A stretch of DNA of 64,000 nucleotides from Xenophilus sp. AP218F. GTDB taxonomy: Bacteria > Pseudomonadota > Gammaproteobacteria > Burkholderiales > Chromobacteriaceae. Within the stretch, counting starts at the first letter, position 1; each line of letters starts with the position of its first letter. The stretch lies in assembly GCA_002213445.1 (NCBI GenBank), contig NJIE01000008.1, positions 186,001-250,000 of the forward strand. Reading direction: 5' to 3'. The position numbers and the translations under genes are program-made. This document shows positions 1-64,000 of this stretch, piece after piece. The notes under the pieces were generated by a model. It ran no database searches and was not told the DNA's origin. It saw only the letters and a program-made list of their open reading frames with translations.

Positions 1-1
1 C

Positions 2-457
2 ACCATACCTTCCCAGGGAGGAGAGCAAGACATGCTGTGCATGCCGCTGCGCAAGCTGGCCGGCTGGCTGATGACCATCCACCCCAACAAGGTGAAACCC
101 GAAATCCGCGACCGCATCGTGGCGTACCAGAACGAATGCGACGAGGCGCTGTGGCAGTACTGGACCACCGGCATGGCCATCAAGCCGGGCGTAAGCCCGC
201 CGCCCCCGGCCCGTGATCCGTTTCTGGAAATGCTGGTGAAGGAGTTCGGCAAAGGCAACCTGGCCGCCGCCGAGCTGCTAAAAAGCCGCTACGGCCTCAC
301 CCTTGACCTCGCCGCCCAGCGCAAGAAGAACGAGAGGCTCAGAAGCAACAGGGGCTATCCGCCGGTGACGGAGGTGGAGTGGCACCAGCAGCAGATGGAC
401 GATTTGGATTCTTATGCCGAGTTCCAGAACCGGAAATTGAAGGAGCAAGGCCGCTGA
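2..457 (+). CDS. Phage antirepressor, P22_AR_N type, 5' end cut by window
   Basis: The frame is open to the window edge, so the true start lies upstream. The visible protein contains the end of a P22 antirepressor N-terminal domain: a cysteine-containing PLRKLAGWLMTIHPNKVKPE segment and YQNECDEALWQYW. It is followed by a charged linker and a short C-terminal region. Antirepressors of this family bind and inactivate phage repressors. The gene stops 30 bp before a strong bidirectional terminator and converges with the membrane-protein gene on the other strand. It sits just before the tail genes, away from the immunity region, which is unusual. The N-terminal part and the exact start cannot be seen. 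Confidence 0.8.
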   Translation, partial: TIPSQGGEQDMLCMPLRKLAGWLMTIHPNKVKPEIRDRIVAYQNECDEALWQYWTTGMAIKPGVSPPPPARDPFLEMLVKEFGKGNLAAAELLKSRYGLTLDLAAQRKKNERLRSNRGYPPVTEVEWHQQQMDDLDSYAEFQNRKLKEQGR

Positions 458-487
458 TCCGCCGAGCTAGCGCGCCAGCTGGAAAGC

Positions 488-513
488 AAAAGCCCCGCAT
501 CTGCGGGGCTTTT
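488..513. terminator. Bidirectional intrinsic terminator
   Basis: A 12-bp perfect stem with a 2-nt loop, flanked by A-run and T-run. It lies between two convergent genes (the antirepressor ending at 457 and the membrane protein ending at 520) and can serve both. Confidence 0.9.
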
Positions 514-519
514 CTGCGT

Positions 520-1032
520 TTAGCCGTGTCTGCCTTTGCTCTGCTGGGGCTTGCCGCCGGCTTTCGCCTTTGTTGTAGCCGGTTTAGCTTGAGCAGGCTT
601 GACGGGAGGTAGCGAGTTATCCTCGGGCGCAAAGACAGCAGCGCCGGCAATGCCGCCGCCAATCGCCGCTGACACGTACAAGTAGATGTTTTGCAGCAGG
701 TTTCCAAATGCGGCCAAGTGGTCGTGGTTACCGGCGATAAGTCCTTGCAGACTTAGGATGGTGGTGGCGCTGAACCCCGCAGCGAACACGCCCAGCAAGA
801 TCAAGCCAATGCCCCCAAACAGGAGATTGCCCTTGGTTTTTTCCTGGCGGGACACAAAATGAATCGCGGCGAAGCAGGTGAGCAGGTAAACCGTGACATT
901 CAGAAGCATGATTGGCAATGCAAGCTCCTCGCTCAAGAATGGCATGGTGATGAAGTGCACCAATATTGCGAGAGAGGTAGGCCCAACAGCTATGGCCGAT
1001 CTATAGAATGTTCCCCGTCCAACCAATCGCAT
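520..1032 (-). CDS. Predicted four-helix membrane protein, prophage moron
   Basis: 170-aa protein of unknown family. Hydrophobic segments at about residues 12-32, 36-60, 68-92 and 112-132 look like four membrane spans. They are followed by a hydrophilic Lys/Pro/Ala-rich tail of about 35 residues. A GGAG ribosome site lies 7 nt before the ATG. The gene runs against the tail operon, has a strong terminator just past its 3' end, and can only be expressed from its own promoter. This is the layout of a moron, a gene added to a phage and often expressed in the lysogen. Superinfection exclusion or another cell-envelope effect is possible, but nothing in the sequence proves a function. Confidence 0.7.
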   Translation of the reverse strand: MRLVGRGTFYRSAIAVGPTSLAILVHFITMPFLSEELALPIMLLNVTVYLLTCFAAIHFVSRQEKTKGNLLFGGIGLILLGVFAAGFSATTILSLQGLIAGNHDHLAAFGNLLQNIYLYVSAAIGGGIAGAAVFAPEDNSLPPVKPAQAKPATTKAKAGGKPQQSKGRHG

Positions 1033-1156
1033 ATTTTGCTCCGTGATTTATGAAGCGAGCATTGTGCGCTAAATCCCCCCCTTATCCCATCTCTCAAGCC
1101 CTCCCACAATGCCAGCATGGCGCTGATGCGTCGTTTCCCCAACACCTGGAGCTGGC

Positions 1157-1459
1157 ATGAATACCAAAACCGTAACCCTCAAGCATGGCCTGAAGATTGG
1201 CGGCGCTGTCCACAAAGACATCGAGCTGCGCTTGCCCACGCTGGGCGACATGATGGAGGCCGAGAATGACGCCCCCGCATCGGCTGGCATTACCTTCCGG
1301 GCCGCGCTGATTGCTCAGGTGGCCGTGCGCGCGGGCAGCTTTCATGGGCCGTTCACCTTGGATATGTTCTCGCCCCTGTCGGTGCCTGATTTCAACTTGC
1401 TGGTTGATGGCTTGAAGGCGCTTGAAGCAGAGGGGGAAGGCGACGGGAGCGACAGCTAG
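1157..1459 (+). CDS. Phage tail assembly chaperone (Mu gp41 / gpE type)
   Basis: 100-aa acidic protein located immediately before the tape measure gene, the conserved position of tail assembly chaperones in tailed phages. The first half (residues 1-40) matches the gp41/gpE style with an ELRLPTLGDMMEAE segment, and the C-terminus is Gly/Asp/Glu rich. In Mu and P2 the equivalent gene makes two products, the longer by -1 frameshift, and they coat the tape measure during tail assembly. A -1 extension frame is present here (see 1426-1590). A GGAG ribosome site precedes the ATG. Family assignment rests mainly on position and general features. Confidence 0.75.
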   Translation: MNTKTVTLKHGLKIGGAVHKDIELRLPTLGDMMEAENDAPASAGITFRAALIAQVAVRAGSFHGPFTLDMFSPLSVPDFNLLVDGLKALEAEGEGDGSDS

Positions 1460-1590
1460 GGCTGTGGGACGGGGTGTTCTTGTTGCTTACCAAGACCAGC
1501 CTGTCCGAGTCCGAGATTCTGAAGCTCCCTCCGTGGCGTTTCCATCATTACCTCTCACGGTTGAGCATGGACAGTAAAGATGTCGAATAG
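1426..1590 (+). other. Probable -1 frameshift extension of tail chaperone
   Basis: The -1 frame relative to the chaperone gene is open from 1426, about 30 nt before its TAG at 1457-1459, to a TAG at 1588-1590. It lacks a good start codon of its own. After the overlap it encodes a hydrophobic segment (LWDGVFLLLTKTSLSESE) and an LPPWRFHHYL stretch, typical of the E' part of tail chaperone fusions. A G-run followed by A-A (1432-1438) within the overlap is a possible slip site, although not a canonical X XXY YYZ heptamer. The extension overlaps the tape measure start by 11 nt. The expected product is a fused chaperone of roughly 140-145 residues. Confidence 0.6.
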
Positions 1591-3652
1591 CCTTGAACTC
1601 AGCGTGCGGATTACCGCGGATACCGGCTGGTATGGGAAAGCCATGCGTGATGCCGGGTCGCTTACGGCCAGAGAAAGCGACGCCATTAGCCGCAGCTTGG
1701 GAGGTGTCAGCCGGTCGTTGAAGACGGCGGGGCGCGATGCCACGCAACAGGGCAGTGCCATCGGCCAGGCTTTGGCCAAGGCCGGGCGCGCCAGTTACTT
1801 TGGCCGCGTACTGAGCGATCTTGGCGCGCTTCGCCGTGAGATGCGGGCGGCACAAGACCAGATGACTACCTTGGAGCGCACCGTGTCGCGTTTCAAGCAG
1901 GCGGGCGGCCTTATTGTAGGGGGCGTGGCCGCTGGCTATGCGCTCAAAGAGCCTGTCAAGCAGACTATGGGGTATGAGCGTCGCTTGGCGATGATGGCCA
2001 ATACCGCGTATTCCGAGGGGAAGTCGGTTGACGAGCGGCGCGCGGGGATGACTCAGCTTGATGCTGCGATCAAAGAGGCCGTCCGGAAAGGGGGCGGTAA
2101 TCGCGAGTCCGCGGCTGAAGCGCTGGATTTCATCATCGCCAGCGGCGCGATGGATATTCAGGCAGCGATGCGGTTGCTGCCTGATATCCAGAAATTTTCC
2201 ACGGGTACCGGCACGGCGCCCACGGATGCTGCGGCCATCGCCATCCGGGCAATGCAGACCATGAAGATTCCAGAAGCGCAAATTCCTCTTGCTCTGGATA
2301 AGGTGGTTGTCGCCGGCAATGAAGGCTCGTTTGAGCCTGTAAATATGGCGAAATGGCTGCCCGCGCAGATGGCCACGGCGCAGTCCGCAGGTATGTCTGG
2401 CATGTTGGGCCTTGAGAAGCTGCTGGCGGCGAACCAAGCGGCTGCAATCACCGCCGGCACCAAAGATGAGGCGGGCAACAACTTGGTCAATCTCTTGGGG
2501 AAGATCAACAGCCAAGACACGATCAAGGATGCGAAACGCCTGGGCATCAACCTGCCCAAAGAGCTGATCATGGCCCGGAAGAACGGGGTGGATGCTTTGG
2601 ATGCTTTTGCCGGCGTGATCGACAAAATCATCAAGAAAGACCCCGCCTCCAAGGCGGTGGCCAAACGTCTGCTGGTTGCCAAGTCGAAGGGCGAAAACCC
2701 AAATGACGCGCTATCCGACATCAAGAACATTACCGATGGTTCCGCTGTCGGCAAGCTGATACAGGACCGGCAAGCACTCATGGCGCTTGTGGGCTATCTG
2801 TATGCCCGCGACAAGGACGGCAACCCGTTGGTCCCCAAGGTTGTAGCCGCGCAAAAAAATGCTGAGGGCTCTACAGCGCTGAATTATGGCGTTATCGCCA
2901 GCACCGACGATTTCAAAACCAAGCAGCTGTCGAACGAAGGGGACATTGCCAAGCAGTCGGCCATGTCGTCGTTCAACAAGGCGCTGGGCGATGCGTCGGT
3001 GATGCTCACCCAGCTTGCGCGCGATTACCCCACGGTTTCGACGGTGGCTTCTGAGGCGCTGACTGTCGTTTCTACCGCAGCGACCGTTATCGCCAGCCAA
3101 GGGGCATACGCCTATTTTACGGGAAAGAATGGGGGACGTACGTCTGGCGCGCCCGCGCAGCCCGCGCCGACAGCTGCCAAGCCGGGGCTGTCTGCGCAAC
3201 TGGGATACCGCGCGCCGACAGAGCAGGCGATGGCCACAACGAAGGCGGGCATGGCATCCGCTGGTTTGCGGATAGCTTCGTTTATTACGCTGCTCAGTGA
3301 GCTGTTCTATACGCCGAACGCGGACAAGGAAGAGCTTCTGCGTGGCGACGCGCTACGTGAAGCCCTTAACAAGAAATACGGCCCGGACGTTGTGCAGGCT
3401 GCCCGCGATCAATACAAGCCTTGGTACCAAGTCGGCAGCTATGCCAAGGAAGATGAGCGTTGGGTGCAGCAATACCTGCAGAACAAGCAGGTGACGGAAG
3501 AGCTGATCAAGCAGGTGAAGCAAACCGACCTGGGCGGCACCATGAAAATCGTGGTGGAAACGCCGCCCGGCACCACCGCCACCGTACAGGCGATGCCTGC
3601 CAGCCCACGGCTGAAGTATCAGGTGGGCAAGACCATGCAGGAGGCGGGCTGA
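1580..3652 (+). CDS. Phage tail tape measure protein
   Basis: 690-aa protein that sets tail length. It follows the chaperone and precedes the N/gp43-like gene. Residues 1-110 form a charged alpha-helical region with many Ala, Arg and Gln. A hydrophobic GGLIVGGVAAGYAL segment follows at about 108-121. The central part (about 125-400) resembles the TP901/PhageMin_Tail tape measure core. The C-terminal third is Ala/Pro-rich and then helical. At 690 residues it suggests a moderately long contractile tail. Start chosen at ATG 1580 because the upstream frame ends in the overlapping chaperone extension. The stop TGA overlaps the next ATG by one base. Confidence 0.9.
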   Translation: MSNSLELSVRITADTGWYGKAMRDAGSLTARESDAISRSLGGVSRSLKTAGRDATQQGSAIGQALAKAGRASYFGRVLSDLGALRREMRAAQDQMTTLERTVSRFKQAGGLIVGGVAAGYALKEPVKQTMGYERRLAMMANTAYSEGKSVDERRAGMTQLDAAIKEAVRKGGGNRESAAEALDFIIASGAMDIQAAMRLLPDIQKFSTGTGTAPTDAAAIAIRAMQTMKIPEAQIPLALDKVVVAGNEGSFEPVNMAKWLPAQMATAQSAGMSGMLGLEKLLAANQAAAITAGTKDEAGNNLVNLLGKINSQDTIKDAKRLGINLPKELIMARKNGVDALDAFAGVIDKIIKKDPASKAVAKRLLVAKSKGENPNDALSDIKNITDGSAVGKLIQDRQALMALVGYLYARDKDGNPLVPKVVAAQKNAEGSTALNYGVIASTDDFKTKQLSNEGDIAKQSAMSSFNKALGDASVMLTQLARDYPTVSTVASEALTVVSTAATVIASQGAYAYFTGKNGGRTSGAPAQPAPTAAKPGLSAQLGYRAPTEQAMATTKAGMASAGLRIASFITLLSELFYTPNADKEELLRGDALREALNKKYGPDVVQAARDQYKPWYQVGSYAKEDERWVQQYLQNKQVTEELIKQVKQTDLGGTMKIVVETPPGTTATVQAMPASPRLKYQVGKTMQEAG

Positions 3653-4944
3653 TGGCCGACCAACAGCTGGCAAGCTTCAAGAGGGTGAGCTTCCGTGTGC
3701 GCGATGCCGGCGCCGAAGTGGGGCGGCGCAGCGTGCTGCACGAATACCCGTACCGGGATGACCCGTACGGAGAAGACCTGGGCCGAGCCGCGCGCGGCTT
3801 CAGCCTGACGGCCATTTTCCTGGGCGAGGATGCCGAGAGCGAGCTGCAGATGCTGATCGATGCGCTGGAAGCTCCCGGCCCCGGCACGCTGGACCACCCG
3901 TGGCGCGGGCGCCACCTGGTGCAGTTGGAGGGCAAAGCGCGCATCCGTTACCCGCAGGCCATGGGTGGGCTGATCGAGGTGGACCTCACATTTGTGGAGG
4001 CCGGCCAGAACCTGGAGCCGGATGCCAGCGACGACACGGACGCCCAGCTTGAAGCCGCTGCCGACGACGCGCAGCAGGCGGCGGAGGGTGCGTTTGCCGA
4101 TGACTGGCTGGGCGAGATTGCCGGGCTGGCGGAGGAAGCGGCGGCAATGGTGGAGGAGGTGTGCGCCCAACTGGAGAGCTATCTTGGCCCGGTGGACGCG
4201 GCCCTGGCCAAGATCGACCGCATCATCAACGCCGTGCAACGCATCATCAACGCGCCGCTGGCGCTGGTGGGCCGTATTCAGGGCCGTATCCAGTCTCTGG
4301 TGGGCAAGCTCAAGAATCCATTTTCCGGGATCAGCAGCTGGCGCAAGCTGTTGCGTGGCGATGTGCTGCACCCGTACCAGACCATGATTCCCAATGCGTC
4401 CTACGTGGCAGGCAGCGCCAAGCCCGCTTGGGCGGTGGCGGCCGGGGCCGGCAGTGGCCAGCCGGGGGCGGGGGGCTCAGGCGGCAGCGGTGGCGGAGAC
4501 GTTGGCGGCGTGGCCCAGAACCCCTACCGCTCCAGCGGCGCGTTGCCGCCTATGCCGCCGGCCATGTCCGCCCTGGTGCGCCGGACACTGATCATCGAAG
4601 CGGCGCGCAGCCTGCCAGGCATTGAGTTTTCCAGCAAGGCAGAGGTGCAGGTGGCGCGGGAGCAGTTGCTGGACGCGCTGAATGCCGAGCTGCAAACCGT
4701 GCCGGACACGCTGTATCCGCCGATGCAAGCGCTCCGCCTGGCCGTGGCCAACACGCTGGCCGCGCGCACGGCAGCCGCGGCCGATCTTGACCTGATCACT
4801 ACCCATTCCACGCTGCCCGCGCTGGTGGTGGCGTACCAAGCCACTGGCGGCGTGGACGCTGCCAGCGATCTGGTGGCGCGCAACGGCGTGCGCCATCCCG
4901 GCTTTGTGCCGGCTGGCAACTTGGAGGTGCTGCGCCATGGCTGA
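3652..4944 (+). CDS. Mu gpN/gp43-like tail/DNA circularisation protein
   Basis: 430-aa protein. Residues 1-105 match the DNA_circ_N domain of Mu gp43 (N): a SFKRVSFRVRDAG opening, then RSVLHEYPYRDDPYGEDLG, a GFSLTAIFLG strand and a GTLDHPWRGR loop. The middle region is acidic and helical, followed by a Gly-rich linker (about 265-285). In Mu this protein belongs to the baseplate/tail hub, despite the older name from DNA circularisation. Start is ATG 3652, overlapping the tape measure stop, although the frame is open further upstream inside the tape measure gene. The end overlaps the next gene by 8 nt. Confidence 0.88.
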   Translation: MADQQLASFKRVSFRVRDAGAEVGRRSVLHEYPYRDDPYGEDLGRAARGFSLTAIFLGEDAESELQMLIDALEAPGPGTLDHPWRGRHLVQLEGKARIRYPQAMGGLIEVDLTFVEAGQNLEPDASDDTDAQLEAAADDAQQAAEGAFADDWLGEIAGLAEEAAAMVEEVCAQLESYLGPVDAALAKIDRIINAVQRIINAPLALVGRIQGRIQSLVGKLKNPFSGISSWRKLLRGDVLHPYQTMIPNASYVAGSAKPAWAVAAGAGSGQPGAGGSGGSGGGDVGGVAQNPYRSSGALPPMPPAMSALVRRTLIIEAARSLPGIEFSSKAEVQVAREQLLDALNAELQTVPDTLYPPMQALRLAVANTLAARTAAAADLDLITTHSTLPALVVAYQATGGVDAASDLVARNGVRHPGFVPAGNLEVLRHG

Positions 4945-6067
4945 TGTGTGCGAGCTACGCGTGGGCGGCAAGATTTATGGCGGTTGGACGGAAATCGAAA
5001 TCCAACGCGGGTTGGAGCAGGTGTCCGGCCAGTTCAGTTTGCAGGTGACCGAGCGCTGGCCGGGGCAGGAGGAGCCGCGCCCGATTATGCCGGGCCAGCT
5101 CTGTGTGCTGACGATAGACGGCATGCCGGTGGTGACAGGGTATGTGGACGACTGCCAACCGGGCTATGACGCCACCAGCACCTGGTTTCATGTCAGCGGC
5201 CGGGACAAGACGGCGGATCTGGTTGATTGCAGCGCCATCCACAAATCCGGGCAGTGGAAGGGGGCCAGCCTGGCGCGCATCGCCGCCGATCTGCTGGGGC
5301 CTTTCGGCATTGCCGTGGTGGTGGGCCCGCGCGCTGGAGCGGCAAACAAGCCCATCGCGTCTTTCAACATCGAGGAGGGCGAAACGGTGTTTGATTGCCT
5401 GGAGCGCGCCGCGCGCCTGCACGCGCTGATGATGTGGACCGACGGCCAGGGGAGGCTGGTAATCGACCTGCCCGGCGTGGAGCGCGCAAAAACCGCGCTC
5501 GCCGAGGGCGAAAACATCCTGCGGGCGGACGGCAATTTTTCCTGGCGCGAGCGCTACAGCGACTACATCGTCAAAGGCCAGGGGCGCGGCCACGGCCAGC
5601 ACGCGGTGAAGGGCAGCGCCAAGGACAGCACGGTGACGCGCCACCGGCCGCTGATTGTACTGGCGGAAGACGATGCCCACGGCCCCAGCGCCGGGGAGCG
5701 GGCGACGTGGGAATGCACGGTGCGCCGCGGGCGCGCCAACCGCGCCACCATCCGAGTGCAAAGCTGGCGGCAGCAAGGCGACGCCGGCCCGCTGTGGGCG
5801 CCGGGTCAGCGCGTGACGCTCAATTCGCCGCGGCTGAGGGTAAGCGCCGAGATGCTGATTGCCAGTGTGACCTACCTGAAAAACGCCAACGACGGCACGG
5901 TGTGCGATCTGGAAATCGCCGACCCGCGCGCGTTTGACCGTTTGGCCGGGGTGCGCACGGCATCGCTGAATTCGACGCGCCATAGCGGCGGCAAAGGGTT
6001 GGCGTCTGGCAAGAGCGATAAAGGCCGAAAGAAGAAAAAAGACGATGAAGACTGGAGCATGCTATGA
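4937..6067 (+). CDS. Mu gpP/gp44-like baseplate hub protein
   Basis: 376-aa protein of the Mu P (gp44) / T4 gp27-like hub family. The N-terminal VGGKIYGGWTEIEIQRGLEQ starts a beta-rich domain that forms the ring at the tip of the tail tube. It continues with a VSGRDKTADLVDCSA motif typical of this family. The C-terminal tail is Lys/Gly rich. Start chosen at ATG 4937 (MADVCELRV), because upstream in-frame codons lie inside the previous gene. It sits between the N-like and gp45-like genes as in Mu and overlaps the latter by 4 nt, suggesting translational coupling. Confidence 0.9.
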   Translation: MADVCELRVGGKIYGGWTEIEIQRGLEQVSGQFSLQVTERWPGQEEPRPIMPGQLCVLTIDGMPVVTGYVDDCQPGYDATSTWFHVSGRDKTADLVDCSAIHKSGQWKGASLARIAADLLGPFGIAVVVGPRAGAANKPIASFNIEEGETVFDCLERAARLHALMMWTDGQGRLVIDLPGVERAKTALAEGENILRADGNFSWRERYSDYIVKGQGRGHGQHAVKGSAKDSTVTRHRPLIVLAEDDAHGPSAGERATWECTVRRGRANRATIRVQSWRQQGDAGPLWAPGQRVTLNSPRLRVSAEMLIASVTYLKNANDGTVCDLEIADPRAFDRLAGVRTASLNSTRHSGGKGLASGKSDKGRKKKKDDEDWSML

Positions 6068-6648
6068 ACCCGCTGCAAAAACTTCGCCTGATGGTGGCCC
6101 GCGGCATCGTGCATCTGGTCAACGACGCGGGCGGCCTGCAGCTGCTGCAGGTGTCCGCCCTGGACGGCGAAACCCGCGACGATGTGGAGCGAGTGCAGGA
6201 CTTCGGCGCCACCAGCCACCCGCCGGCGGGCAGCGTGCCGGTGATGGTGGCCGTGGGCGGGAGCCGCAATCACCTGGTGGCCGTGGCGGTGGACAACGAG
6301 GCGCACCGGCCCAAGGGCCTGAGCCCCGGCGAGAGCGCCACCTACAACGCGCATGGCGTGCTGTTCCTGTTTGATGAGCAGGGCAACGCCACGCTGACTT
6401 GCAAGCGCTTCATCGTCAACGCCAGCGAAGGCGTGAACATCAACACGCCGCTGGCCAGTTTTAGCCAGGCGGCGACGGTGGGCGGGCTGCTCACCTACAA
6501 AGCCGGCATCAACGGCACCGGCGCGGGCACATTCAACGGCAACTTCATCCACAGCGGCGGCCGCCTCACATCCAACGGCATCGCCCTGGACAACCACGCC
6601 CACCGCGGCGTGCAGCCGGGCGGCGGCAACACGGGGCTGCCGGTATGA
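6064..6648 (+). CDS. Mu gp45-like baseplate spike protein
   Basis: 194-aa protein matching the Mu gp45/baseplate assembly V family. It has an OB-fold-like first half with PVMVAVGGSRNHLVAVAVDN and AHRPKGLSPGES. The repetitive beta-helical C-terminal part ends in a GIALDNHAHRGVQPGGG segment, the histidine-containing tip that coordinates iron in related membrane-piercing spikes. Its role is to puncture the outer membrane at the end of tail contraction. It overlaps both neighbours by 4 nt (ATGA), in the standard Mu-like gene order. Confidence 0.92.
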   Translation: MNPLQKLRLMVARGIVHLVNDAGGLQLLQVSALDGETRDDVERVQDFGATSHPPAGSVPVMVAVGGSRNHLVAVAVDNEAHRPKGLSPGESATYNAHGVLFLFDEQGNATLTCKRFIVNASEGVNINTPLASFSQAATVGGLLTYKAGINGTGAGTFNGNFIHSGGRLTSNGIALDNHAHRGVQPGGGNTGLPV

Positions 6649-7043
6649 CTACCCGAAAACTCGCCATAGACCTGTCCGCGCCGCTGCCGCTTACGCTGTT
6701 TGCCGATCCGATCGACAGCGCCATTGTGCTGTCCCTGTTTTGCGATGCCCGCGCGCTTCCGGAAGACAAGCAAGCCGACCCGCGCGGCTGGTGGGGCGAT
6801 GTGCTAGCGGATCAGCCATATGACCGCTGGGGCAGCAGGCTGTGGCTGCTGGCAAGCAGGGCCAAGAACGTACCGCAGACGTTGCGCGACGCCGAACACT
6901 ACGCCCGCGAGGCCCTGCAGTGGATGCTTGACGACGGCGCGGCCCGTTCGCTGGACGTGCGCGCCAGCGCCGTGGGCAACGAAACCTTGCTGTTGTCCAT
7001 CGTGATGGATGGCAACGCCGTGGAACTGGAGGTGAAATCGTGA
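6645..7043 (+). CDS. Mu gp46-like baseplate wedge protein
   Basis: 132-aa member of the phage GP46 family, related to T4 gp25 and P2 W. A family hallmark, DPRGWWGDVLADQPYDRWGSRLW, lies in its middle (about residues 45-68; key residues R47, G48, W49, W50, D52, D60, G63, S64, W67). It is followed by a helical LRDAEHYAREALQWML segment. It attaches the sheath to the baseplate. Overlapping stop and start codons join it to the genes on each side. Confidence 0.92.
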   Translation: MTTRKLAIDLSAPLPLTLFADPIDSAIVLSLFCDARALPEDKQADPRGWWGDVLADQPYDRWGSRLWLLASRAKNVPQTLRDAEHYAREALQWMLDDGAARSLDVRASAVGNETLLLSIVMDGNAVELEVKS

Positions 7044-8131
7044 TACCACGCCCGACACTGGCCGAAATCTCGCGCCGGAATGAAGCGGAGCTGACGCTGG
7101 CTGCAGGCGGCGAGCCGCTGCGCCGCAACCTGTTCACGCCTCTGGCCCGCGCGCTAGCTGGCGCGGAACACAGTTTGTACGGACATCAGGACTGGATTGC
7201 CCGCCAGATCCACCCGATGGAATGCGACGACGACGTGCTGATCAACGTGCATGCCGCCATCTGGCTGCCGGAAGGGCGCAAGCCGCCGGCGGCGGCGGCC
7301 GGCACGGCAACCGTAACCGGCGCGGCCACGGCATCGCTGGCCGGCGGCGAACAAGCGCAGCGGGCCGATGGCGCGCTGTTTGCCGTGGTTGAGGGGGTGA
7401 CGCTGCCGGCGGCGGCTACTGCCACCGTGCGGCTGATCTGCATACAGCCCGGCGCGGCCGGCAATACAGAGCCCGGCGGCAAGCTGCGGCTGGTCAACCC
7501 CGTTCCAGGCATCAACGGCGAACTGGTGGTGGACGCGCCGGGTTTGTCCGGCGGCGCGGATCTGGAGTCAATCGAGGACTTGCGCGGGCGTGTGATGGAA
7601 GCCCGCCGCAATGGCGGGCAGGTGGGGAAGTCCGGCGACTGGGAGGCGTGGGCAAAAGAAGTGCCTGGCGTCACTCGTGCCTGGGCGGCGCCCAAGGCGC
7701 TGGGCAACGGCACCATCAGCGTCTATTTCGTCCGCGATGGCGATGACGACATTTTCCCGGATGCGGCCGAACAAACCGCCGTGTTGGCGCACCTTGAGCA
7801 AACCGGCACGCCGTTCGGCGAGATTTTCGTATTCGCCCCTGTGCGCAAGCCCGTCAACTTCCGCATCCGCCTGACGCCGGATACCCCCGCCATCCGCCAG
7901 GCGGTGACGGCCGCGTTGACCGGCGTGCTGGCCAGCGAAGCCGCGCCTGTCCGCCGGGCGGATGGCCGCACCAGCCTGCCCGTTGACGGCGTGACGATCC
8001 CGCGCACCCATTTTGCGGAGGCGATTTCCGGCGTTCCCGGCGAGTGGGACCACGAGCTGCAGCTCCCGGCCGGGGACATCGTTTGCGGCGTGGGCGAACT
8101 GGCGGTGATGGGGAGCGTGCAATGGCTGTGA
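7040..8131 (+). CDS. Baseplate J family protein (Mu gp47-like)
   Basis: 363-aa baseplate J/gp47 protein, the wedge component equivalent to T4 gp6. Visible family features are the N-terminal PTLAEISRRNEAEL, YGHQDWIARQIHP, the repeated beta segment with GGEQAQRADGALF, and the core LEDLRGRV/GGQVGKSGDWEAW followed by VPGVTRAWA. It starts with GTG, overlapping the gp46 stop. The gp48-like gene starts 10 nt before its end. Confidence 0.93.
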   Translation: MIPRPTLAEISRRNEAELTLAAGGEPLRRNLFTPLARALAGAEHSLYGHQDWIARQIHPMECDDDVLINVHAAIWLPEGRKPPAAAAGTATVTGAATASLAGGEQAQRADGALFAVVEGVTLPAAATATVRLICIQPGAAGNTEPGGKLRLVNPVPGINGELVVDAPGLSGGADLESIEDLRGRVMEARRNGGQVGKSGDWEAWAKEVPGVTRAWAAPKALGNGTISVYFVRDGDDDIFPDAAEQTAVLAHLEQTGTPFGEIFVFAPVRKPVNFRIRLTPDTPAIRQAVTAALTGVLASEAAPVRRADGRTSLPVDGVTIPRTHFAEAISGVPGEWDHELQLPAGDIVCGVGELAVMGSVQWL

Positions 8132-8712
8132 CCGACCGCTACCAGCGGCAGCTGGCGGCCCTGCTGCCGCCGGGGCTGGCAATGCAGACCGGGGAGGGCG
8201 AGCTGGCAGACCTGACGCAGCGCTATGCCGCGGTGTTTGCCGCCATCGACGCGCGAGCCCAGCAGCTGCTGCAGGAGTCAGACCCGCGCCGCGCCGTGGC
8301 GCTGCTGCCGGAGTGGGAAGCCAGCCTGGGCTTGCCGGACGCTTGCACTGTGGGCGAGCAAACGCTGCTGGCTCGCCAGCAAGCGGTGGTGGCCAAGCTC
8401 ACCGATGCAGGCGGCGCGCGCGTGCCGCGCTTCCTTGGCCTTGCGGCGGCGCTGGGCTACCCCGGCGCGACCATCACCAGACACCGTTACCACACTTGCG
8501 AAATGAGCTGTGAGGAGCCGCTGAACGACATCGGCTGGCGGCACACCTGGACGCTGAACCTGCCCAGCGGCGCGCGCGTGATCGACGCCACCACCGAGTC
8601 CACGGTGGATGAGCCGCTGCGCACCTGGGGTGACACCATGATCGACTGCGTGATGCACCGGGAGGCCCCGGCTGTCAGCACGGTATTGATTGCCTACGGA
8701 GGAAACCAATGA
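8122..8712 (+). CDS. Mu gp48 / YmfQ-like tail protein
   Basis: 196-aa protein of the YmfQ/DUF2313 family, found between gpJ and the tail fibre in Mu-like tails and thought to link fibre to baseplate (P2 I equivalent). Typical features are the opening YQRQLAALLPPGLA, DPRRAVALLPEWEASLGLPD, and the later HTWTLNLP segment. ATG 8122 is chosen as the start because it begins the conserved N-terminus and follows the usual short overlap. It ends in an ATGA overlap with the fibre gene. Confidence 0.92.
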   Translation: MAVTDRYQRQLAALLPPGLAMQTGEGELADLTQRYAAVFAAIDARAQQLLQESDPRRAVALLPEWEASLGLPDACTVGEQTLLARQQAVVAKLTDAGGARVPRFLGLAAALGYPGATITRHRYHTCEMSCEEPLNDIGWRHTWTLNLPSGARVIDATTESTVDEPLRTWGDTMIDCVMHREAPAVSTVLIAYGGNQ

Positions 8713-9986
8713 GACGAGTAGGGATAGACCGCAACCCGGTGAAAGATAAATTCGGGGCCGGCAAACACGGTTTTGGCCCGGGCGACCCGCAAACCGGCAA
8801 CCCGGCAACCACGCCAGGCTTCGAGTTTTTTGACGCGGTGCAGGAAGAGATGGCCAGCGTGGTGGAGGGGGCCGGTTTTTCCCTGAAACCGGACCAGAAC
8901 ACCCAGCTGCTGCAGGCAATCAAGCAGTTGGCCTGGGGCAATACCAGCGCCCGCCGTGCGATTGTGGCCGGGCAAGGCGTGACTGTCAGCAACGGCGACG
9001 GCGTAACCGGCAATCCCACCGTGGCGCTGGCCAATAGCGGCGCGGCGGCGGGCACGTACGGCATGGTGACGGTGGACGCGATGGGCCGGGTGACGGCGGG
9101 CCGGCAGATGCAGCCGGCTGACGTGCCGGGGCTGGATTGGTCGAAAATCACGTCAGGCACACCGACGACGCTGGCGGGGTATGGGATTTCGGATGCTGCA
9201 GCGATGCGCGGCCGTGCGCCGGCAGGTGTTGGGTTGGATTGGAATTCGTTGACCCTGTACGGCGTGTACGCGGTCGCGGTCGGTTCTTTTGACGGCAGCA
9301 ATCATCCGCGCAGCGTTTTCCCTGATGCACCGACTTATGGCATGTTGGAAGTCTTGCCGTCCCTCGATTCTTCGGGATTGTTGCAGCGCTATACAAGCAC
9401 TGCTGCAGATTGGGTTTTGCAGCGCTCGAAGTGGGGGACTGGCGAGTGGTCTCAATGGCAGCGTATCGGCATCTCTACTGTCGTCGCCCCGCCCGGCAAA
9501 GTTTCGCACTTCGCAATGACCGCCCCGCCCGCCGGCTGGGTGAAATGCGACGGCGCGCTGTTGTCCCGCGCGGCTTATCCCGCGCTGTTTGCCGCCATCG
9601 GCACCACCTTCGGCGCGGGCGACGGCAAAACGACGTTCGGCGTGCCGGATTTGCGCGGCGAGTTTGTGCGGGGGTGGGATGATGGGCGAGGGGTTGATTC
9701 GAGCCGCGCGTTTGGATCGTCGCAGTCGGGCCAGAACCAGAGCCACGAACACGGCTGGGGCATCTGGTCCAGCCGCACCGTTGAAGTGCCAAACGGCGAT
9801 TTCGCTCCCAATGGCGTGCTTCTTAAGCAAGTTACAGGAAGTGCGGTTGAATTTGACAATTATTCATATGGCGATACGACGAATCTCCCCGGGCCGGCAA
9901 ACATCGTCAAAGGGGTGACAAGTGGCCAAGGCGGCAATGAAGCCCGCCCCCGCAACGTCGCACTGCTCGCCTGCATCAAAATCTGA
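8709..9986 (+). CDS. Tail fibre protein with collar domain
   Basis: 425-aa receptor-binding fibre. Residues 1-75 form the attachment region (DAVQEEMASVVEGAGFSL, then PDQNTQLLQAIKQL). A middle repeat-like region follows, and a pyocin-knob-like stretch around residues 175-255 ends in GTGEWSQWQRIG. The C-terminal part (about 265-425) is a phage tail collar domain: FAMTAPPAGWVKCDGALLSR and FGVPDLRGEFVRGWD. It determines host range. An excellent GGAGG ribosome site lies inside the end of the previous gene. The paired fibre assembly gene follows after 11 nt. Confidence 0.93.
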   Translation: MRRVGIDRNPVKDKFGAGKHGFGPGDPQTGNPATTPGFEFFDAVQEEMASVVEGAGFSLKPDQNTQLLQAIKQLAWGNTSARRAIVAGQGVTVSNGDGVTGNPTVALANSGAAAGTYGMVTVDAMGRVTAGRQMQPADVPGLDWSKITSGTPTTLAGYGISDAAAMRGRAPAGVGLDWNSLTLYGVYAVAVGSFDGSNHPRSVFPDAPTYGMLEVLPSLDSSGLLQRYTSTAADWVLQRSKWGTGEWSQWQRIGISTVVAPPGKVSHFAMTAPPAGWVKCDGALLSRAAYPALFAAIGTTFGAGDGKTTFGVPDLRGEFVRGWDDGRGVDSSRAFGSSQSGQNQSHEHGWGIWSSRTVEVPNGDFAPNGVLLKQVTGSAVEFDNYSYGDTTNLPGPANIVKGVTSGQGGNEARPRNVALLACIKI

Positions 9987-9997
9987 CGGAGGCCATC

Positions 9998-10612
9998 ATG
10001 ACCGAAATCGCAGAAAAGACCGTCTACAGCTACAGTTCGCAAACCGGCGAGTACGCCGGCGAAACCACCGCCATGCGCTCACCGCTGGACGAAGCCGAGG
10101 TGTACCTGATCCCCGCCTGGGCTGCCGACGCCGCGCCGCCGGCAGCCGGCAAGCGCGAGGCCGCCGTGTTCCGAGCGGACGACGGCAGCGTGCCCAGCCA
10201 CTGCCTGAACGGCGGACGCTGGCAGACCGTGCCGGACTGGCGGGCCACGCCGCTGTGGAGCAAAACCACCGCGCAGCCGGTGACGGCGCAGCTGGGCGAC
10301 ACCCCGGACAGCCTCGCCGCCACCGAGCTGGAACCGCCGTCGTTCGGCGTGTGGAAGGGCAAAGGCTGGGTGGTGGACAAAGCCGCGCAGCTGGCCGCGC
10401 AAACCGCCGCGGCCGAGGCCGATATCGCCGCGCGCCGCGCCCAGGCCGACGCCGCCATTGTGCCGCTGCAGGATGCCGTCGATCTGGCGATGGCTACGCC
10501 GGCCGAGGCCGAACTGCTGGCCGCGTGGCGGCGCTACCGGGTTGAGCTATCGCGGGTCGCGGGGCAGTCGGGGTATCCGACGCAAATTGACTGGCCAGCC
10601 ACGCCGGCGTGA
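9998..10612 (+). CDS. Tail fibre assembly protein
   Basis: 204-aa protein directly downstream of the fibre gene, in the position of Mu U and other fibre chaperones. It shows a short N-terminal region, a middle DWRATPLWSKTTAQPV segment, and an Ala-rich helical C-terminus with AELLAAWRRYRVELSRV and DWPATPA at the end, as commonly seen in Caudo_TAP-type proteins. GGAGG ribosome site before the ATG. It is the last gene of the tail operon and is followed by a strong terminator. Confidence 0.85.
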   Translation: MTEIAEKTVYSYSSQTGEYAGETTAMRSPLDEAEVYLIPAWAADAAPPAAGKREAAVFRADDGSVPSHCLNGGRWQTVPDWRATPLWSKTTAQPVTAQLGDTPDSLAATELEPPSFGVWKGKGWVVDKAAQLAAQTAAAEADIAARRAQADAAIVPLQDAVDLAMATPAEAELLAAWRRYRVELSRVAGQSGYPTQIDWPATPA

Positions 10613-10633
10613 TGCCGGCCGCGTAATGTGACA

Positions 10634-10659
10634 AAACCCGCTCCCCGGCGGGTTTTTTT
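10634..10659 (+). terminator. Intrinsic terminator of tail operon
   Basis: AACCCGC/GCGGGTT stem followed by seven T residues, 20 nt after the fibre assembly gene. It separates the late tail operon from the LuxR-type gene, which must therefore have its own promoter or rely on readthrough. Confidence 0.9.
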
Positions 10660-10704
10660 CTACGTAGTTTCCACTAGAACAGAGAGAACATCCGATGAGA
10701 ATTT

Positions 10705-11442
10705 ATGCAGATACAGGACATCAGCCGACTTACCAGCCACATGCTGGCCCTGCTCGACAAGATGACGCAGGTGAATGACATGCAGGGCATCGCGCGACTG
10801 GTGGTGGCCTGGCATGGGCTGTTGCCGTTTGGCACGCGCGCGTTGCTGGTGGTCGGTGTGGCTGGCGCGGCGCGGCAGCCAACCGAGGTGCTGGGCAATG
10901 TCGGCTGGCCGGAGTCGTGGCCGGCGGAGTACGCACGCATCCGCGCGCATCGGGTGGACCCGGTGTGGAACAGCCCGCCGGGGCGACTGGTTGTCTGGTC
11001 TCAAGCCCTGAAGGTGGAGCGTCAGCCCGGCATGCGAGCGTTTTTGCGGGTGGCGGCCGAGGCGGAGCTGACCCACGGCGTGAGCTGGATTGAGCAACGC
11101 GGCCAGTTCCGCATCATCTTTTCGCTGGCCGGGCAGGCTGTGGAGTCGGACCCGGTGACAGCGGAGCTACTGGCCAGCCTGGCGCCGAGGCTGGCCGACA
11201 TCGTGGCGCGCGTACTGTCCGAAAGGCCAGTTATAGACGATCTGGACGCGAGAGACTGCAGCATCCTGCAGTTCATGCTGCACGGGCATGGGGACGACGA
11301 GATTGCCCGCAGCATAGGCATTTCGGTGCGCACGGTGCGGGCCAGAATCAACCGGATCAGGGGGGTGCATGGCGCGCGGAACCGTGTTGACCTGGTGCGC
11401 CGGCTATTCCAGCTGCGGCCGGAGGCTGTAACCGGTAGGTAA
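10705..11442 (+). CDS. Prophage-encoded LuxR-type receptor/regulator
   Basis: 245-aa protein with the two-domain layout of quorum-sensing LuxR receptors. The N-terminal half has W72, Y76, D85, P86, W98 and G125. Compared with the invariant TraR positions W57, Y61, D70, P71, W85 and G113, the spacing is identical from W to P and within two residues afterwards, so the acyl-homoserine-lactone pocket looks intact. Residues about 180-235 form a GerE-type HTH (ILQFMLHGHGDDEIARSIGIS, TVRARINRIRG). It lies alone between the tail operon terminator and the convergent immunity operon, with no luxI synthase in the window: a solo receptor that would sense host or neighbour signals. The ribosome site is weak (GATGAG). 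Family is confident; ligand and targets are inference. Confidence 0.88.
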   Translation: MQIQDISRLTSHMLALLDKMTQVNDMQGIARLVVAWHGLLPFGTRALLVVGVAGAARQPTEVLGNVGWPESWPAEYARIRAHRVDPVWNSPPGRLVVWSQALKVERQPGMRAFLRVAAEAELTHGVSWIEQRGQFRIIFSLAGQAVESDPVTAELLASLAPRLADIVARVLSERPVIDDLDARDCSILQFMLHGHGDDEIARSIGISVRTVRARINRIRGVHGARNRVDLVRRLFQLRPEAVTGR

Positions 11443-11473
11443 ATGCCCGTAACGGCGGGATGTCAGAAGTGCG

Positions 11474-11533
11474 ATTTACCGGCGCAACGCCGGCGAGTAA
11501 ATTTCGCGGCATAAATACAGAGGTTTTTATGCC
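11474..11533. repeat. Two inverted repeats after the LuxR-type gene
   Basis: Within the 132-bp gap between the convergent LuxR-type gene and the secreted-protein gene lie two hairpins. The first (11474-11502) has a perfect CCGGCG/CGCCGG stem with a 3-nt loop, extended by ATTTA/TAAAT. The second (11508-11533) has GGCATAAA/TTTATGCC arms with a 10-nt loop. Neither has a strong T-run, so they may be weak terminators or protein sites. No classic CTG-N10-CAG lux box was seen in this gap. Confidence 0.6.
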
Positions 11534-11574
11534 AGTTTTTCCGTTGATGTTTCACCGCCGGGTGGCAGCCTGGC

Positions 11575-11940
11575 TTACTTCTTCACCGCGCGCTCGCAGC
11601 TGGCCAGATCTTGCTGAAAATGGCGCTGCTTCCTGTCGCGCCAGGTGTAATCCTTGCGCTCGTACGCTTCCAGGAAGCCGATCATATCCGTCACCGCAGA
11701 GTGGCAGTCCATGTAGTCGGCGTGTCGGGCATCATCTGGCCACGCATGAAAGCGCTGATACGCATCGCGCTTTATCCGCTGCAGCGCGACTTTATCCCCG
11801 GATTTCCCTGCTCGGTTCACGTCCACGCGGGCTTTGTGCAGCCATGCCAACAGGGCTTTGGCGTCGCCTTGGGGGTTGGCCGCCATAGTGGCCGGCGCGG
11901 CCAGCGTCAGGGCGAGGAAGAGGGCGAGAGCGGGCTTCAT
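11575..11940 (-). CDS. Small secreted protein in lysogenic operon
   Basis: 121-aa protein with a clear Sec signal peptide: MKPALALFLALTLAAPATMA, probable cleavage after Ala20. The mature part is helical and charged, with two cysteines (about residues 78 and 115) that could form a disulfide. No family recognised. The start overlaps the stop of the upstream repressor gene by 4 nt, so it is the third gene of the minus-strand repressor operon. It should therefore be made while the phage is dormant: a candidate lysogenic-conversion factor acting in the periplasm. Confidence 0.72.
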   Translation of the reverse strand: MKPALALFLALTLAAPATMAANPQGDAKALLAWLHKARVDVNRAGKSGDKVALQRIKRDAYQRFHAWPDDARHADYMDCHSAVTDMIGFLEAYERKDYTWRDRKQRHFQQDLASCERAVKK

Positions 11941-12284
11941 TTGCTGATCCAGTCTCGCATGAACTGCAACAGGATGGCGCGCTTGGCGCGGGGCAGTTGC
12001 TCGAATAGATCGATGACTTCTTTCAGGTCTGGGCTTAGCGGGAACTCTGCCGCCGGAATTTCCGACGGCACGTAGCTCAACTCCATCGCTCCGCGGCCCG
12101 TGGCTAGCCAGTCGTAGCTGACGTGTAAGGCCAAGGCGATACGGGATAGATTGTCAGTGGTCGGCTCGGATTTGCATTGCTCCCATAAGGATGCGCTGCA
12201 TTGAGTTACGCCGACCTCATCTGCCAGCCATTGTTGAGAGCGATTCCGCGTCTTTCTGGCCTCTTTTATCCGATTGCCAATCAT
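11937..12284 (-). CDS. Phage repressor-like XRE protein, second copy
   Basis: 115-aa protein. Residues 3-65 form an XRE/Cro-CI helix-turn-helix (RIKEARKTRNRSQQWLADEV, then SRIALALHVSYDWLATGRG). The C-terminal 45 residues are a helical acidic segment, with no S24/LexA-type peptidase. It is close to the protein encoded just upstream (12291-12632) through residue ~66, but differs in the putative recognition helix (TQCSASLWEQC versus LQSSVSAWEIC). The genes are 6 bp apart, so they form a tandem duplication within one operon. Probable role: immunity or lysogeny maintenance. Confidence 0.85.
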   Translation of the reverse strand: MIGNRIKEARKTRNRSQQWLADEVGVTQCSASLWEQCKSEPTTDNLSRIALALHVSYDWLATGRGAMELSYVPSEIPAAEFPLSPDLKEVIDLFEQLPRAKRAILLQFMRDWISK

Positions 12285-12290
12285 GCGTAG

Positions 12291-12632
12291 CTACTTAGTA
12301 AGCGAACGTAGGATGGCCATGATCGATTGTCGAAGGCTGACGTTCAAGGACCTGTATCGATCTAGGAGTTCAGTTTCATCAGCGGTGAGCGGCATCTGAT
12401 CGCTTGCCTGTATAGGCGAAGCGGTAAGGTACATATCCCCCCGGCCGGTTGCTAACCAGTCATGGCTGACACGCAACACTTGAGCAATGCGTGACAGATT
12501 TTCGGTCGTGGGCTCACTCCGACAAATCTCCCATGCACTGACCGATGACTGGAGAACACCTACTTCGTCCGCTAGCCATTGCTGAGACTGTTTGCGCGCC
12601 TTACGCGCTTCTTTGATTCGAGATCCAATCAT
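12291..12632 (-). CDS. Phage repressor-like XRE protein, first copy
   Basis: 113-aa XRE-family repressor, the first gene of the minus-strand immunity operon and divergent from the cro-like gene. HTH at about residues 3-65 (RIKEARKARKQSQQWLADEV; SRIAQVLRVSHDWLATGRG). The short C-terminal helix pair lacks the autocleavage domain of lambda CI, so RecA-triggered self-cleavage is not expected. Induction would need another route such as an antirepressor. No clear ribosome site precedes the ATG. A TAAAAT -10-like hexamer only 6 nt upstream on the minus strand suggests a leaderless transcript, as for lambda cI from PRM. Confidence 0.87.
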   Translation of the reverse strand: MIGSRIKEARKARKQSQQWLADEVGVLQSSVSAWEICRSEPTTENLSRIAQVLRVSHDWLATGRGDMYLTASPIQASDQMPLTADETELLDRYRSLNVSLRQSIMAILRSLTK

Positions 12633-12741
12633 TTTTGAATTTTATGTGTGTTGCGCATATTTGCGTAATGCAAATTGTTGTTGACAGTTAAATGTCTATG
12701 GAACATATTTCCATCAAACATAAATGTTTGTGAGGCATAAA
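12633..12741. promoter_or_regulatory. Divergent immunity promoter and operator region
   Basis: Rightward promoter with TTGACA at 12681-12686, 17-bp spacer and CATATT at 12704-12709, reading into the cro-like gene. Several palindromes overlap it: ATTTGC/GCAAAT (12659-12675), GACA/TGTC (12683-12696), GGAA/TTCC (12700-12712), and a perfect CAAACAT-AA-ATGTTTG (12715-12730) near the expected transcript start. These are candidate operators for the two repressors and Cro. A minus-strand TAAAAT at about 12638-12643 may serve the repressor operon. Confidence 0.75.
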
Positions 12742-12939
12742 ATGATGAATAGCCATCTGCGAGAGGCTCGCAAGCGTATGGGAATGACCCAGCCAGAATT
12801 GGCAAGGCATGTGTCGGTTTCTCAAGGGCATATCAGCCGACTTGAGAGGTTAAAAGACAACGCATCACCTGATCTGGCGAAGCGTTTGGCACAGGTGCTG
12901 AACATTCCCGTCACCAAAATTCTTTATCCAGACGAATGA
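12742..12939 (+). CDS. Cro-like XRE regulator
   Basis: 65-aa protein (start at ATG 12742) that is essentially one XRE helix-turn-helix: LREARKRMGMTQPELARHVS, then VSQGHISRLERLKDN and a closing LAQVLNIPVTKILYPDE. It is the first rightward gene from the divergent immunity promoter, the position of cro. ATG 12742 is chosen over 12724 because a GAGG ribosome site lies 6 nt before it and because the earlier codon falls within a palindromic operator. Probably represses the lysogenic operon when the lytic cycle begins. Confidence 0.85.
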   Translation: MMNSHLREARKRMGMTQPELARHVSVSQGHISRLERLKDNASPDLAKRLAQVLNIPVTKILYPDE

Positions 12940-13063
12940 TTGCGCCGCCGGCACGGGCTAGGTGCGGGCGGCGCGGGATGGTGCTGATAACTACGGTGTG
13001 GCAACTCAAGTATCAGCGCCTGTTTAGCTCGCGACAAGTGGGAATCGACAGGAGTTAATACAA

Positions 13064-13570
13064 ATGAACATTTCAGTGGCGGCAAGCCAGACGCCGGCTC
13101 CGGCGGACGTATTCGGCATGCTGCATCTTTCGGCCAAGGCGTTTGGCATCACAAGGCTGGCGGGTGTCATGCGCGTCTCTCCCGGCGTGCTGACCAACAA
13201 GCTGGCACCCATGGCTCACCACCACAAAACCACGCTGGACGATTTCATCCAGGTGCTGCGCATTACTGGCGACTTGTCGCCGCTGGATGCGCTGTGCCGG
13301 CTGTTCGATAGCGCCCGTTACCAGTTGCCGCGGCTGGATAACGTGTCCGACTCCGCGCTGCTGGATTTGGTCAACAAGGTTCATGCCGAAGGCGGCGATG
13401 TGCATCGCTCCATGAACGAGGCGCTGGCTGACGGCATCGTGACCCAGGACGAATTCAACGAAGTGGATTGCGAGCTGATGGAGTGGATCGCCGCCATCGT
13501 GGAGCTGCGCAACCGTTTTGGCAGCCTGGTGGTGAAGCCTTCAGAGACTCAGGTGTGCCCCTCGGTTTGA
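13064..13570 (+). CDS. Phage regulatory protein CII family
   Basis: 168-aa protein resembling the phage_CP76/CII regulatory family. An HTH-like first half contains LHLSAKAFGITRLAGVMRVS, then LTNKLAPMAHHHKTTLDDF and QVLRITGDLSPLDALC. The second half is helical and acidic. Proteins of this family control early transcription or lysogeny choice in P2-like and related phages. A CAGGAG ribosome site precedes the ATG. It lies between the cro-like gene and the BRO-N antirepressor gene, in the rightward early operon. The 124-bp gap upstream holds GC-rich sequence with no gene seen. Confidence 0.82.
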   Translation: MNISVAASQTPAPADVFGMLHLSAKAFGITRLAGVMRVSPGVLTNKLAPMAHHHKTTLDDFIQVLRITGDLSPLDALCRLFDSARYQLPRLDNVSDSALLDLVNKVHAEGGDVHRSMNEALADGIVTQDEFNEVDCELMEWIAAIVELRNRFGSLVVKPSETQVCPSV

Positions 13571-13618
13571 GGGGTGTGTCCCCGGCCGCCAGGCCATTTC
13601 CGTGAAAGAGAGAGAACC

Positions 13619-14164
13619 ATGCTGCAAAAAGTTACGCAGGCCACGCCATTCGCCTTTGGCGAAATCGAGTTGTCGCAAACCGTCTTCATCGATGGCGTGC
13701 CGTACGCCACCCGTCGGGCGGTGGGGGAGTGGCTGGAGTATGCCGATCCGCAAAAGGCGATTGACAAGATTTTGGAGCGGAATCTGCACATTGAAGCCCA
13801 TTCAGTACCCGTCAGATTGACGGGTACTGACGGCAAAAACTATGAGACCCGTGTCTATCACCCGATCGGCTTCCTGCTGATGGTGATGGAGTCCGGCCAG
13901 CCCAAGGCGCACGAGATGAAAGCCGCGGTGGCGGAGTTTGTCTGGAGCTTTGCTGGCCCGCGCCAGCTGGGTTTTCGCGAGCGGGATAGCTTGCTGCGGC
14001 AACGCCGGCAACTGGTGCTGGACCTGACCAAATTGCGCGACGCTTTTGGCCGGCAAGCTCTGATGGCTGATTTGCGTCAGGTGAGTTTGTCTTTGGGCTT
14101 GCCGCTGCCGGATGTGGCCTGGCTTGGCAAGGATGCGGACCAGTTGCAGCTGCCTGGGCTGTAA
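13619..14164 (+). CDS. BRO-N domain phage antirepressor
   Basis: 181-aa protein. Residues about 10-110 resemble the BRO N-terminal domain: FAFGEIELSQTVFIDGVPYA, RRAVGEWLEYADPQKAIDKI, a long beta segment, then YHPIGFLLMVMESGQPKAHE. A helical C-terminal region (RERDSLLRQRRQLVLDLTKL) follows. BRO-N proteins are DNA-binding regulators, often antirepressors, in phages and viruses. The prophage thus has two antirepressor-type genes, this one and the fragment at 2-457. ATG 13619 follows a GAGAGAGA purine stretch; no stronger ribosome site is visible. Confidence 0.82.
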   Translation: MLQKVTQATPFAFGEIELSQTVFIDGVPYATRRAVGEWLEYADPQKAIDKILERNLHIEAHSVPVRLTGTDGKNYETRVYHPIGFLLMVMESGQPKAHEMKAAVAEFVWSFAGPRQLGFRERDSLLRQRRQLVLDLTKLRDAFGRQALMADLRQVSLSLGLPLPDVAWLGKDADQLQLPGL

Positions 14165-14181
14165 GCCAGACGGGAGGGGCG

Positions 14182-14379
14182 ATGTCTTGCAGAACCACCA
14201 TTCCGGGGCAGTTGCCCCTCTCGTTGGAGCCCGATCGCGCAGAACTGACGGAGCAGGCGCTGCGTATGGCGCACAAGCGCGCCCGTTTGCGGCAGCCGTT
14301 TGAGCGGGCGATGGAAAACCCGGCGCTGGCGATTTGCATCACGCGCACCGCGCTGGCCCTATTGAGGAGAAGGCCGTGA
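14182..14379 (+). CDS. Small hypothetical phage protein
   Basis: 65-aa basic helical protein (EPDRAELTEQALRMAHKRAR) of unknown function. A GGGAGG ribosome site lies 5 nt before the ATG, and its last base pair region overlaps the next start (TGATG), so it fits the early operon. No domain recognised. Confidence 0.6.
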   Translation: MSCRTTIPGQLPLSLEPDRAELTEQALRMAHKRARLRQPFERAMENPALAICITRTALALLRRRP

Positions 14380-14714
14380 TGGGCAATCTGATTCAGCTGT
14401 TTACCCCTGGCTATCAAAACCGTACCGGCCGGTTCCGCCTAGTGTTTGGCGAGGATGCTGTGATTTACGGTGGCGGCGATAGCGCTTCGGTGAAGTTTTG
14501 CCGCGGCGAGCAGGGGCTGGAGGTGGAGTGCATGGGTATGGGGAGGCCGCCTTGCCGCCTGAAAGTCTTGCCGGACGAGCACATCCAGCTGTTTGTCAAC
14601 GGCAAGCGCCTATTGCTGTGGGTGCAGTACGTGACGCCAACCCACGTTGTGGTGGATGCGGCCGAGGAGGTGGGAGCGGACCTCGCCATGGTTGTTATGC
14701 CCGCCACCGCCTGA
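14379..14714 (+). CDS. Hypothetical phage protein
   Basis: 111-aa, beta-rich protein (start ATG 14379 with GAGGAG ribosome site; the open frame extends further upstream but inside the previous gene). It has an YQNRTGRFRLVFGEDAVIYG opening and a VLPDEHIQLFVNGKRLLLWV core, ending in an acidic and hydrophobic stretch. No known family. It overlaps the small gene before it and lies 22 bp ahead of the internal recombinase. Confidence 0.65.
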   Translation: MGNLIQLFTPGYQNRTGRFRLVFGEDAVIYGGGDSASVKFCRGEQGLEVECMGMGRPPCRLKVLPDEHIQLFVNGKRLLLWVQYVTPTHVVVDAAEEVGADLAMVVMPATA

Positions 14715-14736
14715 CTGGCAAAGAAGAGAGGAAACC

Positions 14737-15381
14737 ATGAAACGCTATCTGACACCGGCCGAGCGCCAGCAGTTGCTGAACGCGGCCTATCGCATCAACG
14801 ATCCGCTGGCCCAGCGGGATTACCACCTGATGAGCGCGCTGTATTACAGCGGCTGCCGGATTGGCGAGTTTCTGAGCATCACGCTGGCCGATGCATGGGA
14901 CGCGCTGAAAACCGGCTATCTCTACCTGCCGGCGGCGCACCGCAAGGGCGGCAAGCGCGATCACAGCGTGTACTTGACCAAGCCGCTGCGCACGCATCTG
15001 GTTGCGCTGCTCAACATGAACCCGTCCCAGCAAGGCGGCGATCCGCTGGTGCCGGGCCGCCACGGCGCGCCGCTGACCGAGCGCGCCGCCCAGATGCGCG
15101 TGGCGTATTGGGCGGAAGAGGCGGGCATCGCGATGAAAGTCACCCCGCACTGGTTCCGCCACTCTCTTGCCATGGACCTGCTGCGCGCCAGCACCGCGGC
15201 GGAGCCGCTGCTGATCGTCAAGAGCGCCTTGGGCCATTCATCCCTCAACAGCACCGCGATGTACACGACCCCCAGCCGCGAAGACCTGGAAGATTCGATG
15301 AACGCTGTAGCCGGCACCGGTGGCCAGCGCGTGACCAAGGCGCAGCTGCGCAGGGTGTACAGCAAGAGGAGGGCGGGGTGA
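14737..15381 (+). CDS. Internal tyrosine recombinase, catalytic domain only
   Basis: 214-aa protein with a full set of tyrosine-recombinase residues: R41 (SGCRIGEFLS), a Lys in HRKGGKRD, H138-x-x-R141 (HWFRH), H167 (LGHSS) and nucleophile Y176 (AMYTT). It lacks the N-terminal SAM-like core-binding domain of normal integrases (usual length 300-400). It sits in the middle of the early operon, 5 kb from the prophage integrase, and is coupled to the next gene by an overlapping TGATG. It is therefore unlikely to be the integration enzyme; dimer resolution, an inversion switch, or DNA-replication support are possible. The start is supported by a GAGAGGA ribosome site. Confidence 0.85.
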   Translation: MKRYLTPAERQQLLNAAYRINDPLAQRDYHLMSALYYSGCRIGEFLSITLADAWDALKTGYLYLPAAHRKGGKRDHSVYLTKPLRTHLVALLNMNPSQQGGDPLVPGRHGAPLTERAAQMRVAYWAEEAGIAMKVTPHWFRHSLAMDLLRASTAAEPLLIVKSALGHSSLNSTAMYTTPSREDLEDSMNAVAGTGGQRVTKAQLRRVYSKRRAG

Positions 15382-15716
15382 TGGCTTCCCTCTATGCCCA
15401 GGCCCTGGAGCACTACAGCACTTCTTTCGTGGCCACGCTGGCGGCGCTTAAGCGTCAGCAGGCGCTGTTCAGTCGCGTAGAAGCCGTGGCCGAGTCAATC
15501 AACCACGACACCGCCGCGCAGGCTGAGGCCTGCTTCCTGCCGCCAGCCAGCGCCTTCATCCGGCTGCACGCGCCGGTGAATGTTGCCAGCGAGCTGGAAG
15601 GCGTTTGCAAGCGCCACCAGCTGACGCCGGTGAAAAACGGCGCGGGCTGGATGCTGGCGCCGATCGATCACCAGCAGGGGGCCATCCTGCTGCTCAACAA
15701 AGGGGAAAAGCCATGA
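15381..15716 (+). CDS. Hypothetical phage protein
   Basis: 111-aa protein, start ATG 15381 with a GAGGAGGG ribosome site, overlapping the recombinase stop. Mostly helical, with an N-terminal YAQALEHYSTSFVATLAALK and a C-terminal beta pair (LTPVKNGAGWMLAPIDHQQG). No family recognised. Overlaps the next gene by 4 nt. Confidence 0.6.
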   Translation: MASLYAQALEHYSTSFVATLAALKRQQALFSRVEAVAESINHDTAAQAEACFLPPASAFIRLHAPVNVASELEGVCKRHQLTPVKNGAGWMLAPIDHQQGAILLLNKGEKP

Positions 15717-16048
15717 GCTACAGCGACGAACCGCGCATCATCCGCGCCGCAGGCCGCGCGCCGGCCATTCCAAGCCTGGCCGCCATGTTGATGTCCATTC
15801 CGCCCGAGCAGCTGCTGGCGGCGCCCGTGGTGGATGTGCCCAACCGCGAGGTGGCGCAGATGACGCAAATCCGCAGCCGCTTTGCCGGCCGGCGCTTCTG
15901 CCGCAACGATGTCGCCGCCGCGCTGGGCATCCACGAGAACCGCGCCGCGTACCTGGTGCAGAAACTGATCATGGCCGGCATGGCCGCGCATGTGGAGACG
16001 CAGCGCGGCGGCCGGAAGATTTACAAGTTGAGGGGAGAGCGAGAGTGA
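15713..16048 (+). CDS. Small winged-helix-like phage protein
   Basis: 111-aa protein starting at ATG 15713. The C-terminal half (about residues 50-108) looks like a winged helix: FCRNDVAAALGIHENRAAYL as helix-turn-helix, then LIMAGMAAHVETQRGGRKIY as wing. This suggests DNA binding, possibly as a replication or transcription accessory factor. It is in the early operon, with 4-nt overlaps on both sides. Confidence 0.6.
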   Translation: MSYSDEPRIIRAAGRAPAIPSLAAMLMSIPPEQLLAAPVVDVPNREVAQMTQIRSRFAGRRFCRNDVAAALGIHENRAAYLVQKLIMAGMAAHVETQRGGRKIYKLRGERE

Positions 16049-16593
16049 CCACCGCCCTTATCCAGACCGTTTCCGGCCGCTACGTTGACATCTTGCACCC
16101 CTCGCCGGGCGACATCGAGATCCACGACATCGCCCACCACCTGGCGCACTTGTGCCGCTTTGGCGGCGCGTGCCGGCAGTTCTATAGCGTCGCCGAGCAT
16201 TCGGCGCGGGTGGCGGCTGTGCTGCCGCGCCGCCTGCGCCTGGCCGGTTTGCTGCATGACGCAACCGAAGCATACGTGGGCGATGTGGTGAGCCCGATCA
16301 AGCGGATTCTGCCCAGCTACCAGTACGCCGAGGGACTGGTGGCCGAGGCGATCGAGGCCCGCTTTGGCCTGCAGCTGAGCGATGAAGACCGAGCGGCGAT
16401 CCGCCGTGCGGACTTGACGCTGTTGGCAACGGAACGGCGCGACTTGATGCCGCGCGACGATACCGAATGGCCGATTCTGGCCGGGGTGGCTCCCCTGCCG
16501 GAACGCATCAAACCCCTGTCGATCGACGATGCTGTGGCGCAGTTTTGCGTGGTGTACGAGGAGTACGCGCAGCTGGATCTGATCGGCGCTTGA
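16045..16593 (+). CDS. HD-domain 5'-deoxynucleotidase-like protein
   Basis: 182-aa HD phosphohydrolase of the YfbR type, starting with GTG 16045. Metal-binding residues are visible in FYSVAEHSARVA (first His), GLLHDATEAYVGDVVSPIK (the HD pair) and the later RADLTLLATERR segment. YfbR enzymes dephosphorylate deoxynucleoside monophosphates. In a phage this could adjust nucleotide pools during replication or deplete signals or precursors. The activity is inferred from family; the substrate is not known. Overlaps the previous gene by 4 nt. Confidence 0.82.
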   Translation: MTTALIQTVSGRYVDILHPSPGDIEIHDIAHHLAHLCRFGGACRQFYSVAEHSARVAAVLPRRLRLAGLLHDATEAYVGDVVSPIKRILPSYQYAEGLVAEAIEARFGLQLSDEDRAAIRRADLTLLATERRDLMPRDDTEWPILAGVAPLPERIKPLSIDDAVAQFCVVYEEYAQLDLIGA

Positions 16594-16610
16594 ATCAAAC
16601 AGGTGTGGCA

Positions 16611-16997
16611 ATGGCAAATATCAAGACTCTTCTTCCGTTTTCCGCCGACAGGCGCGTTTTCCGCAGCTTTGGCCACGCGATCGTGGCCGAGCATGGGTTG
16701 GTGGCGGTGGCTCCGCTGCACGCCCTGGATGGCAGCTTGCTGGGGCTGGTGGACGGCTGCCCCGTTCCCTGGGACGAAGCCTGCGCGGTGATCGACGCCG
16801 GCGGCGGCGCGCCGGTGGAGCTGGATAGCCGGGATTTCACCGATGTGGTGGCCAGGTTGGCCACCGTTGCGGTGACCGGTTGGCGAATGGCCACGCTGCC
16901 GGCGCTGCGCGCCGTGGTGTTTGGCCACGACAACGGCGTGAAGGTGGCCATCGCCGCCGAGCTGGCGCTTGCCGGCGCCGCACCTGCCTACCAGTAA
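16611..16997 (+). CDS. Hypothetical phage protein
   Basis: 128-aa protein of unknown family, beginning at ATG 16611. It is Ala/Val rich, with VDGCPVPWDEACAVIDAGGG in the middle and GHDNGVKVAIAAELALAGAA near the end. The ribosome site is weak. It is placed between the HD nucleotidase and the primase-helicase in the replication operon. Confidence 0.6.
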   Translation: MANIKTLLPFSADRRVFRSFGHAIVAEHGLVAVAPLHALDGSLLGLVDGCPVPWDEACAVIDAGGGAPVELDSRDFTDVVARLATVAVTGWRMATLPALRAVVFGHDNGVKVAIAAELALAGAAPAYQ

Positions 16998-17009
16998 GAG
17001 AGCAAAACC

Positions 17010-19814
17010 ATGGCATCAAACAACCCGCGGATGGGGGAGTGGTTCGCTCGCCTCAAAGACTTGGACCTGCATGACGTGGCCGACCGGCTGGGCATGAAGC
17101 GCCACGGCAGCAAGGGCAATTACTTCAGCCCGGCGCGCAAGGAGACCCAGCCCAGCTTGTCGATCTACGACGCCAACGGCAGCCGCCGCGCTGGCTGGAA
17201 AGATCACACCACCGGCGACGGCGGCACGGCGATCGACCTGGTGATCTACGCCGGCCTGGCCAATGAGCACATGGAGGCCGCCAAGCTGCTGGGCGACTGG
17301 TTCGGCATCCCGATGCCGAAGCCGGACGCGCCGGCGGCGCAAACCCGCAAGTCCACAGAGGAGTGGATCGCCGACCGCTGCCTGCAGAACACTGACCTGG
17401 TGCTGGACTACCTGCGCGGCCGGGGGATTGCAGAAGAGGCGCTGCAGCGGGCGTTGAAGAGCAAGACGATAGGCTGGAATGAATGGACGTCCACCAAGGT
17501 GGCGCCAGGCGAACCCGGCCACGGCGGCGCGGCGGCCGCCTTCATTGTGCGGACGCTCAATCCGGGGCGGGTGGTGGCGGTGGATCTGCGCTATCAAGAC
17601 CCGGCGCTAAACGGCGGCGTGAAAACCCAATGCCAGGGCGAGAAAAGCGGCTACGGCTGGTACAGCGACCTGCACCGGCTGAAGCGCGCCCATACCGTCT
17701 ACATCGTGGAGTCGCCGGTCAATGCGCTGTCGGTGGAGAGCTGCCACCTGCCGGAGGGGACGGCGGCCTACGCCATCCGCGGCACGGCCAACGTGGACAG
17801 CATCGATTTTTCATTCCTGCGCGGCAAAAAGGTGCTGATCGCCTTGGACCACAGCGACAAGGTAAGCGAGAAGACCGGCCAGCGACCGGGCCTGGCGGCG
17901 GCGTGGCGGCTGAACGAACGGCTGACGGCGCTGGATATCGCCAACCGTTTCGTTGACATGCTGGAGTGGGAGGAGGGAGAGGATATCAACGACGTGCTGC
18001 AAGAGCATGGCGTATCCGAGCTGACGGCAAGGTTGAAGAAGGCAGAGCCGTGGCTGATACCTGGCAACCCGGCTTGCAGCGCAGACGAGGCGCACGGCCG
18101 GCGACGCATCTGGTTGCCCAATCTGGACTGGAATGTGTACTGGCGATTTCGCCAGACTGACGACTTCACCCAGTACGTGCAGGAATTCAAGGATCGTGAG
18201 GATGACGACGGCAACAAGCAACGCAGCGAGGAGATGGGCGATTTGTGCGCCTTTCGCATAGCTGGCTTGAGCCGCCTGCGCATCCAGAGCCATCTGGCAA
18301 CAATCAACGGCACGCCGGACAACCAGCCGGAAACGGTGTTTGGCGTAAGCGCCCAAGTGGCGCGGCACGGCAACACGTTGCAGCGGGCGGTGATCACCGA
18401 CGACAAGATTTTCAGCCTGGATTGGTGGGGCAACCGGTTCGGCTACATCTGGAAGCCCAAGGAGTTCGCAAGGATGATTTCGATTCTGGAGCGCACCGCC
18501 GATATTGGCGCACGCGACGTGGTCAACTTTGTCGGCTTGGCTTGGCGCAATGGAGAGCTGGCAGCGCTGGAAGGCAACGACTGCTATTTCACTGAGCCGA
18601 CCCGGCAGTGCTTGTACCACAACCTGTCCTTCCCCCGCGGCGGACGGCAGGCGGCACGACAGGTGATTGCGGCTTACCAGGAGACGTTCAAGGAGAACGC
18701 CGCCGCCATTCCCATGGTGTGGACGCTGGGGGCGCACCTGAAGATGCTGCTGGGCTTCTACCCGCACTTTGAGATGCAGGCGGACAAAGGCTCTGGCAAG
18801 TCCAAGTTGATGGAGTGCATGCAGCGCAGCTTTTCCTTTCAGGTGCTGTCCGGCCAGATGCTAAAGACCGACCACCGCCGTCGGGCGTCGGTGTCCTATA
18901 CGACCAACCCGGTGGGGTGGGATGAATTCTCCAAGCTGCCCAAGTCCATCTTGACCGACATCGATGGCCTGCTGCAGAGCACATACCGTTTCGAGTTCAC
19001 GCGGATCGGCGCGGCGTTGACGCCATACCTGATGTGCGCGCCGGTGTTGTTGGCCGGCGAGGAGGTGGATATCCAGAGCCTGCAATCGAAGGTTTGCCGC
19101 TCCAAGCTGACCGTGGCCAAGCAAGGCCCGATGATCCCGCACGAGTTGCCGCAGTTCCCGGTGTGGAACTGGCTGCAGTTTCTCGCCAGCGTGGAGCCGG
19201 CGCGCATCCGCGATCTCCACAAAACAATGCTGCGCTACTGCCAGGCGCGCAGCCGCGCTGGCGATGCCGACGCCACCAGCAACCGGATGATGGAGAACTA
19301 CGCCGCCATCCTCTCCGCTTGGCACCTGCTGTGCGAGTTTGCAGAGATCGACGTGGCCCAGGGGCATTTTGTTGAAGACCTGTTGGCGGAGATGAACAGC
19401 CACCTGTCCGAAACCGATGGCACGCGCCTGCCGTGGGTACGCATCATGGAAATCGCCCTGTCCGAGCTTGACGCCCGCCGCTACGACTACCCGCACTGCT
19501 GGGAGGAGAGCGTGGACGAGGAGGGCAAGGAAGACTGGCTGCTGTACCTGCGGCCTGGCCACATCATGGACCACCTGTCCACCGCCAACCACCTGCGCGC
19601 CAAGTTCGACAGCCTGCCGGTGAAGACCGGCCGCATCTTCAAGAGCCAGCTGCTGGCCAGCGGCGTGGTGGCGGTGCGCAACGGCGAGATGATGGACGAC
19701 GTGGAGAAGACCATAGACCGCAGGCGCATCGGCCACATGGTGGCGATCAGCCTGAACAAGCTGGAGGCGCTGGGCATGTCCGCGGCGCCGGAAATCAAGC
19801 TCGACATTCCATAG
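17010..19814 (+). CDS. Phage primase-helicase
   Basis: 934-aa replication protein. Residues about 1-110 resemble a CHC2-like primase DNA-binding domain without a clear zinc cluster (RHGSKGNYFSPARKETQPSL, AGWKDHTTGDGGTAIDLVIY). Residues about 225-330 form a Toprim region with IVESPVNALS and VLIALDHSDK. The C-terminal half has a P-loop ADKGSGKS at about 591-598, and a downstream acidic/hydrophobic strand region typical of phage helicases. It should prime and unwind DNA during phage replication. A GAGAGC site precedes the start. It is the largest gene of the early operon. Confidence 0.85.
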   Translation: MASNNPRMGEWFARLKDLDLHDVADRLGMKRHGSKGNYFSPARKETQPSLSIYDANGSRRAGWKDHTTGDGGTAIDLVIYAGLANEHMEAAKLLGDWFGIPMPKPDAPAAQTRKSTEEWIADRCLQNTDLVLDYLRGRGIAEEALQRALKSKTIGWNEWTSTKVAPGEPGHGGAAAAFIVRTLNPGRVVAVDLRYQDPALNGGVKTQCQGEKSGYGWYSDLHRLKRAHTVYIVESPVNALSVESCHLPEGTAAYAIRGTANVDSIDFSFLRGKKVLIALDHSDKVSEKTGQRPGLAAAWRLNERLTALDIANRFVDMLEWEEGEDINDVLQEHGVSELTARLKKAEPWLIPGNPACSADEAHGRRRIWLPNLDWNVYWRFRQTDDFTQYVQEFKDREDDDGNKQRSEEMGDLCAFRIAGLSRLRIQSHLATINGTPDNQPETVFGVSAQVARHGNTLQRAVITDDKIFSLDWWGNRFGYIWKPKEFARMISILERTADIGARDVVNFVGLAWRNGELAALEGNDCYFTEPTRQCLYHNLSFPRGGRQAARQVIAAYQETFKENAAAIPMVWTLGAHLKMLLGFYPHFEMQADKGSGKSKLMECMQRSFSFQVLSGQMLKTDHRRRASVSYTTNPVGWDEFSKLPKSILTDIDGLLQSTYRFEFTRIGAALTPYLMCAPVLLAGEEVDIQSLQSKVCRSKLTVAKQGPMIPHELPQFPVWNWLQFLASVEPARIRDLHKTMLRYCQARSRAGDADATSNRMMENYAAILSAWHLLCEFAEIDVAQGHFVEDLLAEMNSHLSETDGTRLPWVRIMEIALSELDARRYDYPHCWEESVDEEGKEDWLLYLRPGHIMDHLSTANHLRAKFDSLPVKTGRIFKSQLLASGVVAVRNGEMMDDVEKTIDRRRIGHMVAISLNKLEALGMSAAPEIKLDIP

Positions 19815-19844
19815 CGACTTCGCTTTTCATTTTTGGAGAACAAC

Positions 19845-20108
19845 ATGCAAAACCAAGCACCGCAAGCTTTTGAGCAGTTTTTGAAGATGCCGCCCTCCGA
19901 GCGAGTGGCGTATCTGCAGGGCAAGCCGATCGAAACCCGCCAGCAGGCGGTCATGAACGGTCTGGCCAAGGTGGGAGATCCGGCGGCGGTAAGCGTTTTC
20001 CACCAGGCCGTGGTGGGCGGGGTGCCGCTCGCCGGCTGGCATCTGACGCCGGCGCTGGCACGGCAGGCCGCAATGGGATTTATTGACGAGTGGGACGGGG
20101 AAATGTGA
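19845..20108 (+). CDS. Small hypothetical phage protein
   Basis: 87-aa protein, start ATG 19845 with TGGAG ribosome site. Helical (FEQFLKMPPSERVAYLQGKP; TRQQAVMNGLAKVGD), with acidic DEWDGEM end. Unknown function. It precedes the DUF4224 gene. Confidence 0.6.
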   Translation: MQNQAPQAFEQFLKMPPSERVAYLQGKPIETRQQAVMNGLAKVGDPAAVSVFHQAVVGGVPLAGWHLTPALARQAAMGFIDEWDGEM

Positions 20109-20115
20109 GGACGCC

Positions 20116-20367
20116 ATGGGACCTGTATTCGAGATGCCGATTTCGAGCGAGACGCTGTCTGCTGAAGAGCTGGTAACGATCACCGGCGGCGCGCGCAAGC
20201 GCGATCAAGTGGCGTGGCTGGATGCCAACCGATGGGTCTACTACACCAACCGTGCCGGCGAGCCCGTGGTGGGGCGGCTGTACGCAAGGTTGAAGCTGGC
20301 AGGCATCAATCCTAGCAAATTTGCCGGGGGCGAGCAGTGGTCCCCGGATTTGGGTAATGTGAGGTAA
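20116..20367 (+). CDS. DUF4224 family protein
   Basis: 83-aa protein of the DUF4224 type: an EELVTITGGARKRDQVAWLD opening and WVYYTNRAGEPVVGRLY core. Such proteins commonly lie directly upstream of integrases in prophages, and may serve as excisionase or directionality factor. Start ATG 20116 with GTGAGG ribosome site, immediately after the previous gene. The integrase begins 2 bp after its stop, so the two are probably co-translated. Confidence 0.78.
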   Translation: MGPVFEMPISSETLSAEELVTITGGARKRDQVAWLDANRWVYYTNRAGEPVVGRLYARLKLAGINPSKFAGGEQWSPDLGNVR

Positions 20368-20369
20368 GC

Positions 20370-21434
20370 ATGGCGACGAAGCGTCGGCATCTACCGCCGC
20401 GCATGCTGGAGCGCCGGCGGCGCTTGAAGAGCGGCGAAGAGTGGGTGGGCTACTACTACGATGGCCGGGATGATCAGGGCCGACGCAAGGAGTACCCGCT
20501 GGGGACTGACTTGAACGAGGCCAAGCGCAAGTGGGCGGAGTACGAGTGCAAGCCTGCCCCCGTGGATACCAGCCTGATGGCCTTCATCTTTGATCGCTAC
20601 GAACGGGAAATCATCCCGGGCAAGGCACCGCGGACGCAGCAGGACAATCTGCTGTCCTTGCGCCAGCTGCGCCCGGTGTTTGACTCAGCCCCGGTGGATA
20701 GCATTGCCCCGCAGCATATTGCCCAGTACCGGGACAAGCGGACGGCCAAGGTCCGAGCCAATCGGGAGATATCGCTGTTGTCGCACGTGATCAATATGGC
20801 GCGGGAGTGGGGCTATACCGCGCGGGAAAACCCCGTGCGCGGTGTGCGCAAGAACAAGGAAACGCCGCGCGACTATTACGCCGAGCAGGATGTATGGGAT
20901 GCGGTTTACGCCCAGGCGTCCGAAGAACTGCAGGATGCGATGGATGTGGCGTACCTGACCGGGCAGCGGCCGGCGGACGTGCTGAAAATGCGGGAGACGG
21001 ACATCCGCAAGGGCGCGCTGGAGGTGAAGCAGAACAAGACCAAGGCCAAGCTCCGCATTCTGCTGGATGCGGATGACGGCAGCCGCACCGAGCTTGGCAA
21101 GGTGCTGGACCGCATCCGCCGTCGGCCGCGCAAGGTACGCAGCCTGTTCCTCCTGGCCACGCCGGCAGGCTACCCGTTGAACAAGTGGACCTTGCGTGTG
21201 CGTTGGGACGCCGCTAGGGATGCGGCGATCAAGGCGGCACTGGAGGATGGCAGCCCAGACGGCAAGGAGCTAGCGGTGAGGATTCGCCAGTTCCAGTTCC
21301 GTGACATCCGGCCCAGGGCAGCCAGCGACATCGACAGCCTGGAGCAGGCCAGCGACCTGCTGGGCCACTCGGACAAGCAGATCACGGATACGGTGTATCG
21401 CAGGGTGGGGAAGGTGGTGAAGCCTACCAGGTAG
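20370..21434 (+). CDS. int: Prophage tyrosine integrase
   Basis: 354-aa site-specific recombinase. It has an arm-binding N-terminus (RRRRLKSGEEWVGYYYDGRD), a core-binding domain (about 60-160), and a catalytic domain with R200 (TGQRPADVL), R311/R314 in FRDIRP (the usual His of HxxR is replaced), H333 (LLGHSDKQ) and nucleophile Y343 (VYRRVG). It faces the tRNA-Ser, the presumed attachment locus, from which it is separated by a terminator. It is the last gene of the prophage. Confidence 0.93.
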   Translation: MATKRRHLPPRMLERRRRLKSGEEWVGYYYDGRDDQGRRKEYPLGTDLNEAKRKWAEYECKPAPVDTSLMAFIFDRYEREIIPGKAPRTQQDNLLSLRQLRPVFDSAPVDSIAPQHIAQYRDKRTAKVRANREISLLSHVINMAREWGYTARENPVRGVRKNKETPRDYYAEQDVWDAVYAQASEELQDAMDVAYLTGQRPADVLKMRETDIRKGALEVKQNKTKAKLRILLDADDGSRTELGKVLDRIRRRPRKVRSLFLLATPAGYPLNKWTLRVRWDAARDAAIKAALEDGSPDGKELAVRIRQFQFRDIRPRAASDIDSLEQASDLLGHSDKQITDTVYRRVGKVVKPTR

Positions 21435-21449
21435 TGGCTGGAGAATGAG

Positions 21450-21480
21450 AAAGGCCCGGACGACGTGTCCGGGCCTTTTT
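21450..21480. terminator. Intrinsic terminator between int and tRNA-Ser
   Basis: AAAGGCCCGGAC/GTCCGGGCCTTTTT hairpin with a 5-nt loop, just downstream of the integrase stop and of the tRNA-Ser on the opposite strand. Likely serves both. Confidence 0.92.
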
Positions 21481-21483
21481 ATT

Positions 21484-21571
21484 TGGCGGAGGCTGTGGGA
21501 TTCGAACCCACGGACGGTTGCCCGTCGGCAGTTTTCAAGACTGCTGGTTTAAACCACTCACCCAAACCTCC
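21484..21571 (-). tRNA. tRNA-Ser(UGA), complete
   Basis: 88-nt minus-strand tRNA including encoded CCA. Acceptor arms GGAGGTT/AGCCTCC pair fully (one G-T), the anticodon loop reads CTTGAAA (anticodon TGA), a long variable arm typical of serine tRNAs is present (GACGGGCAACCGTC), and the T loop contains GTTCGAATC. It lies between the integrase and a truncated tRNA-Ser of different sequence, so it is likely the phage-carried replacement copy. Confidence 0.95.
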
Positions 21572-21591
21572 GTGCCTGAAATTAGGCCGAC

Positions 21592-21621
21592 TTGCGGAAA
21601 TGATTCCGCATTTGCGGAAAT
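21592..21621. repeat. Direct and inverted repeats near the attachment site
   Basis: TTGCGGAAAT occurs at 21592-21601 and 21612-21621, with an inverted ATTCCGCA copy between them at 21603-21610. Lying between the intact tRNA-Ser and its truncated partner, these may be integrase or excisionase arm-binding sites. Confidence 0.55.
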
Positions 21622-21659
21622 TAAGCCTTGCTGCACAAGGCTTTCAGGCGGGTTGCAAT

Positions 21660-21701
<42 letters not shown>

Positions 21702-21746
21702 AGAATCGGTGAGAGGCGGCATTGTAGCGTGCGCCGCCGTCTTTGC

Positions 21747-23417
21747 CTAGAGGGCGGCGGCGTTGGAGGCCAGCATTTCCGCGGCGTGCTCGCGCGTGGT
21801 TTGGGTCAGCTCCGCGCCGCCCAGCATGCGGGCGATTTCCAGAATGCGTTGTTCCTGGTCCAGCGGCGCGATCTGGCTGCTGACCCGGCCTTGCCGCTCG
21901 CTTTTGCTGACCTGCCAGTGATGGCGGCCGCAGGAGGCGACTTGGGGCAGGTGGGTGATGCACAGCACCTGGTAGCGTTCGCCCAGCCCGCGCAGCATGT
22001 GGCCGATGACTTCCGCCACCCGGCCGCCGATGCCGACGTCCACCTCGTCGAAGATCAGCGTCGGCACGCTGGCCACCTGGCTGATCACCACCTGCATGGC
22101 CAGGCTGATGCGGGAGAGTTCGCCTCCGGATACCACCTTGGCCAAGGGCCTGAGGCTGGTGCCGGCGTTGGCGGCCACCAGGTATTCGATGGATTCCAGG
22201 CCGTGCGCGCCGGGCTCGGCCAGCGCCGCCAGTTCGATGGCGAAGCGCGAACCGCCCATGGCCAGGCGCTGCATTTCGCCGGCGATGCGATCGGACAGCT
22301 CGCTGGCGGCCTGGCGGCGCTTGCCGGACAAGGCTTCGGCCAGGGTGCGGTAACGCGCCAGGCTGGCGGCTTCGGCCACGCTCAGCGCTTCGATATCGAC
22401 GCTGGCCTCCAGCGCGGCCAATTGGCCTTGCCAGTCCGCCAGTTTCTCGGCGAGGTCGGCCGGCTGCACCCGATACTTGCGGGCAGTGGTCATCAGGAGA
22501 TCGATGCGGCGTTCCACTTCCAGCAGCTGGGACGGGTCCTGATCGATGTCGCTGGCGTAATCGCGCAGGCTGTAGACCACCTCGCGCAGTTCGGCGTCGA
22601 CCGAGTCCAGCAGCGACAGCGTGTCGGCGAGGCGCGGGTCCAGGTTGGCCAGCTTGGAGAGGCGGCTTTGCACCTGGGCCAGCTGGGTGAGGCAGCTGTT
22701 GTCCTGCTCGGACAGCGTGTCCACCGCCAGCTGCGCGCTTTGCACCAGCTCGGCGGCGTTGGCCAGGCGCGAATGGCTCTGGTTGAGCGCGTTCCATTCA
22801 TCCGGCTGCAGGTCGAGTTCAGACAGTTCGTTGATCTGCCAGGTCAGGCGTTCGCGCTCCACCTCGGATTCGCGCGACCGTTTCTCCGCCAGGCTGCGCG
22901 CCTGGCGCGCGGCCTGCCATTCCTGCCAGGCCTTGTGCACGTCGCGGGCGAGGGCGCTGGAGCCGGCGTAGGCGTCCAGCAGCTCGCGCTGGCTGTCTGC
23001 CTTCATCAGCGACTGGTGGGCGTGCTGGCCGTGGATGTCGACCAGGAATTCGCCCAACTGCTTGAGCTGGGCCAGGGTGGCGGCCTGGCCGTTGATGAAG
23101 CTGCGCGAACGGCCGGAGCGGTCGAGCAGCCGGCGCAGCAGCACTACGCCGTCGTCGCCGGTGAGGCTGTTGTCGTCCAGCCAGGCTTGCACTTCCGGGC
23201 GGTCGGCGGTGGAGAATTCGGCGGTGATTTCGGCGCGCTCGGCGCCTTCGCGCACTTGCGCGCCTTCGGCGCGGTCGCCCAGCAGCAGGCCCAGCGCGTC
23301 CAGCAGGATGGATTTGCCGGCGCCGGTTTCGCCGGTGAGCACGGTAAAGCCGGCGCTGAAATCCAGCGCGATGCTGTCGACGATGACGAAGTCTTTTACG
23401 GTCAGCGATAGGAGCAT
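21747..23417 (-). CDS. recN: DNA repair protein RecN
   Basis: 556-aa SMC-like ATPase of double-strand break repair. N-terminal Walker A GETGAGKS at about 29-36; long coiled-coil arms (about 150-360); C-terminal ABC signature VVSGGELSRISLAMQ and Walker B TLIFDEVDVGIGG, followed by CITHLPQVAS. Full length for the family. It is the first chromosomal gene beyond the prophage and lies 20 bp from nadK in the same direction. Normally LexA-regulated, but no SOS box was identified here. Confidence 0.97.
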   Translation of the reverse strand: MLLSLTVKDFVIVDSIALDFSAGFTVLTGETGAGKSILLDALGLLLGDRAEGAQVREGAERAEITAEFSTADRPEVQAWLDDNSLTGDDGVVLLRRLLDRSGRSRSFINGQAATLAQLKQLGEFLVDIHGQHAHQSLMKADSQRELLDAYAGSSALARDVHKAWQEWQAARQARSLAEKRSRESEVERERLTWQINELSELDLQPDEWNALNQSHSRLANAAELVQSAQLAVDTLSEQDNSCLTQLAQVQSRLSKLANLDPRLADTLSLLDSVDAELREVVYSLRDYASDIDQDPSQLLEVERRIDLLMTTARKYRVQPADLAEKLADWQGQLAALEASVDIEALSVAEAASLARYRTLAEALSGKRRQAASELSDRIAGEMQRLAMGGSRFAIELAALAEPGAHGLESIEYLVAANAGTSLRPLAKVVSGGELSRISLAMQVVISQVASVPTLIFDEVDVGIGGRVAEVIGHMLRGLGERYQVLCITHLPQVASCGRHHWQVSKSERQGRVSSQIAPLDQEQRILEIARMLGGAELTQTTREHAAEMLASNAAAL

Positions 23418-23436
23418 GGCGTCGTTTGCTTTGCGG

Positions 23437-24312
23437 TTACAGCAGGCGCTCGCCCCAGTGGAGCTTGTGGCGCAGCATGTCGTAGTAGTTGTAGCCCACC
23501 GGGTGCAGGATGCGCAGCGGGTTGCGGTAGCGGCGGATCAGCACCCGATCCATTTCCATCAGGTCGCAGTGCGACTGGCCATCGAAGTGCACCCGGCCGT
23601 CCAGGCCGCGGGTGAGCATGAATTCCACCTCGCAGGAGTCGTTGACGGCGATGGGGCGGTTGGACAGCGATTGCGGGCAGATCGGCACCAGGGCGATGGC
23701 CTGCAGCGTGGGGTGCAGGATGGGGCCGCCGGCGGCCAGCGAGTAAGCCGTGGAGCCGGTGGGGGTGGAGACGATCAGGCCGTCCGAGCGCTGGCTGTAG
23801 ACGAACTGGTTATCGATGAAGATTTCGAACTCTATCATCGACCCCACCGCGCCGCGGTTGAACACCACGTCGTTGAAGGCCAGCGCGCTGGCGACTTCCG
23901 CTTCCTCGCGGATGACCGAGGCCTGCAGCAGGATGCGGTCTTCCGGGATGAACTCGCCGCGCAGGATGGCGTCCACCGAATCCAGCATCTCGTGCAGCGG
24001 GATGTCGGTCATGAAGCCCAGCCGGCCCTGATTGATGCCTACCAGCGGCACGCGATACGGCGCCAGGAGCCGGGCGATGGACAGCATGGTGCCGTCGCCG
24101 CCCAGCACGATGGCGATGTCGGCCAGCTTGCCCATGTCGCCGCGGTCGATCAGCGCGTGCGGGCCGGCGTCCTCCGGCGCGACGCTGTCCTTGTCGATCA
24201 GCACCGTCGCGCCGCCGGCGGCGAGATGGTCGGCCAGCTCTCGCAAAGAGGCCACGATATTGGGTTTGCCGTGTCTTGCCACCAGGCAGACGTGCTTGAA
24301 CAGTCTTTCCAT
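23437..24312 (-). CDS. nadK: NAD kinase
   Basis: 291-aa NAD(+) kinase, phosphorylating NAD to NADP in the cytosol. Diagnostic motifs: VLGGDGTMLSIAR (GGDGT), GINQGRLGFMTDI, and SDGLIVSTPTGSTAYSLAAGG. Length is normal. It lies just upstream of recN, a common pairing in proteobacteria, and 11 bp after the response regulator gene. Confidence 0.97.
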   Translation of the reverse strand: MERLFKHVCLVARHGKPNIVASLRELADHLAAGGATVLIDKDSVAPEDAGPHALIDRGDMGKLADIAIVLGGDGTMLSIARLLAPYRVPLVGINQGRLGFMTDIPLHEMLDSVDAILRGEFIPEDRILLQASVIREEAEVASALAFNDVVFNRGAVGSMIEFEIFIDNQFVYSQRSDGLIVSTPTGSTAYSLAAGGPILHPTLQAIALVPICPQSLSNRPIAVNDSCEVEFMLTRGLDGRVHFDGQSHCDLMEMDRVLIRRYRNPLRILHPVGYNYYDMLRHKLHWGERLL

Positions 24313-24322
24313 GGCCTCGATT

Positions 24323-24991
24323 TTACTGGTTTGGCGGCGTTTCGTTCAAAAAACTCTCGCCGCTGCGTTTTTTGCCGGTGGCTTCCAGCGCTTTGAGGTA
24401 AAAGCGCACCAGGTCGGCCAGCGAATCGACGCCGAGCTTGCTGAACAGATTGGCTCGGTGCACCTCGATGGTGCGCGGCGACAGGTCCAGTTCGCGGGCG
24501 ATTTCCTTGCTGGACAGGCCGTCGGCCACCAGCTCCAGCACTTCGCGCTCGCGGCCGCTGATGCGCGCGAGCTGGCTCATCACTTCCTGGGTTTCCTCTT
24601 CTTTCTGATGCTGCTGGATGCTCAGCCGGATGCCCTTGCGCAGGCTTTCTATCAGCCGCGATTGGTCGATCGGCTTGGTCAGGAAGTCGATGGCGCCGGT
24701 CTGGAAGGCGCGGCGGCATTGCTCGATGTCGCCGTGGCCGGTGATGAAGACGATGGGGATGTTGATCTCGCGCTGCAACAGCTGTTCTTGCAAGGCGAGG
24801 CCGGTGATCTGCGGCATGCGGATGTCCAGCACCAGGCAGGAAATGTCCTTGCCGCTGTAGCCGGCGAGAAATTCCATGGCGTTGGGGAAGGTGACGGTGC
24901 GCATGCCCTGGGCCGTGATCAGCATGGCCAGAGAGTCCAGGACCGCGGGATCGTCATCGACGATGTAGACGGTGGGCGTGGTGTTGTGCAT
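24323..24991 (-). CDS. FixJ-family response regulator
   Basis: 222-aa two-domain regulator. The receiver domain has the acidic pair in VDDDPAVLDS, phospho-acceptor D56 (LVLDIRMPQ) and K106 (FLTKP). The LuxR/FixJ-type HTH (about 155-205) has ISGREREVLELVADGLSSKE and SPRTIEVHRANLFSKLG. Start ATG 24991 gives the standard receiver N-terminus; its A is shared with the kinase stop (TAATG), so the two are translationally coupled. Target genes cannot be told from the window. Confidence 0.93.
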   Translation of the reverse strand: MHNTTPTVYIVDDDPAVLDSLAMLITAQGMRTVTFPNAMEFLAGYSGKDISCLVLDIRMPQITGLALQEQLLQREINIPIVFITGHGDIEQCRRAFQTGAIDFLTKPIDQSRLIESLRKGIRLSIQQHQKEEETQEVMSQLARISGREREVLELVADGLSSKEIARELDLSPRTIEVHRANLFSKLGVDSLADLVRFYLKALEATGKKRSGESFLNETPPNQ

Positions 24992-27279
24992 TACGCTTCT
25001 GCTCCTGCCGGTTGCGCCATGCATTGCGGCATGCATGGCAGATCGATGGTGAATTCCGCGCCGCAAACGCTGCGGTTGCGCGCGCTCAGTTTGCCGCCAA
25101 ATGCCTCTATCGTGCTTTGGCAAATGGCAAGTCCCAGGCCCAGGCCGCTGGGCTTGGTGCTGAAAAACGGGTCGAAGATGCGGTCCAGCTTGTCCTCGTC
25201 GATGCCGCTGCCGTTGTCGGCGATGGTCAGCTCCACCCGCTGGCCCTGCTGGCGGGTAGCGATGCGCAGCCGGCCCCAGGGGTGAGTGTGCTCCATGGCG
25301 TCGATGGCGTTGCGGATCAGGTTGAGGATGACTTGCTCCAGCTGAATGCTGTCAGCGTATACCAATGGCAAGTCCGATGAGAAGTCGTGTTCGATGTGGA
25401 CCTGATGGGTTTGCAGCTCGTAATCCAGCAGGCCGAGGGCGTTGTGGACCGACTGATGCAGCGGCACCGGGCTTAGCTGCGGGTTTTTCTTGACCACGAA
25501 TTCGCGCAGACGGTGGATGATCTGGCCGGCGCGGTCCGCCTGGTTGACGGAAGAAGTCAGCGCCCGCCTCAGGAGTTGCGGGTCGCAATCCTCGTCGTCC
25601 AGCAGGGTGAGGCCCGCCTGGCAATAGCTCATGATGGCCGAGAGCGGCTGGTTCAGCTCGTGGGCGATGCCGGACGCCATTTCGCCCATGGTGTTGATGC
25701 GCGCCACGCGCGCCAGCTCCTGCTCGTGCTGGCGCAGCCGGCTTTCGCTGGCTTCCAGCGCCGCCAGCATCCGGCGACGGATGGGCGCGGTGTCGCGCAG
25801 GGCCAGCACCGCGCCGATCAGCTCGCCGCCGCGGTTAAACAGCGGCGAGGCCGAGCCTTCTATCAGCAGGCGCTCGCCGTTGCGGCGCTTCAGGTAGCAG
25901 TTTTGCGCCAGCCGGGTCATCTGGCGGCTGGAGAGCGTGGCGGCGACCGGGTCTTCCATCGCCTGGCGCGAAAACTCGTAATGCAGGTCCACCACCTGAT
26001 GGACCGGCTGCTGCAGCGCGTGGGCGCTATCAACGCCCAGCAGGGTCTCGGCGGCGGGGTTGAGGTATTGCACCACGGCGCGCACGTCGATGCTGATGAC
26101 CGCGTCGTCGATGCTGCGCAGCGCCACCATCGCGTATTCGCGTTCGCGGAACAGTTCGTCGCGCGCCCGTTCCTGCGATTGGCGGTGCGTCTCCAGCAGG
26201 CTGAGGATGATCAGCAGAAGGTAGGCCGGCACGGCGGCGAACAGCGCCAGCAGCAGCACTTCGGCCGGCGCCAGGCGGTCGAACTGCAATTGGCGGCGGA
26301 TGGCCAGATCGTAGGGCAGCGCGCTGTTCTGCAAGGGCAGGCGGGTTTTCAGCGCGGGCAGCAGCCACCTGGCCAGCCATTGGCCGTCGTCGGTCTGGCG
26401 CGGGCCGTCGATGCGGATCGGGTCGTTGCCGGTTTCTCCGGCGCGGGGGATCAGCGCCAGCGCGTAGCGGCCTTCTTGCGCCGGCGGCAGCGTCAGCAAG
26501 GGCTTGAGGTAAATGATCTGCATGATCACGCCTATGGCCTGCTCGCTGCGGATCATCGGAATGGGCGAAGGGGTTTCGTGGCGATACAGCGTCTGGAACA
26601 GGGCGACGCCGGCTTCGCCGCCGCGCAGCCGCAAGACGGGCGAGGCGGCGTAATGCTGCGCCAGCGCCTGCTGCGCGGCCGGCCCCAGCACGCTGTCGTG
26701 CAGCAGGTCCAGCCCTATCTCCTGCCAGTCGGGCGAGGCGAGACCCGGCTCCGCCATGCTCAGCGGCAGGTAACGCGGCCGCGGCGGCGCGATTTGCCAG
26801 CGGCCAGACCGGGTCCAGCTATTGGTCTGGTCGTGGAGATAGTCGCGGATTTGATAGCGCCGGCCCAGCATGTGCGACATCTGCGCCTCGTAATTGCCGC
26901 GCTCGCGCGCCCGCACCAGCGGCTGATAGCCGATGTAGTAAAGCTGGGGCTGCGCGAGGCGGGCTTCGCGCGCCAGCGCGCGAATGTGGCCATGGCGGCC
27001 GGGCTGCCCGCTGCGGATGATGTCGCTGGCGTCGTCCTGCAGGCTCTGGCTTTGTTGCAAGCGTTGGCGGGTCAGCTGCAAGGCTTGCTGCGCCGTTTGC
27101 TGGAAGGCCTGGCGCTGGGCGTGGATGTCCAGCGCGATGGTGTAGATCAGCAGCAGGATGAAAGCCAGCAAACCGGCCAGCGCGGCGGCCAGCCGGCTGC
27201 GCGGCGATGCCTGACGCAATTGCCGTAAATGCTTGTGGATGGCGGATAGGCCGCGGCGCGGCGGGAGGGCGTCGGACAT
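24991..27279 (-). CDS. Sensor histidine kinase (DctB/FixL-like)
   Basis: 762-aa membrane sensor. TM1 at about 31-50, a roughly 290-residue periplasmic sensor region, TM2 at about 345-365, a PAS domain (REREYAMVALRSIDDAVISI; PAAETLLG), a HisKA domain with phospho-acceptor H540 (SGIAHELNQPLSA), and a HATPase domain (LIRNAIDAM; IADNGSGI; STKPSGLGLGLAI). The H-box type is that of DctB/FixL kinases, pairing with FixJ-like regulators such as its neighbour. The periplasmic domain, resembling a CHASE-type sensor, would bind an unknown small molecule. Confidence 0.92.
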   Translation of the reverse strand: MSDALPPRRGLSAIHKHLRQLRQASPRSRLAAALAGLLAFILLLIYTIALDIHAQRQAFQQTAQQALQLTRQRLQQSQSLQDDASDIIRSGQPGRHGHIRALAREARLAQPQLYYIGYQPLVRARERGNYEAQMSHMLGRRYQIRDYLHDQTNSWTRSGRWQIAPPRPRYLPLSMAEPGLASPDWQEIGLDLLHDSVLGPAAQQALAQHYAASPVLRLRGGEAGVALFQTLYRHETPSPIPMIRSEQAIGVIMQIIYLKPLLTLPPAQEGRYALALIPRAGETGNDPIRIDGPRQTDDGQWLARWLLPALKTRLPLQNSALPYDLAIRRQLQFDRLAPAEVLLLALFAAVPAYLLLIILSLLETHRQSQERARDELFREREYAMVALRSIDDAVISIDVRAVVQYLNPAAETLLGVDSAHALQQPVHQVVDLHYEFSRQAMEDPVAATLSSRQMTRLAQNCYLKRRNGERLLIEGSASPLFNRGGELIGAVLALRDTAPIRRRMLAALEASESRLRQHEQELARVARINTMGEMASGIAHELNQPLSAIMSYCQAGLTLLDDEDCDPQLLRRALTSSVNQADRAGQIIHRLREFVVKKNPQLSPVPLHQSVHNALGLLDYELQTHQVHIEHDFSSDLPLVYADSIQLEQVILNLIRNAIDAMEHTHPWGRLRIATRQQGQRVELTIADNGSGIDEDKLDRIFDPFFSTKPSGLGLGLAICQSTIEAFGGKLSARNRSVCGAEFTIDLPCMPQCMAQPAGAEA

Positions 27280-27365
27280 GCGGGCGTATTTCTGGCCGGT
27301 TTAAAAACTGGACGCTGAGACTAAGCCGGCAATTATAACTGGCCCGCATGTTTTTGCATGATTGC

Positions 27366-27893
27366 TTAAGACAGCAGGGAGGCGAACTGCTGGGAAAATT
27401 TGCGCAACTTGGGCGCTACCACCGCCTGGCAGTAAGGCTCGTGGCCGTGCAGGGCGAAATATTGCTGATGGTAGTCCTCGGCCGGGTAGAAGACCGGCGC
27501 CGGCTCCAGCCGGGTGACGATGGGCGCGGCGTGCGTTCCGCTTTCGCTCAGCGCCTGGATGTGCCGGCTCGCGGCCAGGCGTTGGGCGTCGTTCAGATAG
27601 AAGATGACCGAGGCGTACTGCGGACCGACGTCGTTTCCCTGGCGATCAACGGTGGTGGGATCGTGCAGCGCGAAGAAGGCCTGCAGCAGCGTTTCGTAGG
27701 ACAGGACGGCGGGGTCGAAGTCCACGCGCACCACCTCCACGTGGCCGCTGTCGCCCTCGCACACCTGGCGGTAGTTCGGGTTGGGGATGTGGCCGCCGCA
27801 GTAGCCGGAGACGGCGCGGCTGACGCCCTTGAATCGGCCCAGCGCGGCTTCGATGCACCAGAAGCAGCCGCCGCCGAAGATGGCTTGTTCCAT
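27366..27893 (-). CDS. msrA: Peptide methionine sulfoxide reductase A
   Basis: 175-aa MsrA, reducing methionine-S-sulfoxide in proteins. The N-terminal GGGCFWCIEA holds catalytic C10 and C13. Family motifs SGYCGGHIPNPNY, GHVEVVRVDFDP and PAEDYHQQY follow. Near normal length for the short cytosolic form. Its stop is 86 bp from the sensor kinase start, and it is 17 bp from the deacetylase-like gene, probably in one operon with it. Confidence 0.97.
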   Translation of the reverse strand: MEQAIFGGGCFWCIEAALGRFKGVSRAVSGYCGGHIPNPNYRQVCEGDSGHVEVVRVDFDPAVLSYETLLQAFFALHDPTTVDRQGNDVGPQYASVIFYLNDAQRLAASRHIQALSESGTHAAPIVTRLEPAPVFYPAEDYHQQYFALHGHEPYCQAVVAPKLRKFSQQFASLLS

Positions 27894-27909
27894 GATGTGG
27901 TTTCCTCGT

Positions 27910-28809
27910 TCAGTCGTCGCCGGCGAACAGGCTGCAGGCCAGCCGGACGGTTTCGGTGTGAATGGCTACGGTATCGTCTATCGGTTGCGCGTAGCCGCCA
28001 GCCATGACGATGGCTATGGCGGTTTGTCGACGCAGGCAGGTTTCCATTACCAGGCGATCGCGCTCGGCCAGGGCCGCCCGGCTCAGCGCCAGCCGGCCGA
28101 GGCGGTCGCCGCGGTAAGGATCGGCCCCGGCCAGGTAGAGTACCAGATCGGGCGCGGCGCGCTGGAACAGCGCCGGCAGCGCCTCGTCAAGCCGGGCCAG
28201 ATAATCGGCGTCGCCGGTGCCGTCCGGCAGGTCGATGTCCCAATCGCCGGCCTCGCGCTCGAACGGGTAATTGCGCGCGCCGTGCATGGAGAAGGTGAAG
28301 GCGCGCGGCTCGGCGCGGAGGATGGCGGCGGTGCCGTTGCCCTGGTGCACGTCCAGGTCCAGCGCCAGCACCCGCCTGGCCAGGCCTTCGCGCAGCGTCA
28401 GCAACGCCGTGACGGCGATGTCGTTGAACACGCAGAAGCCGCCGCCCTGATCGCGCAGCGCGTGATGGGTGCCGCCGGCCAGATTGACGCCGCAACCGTA
28501 GAGCAGGGCGCTGCGCGCCGCGGCGATGGTAGCTCCCACCGAGCGCCGGCTGCGTTCGGCCAGCTCCGGCGACCACGGCAGGCCGATGGCCTTCTGCCGC
28601 GCCGCGCTCAGGCTGCCGTCCAGCGCCTGGCGCACGTAGTCCGGGTCGTGCGCCAGCATCAGTTCTTGCGGCGTGGCGGCGGGGGCGACGTCCAGCCTGT
28701 CGGCGGCGAAGGCCGCCACGGCCTGGGCCAGCATGGCGTATTTTTCCGCCGGAAAGCGATGGCCGGGCGGCAGCGGCATGGGAAAAGCGTCGGTTCGGTA
28801 GATGCGCAT
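27910..28809 (-). CDS. Histone deacetylase-like zinc hydrolase
   Basis: 299-aa member of the HDAC/acetylpolyamine amidohydrolase superfamily (class IV-like). It shows GGTHHALRDQGGGFCVFND (His-His pair), VLALDLDVHQGNGTA (zinc ligands D and H), FTFSMHGARNYPF, and ADPYRGDRLGRLAL (third zinc Asp). The start chosen is MRIYRTDAFPMPLP, the usual beginning for this family. It lies between msrA and a GNAT acetyltransferase gene. Substrate is not known; small acetylated amines are likely in bacteria. Confidence 0.9.
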   Translation of the reverse strand: MRIYRTDAFPMPLPPGHRFPAEKYAMLAQAVAAFAADRLDVAPAATPQELMLAHDPDYVRQALDGSLSAARQKAIGLPWSPELAERSRRSVGATIAAARSALLYGCGVNLAGGTHHALRDQGGGFCVFNDIAVTALLTLREGLARRVLALDLDVHQGNGTAAILRAEPRAFTFSMHGARNYPFEREAGDWDIDLPDGTGDADYLARLDEALPALFQRAAPDLVLYLAGADPYRGDRLGRLALSRAALAERDRLVMETCLRRQTAIAIVMAGGYAQPIDDTVAIHTETVRLACSLFAGDD

Positions 28810-28847
28810 GGCGACGAGTATCCCAAAGCCTGGCCGCGCTGGCGAAT

Positions 28848-29300
28848 TCAGCCCGCGTCGCTGCCCCAGCAGTAGACGCGGAACGCCTGGTCCGGCAGGA
28901 AGCCGGTTTTCTGGTACAGCGCCTGCGCCGGGAGATTGTCGTGCGCGGTCTGCAGCGTGATTTCGCCGCCGCCCAGCTCGCGGGCGTATTGCTGGCAGCG
29001 GCGGATCAGGGCTTCGCCCGCGCCTTGCCGGCGGGCTTCCGGCGCGATGTAGAGATCGTGCAGCAGCCAGGCTGGCCGCAGCGTCAGCGAGGAAAAGCCG
29101 GCGTACATCAGCGCGAAGCCGCTGGGCGCGTCTTCTCCATAGACAAATGCCACCGCCTGGCGGCGGCGCAGACGCTCGGCCAGGAATTCGGCGCAGCTGT
29201 CCGGCGCTTGCTCCACGCGGTAAAACCGCAAATAGGCCTGGAACAGCGGCAGCCATTTCGGCACGGATTCGGGTGTGGCGAGCGCGATGCGGCGTTTCAT
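28848..29300 (-). CDS. GNAT family N-acetyltransferase
   Basis: 150-aa acetyltransferase. The acetyl-CoA site is seen in LHDLYIAPEARRQGAGEALI (RxxGxG/A). It closes with the typical NLPAQALYQKTGFL. ATG 29300 is preceded by AAGGAG at a good distance. It lies 38 bp upstream of the deacetylase-like gene in the same direction; an acetylation/deacetylation pair on the same substrate is possible but speculative. Divergent from dusC. Confidence 0.9.
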   Translation of the reverse strand: MKRRIALATPESVPKWLPLFQAYLRFYRVEQAPDSCAEFLAERLRRRQAVAFVYGEDAPSGFALMYAGFSSLTLRPAWLLHDLYIAPEARRQGAGEALIRRCQQYARELGGGEITLQTAHDNLPAQALYQKTGFLPDQAFRVYCWGSDAG

Positions 29301-29356
29301 CTGAATTCTCCTTGGGCTTTGCGCTACAATAGCGCCTTTTTTCAGCAGGTTAGACA

Positions 29357-30307
29357 ATGAAACTGGTGCTTGCCCCGATGGAGGGCTTGGTGGATGCCGT
29401 AATGCGCGACGTGTTGACCCGCGTCGGCGGCATCGACCTGTGCGTGACCGAGTTCGTCCGGGTGACGTCGGCGCTATTGCCTAACCGCACCTTCGAGCGG
29501 CTGGCTCCCGAACTGCAAACCGGCGGCAAGACCCGCGCCGGCGTGCCGGTGCGAGTGCAGCTGCTGGGATCGGACCCGGCCTGCCTGGCCGACAACGCCG
29601 CCAAGGCCGCCAGCCTGGGCGCGCCGGGCATAGACCTCAATTTCGGCTGTCCCGCGCCCAGCGTCAACCGCCATCGCGGCGGCGCCGTCTTGCTCAAGGA
29701 GCCGGAGCTGCTGCGCGACATCGTCGAGGCGGTGCGCGCCGCGGTGCCGGCGGCCACGCCGGTGACGGCCAAGATGCGGCTGGGTTACGAGGACAAGAGC
29801 CTGGCGCTGGCGTGCGCGCAGGCCATCGTCGCCGGTGGCGCCGACGAGCTGACCGTGCACGGCCGCACCAAGGTGGAGGGCTACAAGCCGCCCGCGCACT
29901 GGGACTGGATCGCCCGCATCCGCGAGAGCGTGCCGATTCCGGTGGTCGCCAACGGCGAGGTCTGGACGCTGGCCGACTATCGCGCCATTCGCGCCGAGAG
30001 CGGCTGCGACACGGTGATGATAGGCCGCGGCCTGGTGGCCTGTCCCGATCTGGCGCTGCGCATCGCCGCGGACGGCCCGGACGCGCCGCGCGCCTGGTCC
30101 GAGACCTTGCCCTGGGTGGTGGATCTATTCCGGCAATGCCGGGAGCGCTCCGGCGAAGACCGTTACCCGGTGGCCAGGCTCAAGCAGTGGCTGGGCCTGC
30201 TCAAGCGCACCTGGCCGGAAGCGGCCGAGACGTTCGAGCGGATCCGGCGCGAGCAGGAGGCGGCCAGGGTGGACCTGGCGCTGCAGGGATTGCTGCGCGG
30301 GGAGTGA
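29357..30307 (+). CDS. dusC: tRNA-dihydrouridine synthase C
   Basis: 316-aa flavoprotein that reduces uridine to dihydrouridine in tRNA D-loops. The N-terminus [20 protein letters not shown] is of DusC type. Catalytic cysteine region [20 protein letters not shown], then [30 protein letters not shown], and VVANGEVWT. Ends before a strong bidirectional terminator shared with dxs. Confidence 0.96.
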
Positions 30308-30333
30308 GCGGCCTCGTAGTCGCCGGCCATGAA

Positions 30334-30365
30334 AAACGCCGTCCTTCGGGACGGCGTTTGTTTTG
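30334..30365. terminator. Bidirectional terminator with UUCG loop
   Basis: AAACGCCGTCC/GGACGGCGTTT stem with a TTCG tetraloop, flanked by A-run and T-run. It separates convergent dusC and dxs. Confidence 0.95.
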
Positions 30366-30377
30366 GATGTGCGGCGA

Positions 30378-32228
30378 TCAGGCTTCCAGCCGGCGGCGGA
30401 TGCTGGCCTCGATGCCGGCGGCGTCCAGGCCGCATTGCGCCAGCAGCAGGGCCGGGTCGCCGTGTTCGACGTAGTCGTCGGGCAGGCCCAGCTGCAGCGC
30501 GGAGGCGTTCAGCCCCATGGCCTGCATCGCTTCCAGACAGGCGGAGCCCGCGCCGCCCATCACCACGTTTTCTTCGACGGTGACGATCAGCTCGTGGCTT
30601 TGCGCCAGCTCGCGCACCAGCTCGGCGTCCAGCGGTTTGACGAAACGCATGTCGGCGACGGTGGCGTCAAGCGCCTCGGCCGCCGCCAGCGCCGGCCGCA
30701 CCATGCTGCCGAAGGCCAGGATGGCGATTTTCCTGCCCTGGCGGCGCACCACGCCTTTGCCTATCGGCAACGCGGTCATCTGTTGCTGGATGTCCACGCC
30801 GGCTCCGGTGCCGCGCGGATAGCGCACCGCGCTCGGGCCGTCGTGCCGGAAGGCGGTGTACAGCAGCTGGCGGCATTCGTTCTCGTCGGACGGCGCGGCC
30901 ACCAGCATGTTGGGGATGCAGCGCAGGAAGGAGAGGTCGAACGCGCCGGCGTGAGTGGGGCCGTCGGCGCCGACCAGGCCGGCGCGGTCGATGGCGAACA
31001 GCACCGGCAGGTTTTGCAGCGCCACGTCGTGGATCAGCTGGTCGTAGGCGCGTTGCAGGAAGGTGGAGTAGATCGCCACCACCGGCTTGGCGCCGTCGCA
31101 GGCCAGGCCGCCGGCGAAGGTGACCGCGTGCTGTTCGGCGATGGCCACGTCGAAGTAGCGGTCGGGGTGTTCCTTCTCGAAACGCACGAGGCCGGAGCCT
31201 TCGCGCATGGCCGGGGTGATGCATACCAGGCGCGGGTCCAGCTTGGCCATGTCGCAGATCCAGTCGCCGAACACTTGGGTGTATTGCGGCTTGCCCGCGC
31301 CGCCCTTGCCGCCGGCGAGGCCGTTTTCCGGGTCGAACTTGGTGACGCCGTGGTATTTCACCGGGTCGTTCTCGGCCAGCTTGTAGCCGTGGCCCTTCTT
31401 GGTGACGATGTGCAGGAACTGCGGGCCTTTCAGGCTCTTGATGTTCTTCAGCGTATCCACCAGCACGTCGACGTCGTGGCCGTCGATGGGGCCGATGTAG
31501 TTGAAGCCGAACTCCTCGAACAGCGTGCCCGGCGTGAGGAAGCCCTTGACGTGCTCCTCCATCTTGCTGGCGATTTCCTTCAGCGGCGGGGCGATGCCCA
31601 GCACCTTGCTGGAGCCTTCGCGCATCGCGGCGTAGAAGCGGCCGGACATCAGCTTGGCGAGGTAATTGTTGAGCGCGCCGACGTTGGGCGAAATCGACAT
31701 GTCGTTGTCGTTGAGGATCACCAGGATGTCGTTGTCCATGGCGCCGGCGTTGTTGAGCGCCTCGAATGCCTGGCCGGCGGTCATCGCGCCGTCGCCGATG
31801 ATGGCCACGCACTTGCGGCTGACGCCGGCGAGCCGGCTGGCCACCGCCATGCCCAGCGCCGCGCCGATGGAGGTGGACGAGTGGCCGACGCCGAAGGTGT
31901 CGTATTCGGATTCTTCGCGCTTGGGGAAGCCGGCCAGGCCGCCCAGCTGGCGCATGGTGTGCATGCGCTCGCGGCGGCCGGTGAGGATCTTGTGCGGGTA
32001 GGTCTGGTGGCCCACGTCCCACACCAGGCGGTCATGCGGAGTGTCGAAGACGTAATGCAGCGCCACGGTCAGCTCGATGCTGCCGAGGTTGGAGGCGAAG
32101 TGGCCGCCGGTCTTGCTGACCGACTCCACCAGGAAGTCGCGCAGCTCGCGCGCCAGTTGCGGCAATTGCGGGCGCGAGAGCTTGCGCAGGTCGGCCGGGG
32201 CGTTGATGGTTTCTAGCAGCGGATACAT
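30378..32228 (-). CDS. dxs: 1-Deoxy-D-xylulose-5-phosphate synthase
   Basis: 616-aa thiamine-diphosphate enzyme starting the MEP isoprenoid pathway (pyruvate plus glyceraldehyde-3-phosphate). Start [20 protein letters not shown] is typical. Motifs: [36 protein letters not shown] (ThDP site), [34 protein letters not shown]. The gene is last in the xseB-ispA-dxs operon, the arrangement of E. coli and many proteobacteria, with a 56-bp gap from ispA. Confidence 0.98.
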
Positions 32229-32284
32229 GATCTTGATCTGTGTTGTGGGCTGGGCGCGAGCCGCTGGGCCCGCTCCGCCGCTTC

Positions 32285-33181
32285 CTAAAATGAGCGTGCG
32301 ACGATGTAGTCGGCGAGTTGTTTCAATCGTTCGGCGCTTGAGCCGAAGCCTGCCAGCTCGCTCATCGCCTGGTCGTGCAGTTCGCGGGCGAAGCGCTTGG
32401 CTTCGGCCAGTCCCAGCAGGCTGACGTAGGTGGGTTTGTCGTTGGCCGCGTCCTTGCCGGCGGTCTTGCCCAGCGTGGCGCTGTCCGCTTCGCAATCCAG
32501 AATGTCGTCCACCACCTGGAAGGCGAGGCCGATGCGCTTGGCGAAGGCGTCCAGCCGCGCGTTCTCGTCGGCGGACAGCGGCCGGCCGGCCATGGCGCCC
32601 AGCAGCACGGCGGCGCGGATCAGCGCGCCGGTTTTTAGCATGTGCATGAATTCCAGCTCGGGCAGGGACAGCGGCTGGCCGACGCTGGCGAGGTCTATCG
32701 CCTGGCCGCCGGCCATGCCGGCGTGGCCGGCGGCGCGGGCCAGGGTGTGGACCATGCGCAACTGCGCGGCGGGCGCGATGTCGTCCATCGGCGAGGAAAT
32801 CAGGTCGAAAGCCAGCGTTTGCAGCGCGTCGCCCGTCAGAAGCGCGGTGGCCTCGTCATAGGCCACGTGACAGGTGGGCTTGCCGCGGCGCAGCACGTCG
32901 TCGTCCATGCAGGGCATGTCGTCGTGAACCAGCGAGTAGACGTGAATCATCTCCAGCGCGGAGGCGATGCGCGCCAGGGCGGCCGGCGTCGCGCCCGCCA
33001 GCTCGCCGGCGGCGAAGACCAGCAGCGGGCGCACCCGCTTGCCGCCTTCCAGCGCCACGTAGCGTATGGCCTGGTGCAGCGTCTGAGGCGCGCAATCGGC
33101 GGATGGCAGGTAGGCGTCCAGCGCCGTTTCCATGTCTTGCTGGATGGCGGTCATCCAGCCGATGAACGGTTCATTGGCCAT
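32285..33181 (-). CDS. ispA: Farnesyl diphosphate synthase
   Basis: 298-aa short-chain prenyltransferase, condensing isopentenyl diphosphate with dimethylallyl and geranyl diphosphates. First Asp-rich motif [16 protein letters not shown], second [11 protein letters not shown], and GGKRVRPLL upstream. It overlaps xseB by 11 nt. Confidence 0.97.
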
Positions 33182-33404
33182 TGGCGAGGTCCAGAGCCTT
33201 CAGTTCGTTGTTTTCCAGGATCTTCAGCTGTTGTTCCGCGTCGGCCAGTTTGCCCTGGCAGAACTTGATCAATTCGGTGCCTTGCTTGTAGGAAGCAAGC
33301 GCGGTCTCCAGCGGCATGTCGCCGCTTTCCATCGCCTGGATGATGTCCTCCAGCTGTGCCAGCGCGGTTTCGAAGCTGGCCGGGGCTTTGGCGGCTTTTG
33401 CCAT
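33171..33404 (-). CDS. xseB: Exodeoxyribonuclease VII small subunit
   Basis: 77-aa XseB: SFETALAQLEDIIQAMESGD, then LETALASYKQGTELIKFCQG and KLADAEQQLKILE, the standard family sequence. Pairs with XseA (elsewhere) for single-stranded DNA degradation. First gene of the xseB-ispA-dxs operon. Confidence 0.97.
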   Translation of the reverse strand: MAKAAKAPASFETALAQLEDIIQAMESGDMPLETALASYKQGTELIKFCQGKLADAEQQLKILENNELKALDLANGQ

Positions 33405-33479
33405 GGCGGTTTCCTTACTAGCATGTCAGGCCGCCATTCTATTCCAATTTGACCGCGCGGCGACAGCCTTGATGCGCGC

Positions 33480-35063
33480 TTATTGGGCCGGCTCCAGCAG
33501 CTCGGGCGGGAGCTGATCCAGCTCGTCGCGAAAGAAGTTGCGTTCGCTGCGGCGCAGCTGGGGCAACAGCAGCCGCAGCCGCTGCGCGTGGCCGCAGGCC
33601 GCGAGGCTCAAGCCTTGCTCCATGGTCAGAAACCAGGCGGCCTCCAGCAGCAGATTGGCCTGTTGCAAGGGCGTGAGCGGCAGCCGCTCCTGGTCGTGCT
33701 CTTCCAGCGCCAGCAATGCCACGGCGCTCCAGCTGCGAAATCCCTTGGCCACCGAGAACGGGCTGGGTTGCAGCGGAAACGCCGCCTGCATCGCGGCCAG
33801 CGGCAGCGGCGGCTGGGCGCGAAATTGCCGCAGCGAGGGGCGCTTGCCCGCCCGACACGCGCCGCGCGCCACGCGCAGCAGGAAAATGATGTTCCAGCCC
33901 GAGCCGTTGCCGACGCCGAAACGGTCGCAAATCCATTCCGACAGGCCCAGCCAGCGCATGGCCTGGCGCTGCACCGCCGGCGCTTCCAGCCGGCGTTCGG
34001 CGTCGGTCAGGCCGTGTTGCCAGAACAGCCACAGGCACCAGCCGATGTTGGCGGCCACGTGCTGGACCGCGTCGATGGAATCGGCTTCGTAGGCGGCTTC
34101 CAGCGCGCCGGCCAGCGCTTGCAAGGCGATGTCGGCCTGCTGGCGGCAGTGCTCGATCCGCTTGCCGTTGAGGGCGGCGTGCTTGTGGAGCAGGGCGCTC
34201 AGGTTCAGGCACTCGAAACGCACCCGCGGGTTGTAGCGGAACACCGGTTGCAGTTCCGCCGAGTTTTGCAGCTGCTCGAGGCAGGCCAGCGCCCCGGCAG
34301 GCTCGTCGCGGGCGTAATACTCCCAGGCGCGGACGATGCAGGCCATGGCGGCGAAAGTGGGCTGCGCGCCGCTGAAATGGCCGCCTTCCAGCACGCGGCC
34401 CAGTTTTTTCAGCGCCAGCCGGCTGTCTTCCAGTTGCGCGCTGCGCCGCCAGGCCAGGCTTTCCTTCATCAGCGCCAGCGCTTGCTGGAAGTCGTTGCCG
34501 GCGCGCGAACGCGCGGCGTGGAACGACTCCGCCGCCTGCCTGCCGCGCAGGCGGCCCATGCCTTCGCGCTCGTCGCGCATGGCTTCGGTCAGCTGGCTCC
34601 AGTAAGCCAGATCCTGCATCAGATAATGCAAGCCGTGAGCGCTGGACGCGGCGGCGGCGGGAGGGCGATCCAGCCCCAGAAAATGTTCCAGCTGCCGGCG
34701 GGTGGCCGCCTGGCCGCCGATCAGCGGCCGCAGATTTTGCTGAGGGCGGGTCGGCAGCCAGAACGGGCCGCGGCTGCGGCTGGCCGGATTGATCTGGTTG
34801 ACGGGAGCATTCACCGGCGCGCCCCAGCCCACCTCTACCCCCCAGCTTGAAAAATCGGCGAACGCCCGCGAAACCAGCATGCGGATGGTGCGGTTGGCGG
34901 CGAAGCGCAGCTGCACGACGCTGGCCGGGACCTGGCCGTTTTCATAAGCGGCGGCATAGTGCAGACGGGCCAGGAGCCATAGCGACTGGAAGCGCGCCGG
35001 CTGGTCGTTGACCCGGTAAGGCGGCGTCAGCTCAAGGCGAATCTCGCAAGGGGATGCGGGCAT
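33480..35063 (-). CDS. Unrecognised 527-aa protein
   Basis: No family recognised. It begins with a beta-rich region of about 75 residues (IRLELTPPYRVNDQPARFQS; VVQLRFAANRTIRMLVSRAF), then a Pro-rich stretch, then a long helical body of TPR-like spacing (ALALMKESLAWRRSAQLEDS; IALQALAGALEAAYEADSID). The middle segment contains several Trp and Cys residues. The layout, a small N-terminal domain followed by helical repeats, resembles some bacterial regulators, but no HTH motif is convincing. Divergent from the beta-lactamase gene across 220 bp. No signal peptide or membrane span. Confidence 0.7.
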   Translation of the reverse strand: MPASPCEIRLELTPPYRVNDQPARFQSLWLLARLHYAAAYENGQVPASVVQLRFAANRTIRMLVSRAFADFSSWGVEVGWGAPVNAPVNQINPASRSRGPFWLPTRPQQNLRPLIGGQAATRRQLEHFLGLDRPPAAAASSAHGLHYLMQDLAYWSQLTEAMRDEREGMGRLRGRQAAESFHAARSRAGNDFQQALALMKESLAWRRSAQLEDSRLALKKLGRVLEGGHFSGAQPTFAAMACIVRAWEYYARDEPAGALACLEQLQNSAELQPVFRYNPRVRFECLNLSALLHKHAALNGKRIEHCRQQADIALQALAGALEAAYEADSIDAVQHVAANIGWCLWLFWQHGLTDAERRLEAPAVQRQAMRWLGLSEWICDRFGVGNGSGWNIIFLLRVARGACRAGKRPSLRQFRAQPPLPLAAMQAAFPLQPSPFSVAKGFRSWSAVALLALEEHDQERLPLTPLQQANLLLEAAWFLTMEQGLSLAACGHAQRLRLLLPQLRRSERNFFRDELDQLPPELLEPAQ

Positions 35064-35160
35064 GGACGAATCCTGGATTTGTTACGGTTGTTACGCCGCG
35101 CCGCGTTTACCGCGGCGTGGCGGCCTGGCTAGACTTTTTCCATCAATAAGCGCGCGGTTT

Positions 35161-35189
35161 TTGAAACTGATTAATTTACACAGTTTAAA
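35161..35189 (+). promoter_or_regulatory. Candidate promoter for the metallo-beta-lactamase gene
   Basis: TTGAAA at 35161-35166, a 17-bp spacer, and TTTAAA at 35184-35189, in an AT-rich island about 95 bp upstream of the start codon. No paired TTCAC tag of the Aeromonas BlrA type was seen. Confidence 0.5.
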
Positions 35190-35195
35190 CAATAA

Positions 35196-36056
<861 letters not shown>

Positions 36057-36185
36057 CGGCCAGCCGCCGGCGCGGGTTGCCGGTTGGCCATCTCTGCCAT
36101 GTCTGTCCGGAGCAGGGCCGCGCGCCTCGCTTCCGCTTTTTGCTTTCTGCATTTCTCCTTCGGATTGTCATGATCAATCATTAAT

Positions 36186-36204
36186 GATAATGTTTATCAT
36201 TCTC
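36186..36204. promoter_or_regulatory. Fur box of siderophore locus
   Basis: GATAATGTTTATCATTCTC matches 16 of 19 positions of the consensus GATAATGATAATCATTATC by hand alignment. It lies about 190 bp upstream of mbtH in the 341-bp gap after the beta-lactamase gene. The rest of that gap holds no convincing gene. Iron repression of mbtH-NRPS-entS is expected. Confidence 0.88.
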
Positions 36205-36397
36205 ATAAAATTGACCGGCTCGCCGTCCTGCGAGCGCAACGGAGAGCTGTTTTGCCCAACCGCCGCCTCTTGCCGTCCTGTAGCCGCCTATCCGCGCGGC
36301 GCTGAACCGTTTCGCGTGTCTCCCCCATGTCCGTCGGCCGCGACGCCCGCCGTCAGGGGAGGGCGCGCATCTGACCTGATTCTCCTGGAGACTTGCC

Positions 36398-36613
36398 GTG
36401 AGCGCAGACCAAATCAATCCCTTTGACGACGACAGCCTGACCTTCCTGGTGCTGCGCAACGCCGAGGCGCAGCACAGTTTGTGGCCGGCGCAGCTGGCCC
36501 AGCCGCAAGGCTGGGCGCTGGCGTTCGGCCCGGACAGCCGCGCCGCGTGCCTGGACTACCTGAACCGCGAGTGGACCGATATCCGCCCCTTGTCGCTGCG
36601 GGCGGCCGGCTGA
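36398..36613 (+). CDS. MbtH-like protein
   Basis: 71-aa MbtH family partner that folds and activates NRPS adenylation domains. Conserved [33 protein letters not shown] and [17 protein letters not shown] are all visible. GTG start with GGAG ribosome site. Immediately followed by the NRPS gene (41 bp). Confidence 0.96.
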
Positions 36614-36654
36614 GGCCGGGCTTGCGTTCATTGATTCGTTGTCGGGGGAAAACC

Positions 36655-45165
<8,511 letters not shown>

Positions 45166-45182
45166 GCGGGCGCGCTCTGGAG

Positions 45183-45227
45183 GCGGACAGGCGGGAGGTT
45201 TTCCGCCTGTCCGCGATTCGTTTTTTT
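45183..45227 (+). terminator. Hairpin between NRPS and exporter genes
   Basis: Perfect 12-bp GCGGACAGGCGG/CCGCCTGTCCGC stem with an 8-nt loop, then a T7 run 6 nt after the stem. It could be an attenuator letting only part of the transcription pass to the exporter gene starting 18 bp later. Confidence 0.65.
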
Positions 45228-45244
45228 ATCGAGCGGAATATTGC

Positions 45245-46501
45245 ATGAAGAAATCCCCCATCCTTGTCGATTTCAGCCTGTTGCGGCGCAATCGTCACTT
45301 TCGTTCCATTTTCATCGCCCGGATGATTTCAGTATTCGCCTTCGGCATCCTGATGGTGGCGGTGCCGGTGCAGATCCACCAGTTGACCGGCTCCAGCCTG
45401 CAGGTCGGCGCGGCGATGGCGCTGGACGGCGTCGGCATGTTCGCCGGCCTGATGTGCGGCGGCGTGCTGGCCGACCGCATGGACCGCCGCCGGCTGATCC
45501 TGCTGGGCCGCTCGCTGTGCGGGCTGGGCTTCCTCGCGCTGGCGGCCAACGGCTTCATGGCCGAGCCGTCCTTGCTGGCGCTGTATCTGGTGTCGGCCTG
45601 GGACGGTTTTTTCAGCGGCATCGGCATCACCTCGCTGATGGCGTCGATTCCGGTGATCGTCGGCCGCGAAAACCTGCCGGCGGCCGGGGCGCTGAGCATG
45701 CTCACCGTGCGCTTCGGCGCGGTGCTGTCGCCGCTGCTGGGCGGGGCGGTGATCGCCGGGGCCGGCGTCAACTGGAATTACCTTCTGGCCGGGGTCGGCA
45801 CGCTGGCCACGCTGATCCCGCTGACGCGCCTGCCGTCGCTCAAGCCGCAGGGCGGGCAGGCGTCGCACCCGCTGCAGGCGCTGGCCGAAGGCTTCCGTTT
45901 CCTGTGGAGCAACAAGGTAGTGGGCGCGGTGGTGGCGGTGGGCACCTTGCAGACCTTGCTGGCCGCGGTGCGGGTGCTGTATCCGGCTCTGGCCGAGGAG
46001 GGCTACGGCGGCGGCGCTTTCGAAGTGGGCTTGATGTATTCGGCCGCGCCGCTGGGGGCGATGCTGGGCGCGTTCACCAGCGGCTGGGTGGGCCAGTTGC
46101 GCCGCCCGGGCGCGGTGATGTTGGCTTGCGTGGCGTCCTCGGCCTTGATGATCGCGGCGCTGGGCCTGTCCGGCCAGTTATGGCTGGGGCTGGCGGCGCT
46201 CGCGGCGCTGGGTTATTTCGGCTCCATCGCCGCCTTGTTGCAGTTCACCCTGGTGCAGGGACAGACGCCTGATCATCTGCTGGGGCGGGTGAACAGCCTG
46301 TGGAACGCGCAGGACGTGGTGGGCGACAGCCTGGGCGCGCTGGGATTGGGGGCGCTGGCGCGGGCGCTGGCGCCGCTGGCGGCTGCGACGGCGTTCGGCC
46401 TGGCGGCGGCTACGGCCGCGCTGGCGATGTGTCTGGGCTTCGCTTCCTTGCGGCGTTTGGGGGATAAGGCCGGCCAGTCGGCGGACCCGGTCAAGGCCTG
46501 A
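45245..46501 (+). CDS. entS: EntS-like MFS siderophore exporter
   Basis: 418-aa major facilitator with about 12 membrane spans. The N-terminus (LVDFSLLRRNRHFRSIFIAR) and motifs GVLADRMDRRRLILLGR and LGRVNSLWNAQDVVGDSLGA match the EntS family, which exports enterobactin-type siderophores from the cytoplasm. It follows the NRPS directly and is presumably iron-regulated with it. Ends before a strong terminator. Confidence 0.93.
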   Translation: MKKSPILVDFSLLRRNRHFRSIFIARMISVFAFGILMVAVPVQIHQLTGSSLQVGAAMALDGVGMFAGLMCGGVLADRMDRRRLILLGRSLCGLGFLALAANGFMAEPSLLALYLVSAWDGFFSGIGITSLMASIPVIVGRENLPAAGALSMLTVRFGAVLSPLLGGAVIAGAGVNWNYLLAGVGTLATLIPLTRLPSLKPQGGQASHPLQALAEGFRFLWSNKVVGAVVAVGTLQTLLAAVRVLYPALAEEGYGGGAFEVGLMYSAAPLGAMLGAFTSGWVGQLRRPGAVMLACVASSALMIAALGLSGQLWLGLAALAALGYFGSIAALLQFTLVQGQTPDHLLGRVNSLWNAQDVVGDSLGALGLGALARALAPLAAATAFGLAAATAALAMCLGFASLRRLGDKAGQSADPVKA

Positions 46502-46514
46502 GCGATGCGGCATG

Positions 46515-46553
46515 AAAAAGCGGGAGGCCCGGATGGGCCTCCCGCTTTTTTTG
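46515..46553. terminator. Bidirectional intrinsic terminator
   Basis: Sixteen-bp stem (AAAAAGCGGGAGGCCC and its complement) with a GGAT loop and T-run, between the convergent exporter and BLUF genes. Confidence 0.95.
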
Positions 46554-46565
46554 TCTGGCGAGGTG

Positions 46566-46991
46566 TCAGTGGCGGAACTGGGTGGTGCCGCTGTCGGCCA
46601 GCGCTTCTAGCAGCATGACGGTGCTGCTGCCCGGCTGATTGAACGGATCGAGCTTCGCGTGCGTCGAGTAGCGCAGGATTTGCGAGGCGTTGACCTTGTC
46701 CAGCATCACTTCGGCCATGCTCCAGTTGGCGAAGCGGCGTTGCTCCACTTCGCGATAGTCCAGCAGGGTGAGGCTGTGATGGCGCGAATCCTTGGCCAGC
46801 TTCTGATAGAGCTGGTTGACCTGCTGGCGGCTGCCTTCCAGCGTCTGCACGAAGATGTTGTGGCTGACGCACAGCAAGCCGGTGATGCCTTGCTCCGGGT
46901 TGTGTTTGCGCGCTGCGGCCAGGATGTCGCTCATCAGCTCGCTGTCTATGGTTTTTTTCGCGTAACTGCAATAAGTCAGGCTAACCAGCAT
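46566..46991 (-). CDS. BLUF-domain blue-light photoreceptor
   Basis: 141-aa stand-alone BLUF protein that would bind FAD and sense blue light. Y7, N31, Q49, W90 and M92 are present with exactly the spacing of AppA Y21, N45, Q63, W104 and M106. Also GITGLLCVSHNIFVQTLEGS and KDSRHHSLTLL. No output domain beyond the ~45-residue C-terminal helix, so it must act through a partner, not identifiable here. Start at the ATG before LVSLTYCSY. It sits 78 bp downstream of folE in the same direction. Confidence 0.95.
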   Translation of the reverse strand: MLVSLTYCSYAKKTIDSELMSDILAAARKHNPEQGITGLLCVSHNIFVQTLEGSRQQVNQLYQKLAKDSRHHSLTLLDYREVEQRRFANWSMAEVMLDKVNASQILRYSTHAKLDPFNQPGSSTVMLLEALADSGTTQFRH

Positions 46992-47069
46992 GGCAAATTT
47001 CCCCAATGGTAAGGATGGCGACGATCCGGCTTGGGCGCGCGGCGGCTGTCGCGCCGCCGCCATCGAATG

Positions 47070-47765
47070 TCACTTGTTCATCAGCGACAGGAATTCCCGG
47101 CGCAGGTTGGCGTCGCTCAGGAAGGAGCCGCGCATCACGCTGTTGATCATCTTGCTGTCGTTGTCCTTCACGCCGCGCCAGTGCATGCAGAAGTGGTCCG
47201 CTTCCATCACGATAGCCAATCCGTCCGGCTGCAGCTTGCTCATCAGCAGGTCGGCGATCTGCGAAACCGCTTCTTCCTGGATTTGCGGGCGGGTCATCAC
47301 CCAGTTGATCAGGCGCGCGTACTTGGAGAGGCCGATCAGGTTGGAGTGCTCGTTGGGCATCACGCCCACCCAGACCCGGCCCATGATGGGGCAGAGGTGG
47401 TGCGAGCAGGCGCTGCGCACGGTGATGGGGCCGACGATCATCAGCTCGTTGAGCTTTTCCACGTTGGGAAACTCGGTGCTGGCAGGCATCGGCGCATAGC
47501 GGCCCTGGAAAACCTCGCGGATGAACATCTTGGCCACCCGCTTGGCGGTGTCCTGGGTGTTGTGGTCGTTGTCGATGTCGATGACCAGGCTTTCCAGCAC
47601 GCCTTTCAGTTTTTCCTGCACTTCGGCTTGCAGCTGATCCAGCTCGCCCTCTTCGATGAAGCTCGCAATATTGTCGTTGGCGTGGAAGCGGGCCTGGGCC
47701 TGCTGCACGCGGCTGCGAATGCGTTGCGAGACGGGCAGGTGGTCAACATTGATGGTTTTGTTCAT
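47070..47765 (-). CDS. folE: GTP cyclohydrolase I
   Basis: 231-aa FolE, first step of tetrahydrofolate and pterin synthesis. Zinc and catalytic motifs: RSACSHHLCPIMGRVWVGVMP, LSKYARLINW, and EADHFCMHWRGVK. Longer than the usual FolE N-terminus by a short charged helix. Precedes the BLUF gene in the same direction; flavin and pterin metabolism both start from GTP, but no direct link is proven. Confidence 0.97.
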   Translation of the reverse strand: MNKTINVDHLPVSQRIRSRVQQAQARFHANDNIASFIEEGELDQLQAEVQEKLKGVLESLVIDIDNDHNTQDTAKRVAKMFIREVFQGRYAPMPASTEFPNVEKLNELMIVGPITVRSACSHHLCPIMGRVWVGVMPNEHSNLIGLSKYARLINWVMTRPQIQEEAVSQIADLLMSKLQPDGLAIVMEADHFCMHWRGVKDNDSKMINSVMRGSFLSDANLRREFLSLMNK

Positions 47766-48061
47766 TGGGATGGCAGTCTTTGTTCAGTGCATTTTTATCG
47801 GTCGGGTCATGTCGCCGCCGCCATGGCGCGCGCCAGACGCGGCGATCGCCCCTGGCCGCCGGCGGGACGGCCTGTAATCGCGCGCAAGGCATTTGGCATG
47901 GTAGCACAGCAAAGATAGTCGGGCTGCGAACTATCCCGGGCGGGCGATTCATTTCAGCCGGCCCCGATCGGCGACGATGAGCGAATTTGGCCGCTATTTC
48001 CTTGTTGTCGCCAGGGTAAATGCCTGGCGAATTTCAGTCAGCTGCGCTGAGTTATAACGCG

Positions 48062-48080
48062 GTTGATAATGGGTATCAAC
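48062..48080. promoter_or_regulatory. Perfect palindrome upstream of lpxO
   Basis: GTTGATA-ATGGG-TATCAAC lies about 165 bp upstream of the hydroxylase gene in the 480-bp gap between divergent folE and lpxO. It may be a repressor or activator site. No RNA gene or other ORF is convincing in the rest of this gap. Confidence 0.5.
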
Positions 48081-48245
48081 TGGATTTTTTCAATCCTGGC
48101 GATAGCCTAAAGGCTGGCGGACGAGAGGATGGATGGGAAAGCAAGAAGCACTGAAATGGCTAATGTCATAAAAGGGTGTTAATTTCAGGGACGGCGGCCG
48201 ACATGCCTGCCGCTTGGCGCAAGGCCGATTTCGTTGAGGGGACGC

Positions 48246-49166
48246 ATGCCTTATTTCAAACTGCTGGTGCTTGGCGTATTCGCTTTGTCCACGGCGTATA
48301 TTCATTTCCGGGGCCGGGTCAGGCTGGGTTTCTGGCGTCAATTGAGCGACCACTCCACCTTCATGGCGCCGATCAACGGTTTCATGTACCTGTTTTCCCG
48401 CGTGCCGGCCAAGCCTTATCTGCCGCTGGACAGTTTTCCGGAAATGCAGGCGCTGACCGCCAACTGGCGGAAAATCCGCGAAGAAGCGGCGGCGCTGTAC
48501 GAGCAGGGCGGCATTCGCGCTTCGGACAAATGCGACGATCTGGGCTTCAATTCCTTTTTCAAAACCGGCTGGAAGCGCTTTTATCTGAAATGGTACGGGC
48601 AGGATCATCCGTCGGCGCAAGCCTTGTGCCCATACACCACCGGGTTGCTCAGGCAGTTCCCCAGCATCAAGGCGGCGATGTTCGCCGCCTTGCCGCCCGG
48701 CAGCCGCCTGGTTCGCCATCGCGATCCTTTCGCCGGTTCGGTGCGCTACCACCTGGGCCTGATCACGCCCAACGACGACGGCTGCTACATCGACGTGGAC
48801 GGGGAGAAGTACAGCTGGCGCGACGGCGAGGCGGTGATCTTCGACGAAACCTATCTGCACTACGCCGAAAACGCCACCGACCGCAACCGCATCATCCTGT
48901 TTTGCGATATCGAGCGGCCGATGTGGTTCCGGCCGGCGCAATGGGTCAACCGCATCGTCAGCCGGGTGCTGGTGGGCGCGGCCAATTCGCCCAATCAGGA
49001 AGGCGACCGCATCGGCGCGCTCAACCGCCTGTTCCGCCATGTGCAGCGTTTGCGCCTGTTCGGCAAGCGAATAAAGGCGCGCAGCCGCTTCGGCTATTAC
49101 CTGCTCAAGTGGCTGCTGCTGGGCGGCCCGGTGGCATTGTGGCTGTTCTGGGGCGCCTGGGCCTAG
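48246..49166 (+). CDS. lpxO: Lipid A 2-hydroxylase LpxO
   Basis: 306-aa iron/2-oxoglutarate-dependent hydroxylase anchored in the inner membrane. An N-terminal span (about 3-20) precedes RGRVRLGFWRQLSDHSTFMA, with GFNSFFKTGWKRFYLKWYG in the middle. Iron ligands lie in LVRHRDPFAG (HxD) and YLHYAENATDRNR (second His, then 2OG-binding Arg). A C-terminal hydrophobic stretch is present. It matches Salmonella LpxO over nearly all its length, which hydroxylates the 3'-secondary acyl chain of lipid A. Start ATG 48246 with GAGGGG ribosome site. Confidence 0.95.
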   Translation: MPYFKLLVLGVFALSTAYIHFRGRVRLGFWRQLSDHSTFMAPINGFMYLFSRVPAKPYLPLDSFPEMQALTANWRKIREEAAALYEQGGIRASDKCDDLGFNSFFKTGWKRFYLKWYGQDHPSAQALCPYTTGLLRQFPSIKAAMFAALPPGSRLVRHRDPFAGSVRYHLGLITPNDDGCYIDVDGEKYSWRDGEAVIFDETYLHYAENATDRNRIILFCDIERPMWFRPAQWVNRIVSRVLVGAANSPNQEGDRIGALNRLFRHVQRLRLFGKRIKARSRFGYYLLKWLLLGGPVALWLFWGAWA

Positions 49167-50305
49167 GTGACGGCCGGCGGGATGCGGCGGCCGCCTATCC
49201 AGATGGCCTGTTGCTCCAGCCCGGCGCCAAGCGACAGCAGATTGGCGCGCTTGCCCACCGCCAGCGAGCCCAGCCTGTCGTCCACGCCCAGCATGCGCGC
49301 CGGATGCAGGCTGGCCATTTCGATGGCCGCGCGGATGTCCGCGCCGGCGAACTCCACCATATTGCGCACGGCGGCCAGCAAGTTGAGGGTGCTGCCGGCT
49401 AGCCCGCCTTCCAGGGTTCTGACCACGCCGTCGCGCATCTCCACCATCTGTCCGGCCAGTTCATAGCGGCCATCCGGCATGCCGGCGGCGCGCATCGCGT
49501 CGGTGATCAGGATCAGCCGTTCGCCTGCGCAGCAGCGGCACAGTTGCAGCATGGCCGGGTGGACGTGGTGGCCGTCGGCGATCAGTTCCAGCCAGGCCTT
49601 GGGGTGGGTCAGGCCGGCCCCGGCCATGCCCGGCGCGCGATGATGCAGCCCGCTCATGCCGTTGAAACAGTGCACCAGGCCGGACGCGCCGGCGTCCAGC
49701 GCGGCGCGGGTGGCGGCGTAGTCCGCGGCCGAATGCCCCAGCATCACCCGCACGCCGGCGGCGCGCAGGTGGCGGATGGCGGCGATGGCGTTGGGCTTCT
49801 CCGGCGCCAGCGCCACCACCCGGAGCGAGCCGGCCGCGCAGTCGATCAGTCGGGACAGTTCGGCGATGTCCAGCTCGCGGAACCAAGCCTCGTGGTGCGC
49901 GCCCTTGTTGCGCGCGGTGAAGTAGGGGCCTTCCAGATAGCTGCCGAGTATCTCCGCGCCCGGCAGTGTTTCCTGGCGCACTTCGGCGATCAGCGCCAGC
50001 ACCTTTTCCAGTTCGGGCAGCGGCGCGGTGACGGTGGTGGCGAGAAACGCGCCGACGCCTTCGGCTGCCTTGGCCGCCGACAGCTTGCGCAGCGCGGCGG
50101 CGGTGCCGTCCATCACGTCCACGCCCTGGCCGCCGTGCACGTGGGTGTCGATCAGCGCCGGCGCCAGCAGGTCGGCGTCGCGGCGGCGCTCGTCGGACGG
50201 GATGGGTTCGATGGCGGTGATGACGCCGTTTTCATGGCTCAGGCTGTGATGGTCCAGCCAGCCTTGCTCGGTCAGCAGCCGGCGGGCGCGGATGATGCGG
50301 CTCAT
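49163..50305 (-). CDS. nagA: N-acetylgalactosamine/glucosamine-6-phosphate deacetylase
   Basis: 380-aa amidohydrolase. Metal-binding PALIDTHVHGGQGVDVMDG, SYLEGPYF with catalytic Glu, LGHSAADYAATRAALDAGAS and LITDAMRAAGMPDG are all present. It is the last gene of the aga operon, so the substrate in vivo is probably N-acetylgalactosamine-6-phosphate (AgaA function), although NagA activity on the glucosamine compound is common. It overlaps the convergent lpxO end by 4 nt. Confidence 0.93.
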   Translation of the reverse strand: MSRIIRARRLLTEQGWLDHHSLSHENGVITAIEPIPSDERRRDADLLAPALIDTHVHGGQGVDVMDGTAAALRKLSAAKAAEGVGAFLATTVTAPLPELEKVLALIAEVRQETLPGAEILGSYLEGPYFTARNKGAHHEAWFRELDIAELSRLIDCAAGSLRVVALAPEKPNAIAAIRHLRAAGVRVMLGHSAADYAATRAALDAGASGLVHCFNGMSGLHHRAPGMAGAGLTHPKAWLELIADGHHVHPAMLQLCRCCAGERLILITDAMRAAGMPDGRYELAGQMVEMRDGVVRTLEGGLAGSTLNLLAAVRNMVEFAGADIRAAIEMASLHPARMLGVDDRLGSLAVGKRANLLSLGAGLEQQAIWIGGRRIPPAVT

Positions 50306-50352
50306 GTCTTGCTCCTGTTCAAGGCCGCCGGCCGGGCCGGCGGCGCGGACGG

Positions 50353-52254
50353 TCAGCGTTGCGGGACGAGGCTCAGCGTCAGCGTTTCCAGCGGCCGCAA
50401 GGTCAGCGTCGCCGGCTTGGCCAGCCGCTTGGGCACGCTGGCGTTGGCCCCGTAGGCGACGTCCACCGCGAAATCGCGGGCGGCGCCTTGCGGCAGCTCC
50501 AGATCATGCGCGGCGTCCAGATAGTAGGACTGCGGCCGGTCCGAGGGGTTGCGCAGGGTGATGATGGATTTCTCCGGACTCCAGGCCGCCCAGCCGTAGA
50601 CTTCCAGCTTGGTCGGGTCGCGGCCTATCCAGTGGCTGTCGATCAACACCTTCTGGTTGTCGCGCGCCCATTTGGCGGCGCGCGCCAAGAGATCCCAATC
50701 GTCCCGGCTCAGCAGCTCCGGCGTGATGTACAGCTCCTGCAACTGGGTGCCGGTGGCGAAGTAGCTCCAGGCCTGGTCGGCGAAGTCTTGCCGGCTTTGC
50801 TTCTCCAGCCCCTTGGCGTGCTGGGCGTAGACCAGGCCGTGCAGCATCAGCGAGTTGAGCGGGAACAGCGGGCCCTTGCTGACGATGGAGCGGTAGGTTT
50901 CGGCGTCGCGGTAGGTGATCCACTGCTGGACGCTGCTGCCTTTGCCGTAGAAGTTGATGTCGTCGCCGTCGCGCCAGATGGAGTCGGCGTAGAACAGCCA
51001 GGAGGGCGTGGCCTGAGTGCCGGTGGTGAGGTTGATGAACAAGCCGGGATTGGCCTTGCGCATGTCGGCCAGCAGGTGGATGGCGGCGTCGAAATCGCTG
51101 GTGAAGGCGCTGCCGGGCACCAGCCGGCTGGCGTTGCCGGTGCCGTCCAGCTTGAACATCTCGATGTTCTGCCGGCCTATCATGTCCAGCACCTTGGCGC
51201 GGAAGTTCCGGTAGTAAACCGGGCCGGACAGGGCGAACTTGCCGTCCATGGTTTCGTAGCCGAACTCGCCGGCGTGCGACACGCGCTCCGCCAGCGGCTT
51301 GTTGTAGCCGCCCCATGGCGACAGCCAGACGCCGAGGCGAGCCTGGTACCGGGCGGCGGCGTCTTTCAGCGGCAGGAACTGGCGCGGGAAATTGGCGCTG
51401 AATTCCCAGTTGCCCTTGCGGCTGTCCCAGCCGTCGTCAAACAGGAAACCGTCCAGCTTCACGCCGCGTTTGGCCGTCAGCTGGTCGCCGATCTGGCCGA
51501 TGCGCTTGAGCGCGTCGGCCTCGGTGTAATGGGTGAAGAAGCCGATGTCCAGCCAAGAGTTGTAGTGCAGATAGGGCTGGTAGGGGCGCGGACGGGCTGC
51601 GTTGAGGAAGGCGCCGAAGTCGCGGCGCAGCTGGCCTTCGTCGAACACGCCGATATAGCTGCGGTAGCGCAGCGGTTTGCCGGCTTCCAGCGGCAAGCCC
51701 AGCGGCACGGTCTGGCTGACGCCGCCTTCGTAGGCGCGGGTCTGGGTCAGCGGGTTTTCCGGAGCGATGAAGAAACTGTCGCTGACGATGGGGGAGCTGA
51801 CCACCGCGCCGTAGACGAAGGGCGCTTTGGAACGGAAGGGCAGGATGGATAGCGAGGCCAGCCGCTGCGTGCCGCGGGCGGGGGCCACGGAGACGTCCAG
51901 CGAGGCGTAGCGATCCTTGTCGCGCAGCGTGATCACGCCTTCGGCCAGGAAGTCGGCGTTGCTGAGTTTGAGGGTGATGGCGTCGCCCTGGCGAACGACG
52001 GAGTCGAGCGTGAAGTCGGCCGAACTGATTTCCTGGCCGGATTCGCGCTTGAGCGCGAACAGTTTTTCGGCGCGGATCTGGTCGCCTTGCGCCGGATTGC
52101 GCAAGGTCAGCGACGCCAGTTTGCCGTTCTGGCTGTCGATTTCAATCTGGTAGCGGCTGCCGTCCAGCCGGGTGAGGTCGGCGTGGGCGTAGCCTGCCAG
52201 AACCGCGGGCAGGGCGATCAGGCAGGCGCGGGCGATGGGGCGAATGCTGGGCAT
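50353..52254 (-). CDS. Secreted clan D glycoside hydrolase, likely alpha-GalNAc-ase
   Basis: 633-aa exported enzyme. Signal peptide at 1-25 (cleavage after GYAHA). An N-terminal beta-sandwich region (about 26-210) precedes a TIM barrel with LHYNSWLDIGF, DGFLFDDGWDSRKGNWEFS, VWLSPWGGYN, the nucleophile motif MFKLDGTGN and a likely acid/base in SIWRDGDD. A C-terminal beta domain follows. The pattern is that of GH36-like alpha-galactosidase/alpha-N-acetylgalactosaminidase enzymes. In an operon for GalNAc uptake and catabolism, release of terminal alpha-GalNAc from glycans is the best guess; the exact GH family and sugar are inference. Start with GAGGAC ribosome site. Confidence 0.8.
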   Translation of the reverse strand: MPSIRPIARACLIALPAVLAGYAHADLTRLDGSRYQIEIDSQNGKLASLTLRNPAQGDQIRAEKLFALKRESGQEISSADFTLDSVVRQGDAITLKLSNADFLAEGVITLRDKDRYASLDVSVAPARGTQRLASLSILPFRSKAPFVYGAVVSSPIVSDSFFIAPENPLTQTRAYEGGVSQTVPLGLPLEAGKPLRYRSYIGVFDEGQLRRDFGAFLNAARPRPYQPYLHYNSWLDIGFFTHYTEADALKRIGQIGDQLTAKRGVKLDGFLFDDGWDSRKGNWEFSANFPRQFLPLKDAAARYQARLGVWLSPWGGYNKPLAERVSHAGEFGYETMDGKFALSGPVYYRNFRAKVLDMIGRQNIEMFKLDGTGNASRLVPGSAFTSDFDAAIHLLADMRKANPGLFINLTTGTQATPSWLFYADSIWRDGDDINFYGKGSSVQQWITYRDAETYRSIVSKGPLFPLNSLMLHGLVYAQHAKGLEKQSRQDFADQAWSYFATGTQLQELYITPELLSRDDWDLLARAAKWARDNQKVLIDSHWIGRDPTKLEVYGWAAWSPEKSIITLRNPSDRPQSYYLDAAHDLELPQGAARDFAVDVAYGANASVPKRLAKPATLTLRPLETLTLSLVPQR

Positions 52255-52377
52255 GGTGTCCTCGCAGGGTTGGGGCTGAGGAGGCGGCATCCGGCGGGAA
52301 GCCGGGCCGGTGAAGAGGCCGGCGGCGGCCGACGCCTGGCGGCGCCGGCCTGTCGGAAGCCGTCGGGAAGCTGGCGC

Positions 52378-52830
52378 TCAGATGCCGGCTTCCGCGCCGG
52401 CGGCGGCTTCCAGCCAGCGCGGCTTGCGCGGTTTTTGCAGCTCGTCGGCCAGACTGGTGAGGCCGCGACGGCCGCAGTCCAGCGCCTGGCGGCGGAAGTC
52501 TTCCAGGCTGACGCCATCGCGTTCGCCCAGCATTTCCAGCGCCAGCTGCAGGTTGACGCCGGTCAGCACTTCCACGTTGCGGCTTTGCACCGCCAGCGTG
52601 GCGGCGACGCGGAACGGCGTGCCGCCCAGAAGATCGGTGAAAAACATCACGCCGTCGCCGTTTTGCAGTTGCGCGAGCGCGTCGCGGCATTGCTGTTCCA
52701 GTTGCGCGGTGGTGGACGCGGCGGGGAAATCGATGGCGAGGAATTGCTCCTGCCGGCCGAGAATCTGCTCGATGGCTTCCTGCATGCCGCTGGCGAAGCG
52801 GCCATGGCCGCAAAGGATGACGCTTAACAT
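52378..52830 (-). CDS. agaF: PTS EIIA component, mannose family
   Basis: 150-aa EIIA: MLSVILCGHGRFASGM carries phospho-acceptor His9, and FFTDLLGGTPFRVAATLAVQ is typical of the family. Accepts phosphate from HPr and passes it to EIIB. Located in the aga operon after EIID. Confidence 0.93.
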   Translation of the reverse strand: MLSVILCGHGRFASGMQEAIEQILGRQEQFLAIDFPAASTTAQLEQQCRDALAQLQNGDGVMFFTDLLGGTPFRVAATLAVQSRNVEVLTGVNLQLALEMLGERDGVSLEDFRRQALDCGRRGLTSLADELQKPRKPRWLEAAAGAEAGI

Positions 52831-52885
52831 GAGTTGCTCCGGTTGACGTCCTGCCGCGCTCGAGCGCGGCAGGATGATTGTGGGA

Positions 52886-53761
52886 TTACAGGAAGCCGCC
52901 GAACTTGCCGGCCACGCCCAGCGCGACGGTGATGACGATCAGGCGCAGCGGGCTCCAGCCGCGACGCACCAGCGCGTACATCAGCAGGGTGTAGACCAGC
53001 GGCAGGAAGGCCGGCATCAGCTTGTCGATCACGTCGGCTTGCAGTTTCACCACCGCGTCGCCGGCGGTGATCTGCAGCGTGGTGGACAGGCGCACGTAGG
53101 TGGCGACCAGCGCGCCTATCACCGTCATGCCGACGATGGAGGCGGCGTGGCCCACCTTGCGGGTGTTGGCCTTGATCAGCGGAATGGCCGCCACGCCCAT
53201 GTGGTAGGCGTAGTGGGCCAGCGAGAAGCGCAGGCCGAAGTGCACGGTGTTGAACAGCAGGAAGAAGATCACCGCGCCGAGGATGGAGCCTTGCAGCGCG
53301 AGATCGGCGCCGATGCCGCCGCAGATCGGCAGCAGCGTCAGCCAGAACATGGCGTCGCCGATGCCGCCCAGCGGCGCGCCCACCGCGATCTTGGTGCTCT
53401 GGATGCTGTTGACGTTCTGCTTGGAGCGCTCCATCGCCAGCACGATGCCCATCACGAAGGTGACCAGGAAGGGGTGGGTGTTGAAAAACCCCATGTGGCC
53501 CTTCATGGCGCGCGACAGGTCGCTGGGGTTGGTGTGGATCTTGCGCAAGGCCGGGATCAGGCCGTACAGCCAGCCGGCGCCCTGCATCCGCTCGTAGTTG
53601 AACGAGGCTTGCAGCAACAGGGAGCGCCAGGCGAAGCGGTTGATGTCCTGCCGGGTCAGGTCCGCGCCCAGGCTTTGATCTTCGTAGCGGTCGTCCACGG
53701 CTTCGGCGGCGGCGCGGTCCGCGTTTTCGCGCAGGGCCAGGGTTTGGGTGTTAGATGCCAT
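52886..53761 (-). CDS. agaE: PTS EIID component, GalNAc type
   Basis: 291-aa EIID membrane subunit. RQDINRFAWRSLLLQASFNY, GAPLGGIGDAMFWLTLLPI and a C-terminal pair of hydrophobic segments (KLMPAFLPLVYTLLMYALV) are the family features. Forms the sugar-transporting core with EIIC. Start overlaps the EIIC end by 11 nt. Confidence 0.93.
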   Translation of the reverse strand: MASNTQTLALRENADRAAAEAVDDRYEDQSLGADLTRQDINRFAWRSLLLQASFNYERMQGAGWLYGLIPALRKIHTNPSDLSRAMKGHMGFFNTHPFLVTFVMGIVLAMERSKQNVNSIQSTKIAVGAPLGGIGDAMFWLTLLPICGGIGADLALQGSILGAVIFFLLFNTVHFGLRFSLAHYAYHMGVAAIPLIKANTRKVGHAASIVGMTVIGALVATYVRLSTTLQITAGDAVVKLQADVIDKLMPAFLPLVYTLLMYALVRRGWSPLRLIVITVALGVAGKFGGFL

Positions 53762-54530
53762 CTTCTGCTACCTCCTGACGGGCGCGCGGCGGCTGGTCGT
53801 CGTTGCCTTTGCGCATGAAATCGATCATCGCCATGGCCAGCGCGGCGGCGGCGATGGCCAGCACCGGCAGCTTGAGCCAGGCGGCGGCGACGAAGCCGAC
53901 GATGAAATAGGGGATGTAGGCGTTCTTCATCATGATCTTGAGCAGCACGGCGAAGCCGATGGCGGGCATGATGCCGCCGGCCACGCCCAGACCGTCGATC
54001 AGACGCTTGGGCAGCACGTCGATCACCACCTTGGCGTGTTCCGCGCCGAAGTAGATCGGCAGGAAGGCGCACAAGAAGTAGAACGTCCCCAGCGCCAGCA
54101 GCGCCAGATAGTTGACGCGTTCGATGCCCTTGTAGTCGCCGGCAGCGGCCATGCGGTCGCAACGCGACATCACGCCGGACATCACCGAGAACAGGAAGGT
54201 GATGCCCATCTGCACCGCCACCGCGAACGGCACGGCCACGCCTACCGCCACGTCCGGCTTGACGCCGGTGGTGATGGCGAAGGTGGCGCCGACGATGGTG
54301 CCGATGATGACGTTGGGCGGTTGCGCGCCGGCCAGCGGGGCCAGCCCCATCCACACCAGTTCCAGCGTGCCGCCCACCAGGATGCCGGTGTGCAGGTCGC
54401 CCAGGATCAGGCCCACCAGCGGGCCGAGCACGACCGGCCGGTGGAAGTGGGTGAGGCCGTTGAAGAGGTCAAGGCCGGCGAAAAAGGCCAGGAGGCCCAG
54501 CGCCAAGCCTTGCAACAGGCTGATTTCCAT
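53751..54530 (-). CDS. agaW: PTS EIIC component, GalNAc type
   Basis: 259-aa multi-span EIIC. Opens with LLQGLALGLLAFFAGLDLFN, then HFHRPVVLGPLVGLILGDL and LELVWMGLAPLAGAQPPNVI, which are standard for mannose-family EIIC. Next to EIID and EIIB in the aga operon. Confidence 0.94.
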   Translation of the reverse strand: MEISLLQGLALGLLAFFAGLDLFNGLTHFHRPVVLGPLVGLILGDLHTGILVGGTLELVWMGLAPLAGAQPPNVIIGTIVGATFAITTGVKPDVAVGVAVPFAVAVQMGITFLFSVMSGVMSRCDRMAAAGDYKGIERVNYLALLALGTFYFLCAFLPIYFGAEHAKVVIDVLPKRLIDGLGVAGGIMPAIGFAVLLKIMMKNAYIPYFIVGFVAAAWLKLPVLAIAAAALAMAMIDFMRKGNDDQPPRARQEVAEDGI

Positions 54531-54554
54531 GAGTGTTCTCCTCGTTTCTCCGTT

Positions 54555-55028
54555 TTACAGCAAGGGGTAGACGTCCAGCGCCGGCTCGGTGGGAACGCCC
54601 TGGATGTAGCACTCGACGCCTTTTTCGCGCAGCGCCTGGAAGTCGCGCACGTCCTCGGCGTTCACCGACACGGTCTTGTGGATCTGCTTTTTGCCCTCGG
54701 CGTAGTGCATGTTGCCGACGTTGATGCGCGCGATCGGCACGCCGCCCTCCACCAGCTTGCGAAAGTCGCCCGGCGTTTTGCAGACGATGAGGATTTTTTG
54801 CCGGTCGGCGGCGCGGTGGATGTTGTCGATCACCTTCTGCAGCGGCCAGAAGCGGATGTCTATGCCCTCGGCCAGCACCATTTCCATCAGGTTTTGCTGG
54901 ATGCTGTCTTCGGCCACTTCATCGTTGGCCACCAGCACCAGATTGGCCCCGGCAAAGCCCACCCACTGCACGCCCACCTGTCCGTGCACCAGTCGTTCGT
55001 CGATGCGGCTCAATACGATATTCGGCAT
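54555..55028 (-). CDS. agaV: PTS EIIB component, GalNAc type
   Basis: 157-aa EIIB. MPNIVLSRIDERLVHGQVGV contains the phosphorylated His (in RLVHGQV) typical of mannose-family EIIB. The start is chosen there, since it follows an AGGAGAA ribosome site and fits the family. It lies 8 bp after agaS. Confidence 0.94.
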   Translation of the reverse strand: MPNIVLSRIDERLVHGQVGVQWVGFAGANLVLVANDEVAEDSIQQNLMEMVLAEGIDIRFWPLQKVIDNIHRAADRQKILIVCKTPGDFRKLVEGGVPIARINVGNMHYAEGKKQIHKTVSVNAEDVRDFQALREKGVECYIQGVPTEPALDVYPLL

Positions 55029-55036
55029 ACCTTCTC

Positions 55037-56197
55037 CTAAACTTCGGCATACGGATAAATGGTCACGCCCTGCACCACGCGGTTCACCTGCCCGCCGGGG
55101 CAGGGGTTGTCCGGGGAGATCCCCAGCCGCAGCGACGCTTCCAGGGCGAGAGTTTGCAGATACGGCAGATAGCAAAAGGCCAGCGCCATGTCGTCGCCCT
55201 CCGCGCCGGGCGGCAGGTACAGCCGCTCGCCGGCGTCGATGGCCGGGTCGGGCCTGTCGGCCAGCGCCACGATCCGCTCCGCCAGATCGTCGCGGCGCAA
55301 TTCCGCGAGCAGGTCCAGTTCGTAACGGCGGGTGTGCGGTTGATTGGAAATCAGCTGCACCACCAGGGTCTGGCTATTGACCACCGATTTGGGGCCGTGG
55401 CGAAAGCCGGTGGCGGAGTCGAACAGCGCCACGACGCGGCCGGCGGTCAGCTCCAGCATCTTGAGCGCGCCCTCGCGGGCGATGCCTTTCAGTTCGTTGC
55501 TGCCCAGATAGACAATGCGCTCGGGCGGGTTGTCCGCCAAGGCCTTTAGTTGCTGCGGCAGGATGTCCAGCAAATGATGGCAGCGCTGCAGCATGGGCGC
55601 GCAGGCGGAAGGGTTGAAGTCTCCCGGCAGCAGCGCGGCGAGGCAGGCCAGCATCATGCTGCTGAGGCTGCTGGTCATGGCGAAGCTGCGGTCGTTGGTT
55701 TGCGGCGGCATCAGCAAGGTCAACGCGCGGGCGGGGTCGTCGCCGCGGCGGCGCAGCTCGCCCTCGGCGTTGCAGGTGAGCACCAGGTGGCGGCAGTCGG
55801 GGCGCAGCTGGCTGGCCAGCTCCACCGCGGCCAGGCTTTCCGGGCTGTTGCCGGAGCGGGCGAAGGAAATCAGCAGCATGGGCCGGTTGGCGCTGAAACA
55901 GCTGGCCGGCGAGGTGACGATATCGGTGGTGGCGATGGCCTCCACCGCGCGGCCCAGGCGGCGGCTGAGGTAGGGCGCCAGCGCTTCGCCGGCGAAGGCC
56001 GAGGTGCCGGCGCCGGTCAGGACGATGCGCAGGTCGGCTTGGGCGAGAAGCGGCGACAAAAAGGCGTCGATGCGCGGGCGCTCGGCATGGACGATGTCCA
56101 GCGTGGCTTCCCAGGCGGCCGGCTGTTGGGCGATTTCCCGCGCGGTGGCAAGGCCGCCCGCGCGTTCCAGCTTCTCGCTGTCGTGGCCCAGAATCAT
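55037..56197 (-). CDS. agaS: AgaS-type SIS deaminase/isomerase
   Basis: 386-aa protein with two SIS sugar-isomerase folds: [39 protein letters not shown], and [20 protein letters not shown]. AgaS converts galactosamine-6-phosphate to tagatose-6-phosphate by deamination. Start is ATG 56197, overlapping the agaZ stop by 4 nt. Confidence 0.94.
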
Positions 56198-57489
56198 GCT
56201 CGTATCTCCTGTTCGGGTTGGCAGGCGGCCGCGTATTGGCGCAGCACCTCGCGGATGCGGTCTATCGCCAGCGCGCGCGGCTTGGGTTCCAGCCGGCCGG
56301 CGCGCACTTGGGCGTATTGCGCGGGCAGGTACTGGCTGAGCAGCGTTTCGGGGATGGCGATGGCGGAAAGGTTGTCGAACAAGGTCTGGCAGCTCGCTTC
56401 CACGGTCTGGCTCGGCCAGTAGTAGCGGATGCGGTCCGAGTAGCTGAAGCTGCGGGCCAGCCGGCATTCTGCCTGGCTGCCGTGGTAATGGTTTTGCCAG
56501 AAATCAGGCCGGCGTTGCATCGCTTGCTCCAGCACGTCGCGCAAGTGCGAGCGTTCGTTTTTCGCCAGCAGCTCGCTTTCGATGCTGGCCAGCGCGTACA
56601 GCGCTTCGCGCAGCGCGAAGGTCAGCGCCGGGCCTACCTTGAGAATGGCGAAGTGGTCGCGCACCAGTTGGCGGTAGGCGAGCGGCGTCTGGTAGTCGGT
56701 GGAGTGGGCCTCGTATACCAGGCCAGGGTATTTTTCTATCATGCGGCTGAGCGCGGCGGCGCGTTCCGGACGATAGTCCGCCACGCTGGCGTGGTCGAAT
56801 TCCACGCCGGGCTGCACCACCAGCCCGATCACGCGTTGCCAGGCGTGTTCGACGCCGGCCGCGATGAAGGCTTGGCGATGGGCTTCGATGGTGCGTTCGG
56901 CCGCTTCCGGGCGGGTGACGGCCAGTTCGCCCAGATCTTCATGCGCGCCGCCGGGAACCGGCACCTCGGTGCCTACCACGTAGACCAGCTCGCAGGGGCC
57001 GAAAATCCGCTTGCTGGTGTCTTCCGCCACGCGGGCCAGTTCGGCGGCGCGGGCGGCCACCACCTCGTCGCTGAGCGGCGCAAGATCGTCGGCGCAGGCC
57101 ATGCTGCAGTCCAGATGGATTTTCTGGAAACCGGCGGCGACATAGGCGGCGATCAGATCGCGGGCGTACTGCATGGCTTCGGCGGCGGGGCGCTTTTGCC
57201 AGCGATTGGGGCCCAGGTGGTCCCCGCCCAGGATCAGCTTGTCCGCGGGGAAGCCGCAGCGCTCGGCCAGCCGCAGCGCGTAGTCCCGAAAGTCGCGCGG
57301 CGTCATGCCGGTGTAGCCGCCGAACTGGTCGACCTGATTGGACGTGGCCTCCACCAGCAAGGGCGTGCCATCCTCCCGCGCCTGGATCAGCGCGGCCTCC
57401 AGCACCAGGGGGTGGGCCGAACAGACGGAGTAGATGCCGGCATGCTCGCCTTGCTTGTGGCGCTGCACTAGCTGCAACAGGGGTTTCAT
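56194..57489 (-). CDS. kbaZ: Tagatose-bisphosphate aldolase accessory subunit
   Basis: 431-aa GatZ/KbaZ family protein: [40 protein letters not shown], and [14 protein letters not shown]. It is needed for full activity and stability of the class II aldolase KbaY/GatY, which is not in this window. First gene of the minus-strand aga operon; GAGAGGA ribosome site. AgaR-type operator just upstream. Confidence 0.94.
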
Positions 57490-57524
57490 TGGCTATCCTC
57501 TCTTGCTGATCTGACGAAGTTGTC

Positions 57525-57745
57525 TTTCGTTTCGTTTCGCAAATGATATTCTTGAGAAAACGAGAAGCGAATCGAAATATTATTTGTGTTTGATATAGAT
57601 CAGCAAGAAAAAGAAAAGGAATCGAAAGGTTGTTGTAACTTTTTTGTCGCGCTGGGCGGGCGGTTCGCGCTATGGAATAATGCTGTCGCGCGTGGAAGTG
57701 CGGGGCGCGCGGGCCAAGGGCCCAGGCAAAAGAAAGAAATCGAAA
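57525..57745. promoter_or_regulatory. Four AgaR-like operator sequences
   Basis: The 277-bp divergent gap between kbaZ and agaR has four T/A-rich repeats built from spaced TTTC/GAAA units. Site 1 at 57525-57538 reads TTTCGTTTCGTTTC on the plus strand, a full match to the core of the E. coli AgaR consensus. Sites 2 (57556-57577), 3 (57607-57627) and 4 (57728-57745) are in the opposite orientation and all contain ATCGAAA. A TTGAT-N4-ATCAG near-match to an FNR/Anr site lies at 57590-57603. Autoregulation and operon control by AgaR are expected. Confidence 0.78.
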
Positions 57746-57766
57746 CCCGTCCAGCGGGAGCGCAAA

Positions 57767-58561
57767 ATGATGGACAACAAGACCCTATTGAATACCAGCC
57801 AGCGTCGCGAGCGCATCATTCAGCAACTGCAGAGCCAGGGCAGCGTGCAGGTCACCGAGCTGGCGGCGCAGTTTCACGTGTCGGCGGTCACCATACGCAA
57901 CGACCTGGCCTTTCTGGAAAAGCAGGGCATCGCCACCCGCGCTTACGGCGGCGCGCTGCTGTACGACCCGACGGCGGCGTCGCCGGAACGCACCATCGCC
58001 GACAAGAGCGCGCTCAACGCCGGCGTCAAGCAGCGCATCGGCAAGCTGGCGGCCACGCTGGTGGCGTCGGACAGCCGCGTCATCCTGGATTCCGGCACCA
58101 CCACCCAGCAAATCGCCCGGCAATTGGGCCAGCACCAGGGCCTGATCGTGATGACCAATGGCTTGAACATCGCCAACGCGCTGGTGGACGCGGAGGGCGT
58201 GGAGCTGTTTCTCACCGGCGGGCAGTTGCGGCGCAAGTCGTTGTCGTTCTACGGCCTGCAAGCCGAGCAGGCGCTGGCCAACTATCACTTCGACATGCTG
58301 TTCCTGGGCGTGGACGGCTTCGATCTGGAGCGCGGCGTCAGCACCCATCACGAGGCCGAGGCGCGGCTCAATCGCTGCATGTGCGAGGTGGCCGAGCGGG
58401 TGGTGGTGGTGACCGACTCCAGCAAGTTCCGCCGCGTCAGTCTGCACAAGATTCTGGACACTCGCGGCATCGATACCCTGGTCACCGACGACGCCATTCC
58501 CGCCGAGTATCTGGACGGGCTGCGCCAGGCGGGGGTCAATGTGATGCTGGTTTCGGCCTGA
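57767..58561 (+). CDS. agaR: DeoR-family aga operon repressor
   Basis: 264-aa DeoR-type regulator. N-terminal winged [23 protein letters not shown], then [18 protein letters not shown] sugar-phosphate-binding domain follows with [32 protein letters not shown] and VVVTDSSKF. Presumably released from DNA by an amino-sugar phosphate. Start at ATG 57767 with GGGAG site. Divergent from the operon it likely controls. Confidence 0.93.
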
Positions 58562-58704
58562 GCGTTGCGGCGGCGCAAAGCCCCTGCACAAACTACGTGC
58601 ATTATTCATGCAAGCGCCTATGCTGGAGTCAGGCCAAGCCCATTGGCCGATACTGAACGGCGACGCGGGCGCCCCGCCGTCGCCGCGTAGCAAGGAGAAA
58701 GCCC

Positions 58705-58920
58705 ATGAAACTGGACGATTTCAATGTGGTCGCCGATCTGATCGGTCTCAAGAAACGCTCGCGCGAAGCGGTATGGTTGATGGAAGTGGAAGGCATGAGC
58801 GGCTATTTCGCCGCCAAGCAGATGGATATCAGCGAATCCACCGTGTCGCGCGCGCATAGCCGTTTCCGCAACGCGCTGCTCAAGGTCAACGCGCTAGCGG
58901 GGCACCTGCCCTTGCGCTAG
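58705..58920 (+). CDS. Small HTH protein (TrfB/KorA-like)
   Basis: 71-aa protein, essentially one helix-turn-helix: REAVWLMEVEGMSGYFAAKQ then MDISESTVSRAHSRFRNALL. It resembles the TrfB/KorA DNA-binding domain of plasmid regulators but without the dimerisation tail. AAGGAG ribosome site precedes the ATG, and a terminator follows. The upstream 143-bp gap shows no other gene. Targets unknown. Confidence 0.75.
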   Translation: MKLDDFNVVADLIGLKKRSREAVWLMEVEGMSGYFAAKQMDISESTVSRAHSRFRNALLKVNALAGHLPLR

Positions 58921-58943
58921 ACGCGGATGCCTTCCTTGCCCAG

Positions 58944-58967
58944 GCCCGGCCGCGCGCCGGGCTTTTT
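58944..58967 (+). terminator. Intrinsic terminator
   Basis: GCCCGGC/GCCGGGC stem with a 5-nt loop and T5 run, 24 bp after the small HTH gene. Confidence 0.88.
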
Positions 58968-59034
58968 GTTGTCTACCGCGCCGCGGCCAAGCCGGGCATA
59001 CTGGCGTCCTGATCGTCAGCCTGTGGAGCCTGTC

Positions 59035-60399
59035 ATGCCCAGTCGTCACGGAATCGATATCAGCAAGGCGCAGGCCTTGCACCAGCTTGAATTGCGGCGT
59101 TTCGCCGAATCCCGCCCGCGCAGCCGCGAGTTGTCGCGCAGCGCCGAGCGCCACTTGCTGTTCGGCGTGCCCCTGCACTGGATGGAGGACTGGTCCACGC
59201 CGTTCAGCCTGTATCTGCAGGCTGCGAGCGGCGCGGAAGTACGGGACGCGGACGGCCACGTCTATCACGACTTTTGCCTGGGCGACACCGGCGCGATGTT
59301 CGGCCACGCGCCCGATCCCTGGCGGCAGGCGCTGGCGCGCGAAGCGGCGGACGGCGTCAGCGCCATGCTGCCCACCGCCGACGCGGTGTGGGTGGCCGAG
59401 GAACTGAGCCGCCGCTTCGGGCTGTCGCATTGGCAATTCGCCCTGAGCGCCAGCGACGCCAACCGTTTCGCCATCCGCTGGGCGCGGGCGATGACCGGCC
59501 GCGACAAGGTGCTGGTGTTCAATGGCTGCTACCACGGCACGGTGGACGACGTGTTCGTCGATCTGGTGGACGGCGCGCCGCGCCGCCGCGACAGCCTGCT
59601 GGGCCAGGTTTACGATCTGACCCGGCACACCCGGGTGGTGGAGTTCAACGATCTGCCCTCGCTGGAAGCGGCGCTGGCGGACGGAGAGGTGGCGTGCGTG
59701 CTGGCCGAGCCGGCGATGACCAACATCGGCATGGTGCTGCCGCAGGCCGGATTCTGGGCCGGCGCGCAGGACATCATCCGCCGCCACGGCAGCCTGCTGT
59801 TGCTGGACGAAACCCACACCATCAGCAGCGGTCCGGGCGGCTACTCGCAAGCCTATGGTTTGCGGCCTGACATGCTGGTGCTGGGCAAACCCCTGGCCGG
59901 CGGGCTGCCGGCGGCGGCTTACGGCTTCAGCGCGGAGCTGGCTGCCCGGGCCCAGCAAGCCAAACGCGCCGCGCCGCCCGGGCATTCAGGCATCGGCACC
60001 ACGCTGACCGCCAACCGGCTGACGCTGGCGATGATACGGGTCATGCTGGAGCAGGTGATGACCGATGCCGCTTACCAGCACATGTTCCTGATGAGCCAGC
60101 AACTGGCGGACGGTTTGCAGACGCTGATCCAGCGTTACCGGCTGCCGTGGTGCGTGACCCGCATCGGGGCGCGCTGCGAGTTCCAGTTCTGTGCGCGGCC
60201 GCCGCAAAACGGCAGCCAGGCCGGCGCGTCGCAAGACGCCGAGCTGGAAGGCTATATTCACTTGTACCTGCTCAATCGCGGCGCGCTGATCACGCCGTTC
60301 CACAATATGCTGCTCACTTGCCCAGCCACCCGCGCCGAGCAGGTGGAGGCTTTGCTGGCGGCGCTGGACGGGTGGCTGGAACAGGTCGCTTGCCGCTGA
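59035..60399 (+). CDS. Class III PLP-dependent aminotransferase/mutase
   Basis: 454-aa enzyme related to glutamate-1-semialdehyde aminotransferase (HemL) and other class III transaminases. Visible: YHDFCLGDTGAMFGHAPDP, FNGCYHGTVDD (cofactor aromatic stacking), LLLLDETHTISSGPGGYS, and the Schiff-base lysine in VLGKPLAGGLPAAAYG. The N-terminus is about 35 residues longer than HemL. It is probably not the housekeeping HemL, since the sequence around GDTGAMFGH differs; substrate unknown. Start ATG 59035 with GGAG site. The formyltransferase-like gene follows after 119 bp. Confidence 0.87.
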   Translation: MPSRHGIDISKAQALHQLELRRFAESRPRSRELSRSAERHLLFGVPLHWMEDWSTPFSLYLQAASGAEVRDADGHVYHDFCLGDTGAMFGHAPDPWRQALAREAADGVSAMLPTADAVWVAEELSRRFGLSHWQFALSASDANRFAIRWARAMTGRDKVLVFNGCYHGTVDDVFVDLVDGAPRRRDSLLGQVYDLTRHTRVVEFNDLPSLEAALADGEVACVLAEPAMTNIGMVLPQAGFWAGAQDIIRRHGSLLLLDETHTISSGPGGYSQAYGLRPDMLVLGKPLAGGLPAAAYGFSAELAARAQQAKRAAPPGHSGIGTTLTANRLTLAMIRVMLEQVMTDAAYQHMFLMSQQLADGLQTLIQRYRLPWCVTRIGARCEFQFCARPPQNGSQAGASQDAELEGYIHLYLLNRGALITPFHNMLLTCPATRAEQVEALLAALDGWLEQVACR

Positions 60400-60518
60400 G
60401 GCCGGCTTGATCGCCACTGCCTGGGGCTGGCGGAAAATACCTTTTTATATATCGGCTGTATTTATTTCCTATCGGCCGCGCGGCGCATGCCGTCGCGGCC
60501 ATGTTCTGGACCGACACC

Positions 60519-61379
60519 ATGCGTTTCGCCATTACTCTTTCCGATCGTTTCAAAGGCGTGCTGGACGCCTGCCTGCAGGCCGGCTGGACCCCGGTGAAGA
60601 TGTTCTGCACCCAGGTGGACAGCCGCATGCACCACAACAAGGCTTCGTTGGCGCTGGCCGAAAAGCACAAGATTCCGGTGCAGATGAGCCGCATGAGCGA
60701 ACGCGACTTGCGCGATCTGGCCGACCAGCAATGCGAGGCCCTGCTGGTGGCCAGTTACAACTGGCGGATACCGGACTGGACGCCGTATCTGCAAAGCGCG
60801 GTCAATTTTCATCCCTCGCCGTTGCCGGATGGCAAGGGCGCCTATCCGCAGGTGCGCGCGATTCTGGATGGCTACGAGCAGTGGGCCTGCAGTTGCCACA
60901 AGCTGACGCCCGAGCTGGACAGCGGCGACATTCTCAGCCAGGAATTTTTCCCGCTGACGCTGGACGAAACTCACCAAACGCTGGACATCAAGCTGCAACT
61001 GGCCGTTTACCGGCTGGCCAATCGCGTGATCCCCAACTATCGGCAGCTGTGGGAGCAGGCGCAGCCGCAAGCCGGCGAAGGCAGCTATTGGCGGCTGTGG
61101 AGCGATGAAGACCGCATGCTCGATTTCGCCAAGCCGGTGGCGGCGCTGCAGCGCCAGTTGCGGGCTTTCGGCGACTTCGAATGCTGGACCAAGGTCAACG
61201 GCGTGCTGCTGTTCGTGCATCGGGCGCAGGGCTGGCAGGAAACCCATAATTTCGCTCCCGGCACGCTGGTTTACACCTCGGCGCAGTCGCTGCTGGTGGC
61301 CGCGGCGGACGGCATGCTGCTGATCAGCGAGTGGAGCCTCTACGGCCCGGACGCGATAACCGGACGTTATCGCGGCTAA
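60519..61379 (+). CDS. Formyltransferase-like enzyme
   Basis: 286-aa protein with the formyl_trans_N fold of methionyl-tRNA and amino-sugar formyltransferases. Catalytic Asn, His and Asp lie in AVNFHPSPLPDGKGAYP and LTPELDSGDILSQ. The C-terminal part (about 200-286) resembles the OB-like domain of Fmt (WTKVNGVLLFVHRAQGW). Too divergent to be Fmt itself; it more likely formylates a small amine, perhaps one made by the PLP enzyme upstream. ATG 60501 is an alternative start with 6 more residues. Confidence 0.83.
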   Translation: MRFAITLSDRFKGVLDACLQAGWTPVKMFCTQVDSRMHHNKASLALAEKHKIPVQMSRMSERDLRDLADQQCEALLVASYNWRIPDWTPYLQSAVNFHPSPLPDGKGAYPQVRAILDGYEQWACSCHKLTPELDSGDILSQEFFPLTLDETHQTLDIKLQLAVYRLANRVIPNYRQLWEQAQPQAGEGSYWRLWSDEDRMLDFAKPVAALQRQLRAFGDFECWTKVNGVLLFVHRAQGWQETHNFAPGTLVYTSAQSLLVAAADGMLLISEWSLYGPDAITGRYRG

Positions 61380-61485
61380 TGCGAAAAGCAACGGAGCAAT
61401 CGCTATCTTTGTTGGACGAAGCGCTGCAAAATGGCGGTTTGCCGCCGGCTGTCGCCCGGCCGGACAACCCAGCATTGGAGCCCAT

Positions 61486-62160
61486 ATGAGTGATCAGCAG
61501 CGCTATACCGACCCCGAAATCGCCGCCGTGTGGCGCGCCATCCGCGAGCGGCGCGACATGCGCCACTTCGTGCCGACCCCGCTGGCCGACGGCGCGCTGG
61601 AACGCCTGGTGGAGGCCGCGCATCTGGGGCCGTCGGTAGGCTATATGCAGCCATGGCGTTTCATTCGGATCAGCGATCTTGCGCTGCGCCGGCGCATGCA
61701 CCAGATGGTATGCGCCGAGCAAGCCAAAACCGCGGAGACGCTGTCGTCGCGTCGGGAAGAGTTTCTGAAGCTGAAAGTCGAAGGCATTCTCGACTGCGCC
61801 GAAGTGCTGGTGGTGGCCTTGATGCCGAACCGGGAGCGACACGTCTTCGGCCGGCGCACCATGCCGCATATGGATTTGATGTCGGTGGGCTGCGCCATCC
61901 AGAACATGTGGCTGGCGGCGCGCGCCGAAGGCATAGGCTTGGGCTGGGTATCCTTCTTCGAGCCGCAGGCGCTGGCCGAATTGCTGGCCATGCCGGAGGG
62001 CGCGGAGCCGGTGGCGATTTTGTGCATAGGCCATGTGCCGGCCTTTTATCCGCGGCCGATGCTGGAAGACATCGGCTGGGGACAGCGGCTGGGCATGGAC
62101 GAAGTGCTGTTCGACAACGGCTGGCCGGCCGGCGATCGCAGCACGCCGACAGCGTACTGA
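61486..62160 (+). CDS. bluB: 5,6-Dimethylbenzimidazole synthase BluB
   Basis: 224-aa nitroreductase-fold flavoprotein that cannibalises FMN to make the lower ligand of vitamin B12. Family signals: WRAIRERRDMRHFVPTPLAD, AHLGPSVGYMQPWRFIRI, and GIGLGWVSFFEP. Ribosome site weak (TTGGAGCC). No other cobalamin gene is nearby, so it may work in salvage or in a dispersed pathway. Confidence 0.92.
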   Translation: MSDQQRYTDPEIAAVWRAIRERRDMRHFVPTPLADGALERLVEAAHLGPSVGYMQPWRFIRISDLALRRRMHQMVCAEQAKTAETLSSRREEFLKLKVEGILDCAEVLVVALMPNRERHVFGRRTMPHMDLMSVGCAIQNMWLAARAEGIGLGWVSFFEPQALAELLAMPEGAEPVAILCIGHVPAFYPRPMLEDIGWGQRLGMDEVLFDNGWPAGDRSTPTAY

Positions 62161-62198
62161 GGCTGCGCGCCGACGGCGCGACGGCGGGGAAAGCGAAA

Positions 62199-62224
62199 AT
62201 GGCCGGCGCCTGCGCGCCGGCCAT
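62199..62224. terminator. Hairpin between convergent bluB and phoH
   Basis: Perfect 11-bp ATGGCCGGCGC/GCGCCGGCCAT stem with CTGC loop. T-run present only on the minus-strand side (TTTT), so a terminator mainly for the PhoH-type gene. Confidence 0.7.
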
Positions 62225-62239
62225 GAGTTTAAGTGTGGC

Positions 62240-63643
62240 TTACAGCACTTCGCCGGCGTGGTCGGCCAGCCGCGAGCGCTCGCCGCGCTGCAGCGTGATG
62301 TGGGCCGAGTGATCCCAGCCCTTGAAGCGATCCACCACGTAGGTGAGGCCGGAGCTGCCTTCGGTCAGGTAAGGGGTGTCGATCTGGCTGATGTTGCCGA
62401 GGCACACCACCTTGGTGCCCGGGCCGGCGCGGGTGATCAGCGTTTTCATCTGCTTGGGCGTCAGGTTCTGCGCCTCGTCGATGATCAGGTACTTGTTGAG
62501 GAAGGTGCGGCCGCGCATGAAGTTGAGCGACTTGACCTTGATGCGGCTGCGGATCAGGTCGCGGGTGGCGGCGCGGCCCCAGTCGCCGCCGTCGTCGTCG
62601 CTCTTGTTGAGCACGTCCAGGTTGTCTTCCAGCGCGCCCATCCACGGCGCCATCTTTTCCTCTTCGGTGCCGGGCAGAAAGCCGATGTCTTCGCCTACCG
62701 GCACGGTGACGCGGGTCATGATGATTTCGCTGTAGATCTTCTGCTCCAGCGTCATGGCCAGGCCCGCCGCCAGCGTCAGCAGCGTCTTGCCGGTGCCGGC
62801 CTGGCCCAGCAGGGTGACGAAGTCGACGTTGGGGTCCATCAGCATGTTCAGCGCGAAGTTCTGCTCGCGGTTGCGGGCGGTGATGCCCCAGACGTTGTTC
62901 TTGCTGTGGCTGTAGTCCTTCAGGGTTTCCACCACCGCGGTCTTGCCTTCAACCTTGATCACCCGCGCCTGGAAGGGTTTCTCCCCTTCCTGCCACAACA
63001 GCTGATTGACGTAGAGGGCGCTGCAGTCCTGCCCGGCCAGCTGGTAATAGCTGCGGCCGTGGTCCTGCCACGACTTCATGTCCTTGCTATTGCGCTCCCA
63101 GAAGGTCTGATCGATTTCCCGGGTGCCGGTGTAGAGCAGGTCGGTGTCTTCCAGCACCTTGTCGTTGAAGTAGTCTTCGGCGTCGAGGCCCAGCGCGCGG
63201 GCCTTGATGCGCATATTGATGTCCTTGGACACCAGGATGACCGAGCGGCCTTCGTAGCAGTCCTTCAGCGCCATCACGATGCCGAGGATCTGGTTGTCGG
63301 CCTTGCCCACCGGCAAAGAGGGCGGCAACGTGCCGTGTATCGCCTGGGTTTGCAGGATCAGCTTGCCGGTGGCCGCGTCGCGGCTGGCGCTTTTGAGCGG
63401 AATGCCTTCGGCGATGGCGGATTCGTCGCCGCTGATGATGTCGTCAAGGAAGCGGCTGGCCTGGCGGGCGTTGCGCGCCACTTCGGACATGCCCTTCTTG
63501 TGGGTGTCCAGCTCTTCCAGCGTGATGATGGGGATGAAGACGTCGTGCTCTTCGAAACGGTACAAGCAGGTCGGATCGTGCAACAGCACGTTGGTGTCCA
63601 GCACGAACAGCTTGCGCGCTTTGGTTTTTTTGCGGCCGGCCAT
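62240..63643 (-). CDS. PIN-PhoH family RNase/ATPase
   Basis: 467-aa fusion of an N-terminal PIN nuclease domain (about 10-150; LFVLDTNVLLHDP, IITLEELDTHKKGMSEVARN, ILVSKDINMRIKARALGL) and a C-terminal PhoH ATPase (about 240-450; Walker A LGQAGTGKTLLTLAAG, LIIDEAQNLTP as Walker B). This layout belongs to the PhoH2 type, where it acts as RNA helicase and nuclease. No antitoxin gene lies upstream in the window. Confidence 0.95.
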   Translation of the reverse strand: MAGRKKTKARKLFVLDTNVLLHDPTCLYRFEEHDVFIPIITLEELDTHKKGMSEVARNARQASRFLDDIISGDESAIAEGIPLKSASRDAATGKLILQTQAIHGTLPPSLPVGKADNQILGIVMALKDCYEGRSVILVSKDINMRIKARALGLDAEDYFNDKVLEDTDLLYTGTREIDQTFWERNSKDMKSWQDHGRSYYQLAGQDCSALYVNQLLWQEGEKPFQARVIKVEGKTAVVETLKDYSHSKNNVWGITARNREQNFALNMLMDPNVDFVTLLGQAGTGKTLLTLAAGLAMTLEQKIYSEIIMTRVTVPVGEDIGFLPGTEEEKMAPWMGALEDNLDVLNKSDDDGGDWGRAATRDLIRSRIKVKSLNFMRGRTFLNKYLIIDEAQNLTPKQMKTLITRAGPGTKVVCLGNISQIDTPYLTEGSSGLTYVVDRFKGWDHSAHITLQRGERSRLADHAGEVL

Positions 63644-63697
63644 GATAGTCCCCTTGTCATGTTATGCCGCCCGACCGGCTGGCCGGGCGCAACTGCC

Positions 63698-64000
63698 TTA
63701 CAGCGATTTGACGAACGCCAGCACCTCCTCGGCGTGTCCGGGCACTTTCACCTTGCGCCACTCGCGGGCGATGTTGCCCGCGGCGTCGATGACGAAAGTG
63801 CTGCGCTCGATTCCCCTTACCTGTTTGCCGTACATGTTTTTCATCTTGATGACATCAAACAGGCTGCAAACAGTTTCCTCCGAGTCGGACAACAATTCAA
63901 ACGGCAATTCCAGCTTGGCCTTGAAGTTTTCGTGCGACTTGAGGCTGTCGCGCGAGATGCCGACGATTTGCGCGCCCGCCGCCGAGAATTCGGCGTGGAG
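63698..64000 (-). CDS. bcp: Bcp/PrxQ peroxiredoxin, start beyond window
   Basis: Partial: the frame is open to the window end. The visible C-terminal 100 residues show the PrxQ/Bcp sequence after the first catalytic region: IVGISRDSLKSHENFKAKLE, LPFELLSDSEETVCSLFDVI, RGIERSTFVIDAAGNIAREW and EEVLAFVKSL. Reduces hydroperoxides using thioredoxin. The peroxidatic Cys lies beyond the edge. The stop is 55 bp from the PhoH-like start in the same direction. Confidence 0.9.
   Translation of the reverse strand, partial: LHAEFSAAGAQIVGISRDSLKSHENFKAKLELPFELLSDSEETVCSLFDVIKMKNMYGKQVRGIERSTFVIDAAGNIAREWRKVKVPGHAEEVLAFVKSL

Follow-up and report, generated by a model that had tools for sequence, protein, structure and literature searches.

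A prophage-borne LuxR-type receptor with a conserved acyl-homoserine lactone pocket next to the immunity region of a Chromobacteriaceae phage

Introduction

Can a temperate phage of the Chromobacteriaceae sense the density of its host? The question is raised by a gene at positions 10705..11442 (+ strand) of a 64,000-nucleotide stretch of Xenophilus sp. AP218F DNA (hereafter the window), which encodes a LuxR-type acyl-homoserine lactone (AHL) receptor and transcription factor of 245 amino acids. The original prediction for this locus had described the same open reading frame, and had suggested that host signal density could thereby influence lysogeny or late genes. As it also held, phage-borne LuxR receptors are already known in print (PMC6456758, PMC10432266, PMC13345283); in the available portions of these papers, such eavesdropping has been worked out in Aeromonas linear plasmid-phages and in luxI-bearing Roseobacter prophages. 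The matches listed in our literature search include none on a LuxR in Chromobacterium prophages, and the accessible parts of papers on C. vaccinii and C. subtsugae mention prophages but not such a luxR. Here, in a genus that often serves AHL research, an integrated-prophage lineage keeps the AHL pocket while the remaining protein drifts.

Results

The window LuxR passes the Pfam cut-offs for both domains of its family, with 33.4 bits for Autoind_bind (cut-off 23) and 29.8 bits for GerE (PF00196, cut-off 23.5). The latter match spans residues 180-232 (11242..11400, +), placing a GerE-type helix-turn-helix C-terminal to the signal pocket, in agreement with the prediction. CviR is the nearest solved structure both by sequence (3qp5 as best phmmer match against PDB sequences, E 1.1e-7; 3qp6 in a search with profile A4, E 1e-25) and by the fold of the structure model that had been proposed as a check; a BFVD fold search returned nothing at E 0.001 or better.

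The residues W, Y, D, P, W and G form the conserved pocket that is the norm of the LuxR-type family. All six (W72, Y76, D85, P86, W98, G125) are found in the window LuxR, and all six belong to the 16 of its 245 residues that are invariant in an alignment of 14 prophage LuxRs, a set that excludes the split luxR of genome G044 (L082). If all positions were alike the chance of this would be 2.8e-8, which is only a rough figure because Trp, Gly and Pro tend to be conserved in any case. The six-residue list, although correct, omits two contacts: the discussion of a docking paper, as far as its available text goes, names Tyr80, Trp84, Asp97 and Ser155 as AHL contacts of CviR, while its docking table lists for C6-HSL only Trp84, Asp97 and Ser155 (PMC6132053). 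In the alignment with CviR, W72 corresponds to Trp84, D85 to Asp97, S140 to Ser155 and W68 to Tyr80, i.e., three of the four contacts are kept and one tyrosine has become a tryptophan. W68 and S140 are likewise invariant in 14/14 prophage LuxRs. Since one AHL contact has thus changed across the whole phage lineage, the ligand range of these receptors may be altered. Sequence, model, synteny and the conserved pocket give good support to an AHL receptor residing in a prophage; the phage-borne LuxR-type receptor is real and, judging from its sequence, very probably binds AHLs.

Tail sheath, tube, tape measure and baseplate genes, a primase of 934 amino acids and an integrase place luxR inside a prophage with virion genes, as had been proposed. 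The integrase (20370..21434, +; phrog_1, 7.8e-36) forms the right end and stops 50 bases before a tRNA-Ser gene (21484-21571), and the same prophage occurs in IMG/VR as a contig of 40,295 bases with the integrase at its end. No exact copy of at least 14 bases of 21450-21580, as expected of a left attachment repeat, occurs in C20:162000-181900. The prophage has no luxI, in line with the prediction: the sole PF00765 match over cut-off in the genome is a cviI-like gene on another contig, adjoining a cviR-like gene.

Upstream of luxR lies a tail fibre assembly gene, and a hairpin with an 8-bp stem followed by a run of Ts (10634..10659, +) is the probable terminator of the tail operon. A similar hairpin is seen by eye ahead of luxR in loci L036, L035 and L093, but the hairpin is missing from the list of a consensus terminator scan. 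Downstream, luxR is convergent with orf121 (11575..11940, -), which ends the repressor operon and has a signal-peptide-like start (by eye). The predicted location between tail-operon terminator and immunity operon therefore stands at its right border and, with the reservation of the scan, at its left; luxR does face the repressor operon, but with orf121 standing in between. Versions of orf121 occupy the same place in relatives (117 aa in L093, 122 aa in L080, 125 aa in L082), homologues also occur in L035 and L036, and neither Pfam nor PHROGs gives a match. As the final gene of the repressor operon in window-type prophages, orf121 could be a superinfection-exclusion protein.

The operon also comprises two short phage repressors of 115 aa (repressor 2; 11937..12284, -; HTH_3, Phage_CI_repr) and 113 aa (repressor 1; 12291..12632, -), which are 55% identical to each other, and is followed by genes for a cro-like HTH protein (12724..12939, +; Pfam), a CII-like regulator (13064..13570, +; PF06892, 4.2e-22; phrog_101) and a BRO-N anti-repressor-like protein (13574..14164, +; PF02498; phrog_245 Ant). 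The tandem repressor pair (11937-12632) also occurs in L093, and one repressor is seen in L035, L036 and L080. In CI/LexA repressors, RecA-driven self-cleavage goes with a peptidase part. Both window repressors match only HTH/repressor families in Pfam and PHROGs and no peptidase family, so that RecA-driven self-cleavage appears unlikely from their sequences, in agreement with the prediction.

The search for homologues in the same position, likewise proposed at the outset, yielded an immunity-region luxR in several other prophages from genomes and IMG/VR. Syntenic prophages are present in G009 and G011 of the same genus (LuxR 48 and 46% identical to that of the window) and on IMG/VR contig L093 (50%, with the same tandem repressor pair). 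Pseudogulbenkiania ferrooxidans 2002 (G045, L080/L096) has two genes between tail fibre and luxR, which is followed by orf122, repressor and cro, with a LuxR of 36% identity; G044 (L082; genome 80% complete) is arranged likewise and its luxR is broken into two frames, and in L081 (G038) the gene order differs, with tail sheath and tail fibre genes close to luxR. In total, the other 13 prophage LuxRs share 23-50% identity with the window LuxR. Between the window and L093, the repressors are 76-82% and Cro is 83% identical compared to 50% for LuxR, indicating that LuxR drifts apart from the adjoining switch.

Among GenBank phages, tblastn gave no match to the window LuxR at E 0.01 and none to the L043 LuxR, whereas the L038 LuxR matched seven records (0/7 covering 80%) and the LuxR of Aeromonas phage phiARM81ld matched 20 at E 0.001, ten of them with at least 80% coverage. 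A four-row scan of the genome contigs returned two loci, both already query members. In 399 genomes of the order, with at most six candidates scored per genome and a sample that omitted several known carriers, only matches of 1e-29 to 5e-21 were found besides the window gene, a range that includes the genome's own CviR (7.7e-27). The 61 genomes of the family contain 14 phage-type luxR places in 11 genomes at E < 1e-35, six of the 14 having been in the query, and the remaining matches are far off (about 1e-25 to 1e-21).

A 23-row tree groups the 14 prophage LuxRs in a single clade (100/99) and separates them from eight host rows, among which the phiARM81ld LuxR has a long branch. This tree leaves out L003, L022, L078 and the duplicate L104; among the 17 host loci considered, L014, L018, L019, L065 and L066 gave no ORF under the rule used. 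Because the prophage proteins form a separate clade, the prophage LuxR is not a recent copy of a host receptor; a recent capture of host cviR is ruled out by these separate clades and by the 26% identity between the window LuxR and CviR of its own genome. The window LuxR and Chromobacterium CviR have the six pocket residues and the serine in common, yet differ at Tyr80 and in length (265 residues in 3qp5 vs. 245), and CviR is a host receptor whereas the window LuxR is prophage-borne without luxI. The luxR reading frame is open in 14/14 compared copies, and pS exceeds pN in 6/6 pairs of four window-type luxR genes (pS 0.43-0.64, with distant pairs near saturation; pN 0.13-0.36), so these genes are under purifying selection.

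The DNA around luxR contains several conserved elements. Just past the hairpin, TACGTAGTTTyyACTAGAAC (10661..10681, +) is near-identical in the window, L036, L035 and L093 and is a candidate luxR promoter/operator. It has a single strong copy per stretch scanned and no convincing second one, the second window score being 8.1 against best scores of 6.8-13.1 among the eight of 20 mononucleotide shuffles listed; occurring once per stretch, it would argue at most for autoregulation of luxR. A 27-codon ORF (10695..10778, +) overlaps the luxR start in another frame and has the same length in the window, L035 and L036; its start triplet is conserved and its body overlaps luxR codons, so it may serve translation coupling only, or be due to chance. 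Neither this ORF nor a 9-codon ORF nearby is claimed as a real gene, their conservation being too unclear. Just 3' of luxR, the element GATGTCAGnnGTGCGATT (11459..11476, +) is found in the window, L093, L035 and L036, with all 18 bases identical between the window and L093. An inverted repeat between the convergent luxR and orf121 (11510..11531) is a possible terminator, and L093, L035 and L036 have a different inverted repeat at roughly that position (by eye). The DNA between repressor and cro is 88% identical over 73 bases between the window and L093, and has no match in L035, L036, L080 or L082.

As a target site we also considered the CviR-type box CTGNCCNNNNGGNCAG, given in the available part of PMC12114271, and rejected it as unconvincing: with at most two mismatches the window contains 88 matches vs. 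70.4 expected (sd 7.96), and 1/100 shuffles reached 88, i.e., the count is barely above chance. Exact boxes in the stretches scanned lie at 11215-11230, within the luxR coding sequence itself, and some 2.2 kb beyond the left edge of the window, at L045 15810.

A different organization is found in L037-L041, L043 and L044, whose LuxRs form a sister clade within the same family and whose luxR is convergent to a short repressor. Unlike the window prophage, these loci carry a gene of 53-76 aa 3' of luxR, and three also have an xre gene 5' of it (L041, L043, L044; no match to these XRE proteins was found in L040). L037-L044 contain terminase, RecE/RecT, RusA or similar phage genes; those of L044 comprise only a DNA-transfer family, a methyltransferase and one unnamed phage family. 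In L040 (9105-9302, -), L041 (7592-7801, +), L043 (8855-9085, -) and L044 (10282-10479, +), the small ORF encodes 65-76 aa with the motif C-[IV]-H-x3-C-H-H, has a strong ribosome site and starts about 170-185 bases 3' of luxR, ahead of the convergent repressor; no Pfam family matched these four proteins. At the corresponding place before the repressor, L037 (9167-9328, -), L038 (10247-10420, +) and L039 (10347-10520, +) have an ORF of 53-57 aa. A profile of the four CHH proteins ranks these three 1st, 3rd and 4th, as non-training hits, among 3385 ORFs with E-values of only 0.29-1.7, and the reverse profile recovers one of the four CHH proteins (12th, E 4.2); such weak values at most hint that the two sets are related. 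The second set appears to be coding since pS exceeds pN in L038, L039, L112 and L113 (pS 0.32-0.45, pN 0.06-0.14). We consider the small ORFs of the sister clade candidate AHL-controlled anti-repressors.

In the LuxRs of L040, L041, L043 and L044, the AHL domain passes its cut-off and the GerE match is under cut-off or absent from the list; DNA binding may be changed in this clade or shared with XRE, three of the four having xre 5' of luxR. The GerE matches of the L036 and L093 LuxRs are also slightly below the Pfam cut-off. By eye, a candidate LuxR or XRE operator and promoter is seen at a constant position between luxR and the small ORF in L041, L043, L044 and L040: a TGAC-N9/10-GTCA dyad and, after it, TGGGAMAATWT.

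IMG/VR prophages L117 and L118 encode LuxRs 98 and 96% identical to that of L116. Compared to L116, the repressor of L117 is 21% identical in its DNA-binding part and 85% in its last 40 residues, and the small protein is 93% identical; in L118 the two repressor parts are 27 and 24% and the small protein 24% identical, the latter beginning with a C-x-H-x3-C pattern too. No intact xre was seen 5' of luxR in L117 or L118. On these three contigs only, the small protein thus follows the C-terminal part of the repressor and not LuxR, which suggests the covariation that an anti-repressor binding this C-terminus would give. Among the ORFs of at least 30 aa in the window prophage, a profile search found no convincing member of the small-ORF family, and the small-ORF profiles found no counterpart in its closest relatives either. 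An XRE partner in operon with the window luxR is absent as well, its neighbours being the tail fibre assembly gene and convergent orf121; the XRE-like genes beside it are its repressors and cro.

Discussion

Based on position and analogy, coupling of the window LuxR to the lysis-lysogeny decision is the best explanation for this locus, and we hold it somewhat likelier than the contrary that the phage owns an AHL-responsive LuxR through which host density biases lysogeny vs. induction. In such a model, the conserved region past the tail-operon hairpin would act as luxR's own promoter in the lysogen, and the protein would fold upon binding an AHL made by the CviI-type synthase of the host or by neighbours. 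The LuxR dimer would then change how prophage genes next to the immunity region are transcribed and so bias the choice between lysogeny and induction; the short repressors of this phage are themselves unlikely to be RecA-inducible. By analogy, LuxR-AHL would promote induction. The fold, invariant pocket, shared neighbourhood, selection, host cviI and cviR genes, small ORF of the sister clade and Aeromonas precedent favour this role. Against it stand the missing small ORF of the sister-clade family, the lack of a second strong upstream element, CviR boxes near chance, Trp in place of Tyr, the relatives in G044 and G045, which have no LuxI match, and the drift of LuxR. The link to lysogeny in the original prediction has thus become more likely through the small gene covarying with the repressor C-terminus (three contigs) and the XRE-LuxR-small ORF modules of Aeromonas phages, as described in the available part of PMC10432266, and less so through the window lineage, which has neither such a small gene, nor a partner XRE, nor an identified LuxR site at the repressor promoter. 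Its second suggestion, regulation of late genes, gained no specific support.

The Aeromonas phages phiARM81ld and Apop (Silpe and Bassler 2019; Silpe et al. 2023) are among the closest precedents in that their LuxR, too, has no adjoining luxI; the phiARM81ld LuxR has the six pocket residues, and the identity to the window LuxR is 31% over 172 aa. According to the accessible parts of the papers, the Aeromonas phage LuxR is solubilised by the AHL of the host genus (PMC6456758), and both phages exist as linear plasmids that combine LuxR with an XRE partner and a cI-inactivating small ORF, the Apop cI being autoproteolysed upon DNA damage (PMC10432266). Small proteins encoded beside transcription factor genes inactivate cI in Aeromonas phages, two of them under control of AHL-bound LuxR with XRE (PMC10432266). 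The window phage, in contrast, is an integrated prophage with short repressors and has neither XRE nor such a small ORF beside luxR. In Phaeobacter and Roseobacter prophages, exchangeable xre-luxR-luxI modules tie LuxR to lysis-lysogeny, but these carry their own luxI whereas the window phage has none (PMC13345283, available portion).

The strongest alternative, though an unlikely one, is a lysogenic-conversion regulator, i.e., an AHL receptor controlling host genes or itself rather than the lysis-lysogeny choice. Cargo genes often sit at the end of a late operon, and luxR has such a place, preceded by a hairpin and a conserved element. That no LuxR site was identified at the repressor promoter of the window prophage and that LuxR diverges faster than the repressors agree with this reading, yet the fixed position beside the immunity region in other prophages and the sister-clade luxR next to repressor and small ORF do not.

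It is improbable that the receptor senses a non-AHL or non-host ligand, such as a different acyl signal or that of another species. The shift from Tyr80 to W68 in all 14 proteins would fit, but W72, D85 and S140 keep the remaining CviR contacts invariant. Genomes without a LuxI match, G044 (80% complete) and G045, carry relatives of the phage-type luxR; this would fit as well and suggests that a host LuxI is not needed for luxR to persist. On the other side, phage-type LuxR is commoner in LuxI-bearing genomes: 9/25 vs. 2/36 (Fisher p 0.005) with LuxI at E < 1e-10, a count that scores weak matches of one genus (13 genomes, seven over the Pfam cut-off) as no LuxI, 9/32 vs. 2/29 (p 0.046) by Pfam cut-off, and 9/38 vs. 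2/23 (p 0.18) by any match at E 0.001. We give this association little weight because it depends on the threshold and is confounded with genus and query origin. A decaying passenger gene without function, as the split luxR of G044 might indicate, is very improbable given the 14 open copies, pN well under pS, the invariant pocket and the conserved upstream DNA.

A published observation on C. subtsugae was set aside: in the available part of that paper a prophage operon is up in QS+ samples (PMC12114271), but the comparison is of 9 h vs. 18 h growth, and the co-induced transposase, HU and AAA ATPase suggest a Mu-like element.

Returning to the lysis-lysogeny role, we tentatively extend it, at less than even confidence, to a family-wide model: temperate phages of the Chromobacteriaceae would share one AHL-receptor lineage coupled to non-cleavable repressors. 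LuxR-AHL of the sister clade would turn on a small anti-repressor that grips the repressor C-terminus and is swapped together with it, leading to induction by host density and not by DNA damage, and the window phage would be a solo version with another target near its tandem repressors. As the repressors seem to have no self-cleavage part, these phages need an inducer other than the usual SOS route, and host density is a directly testable candidate. L116-L118 constitute a natural domain swap in which the small ORF changes with the repressor C-terminus while LuxR stays constant at 96-98%, and the small-ORF modules of the sister clade thereby offer natural swaps for finding the part of the repressor that an anti-repressor would recognise.
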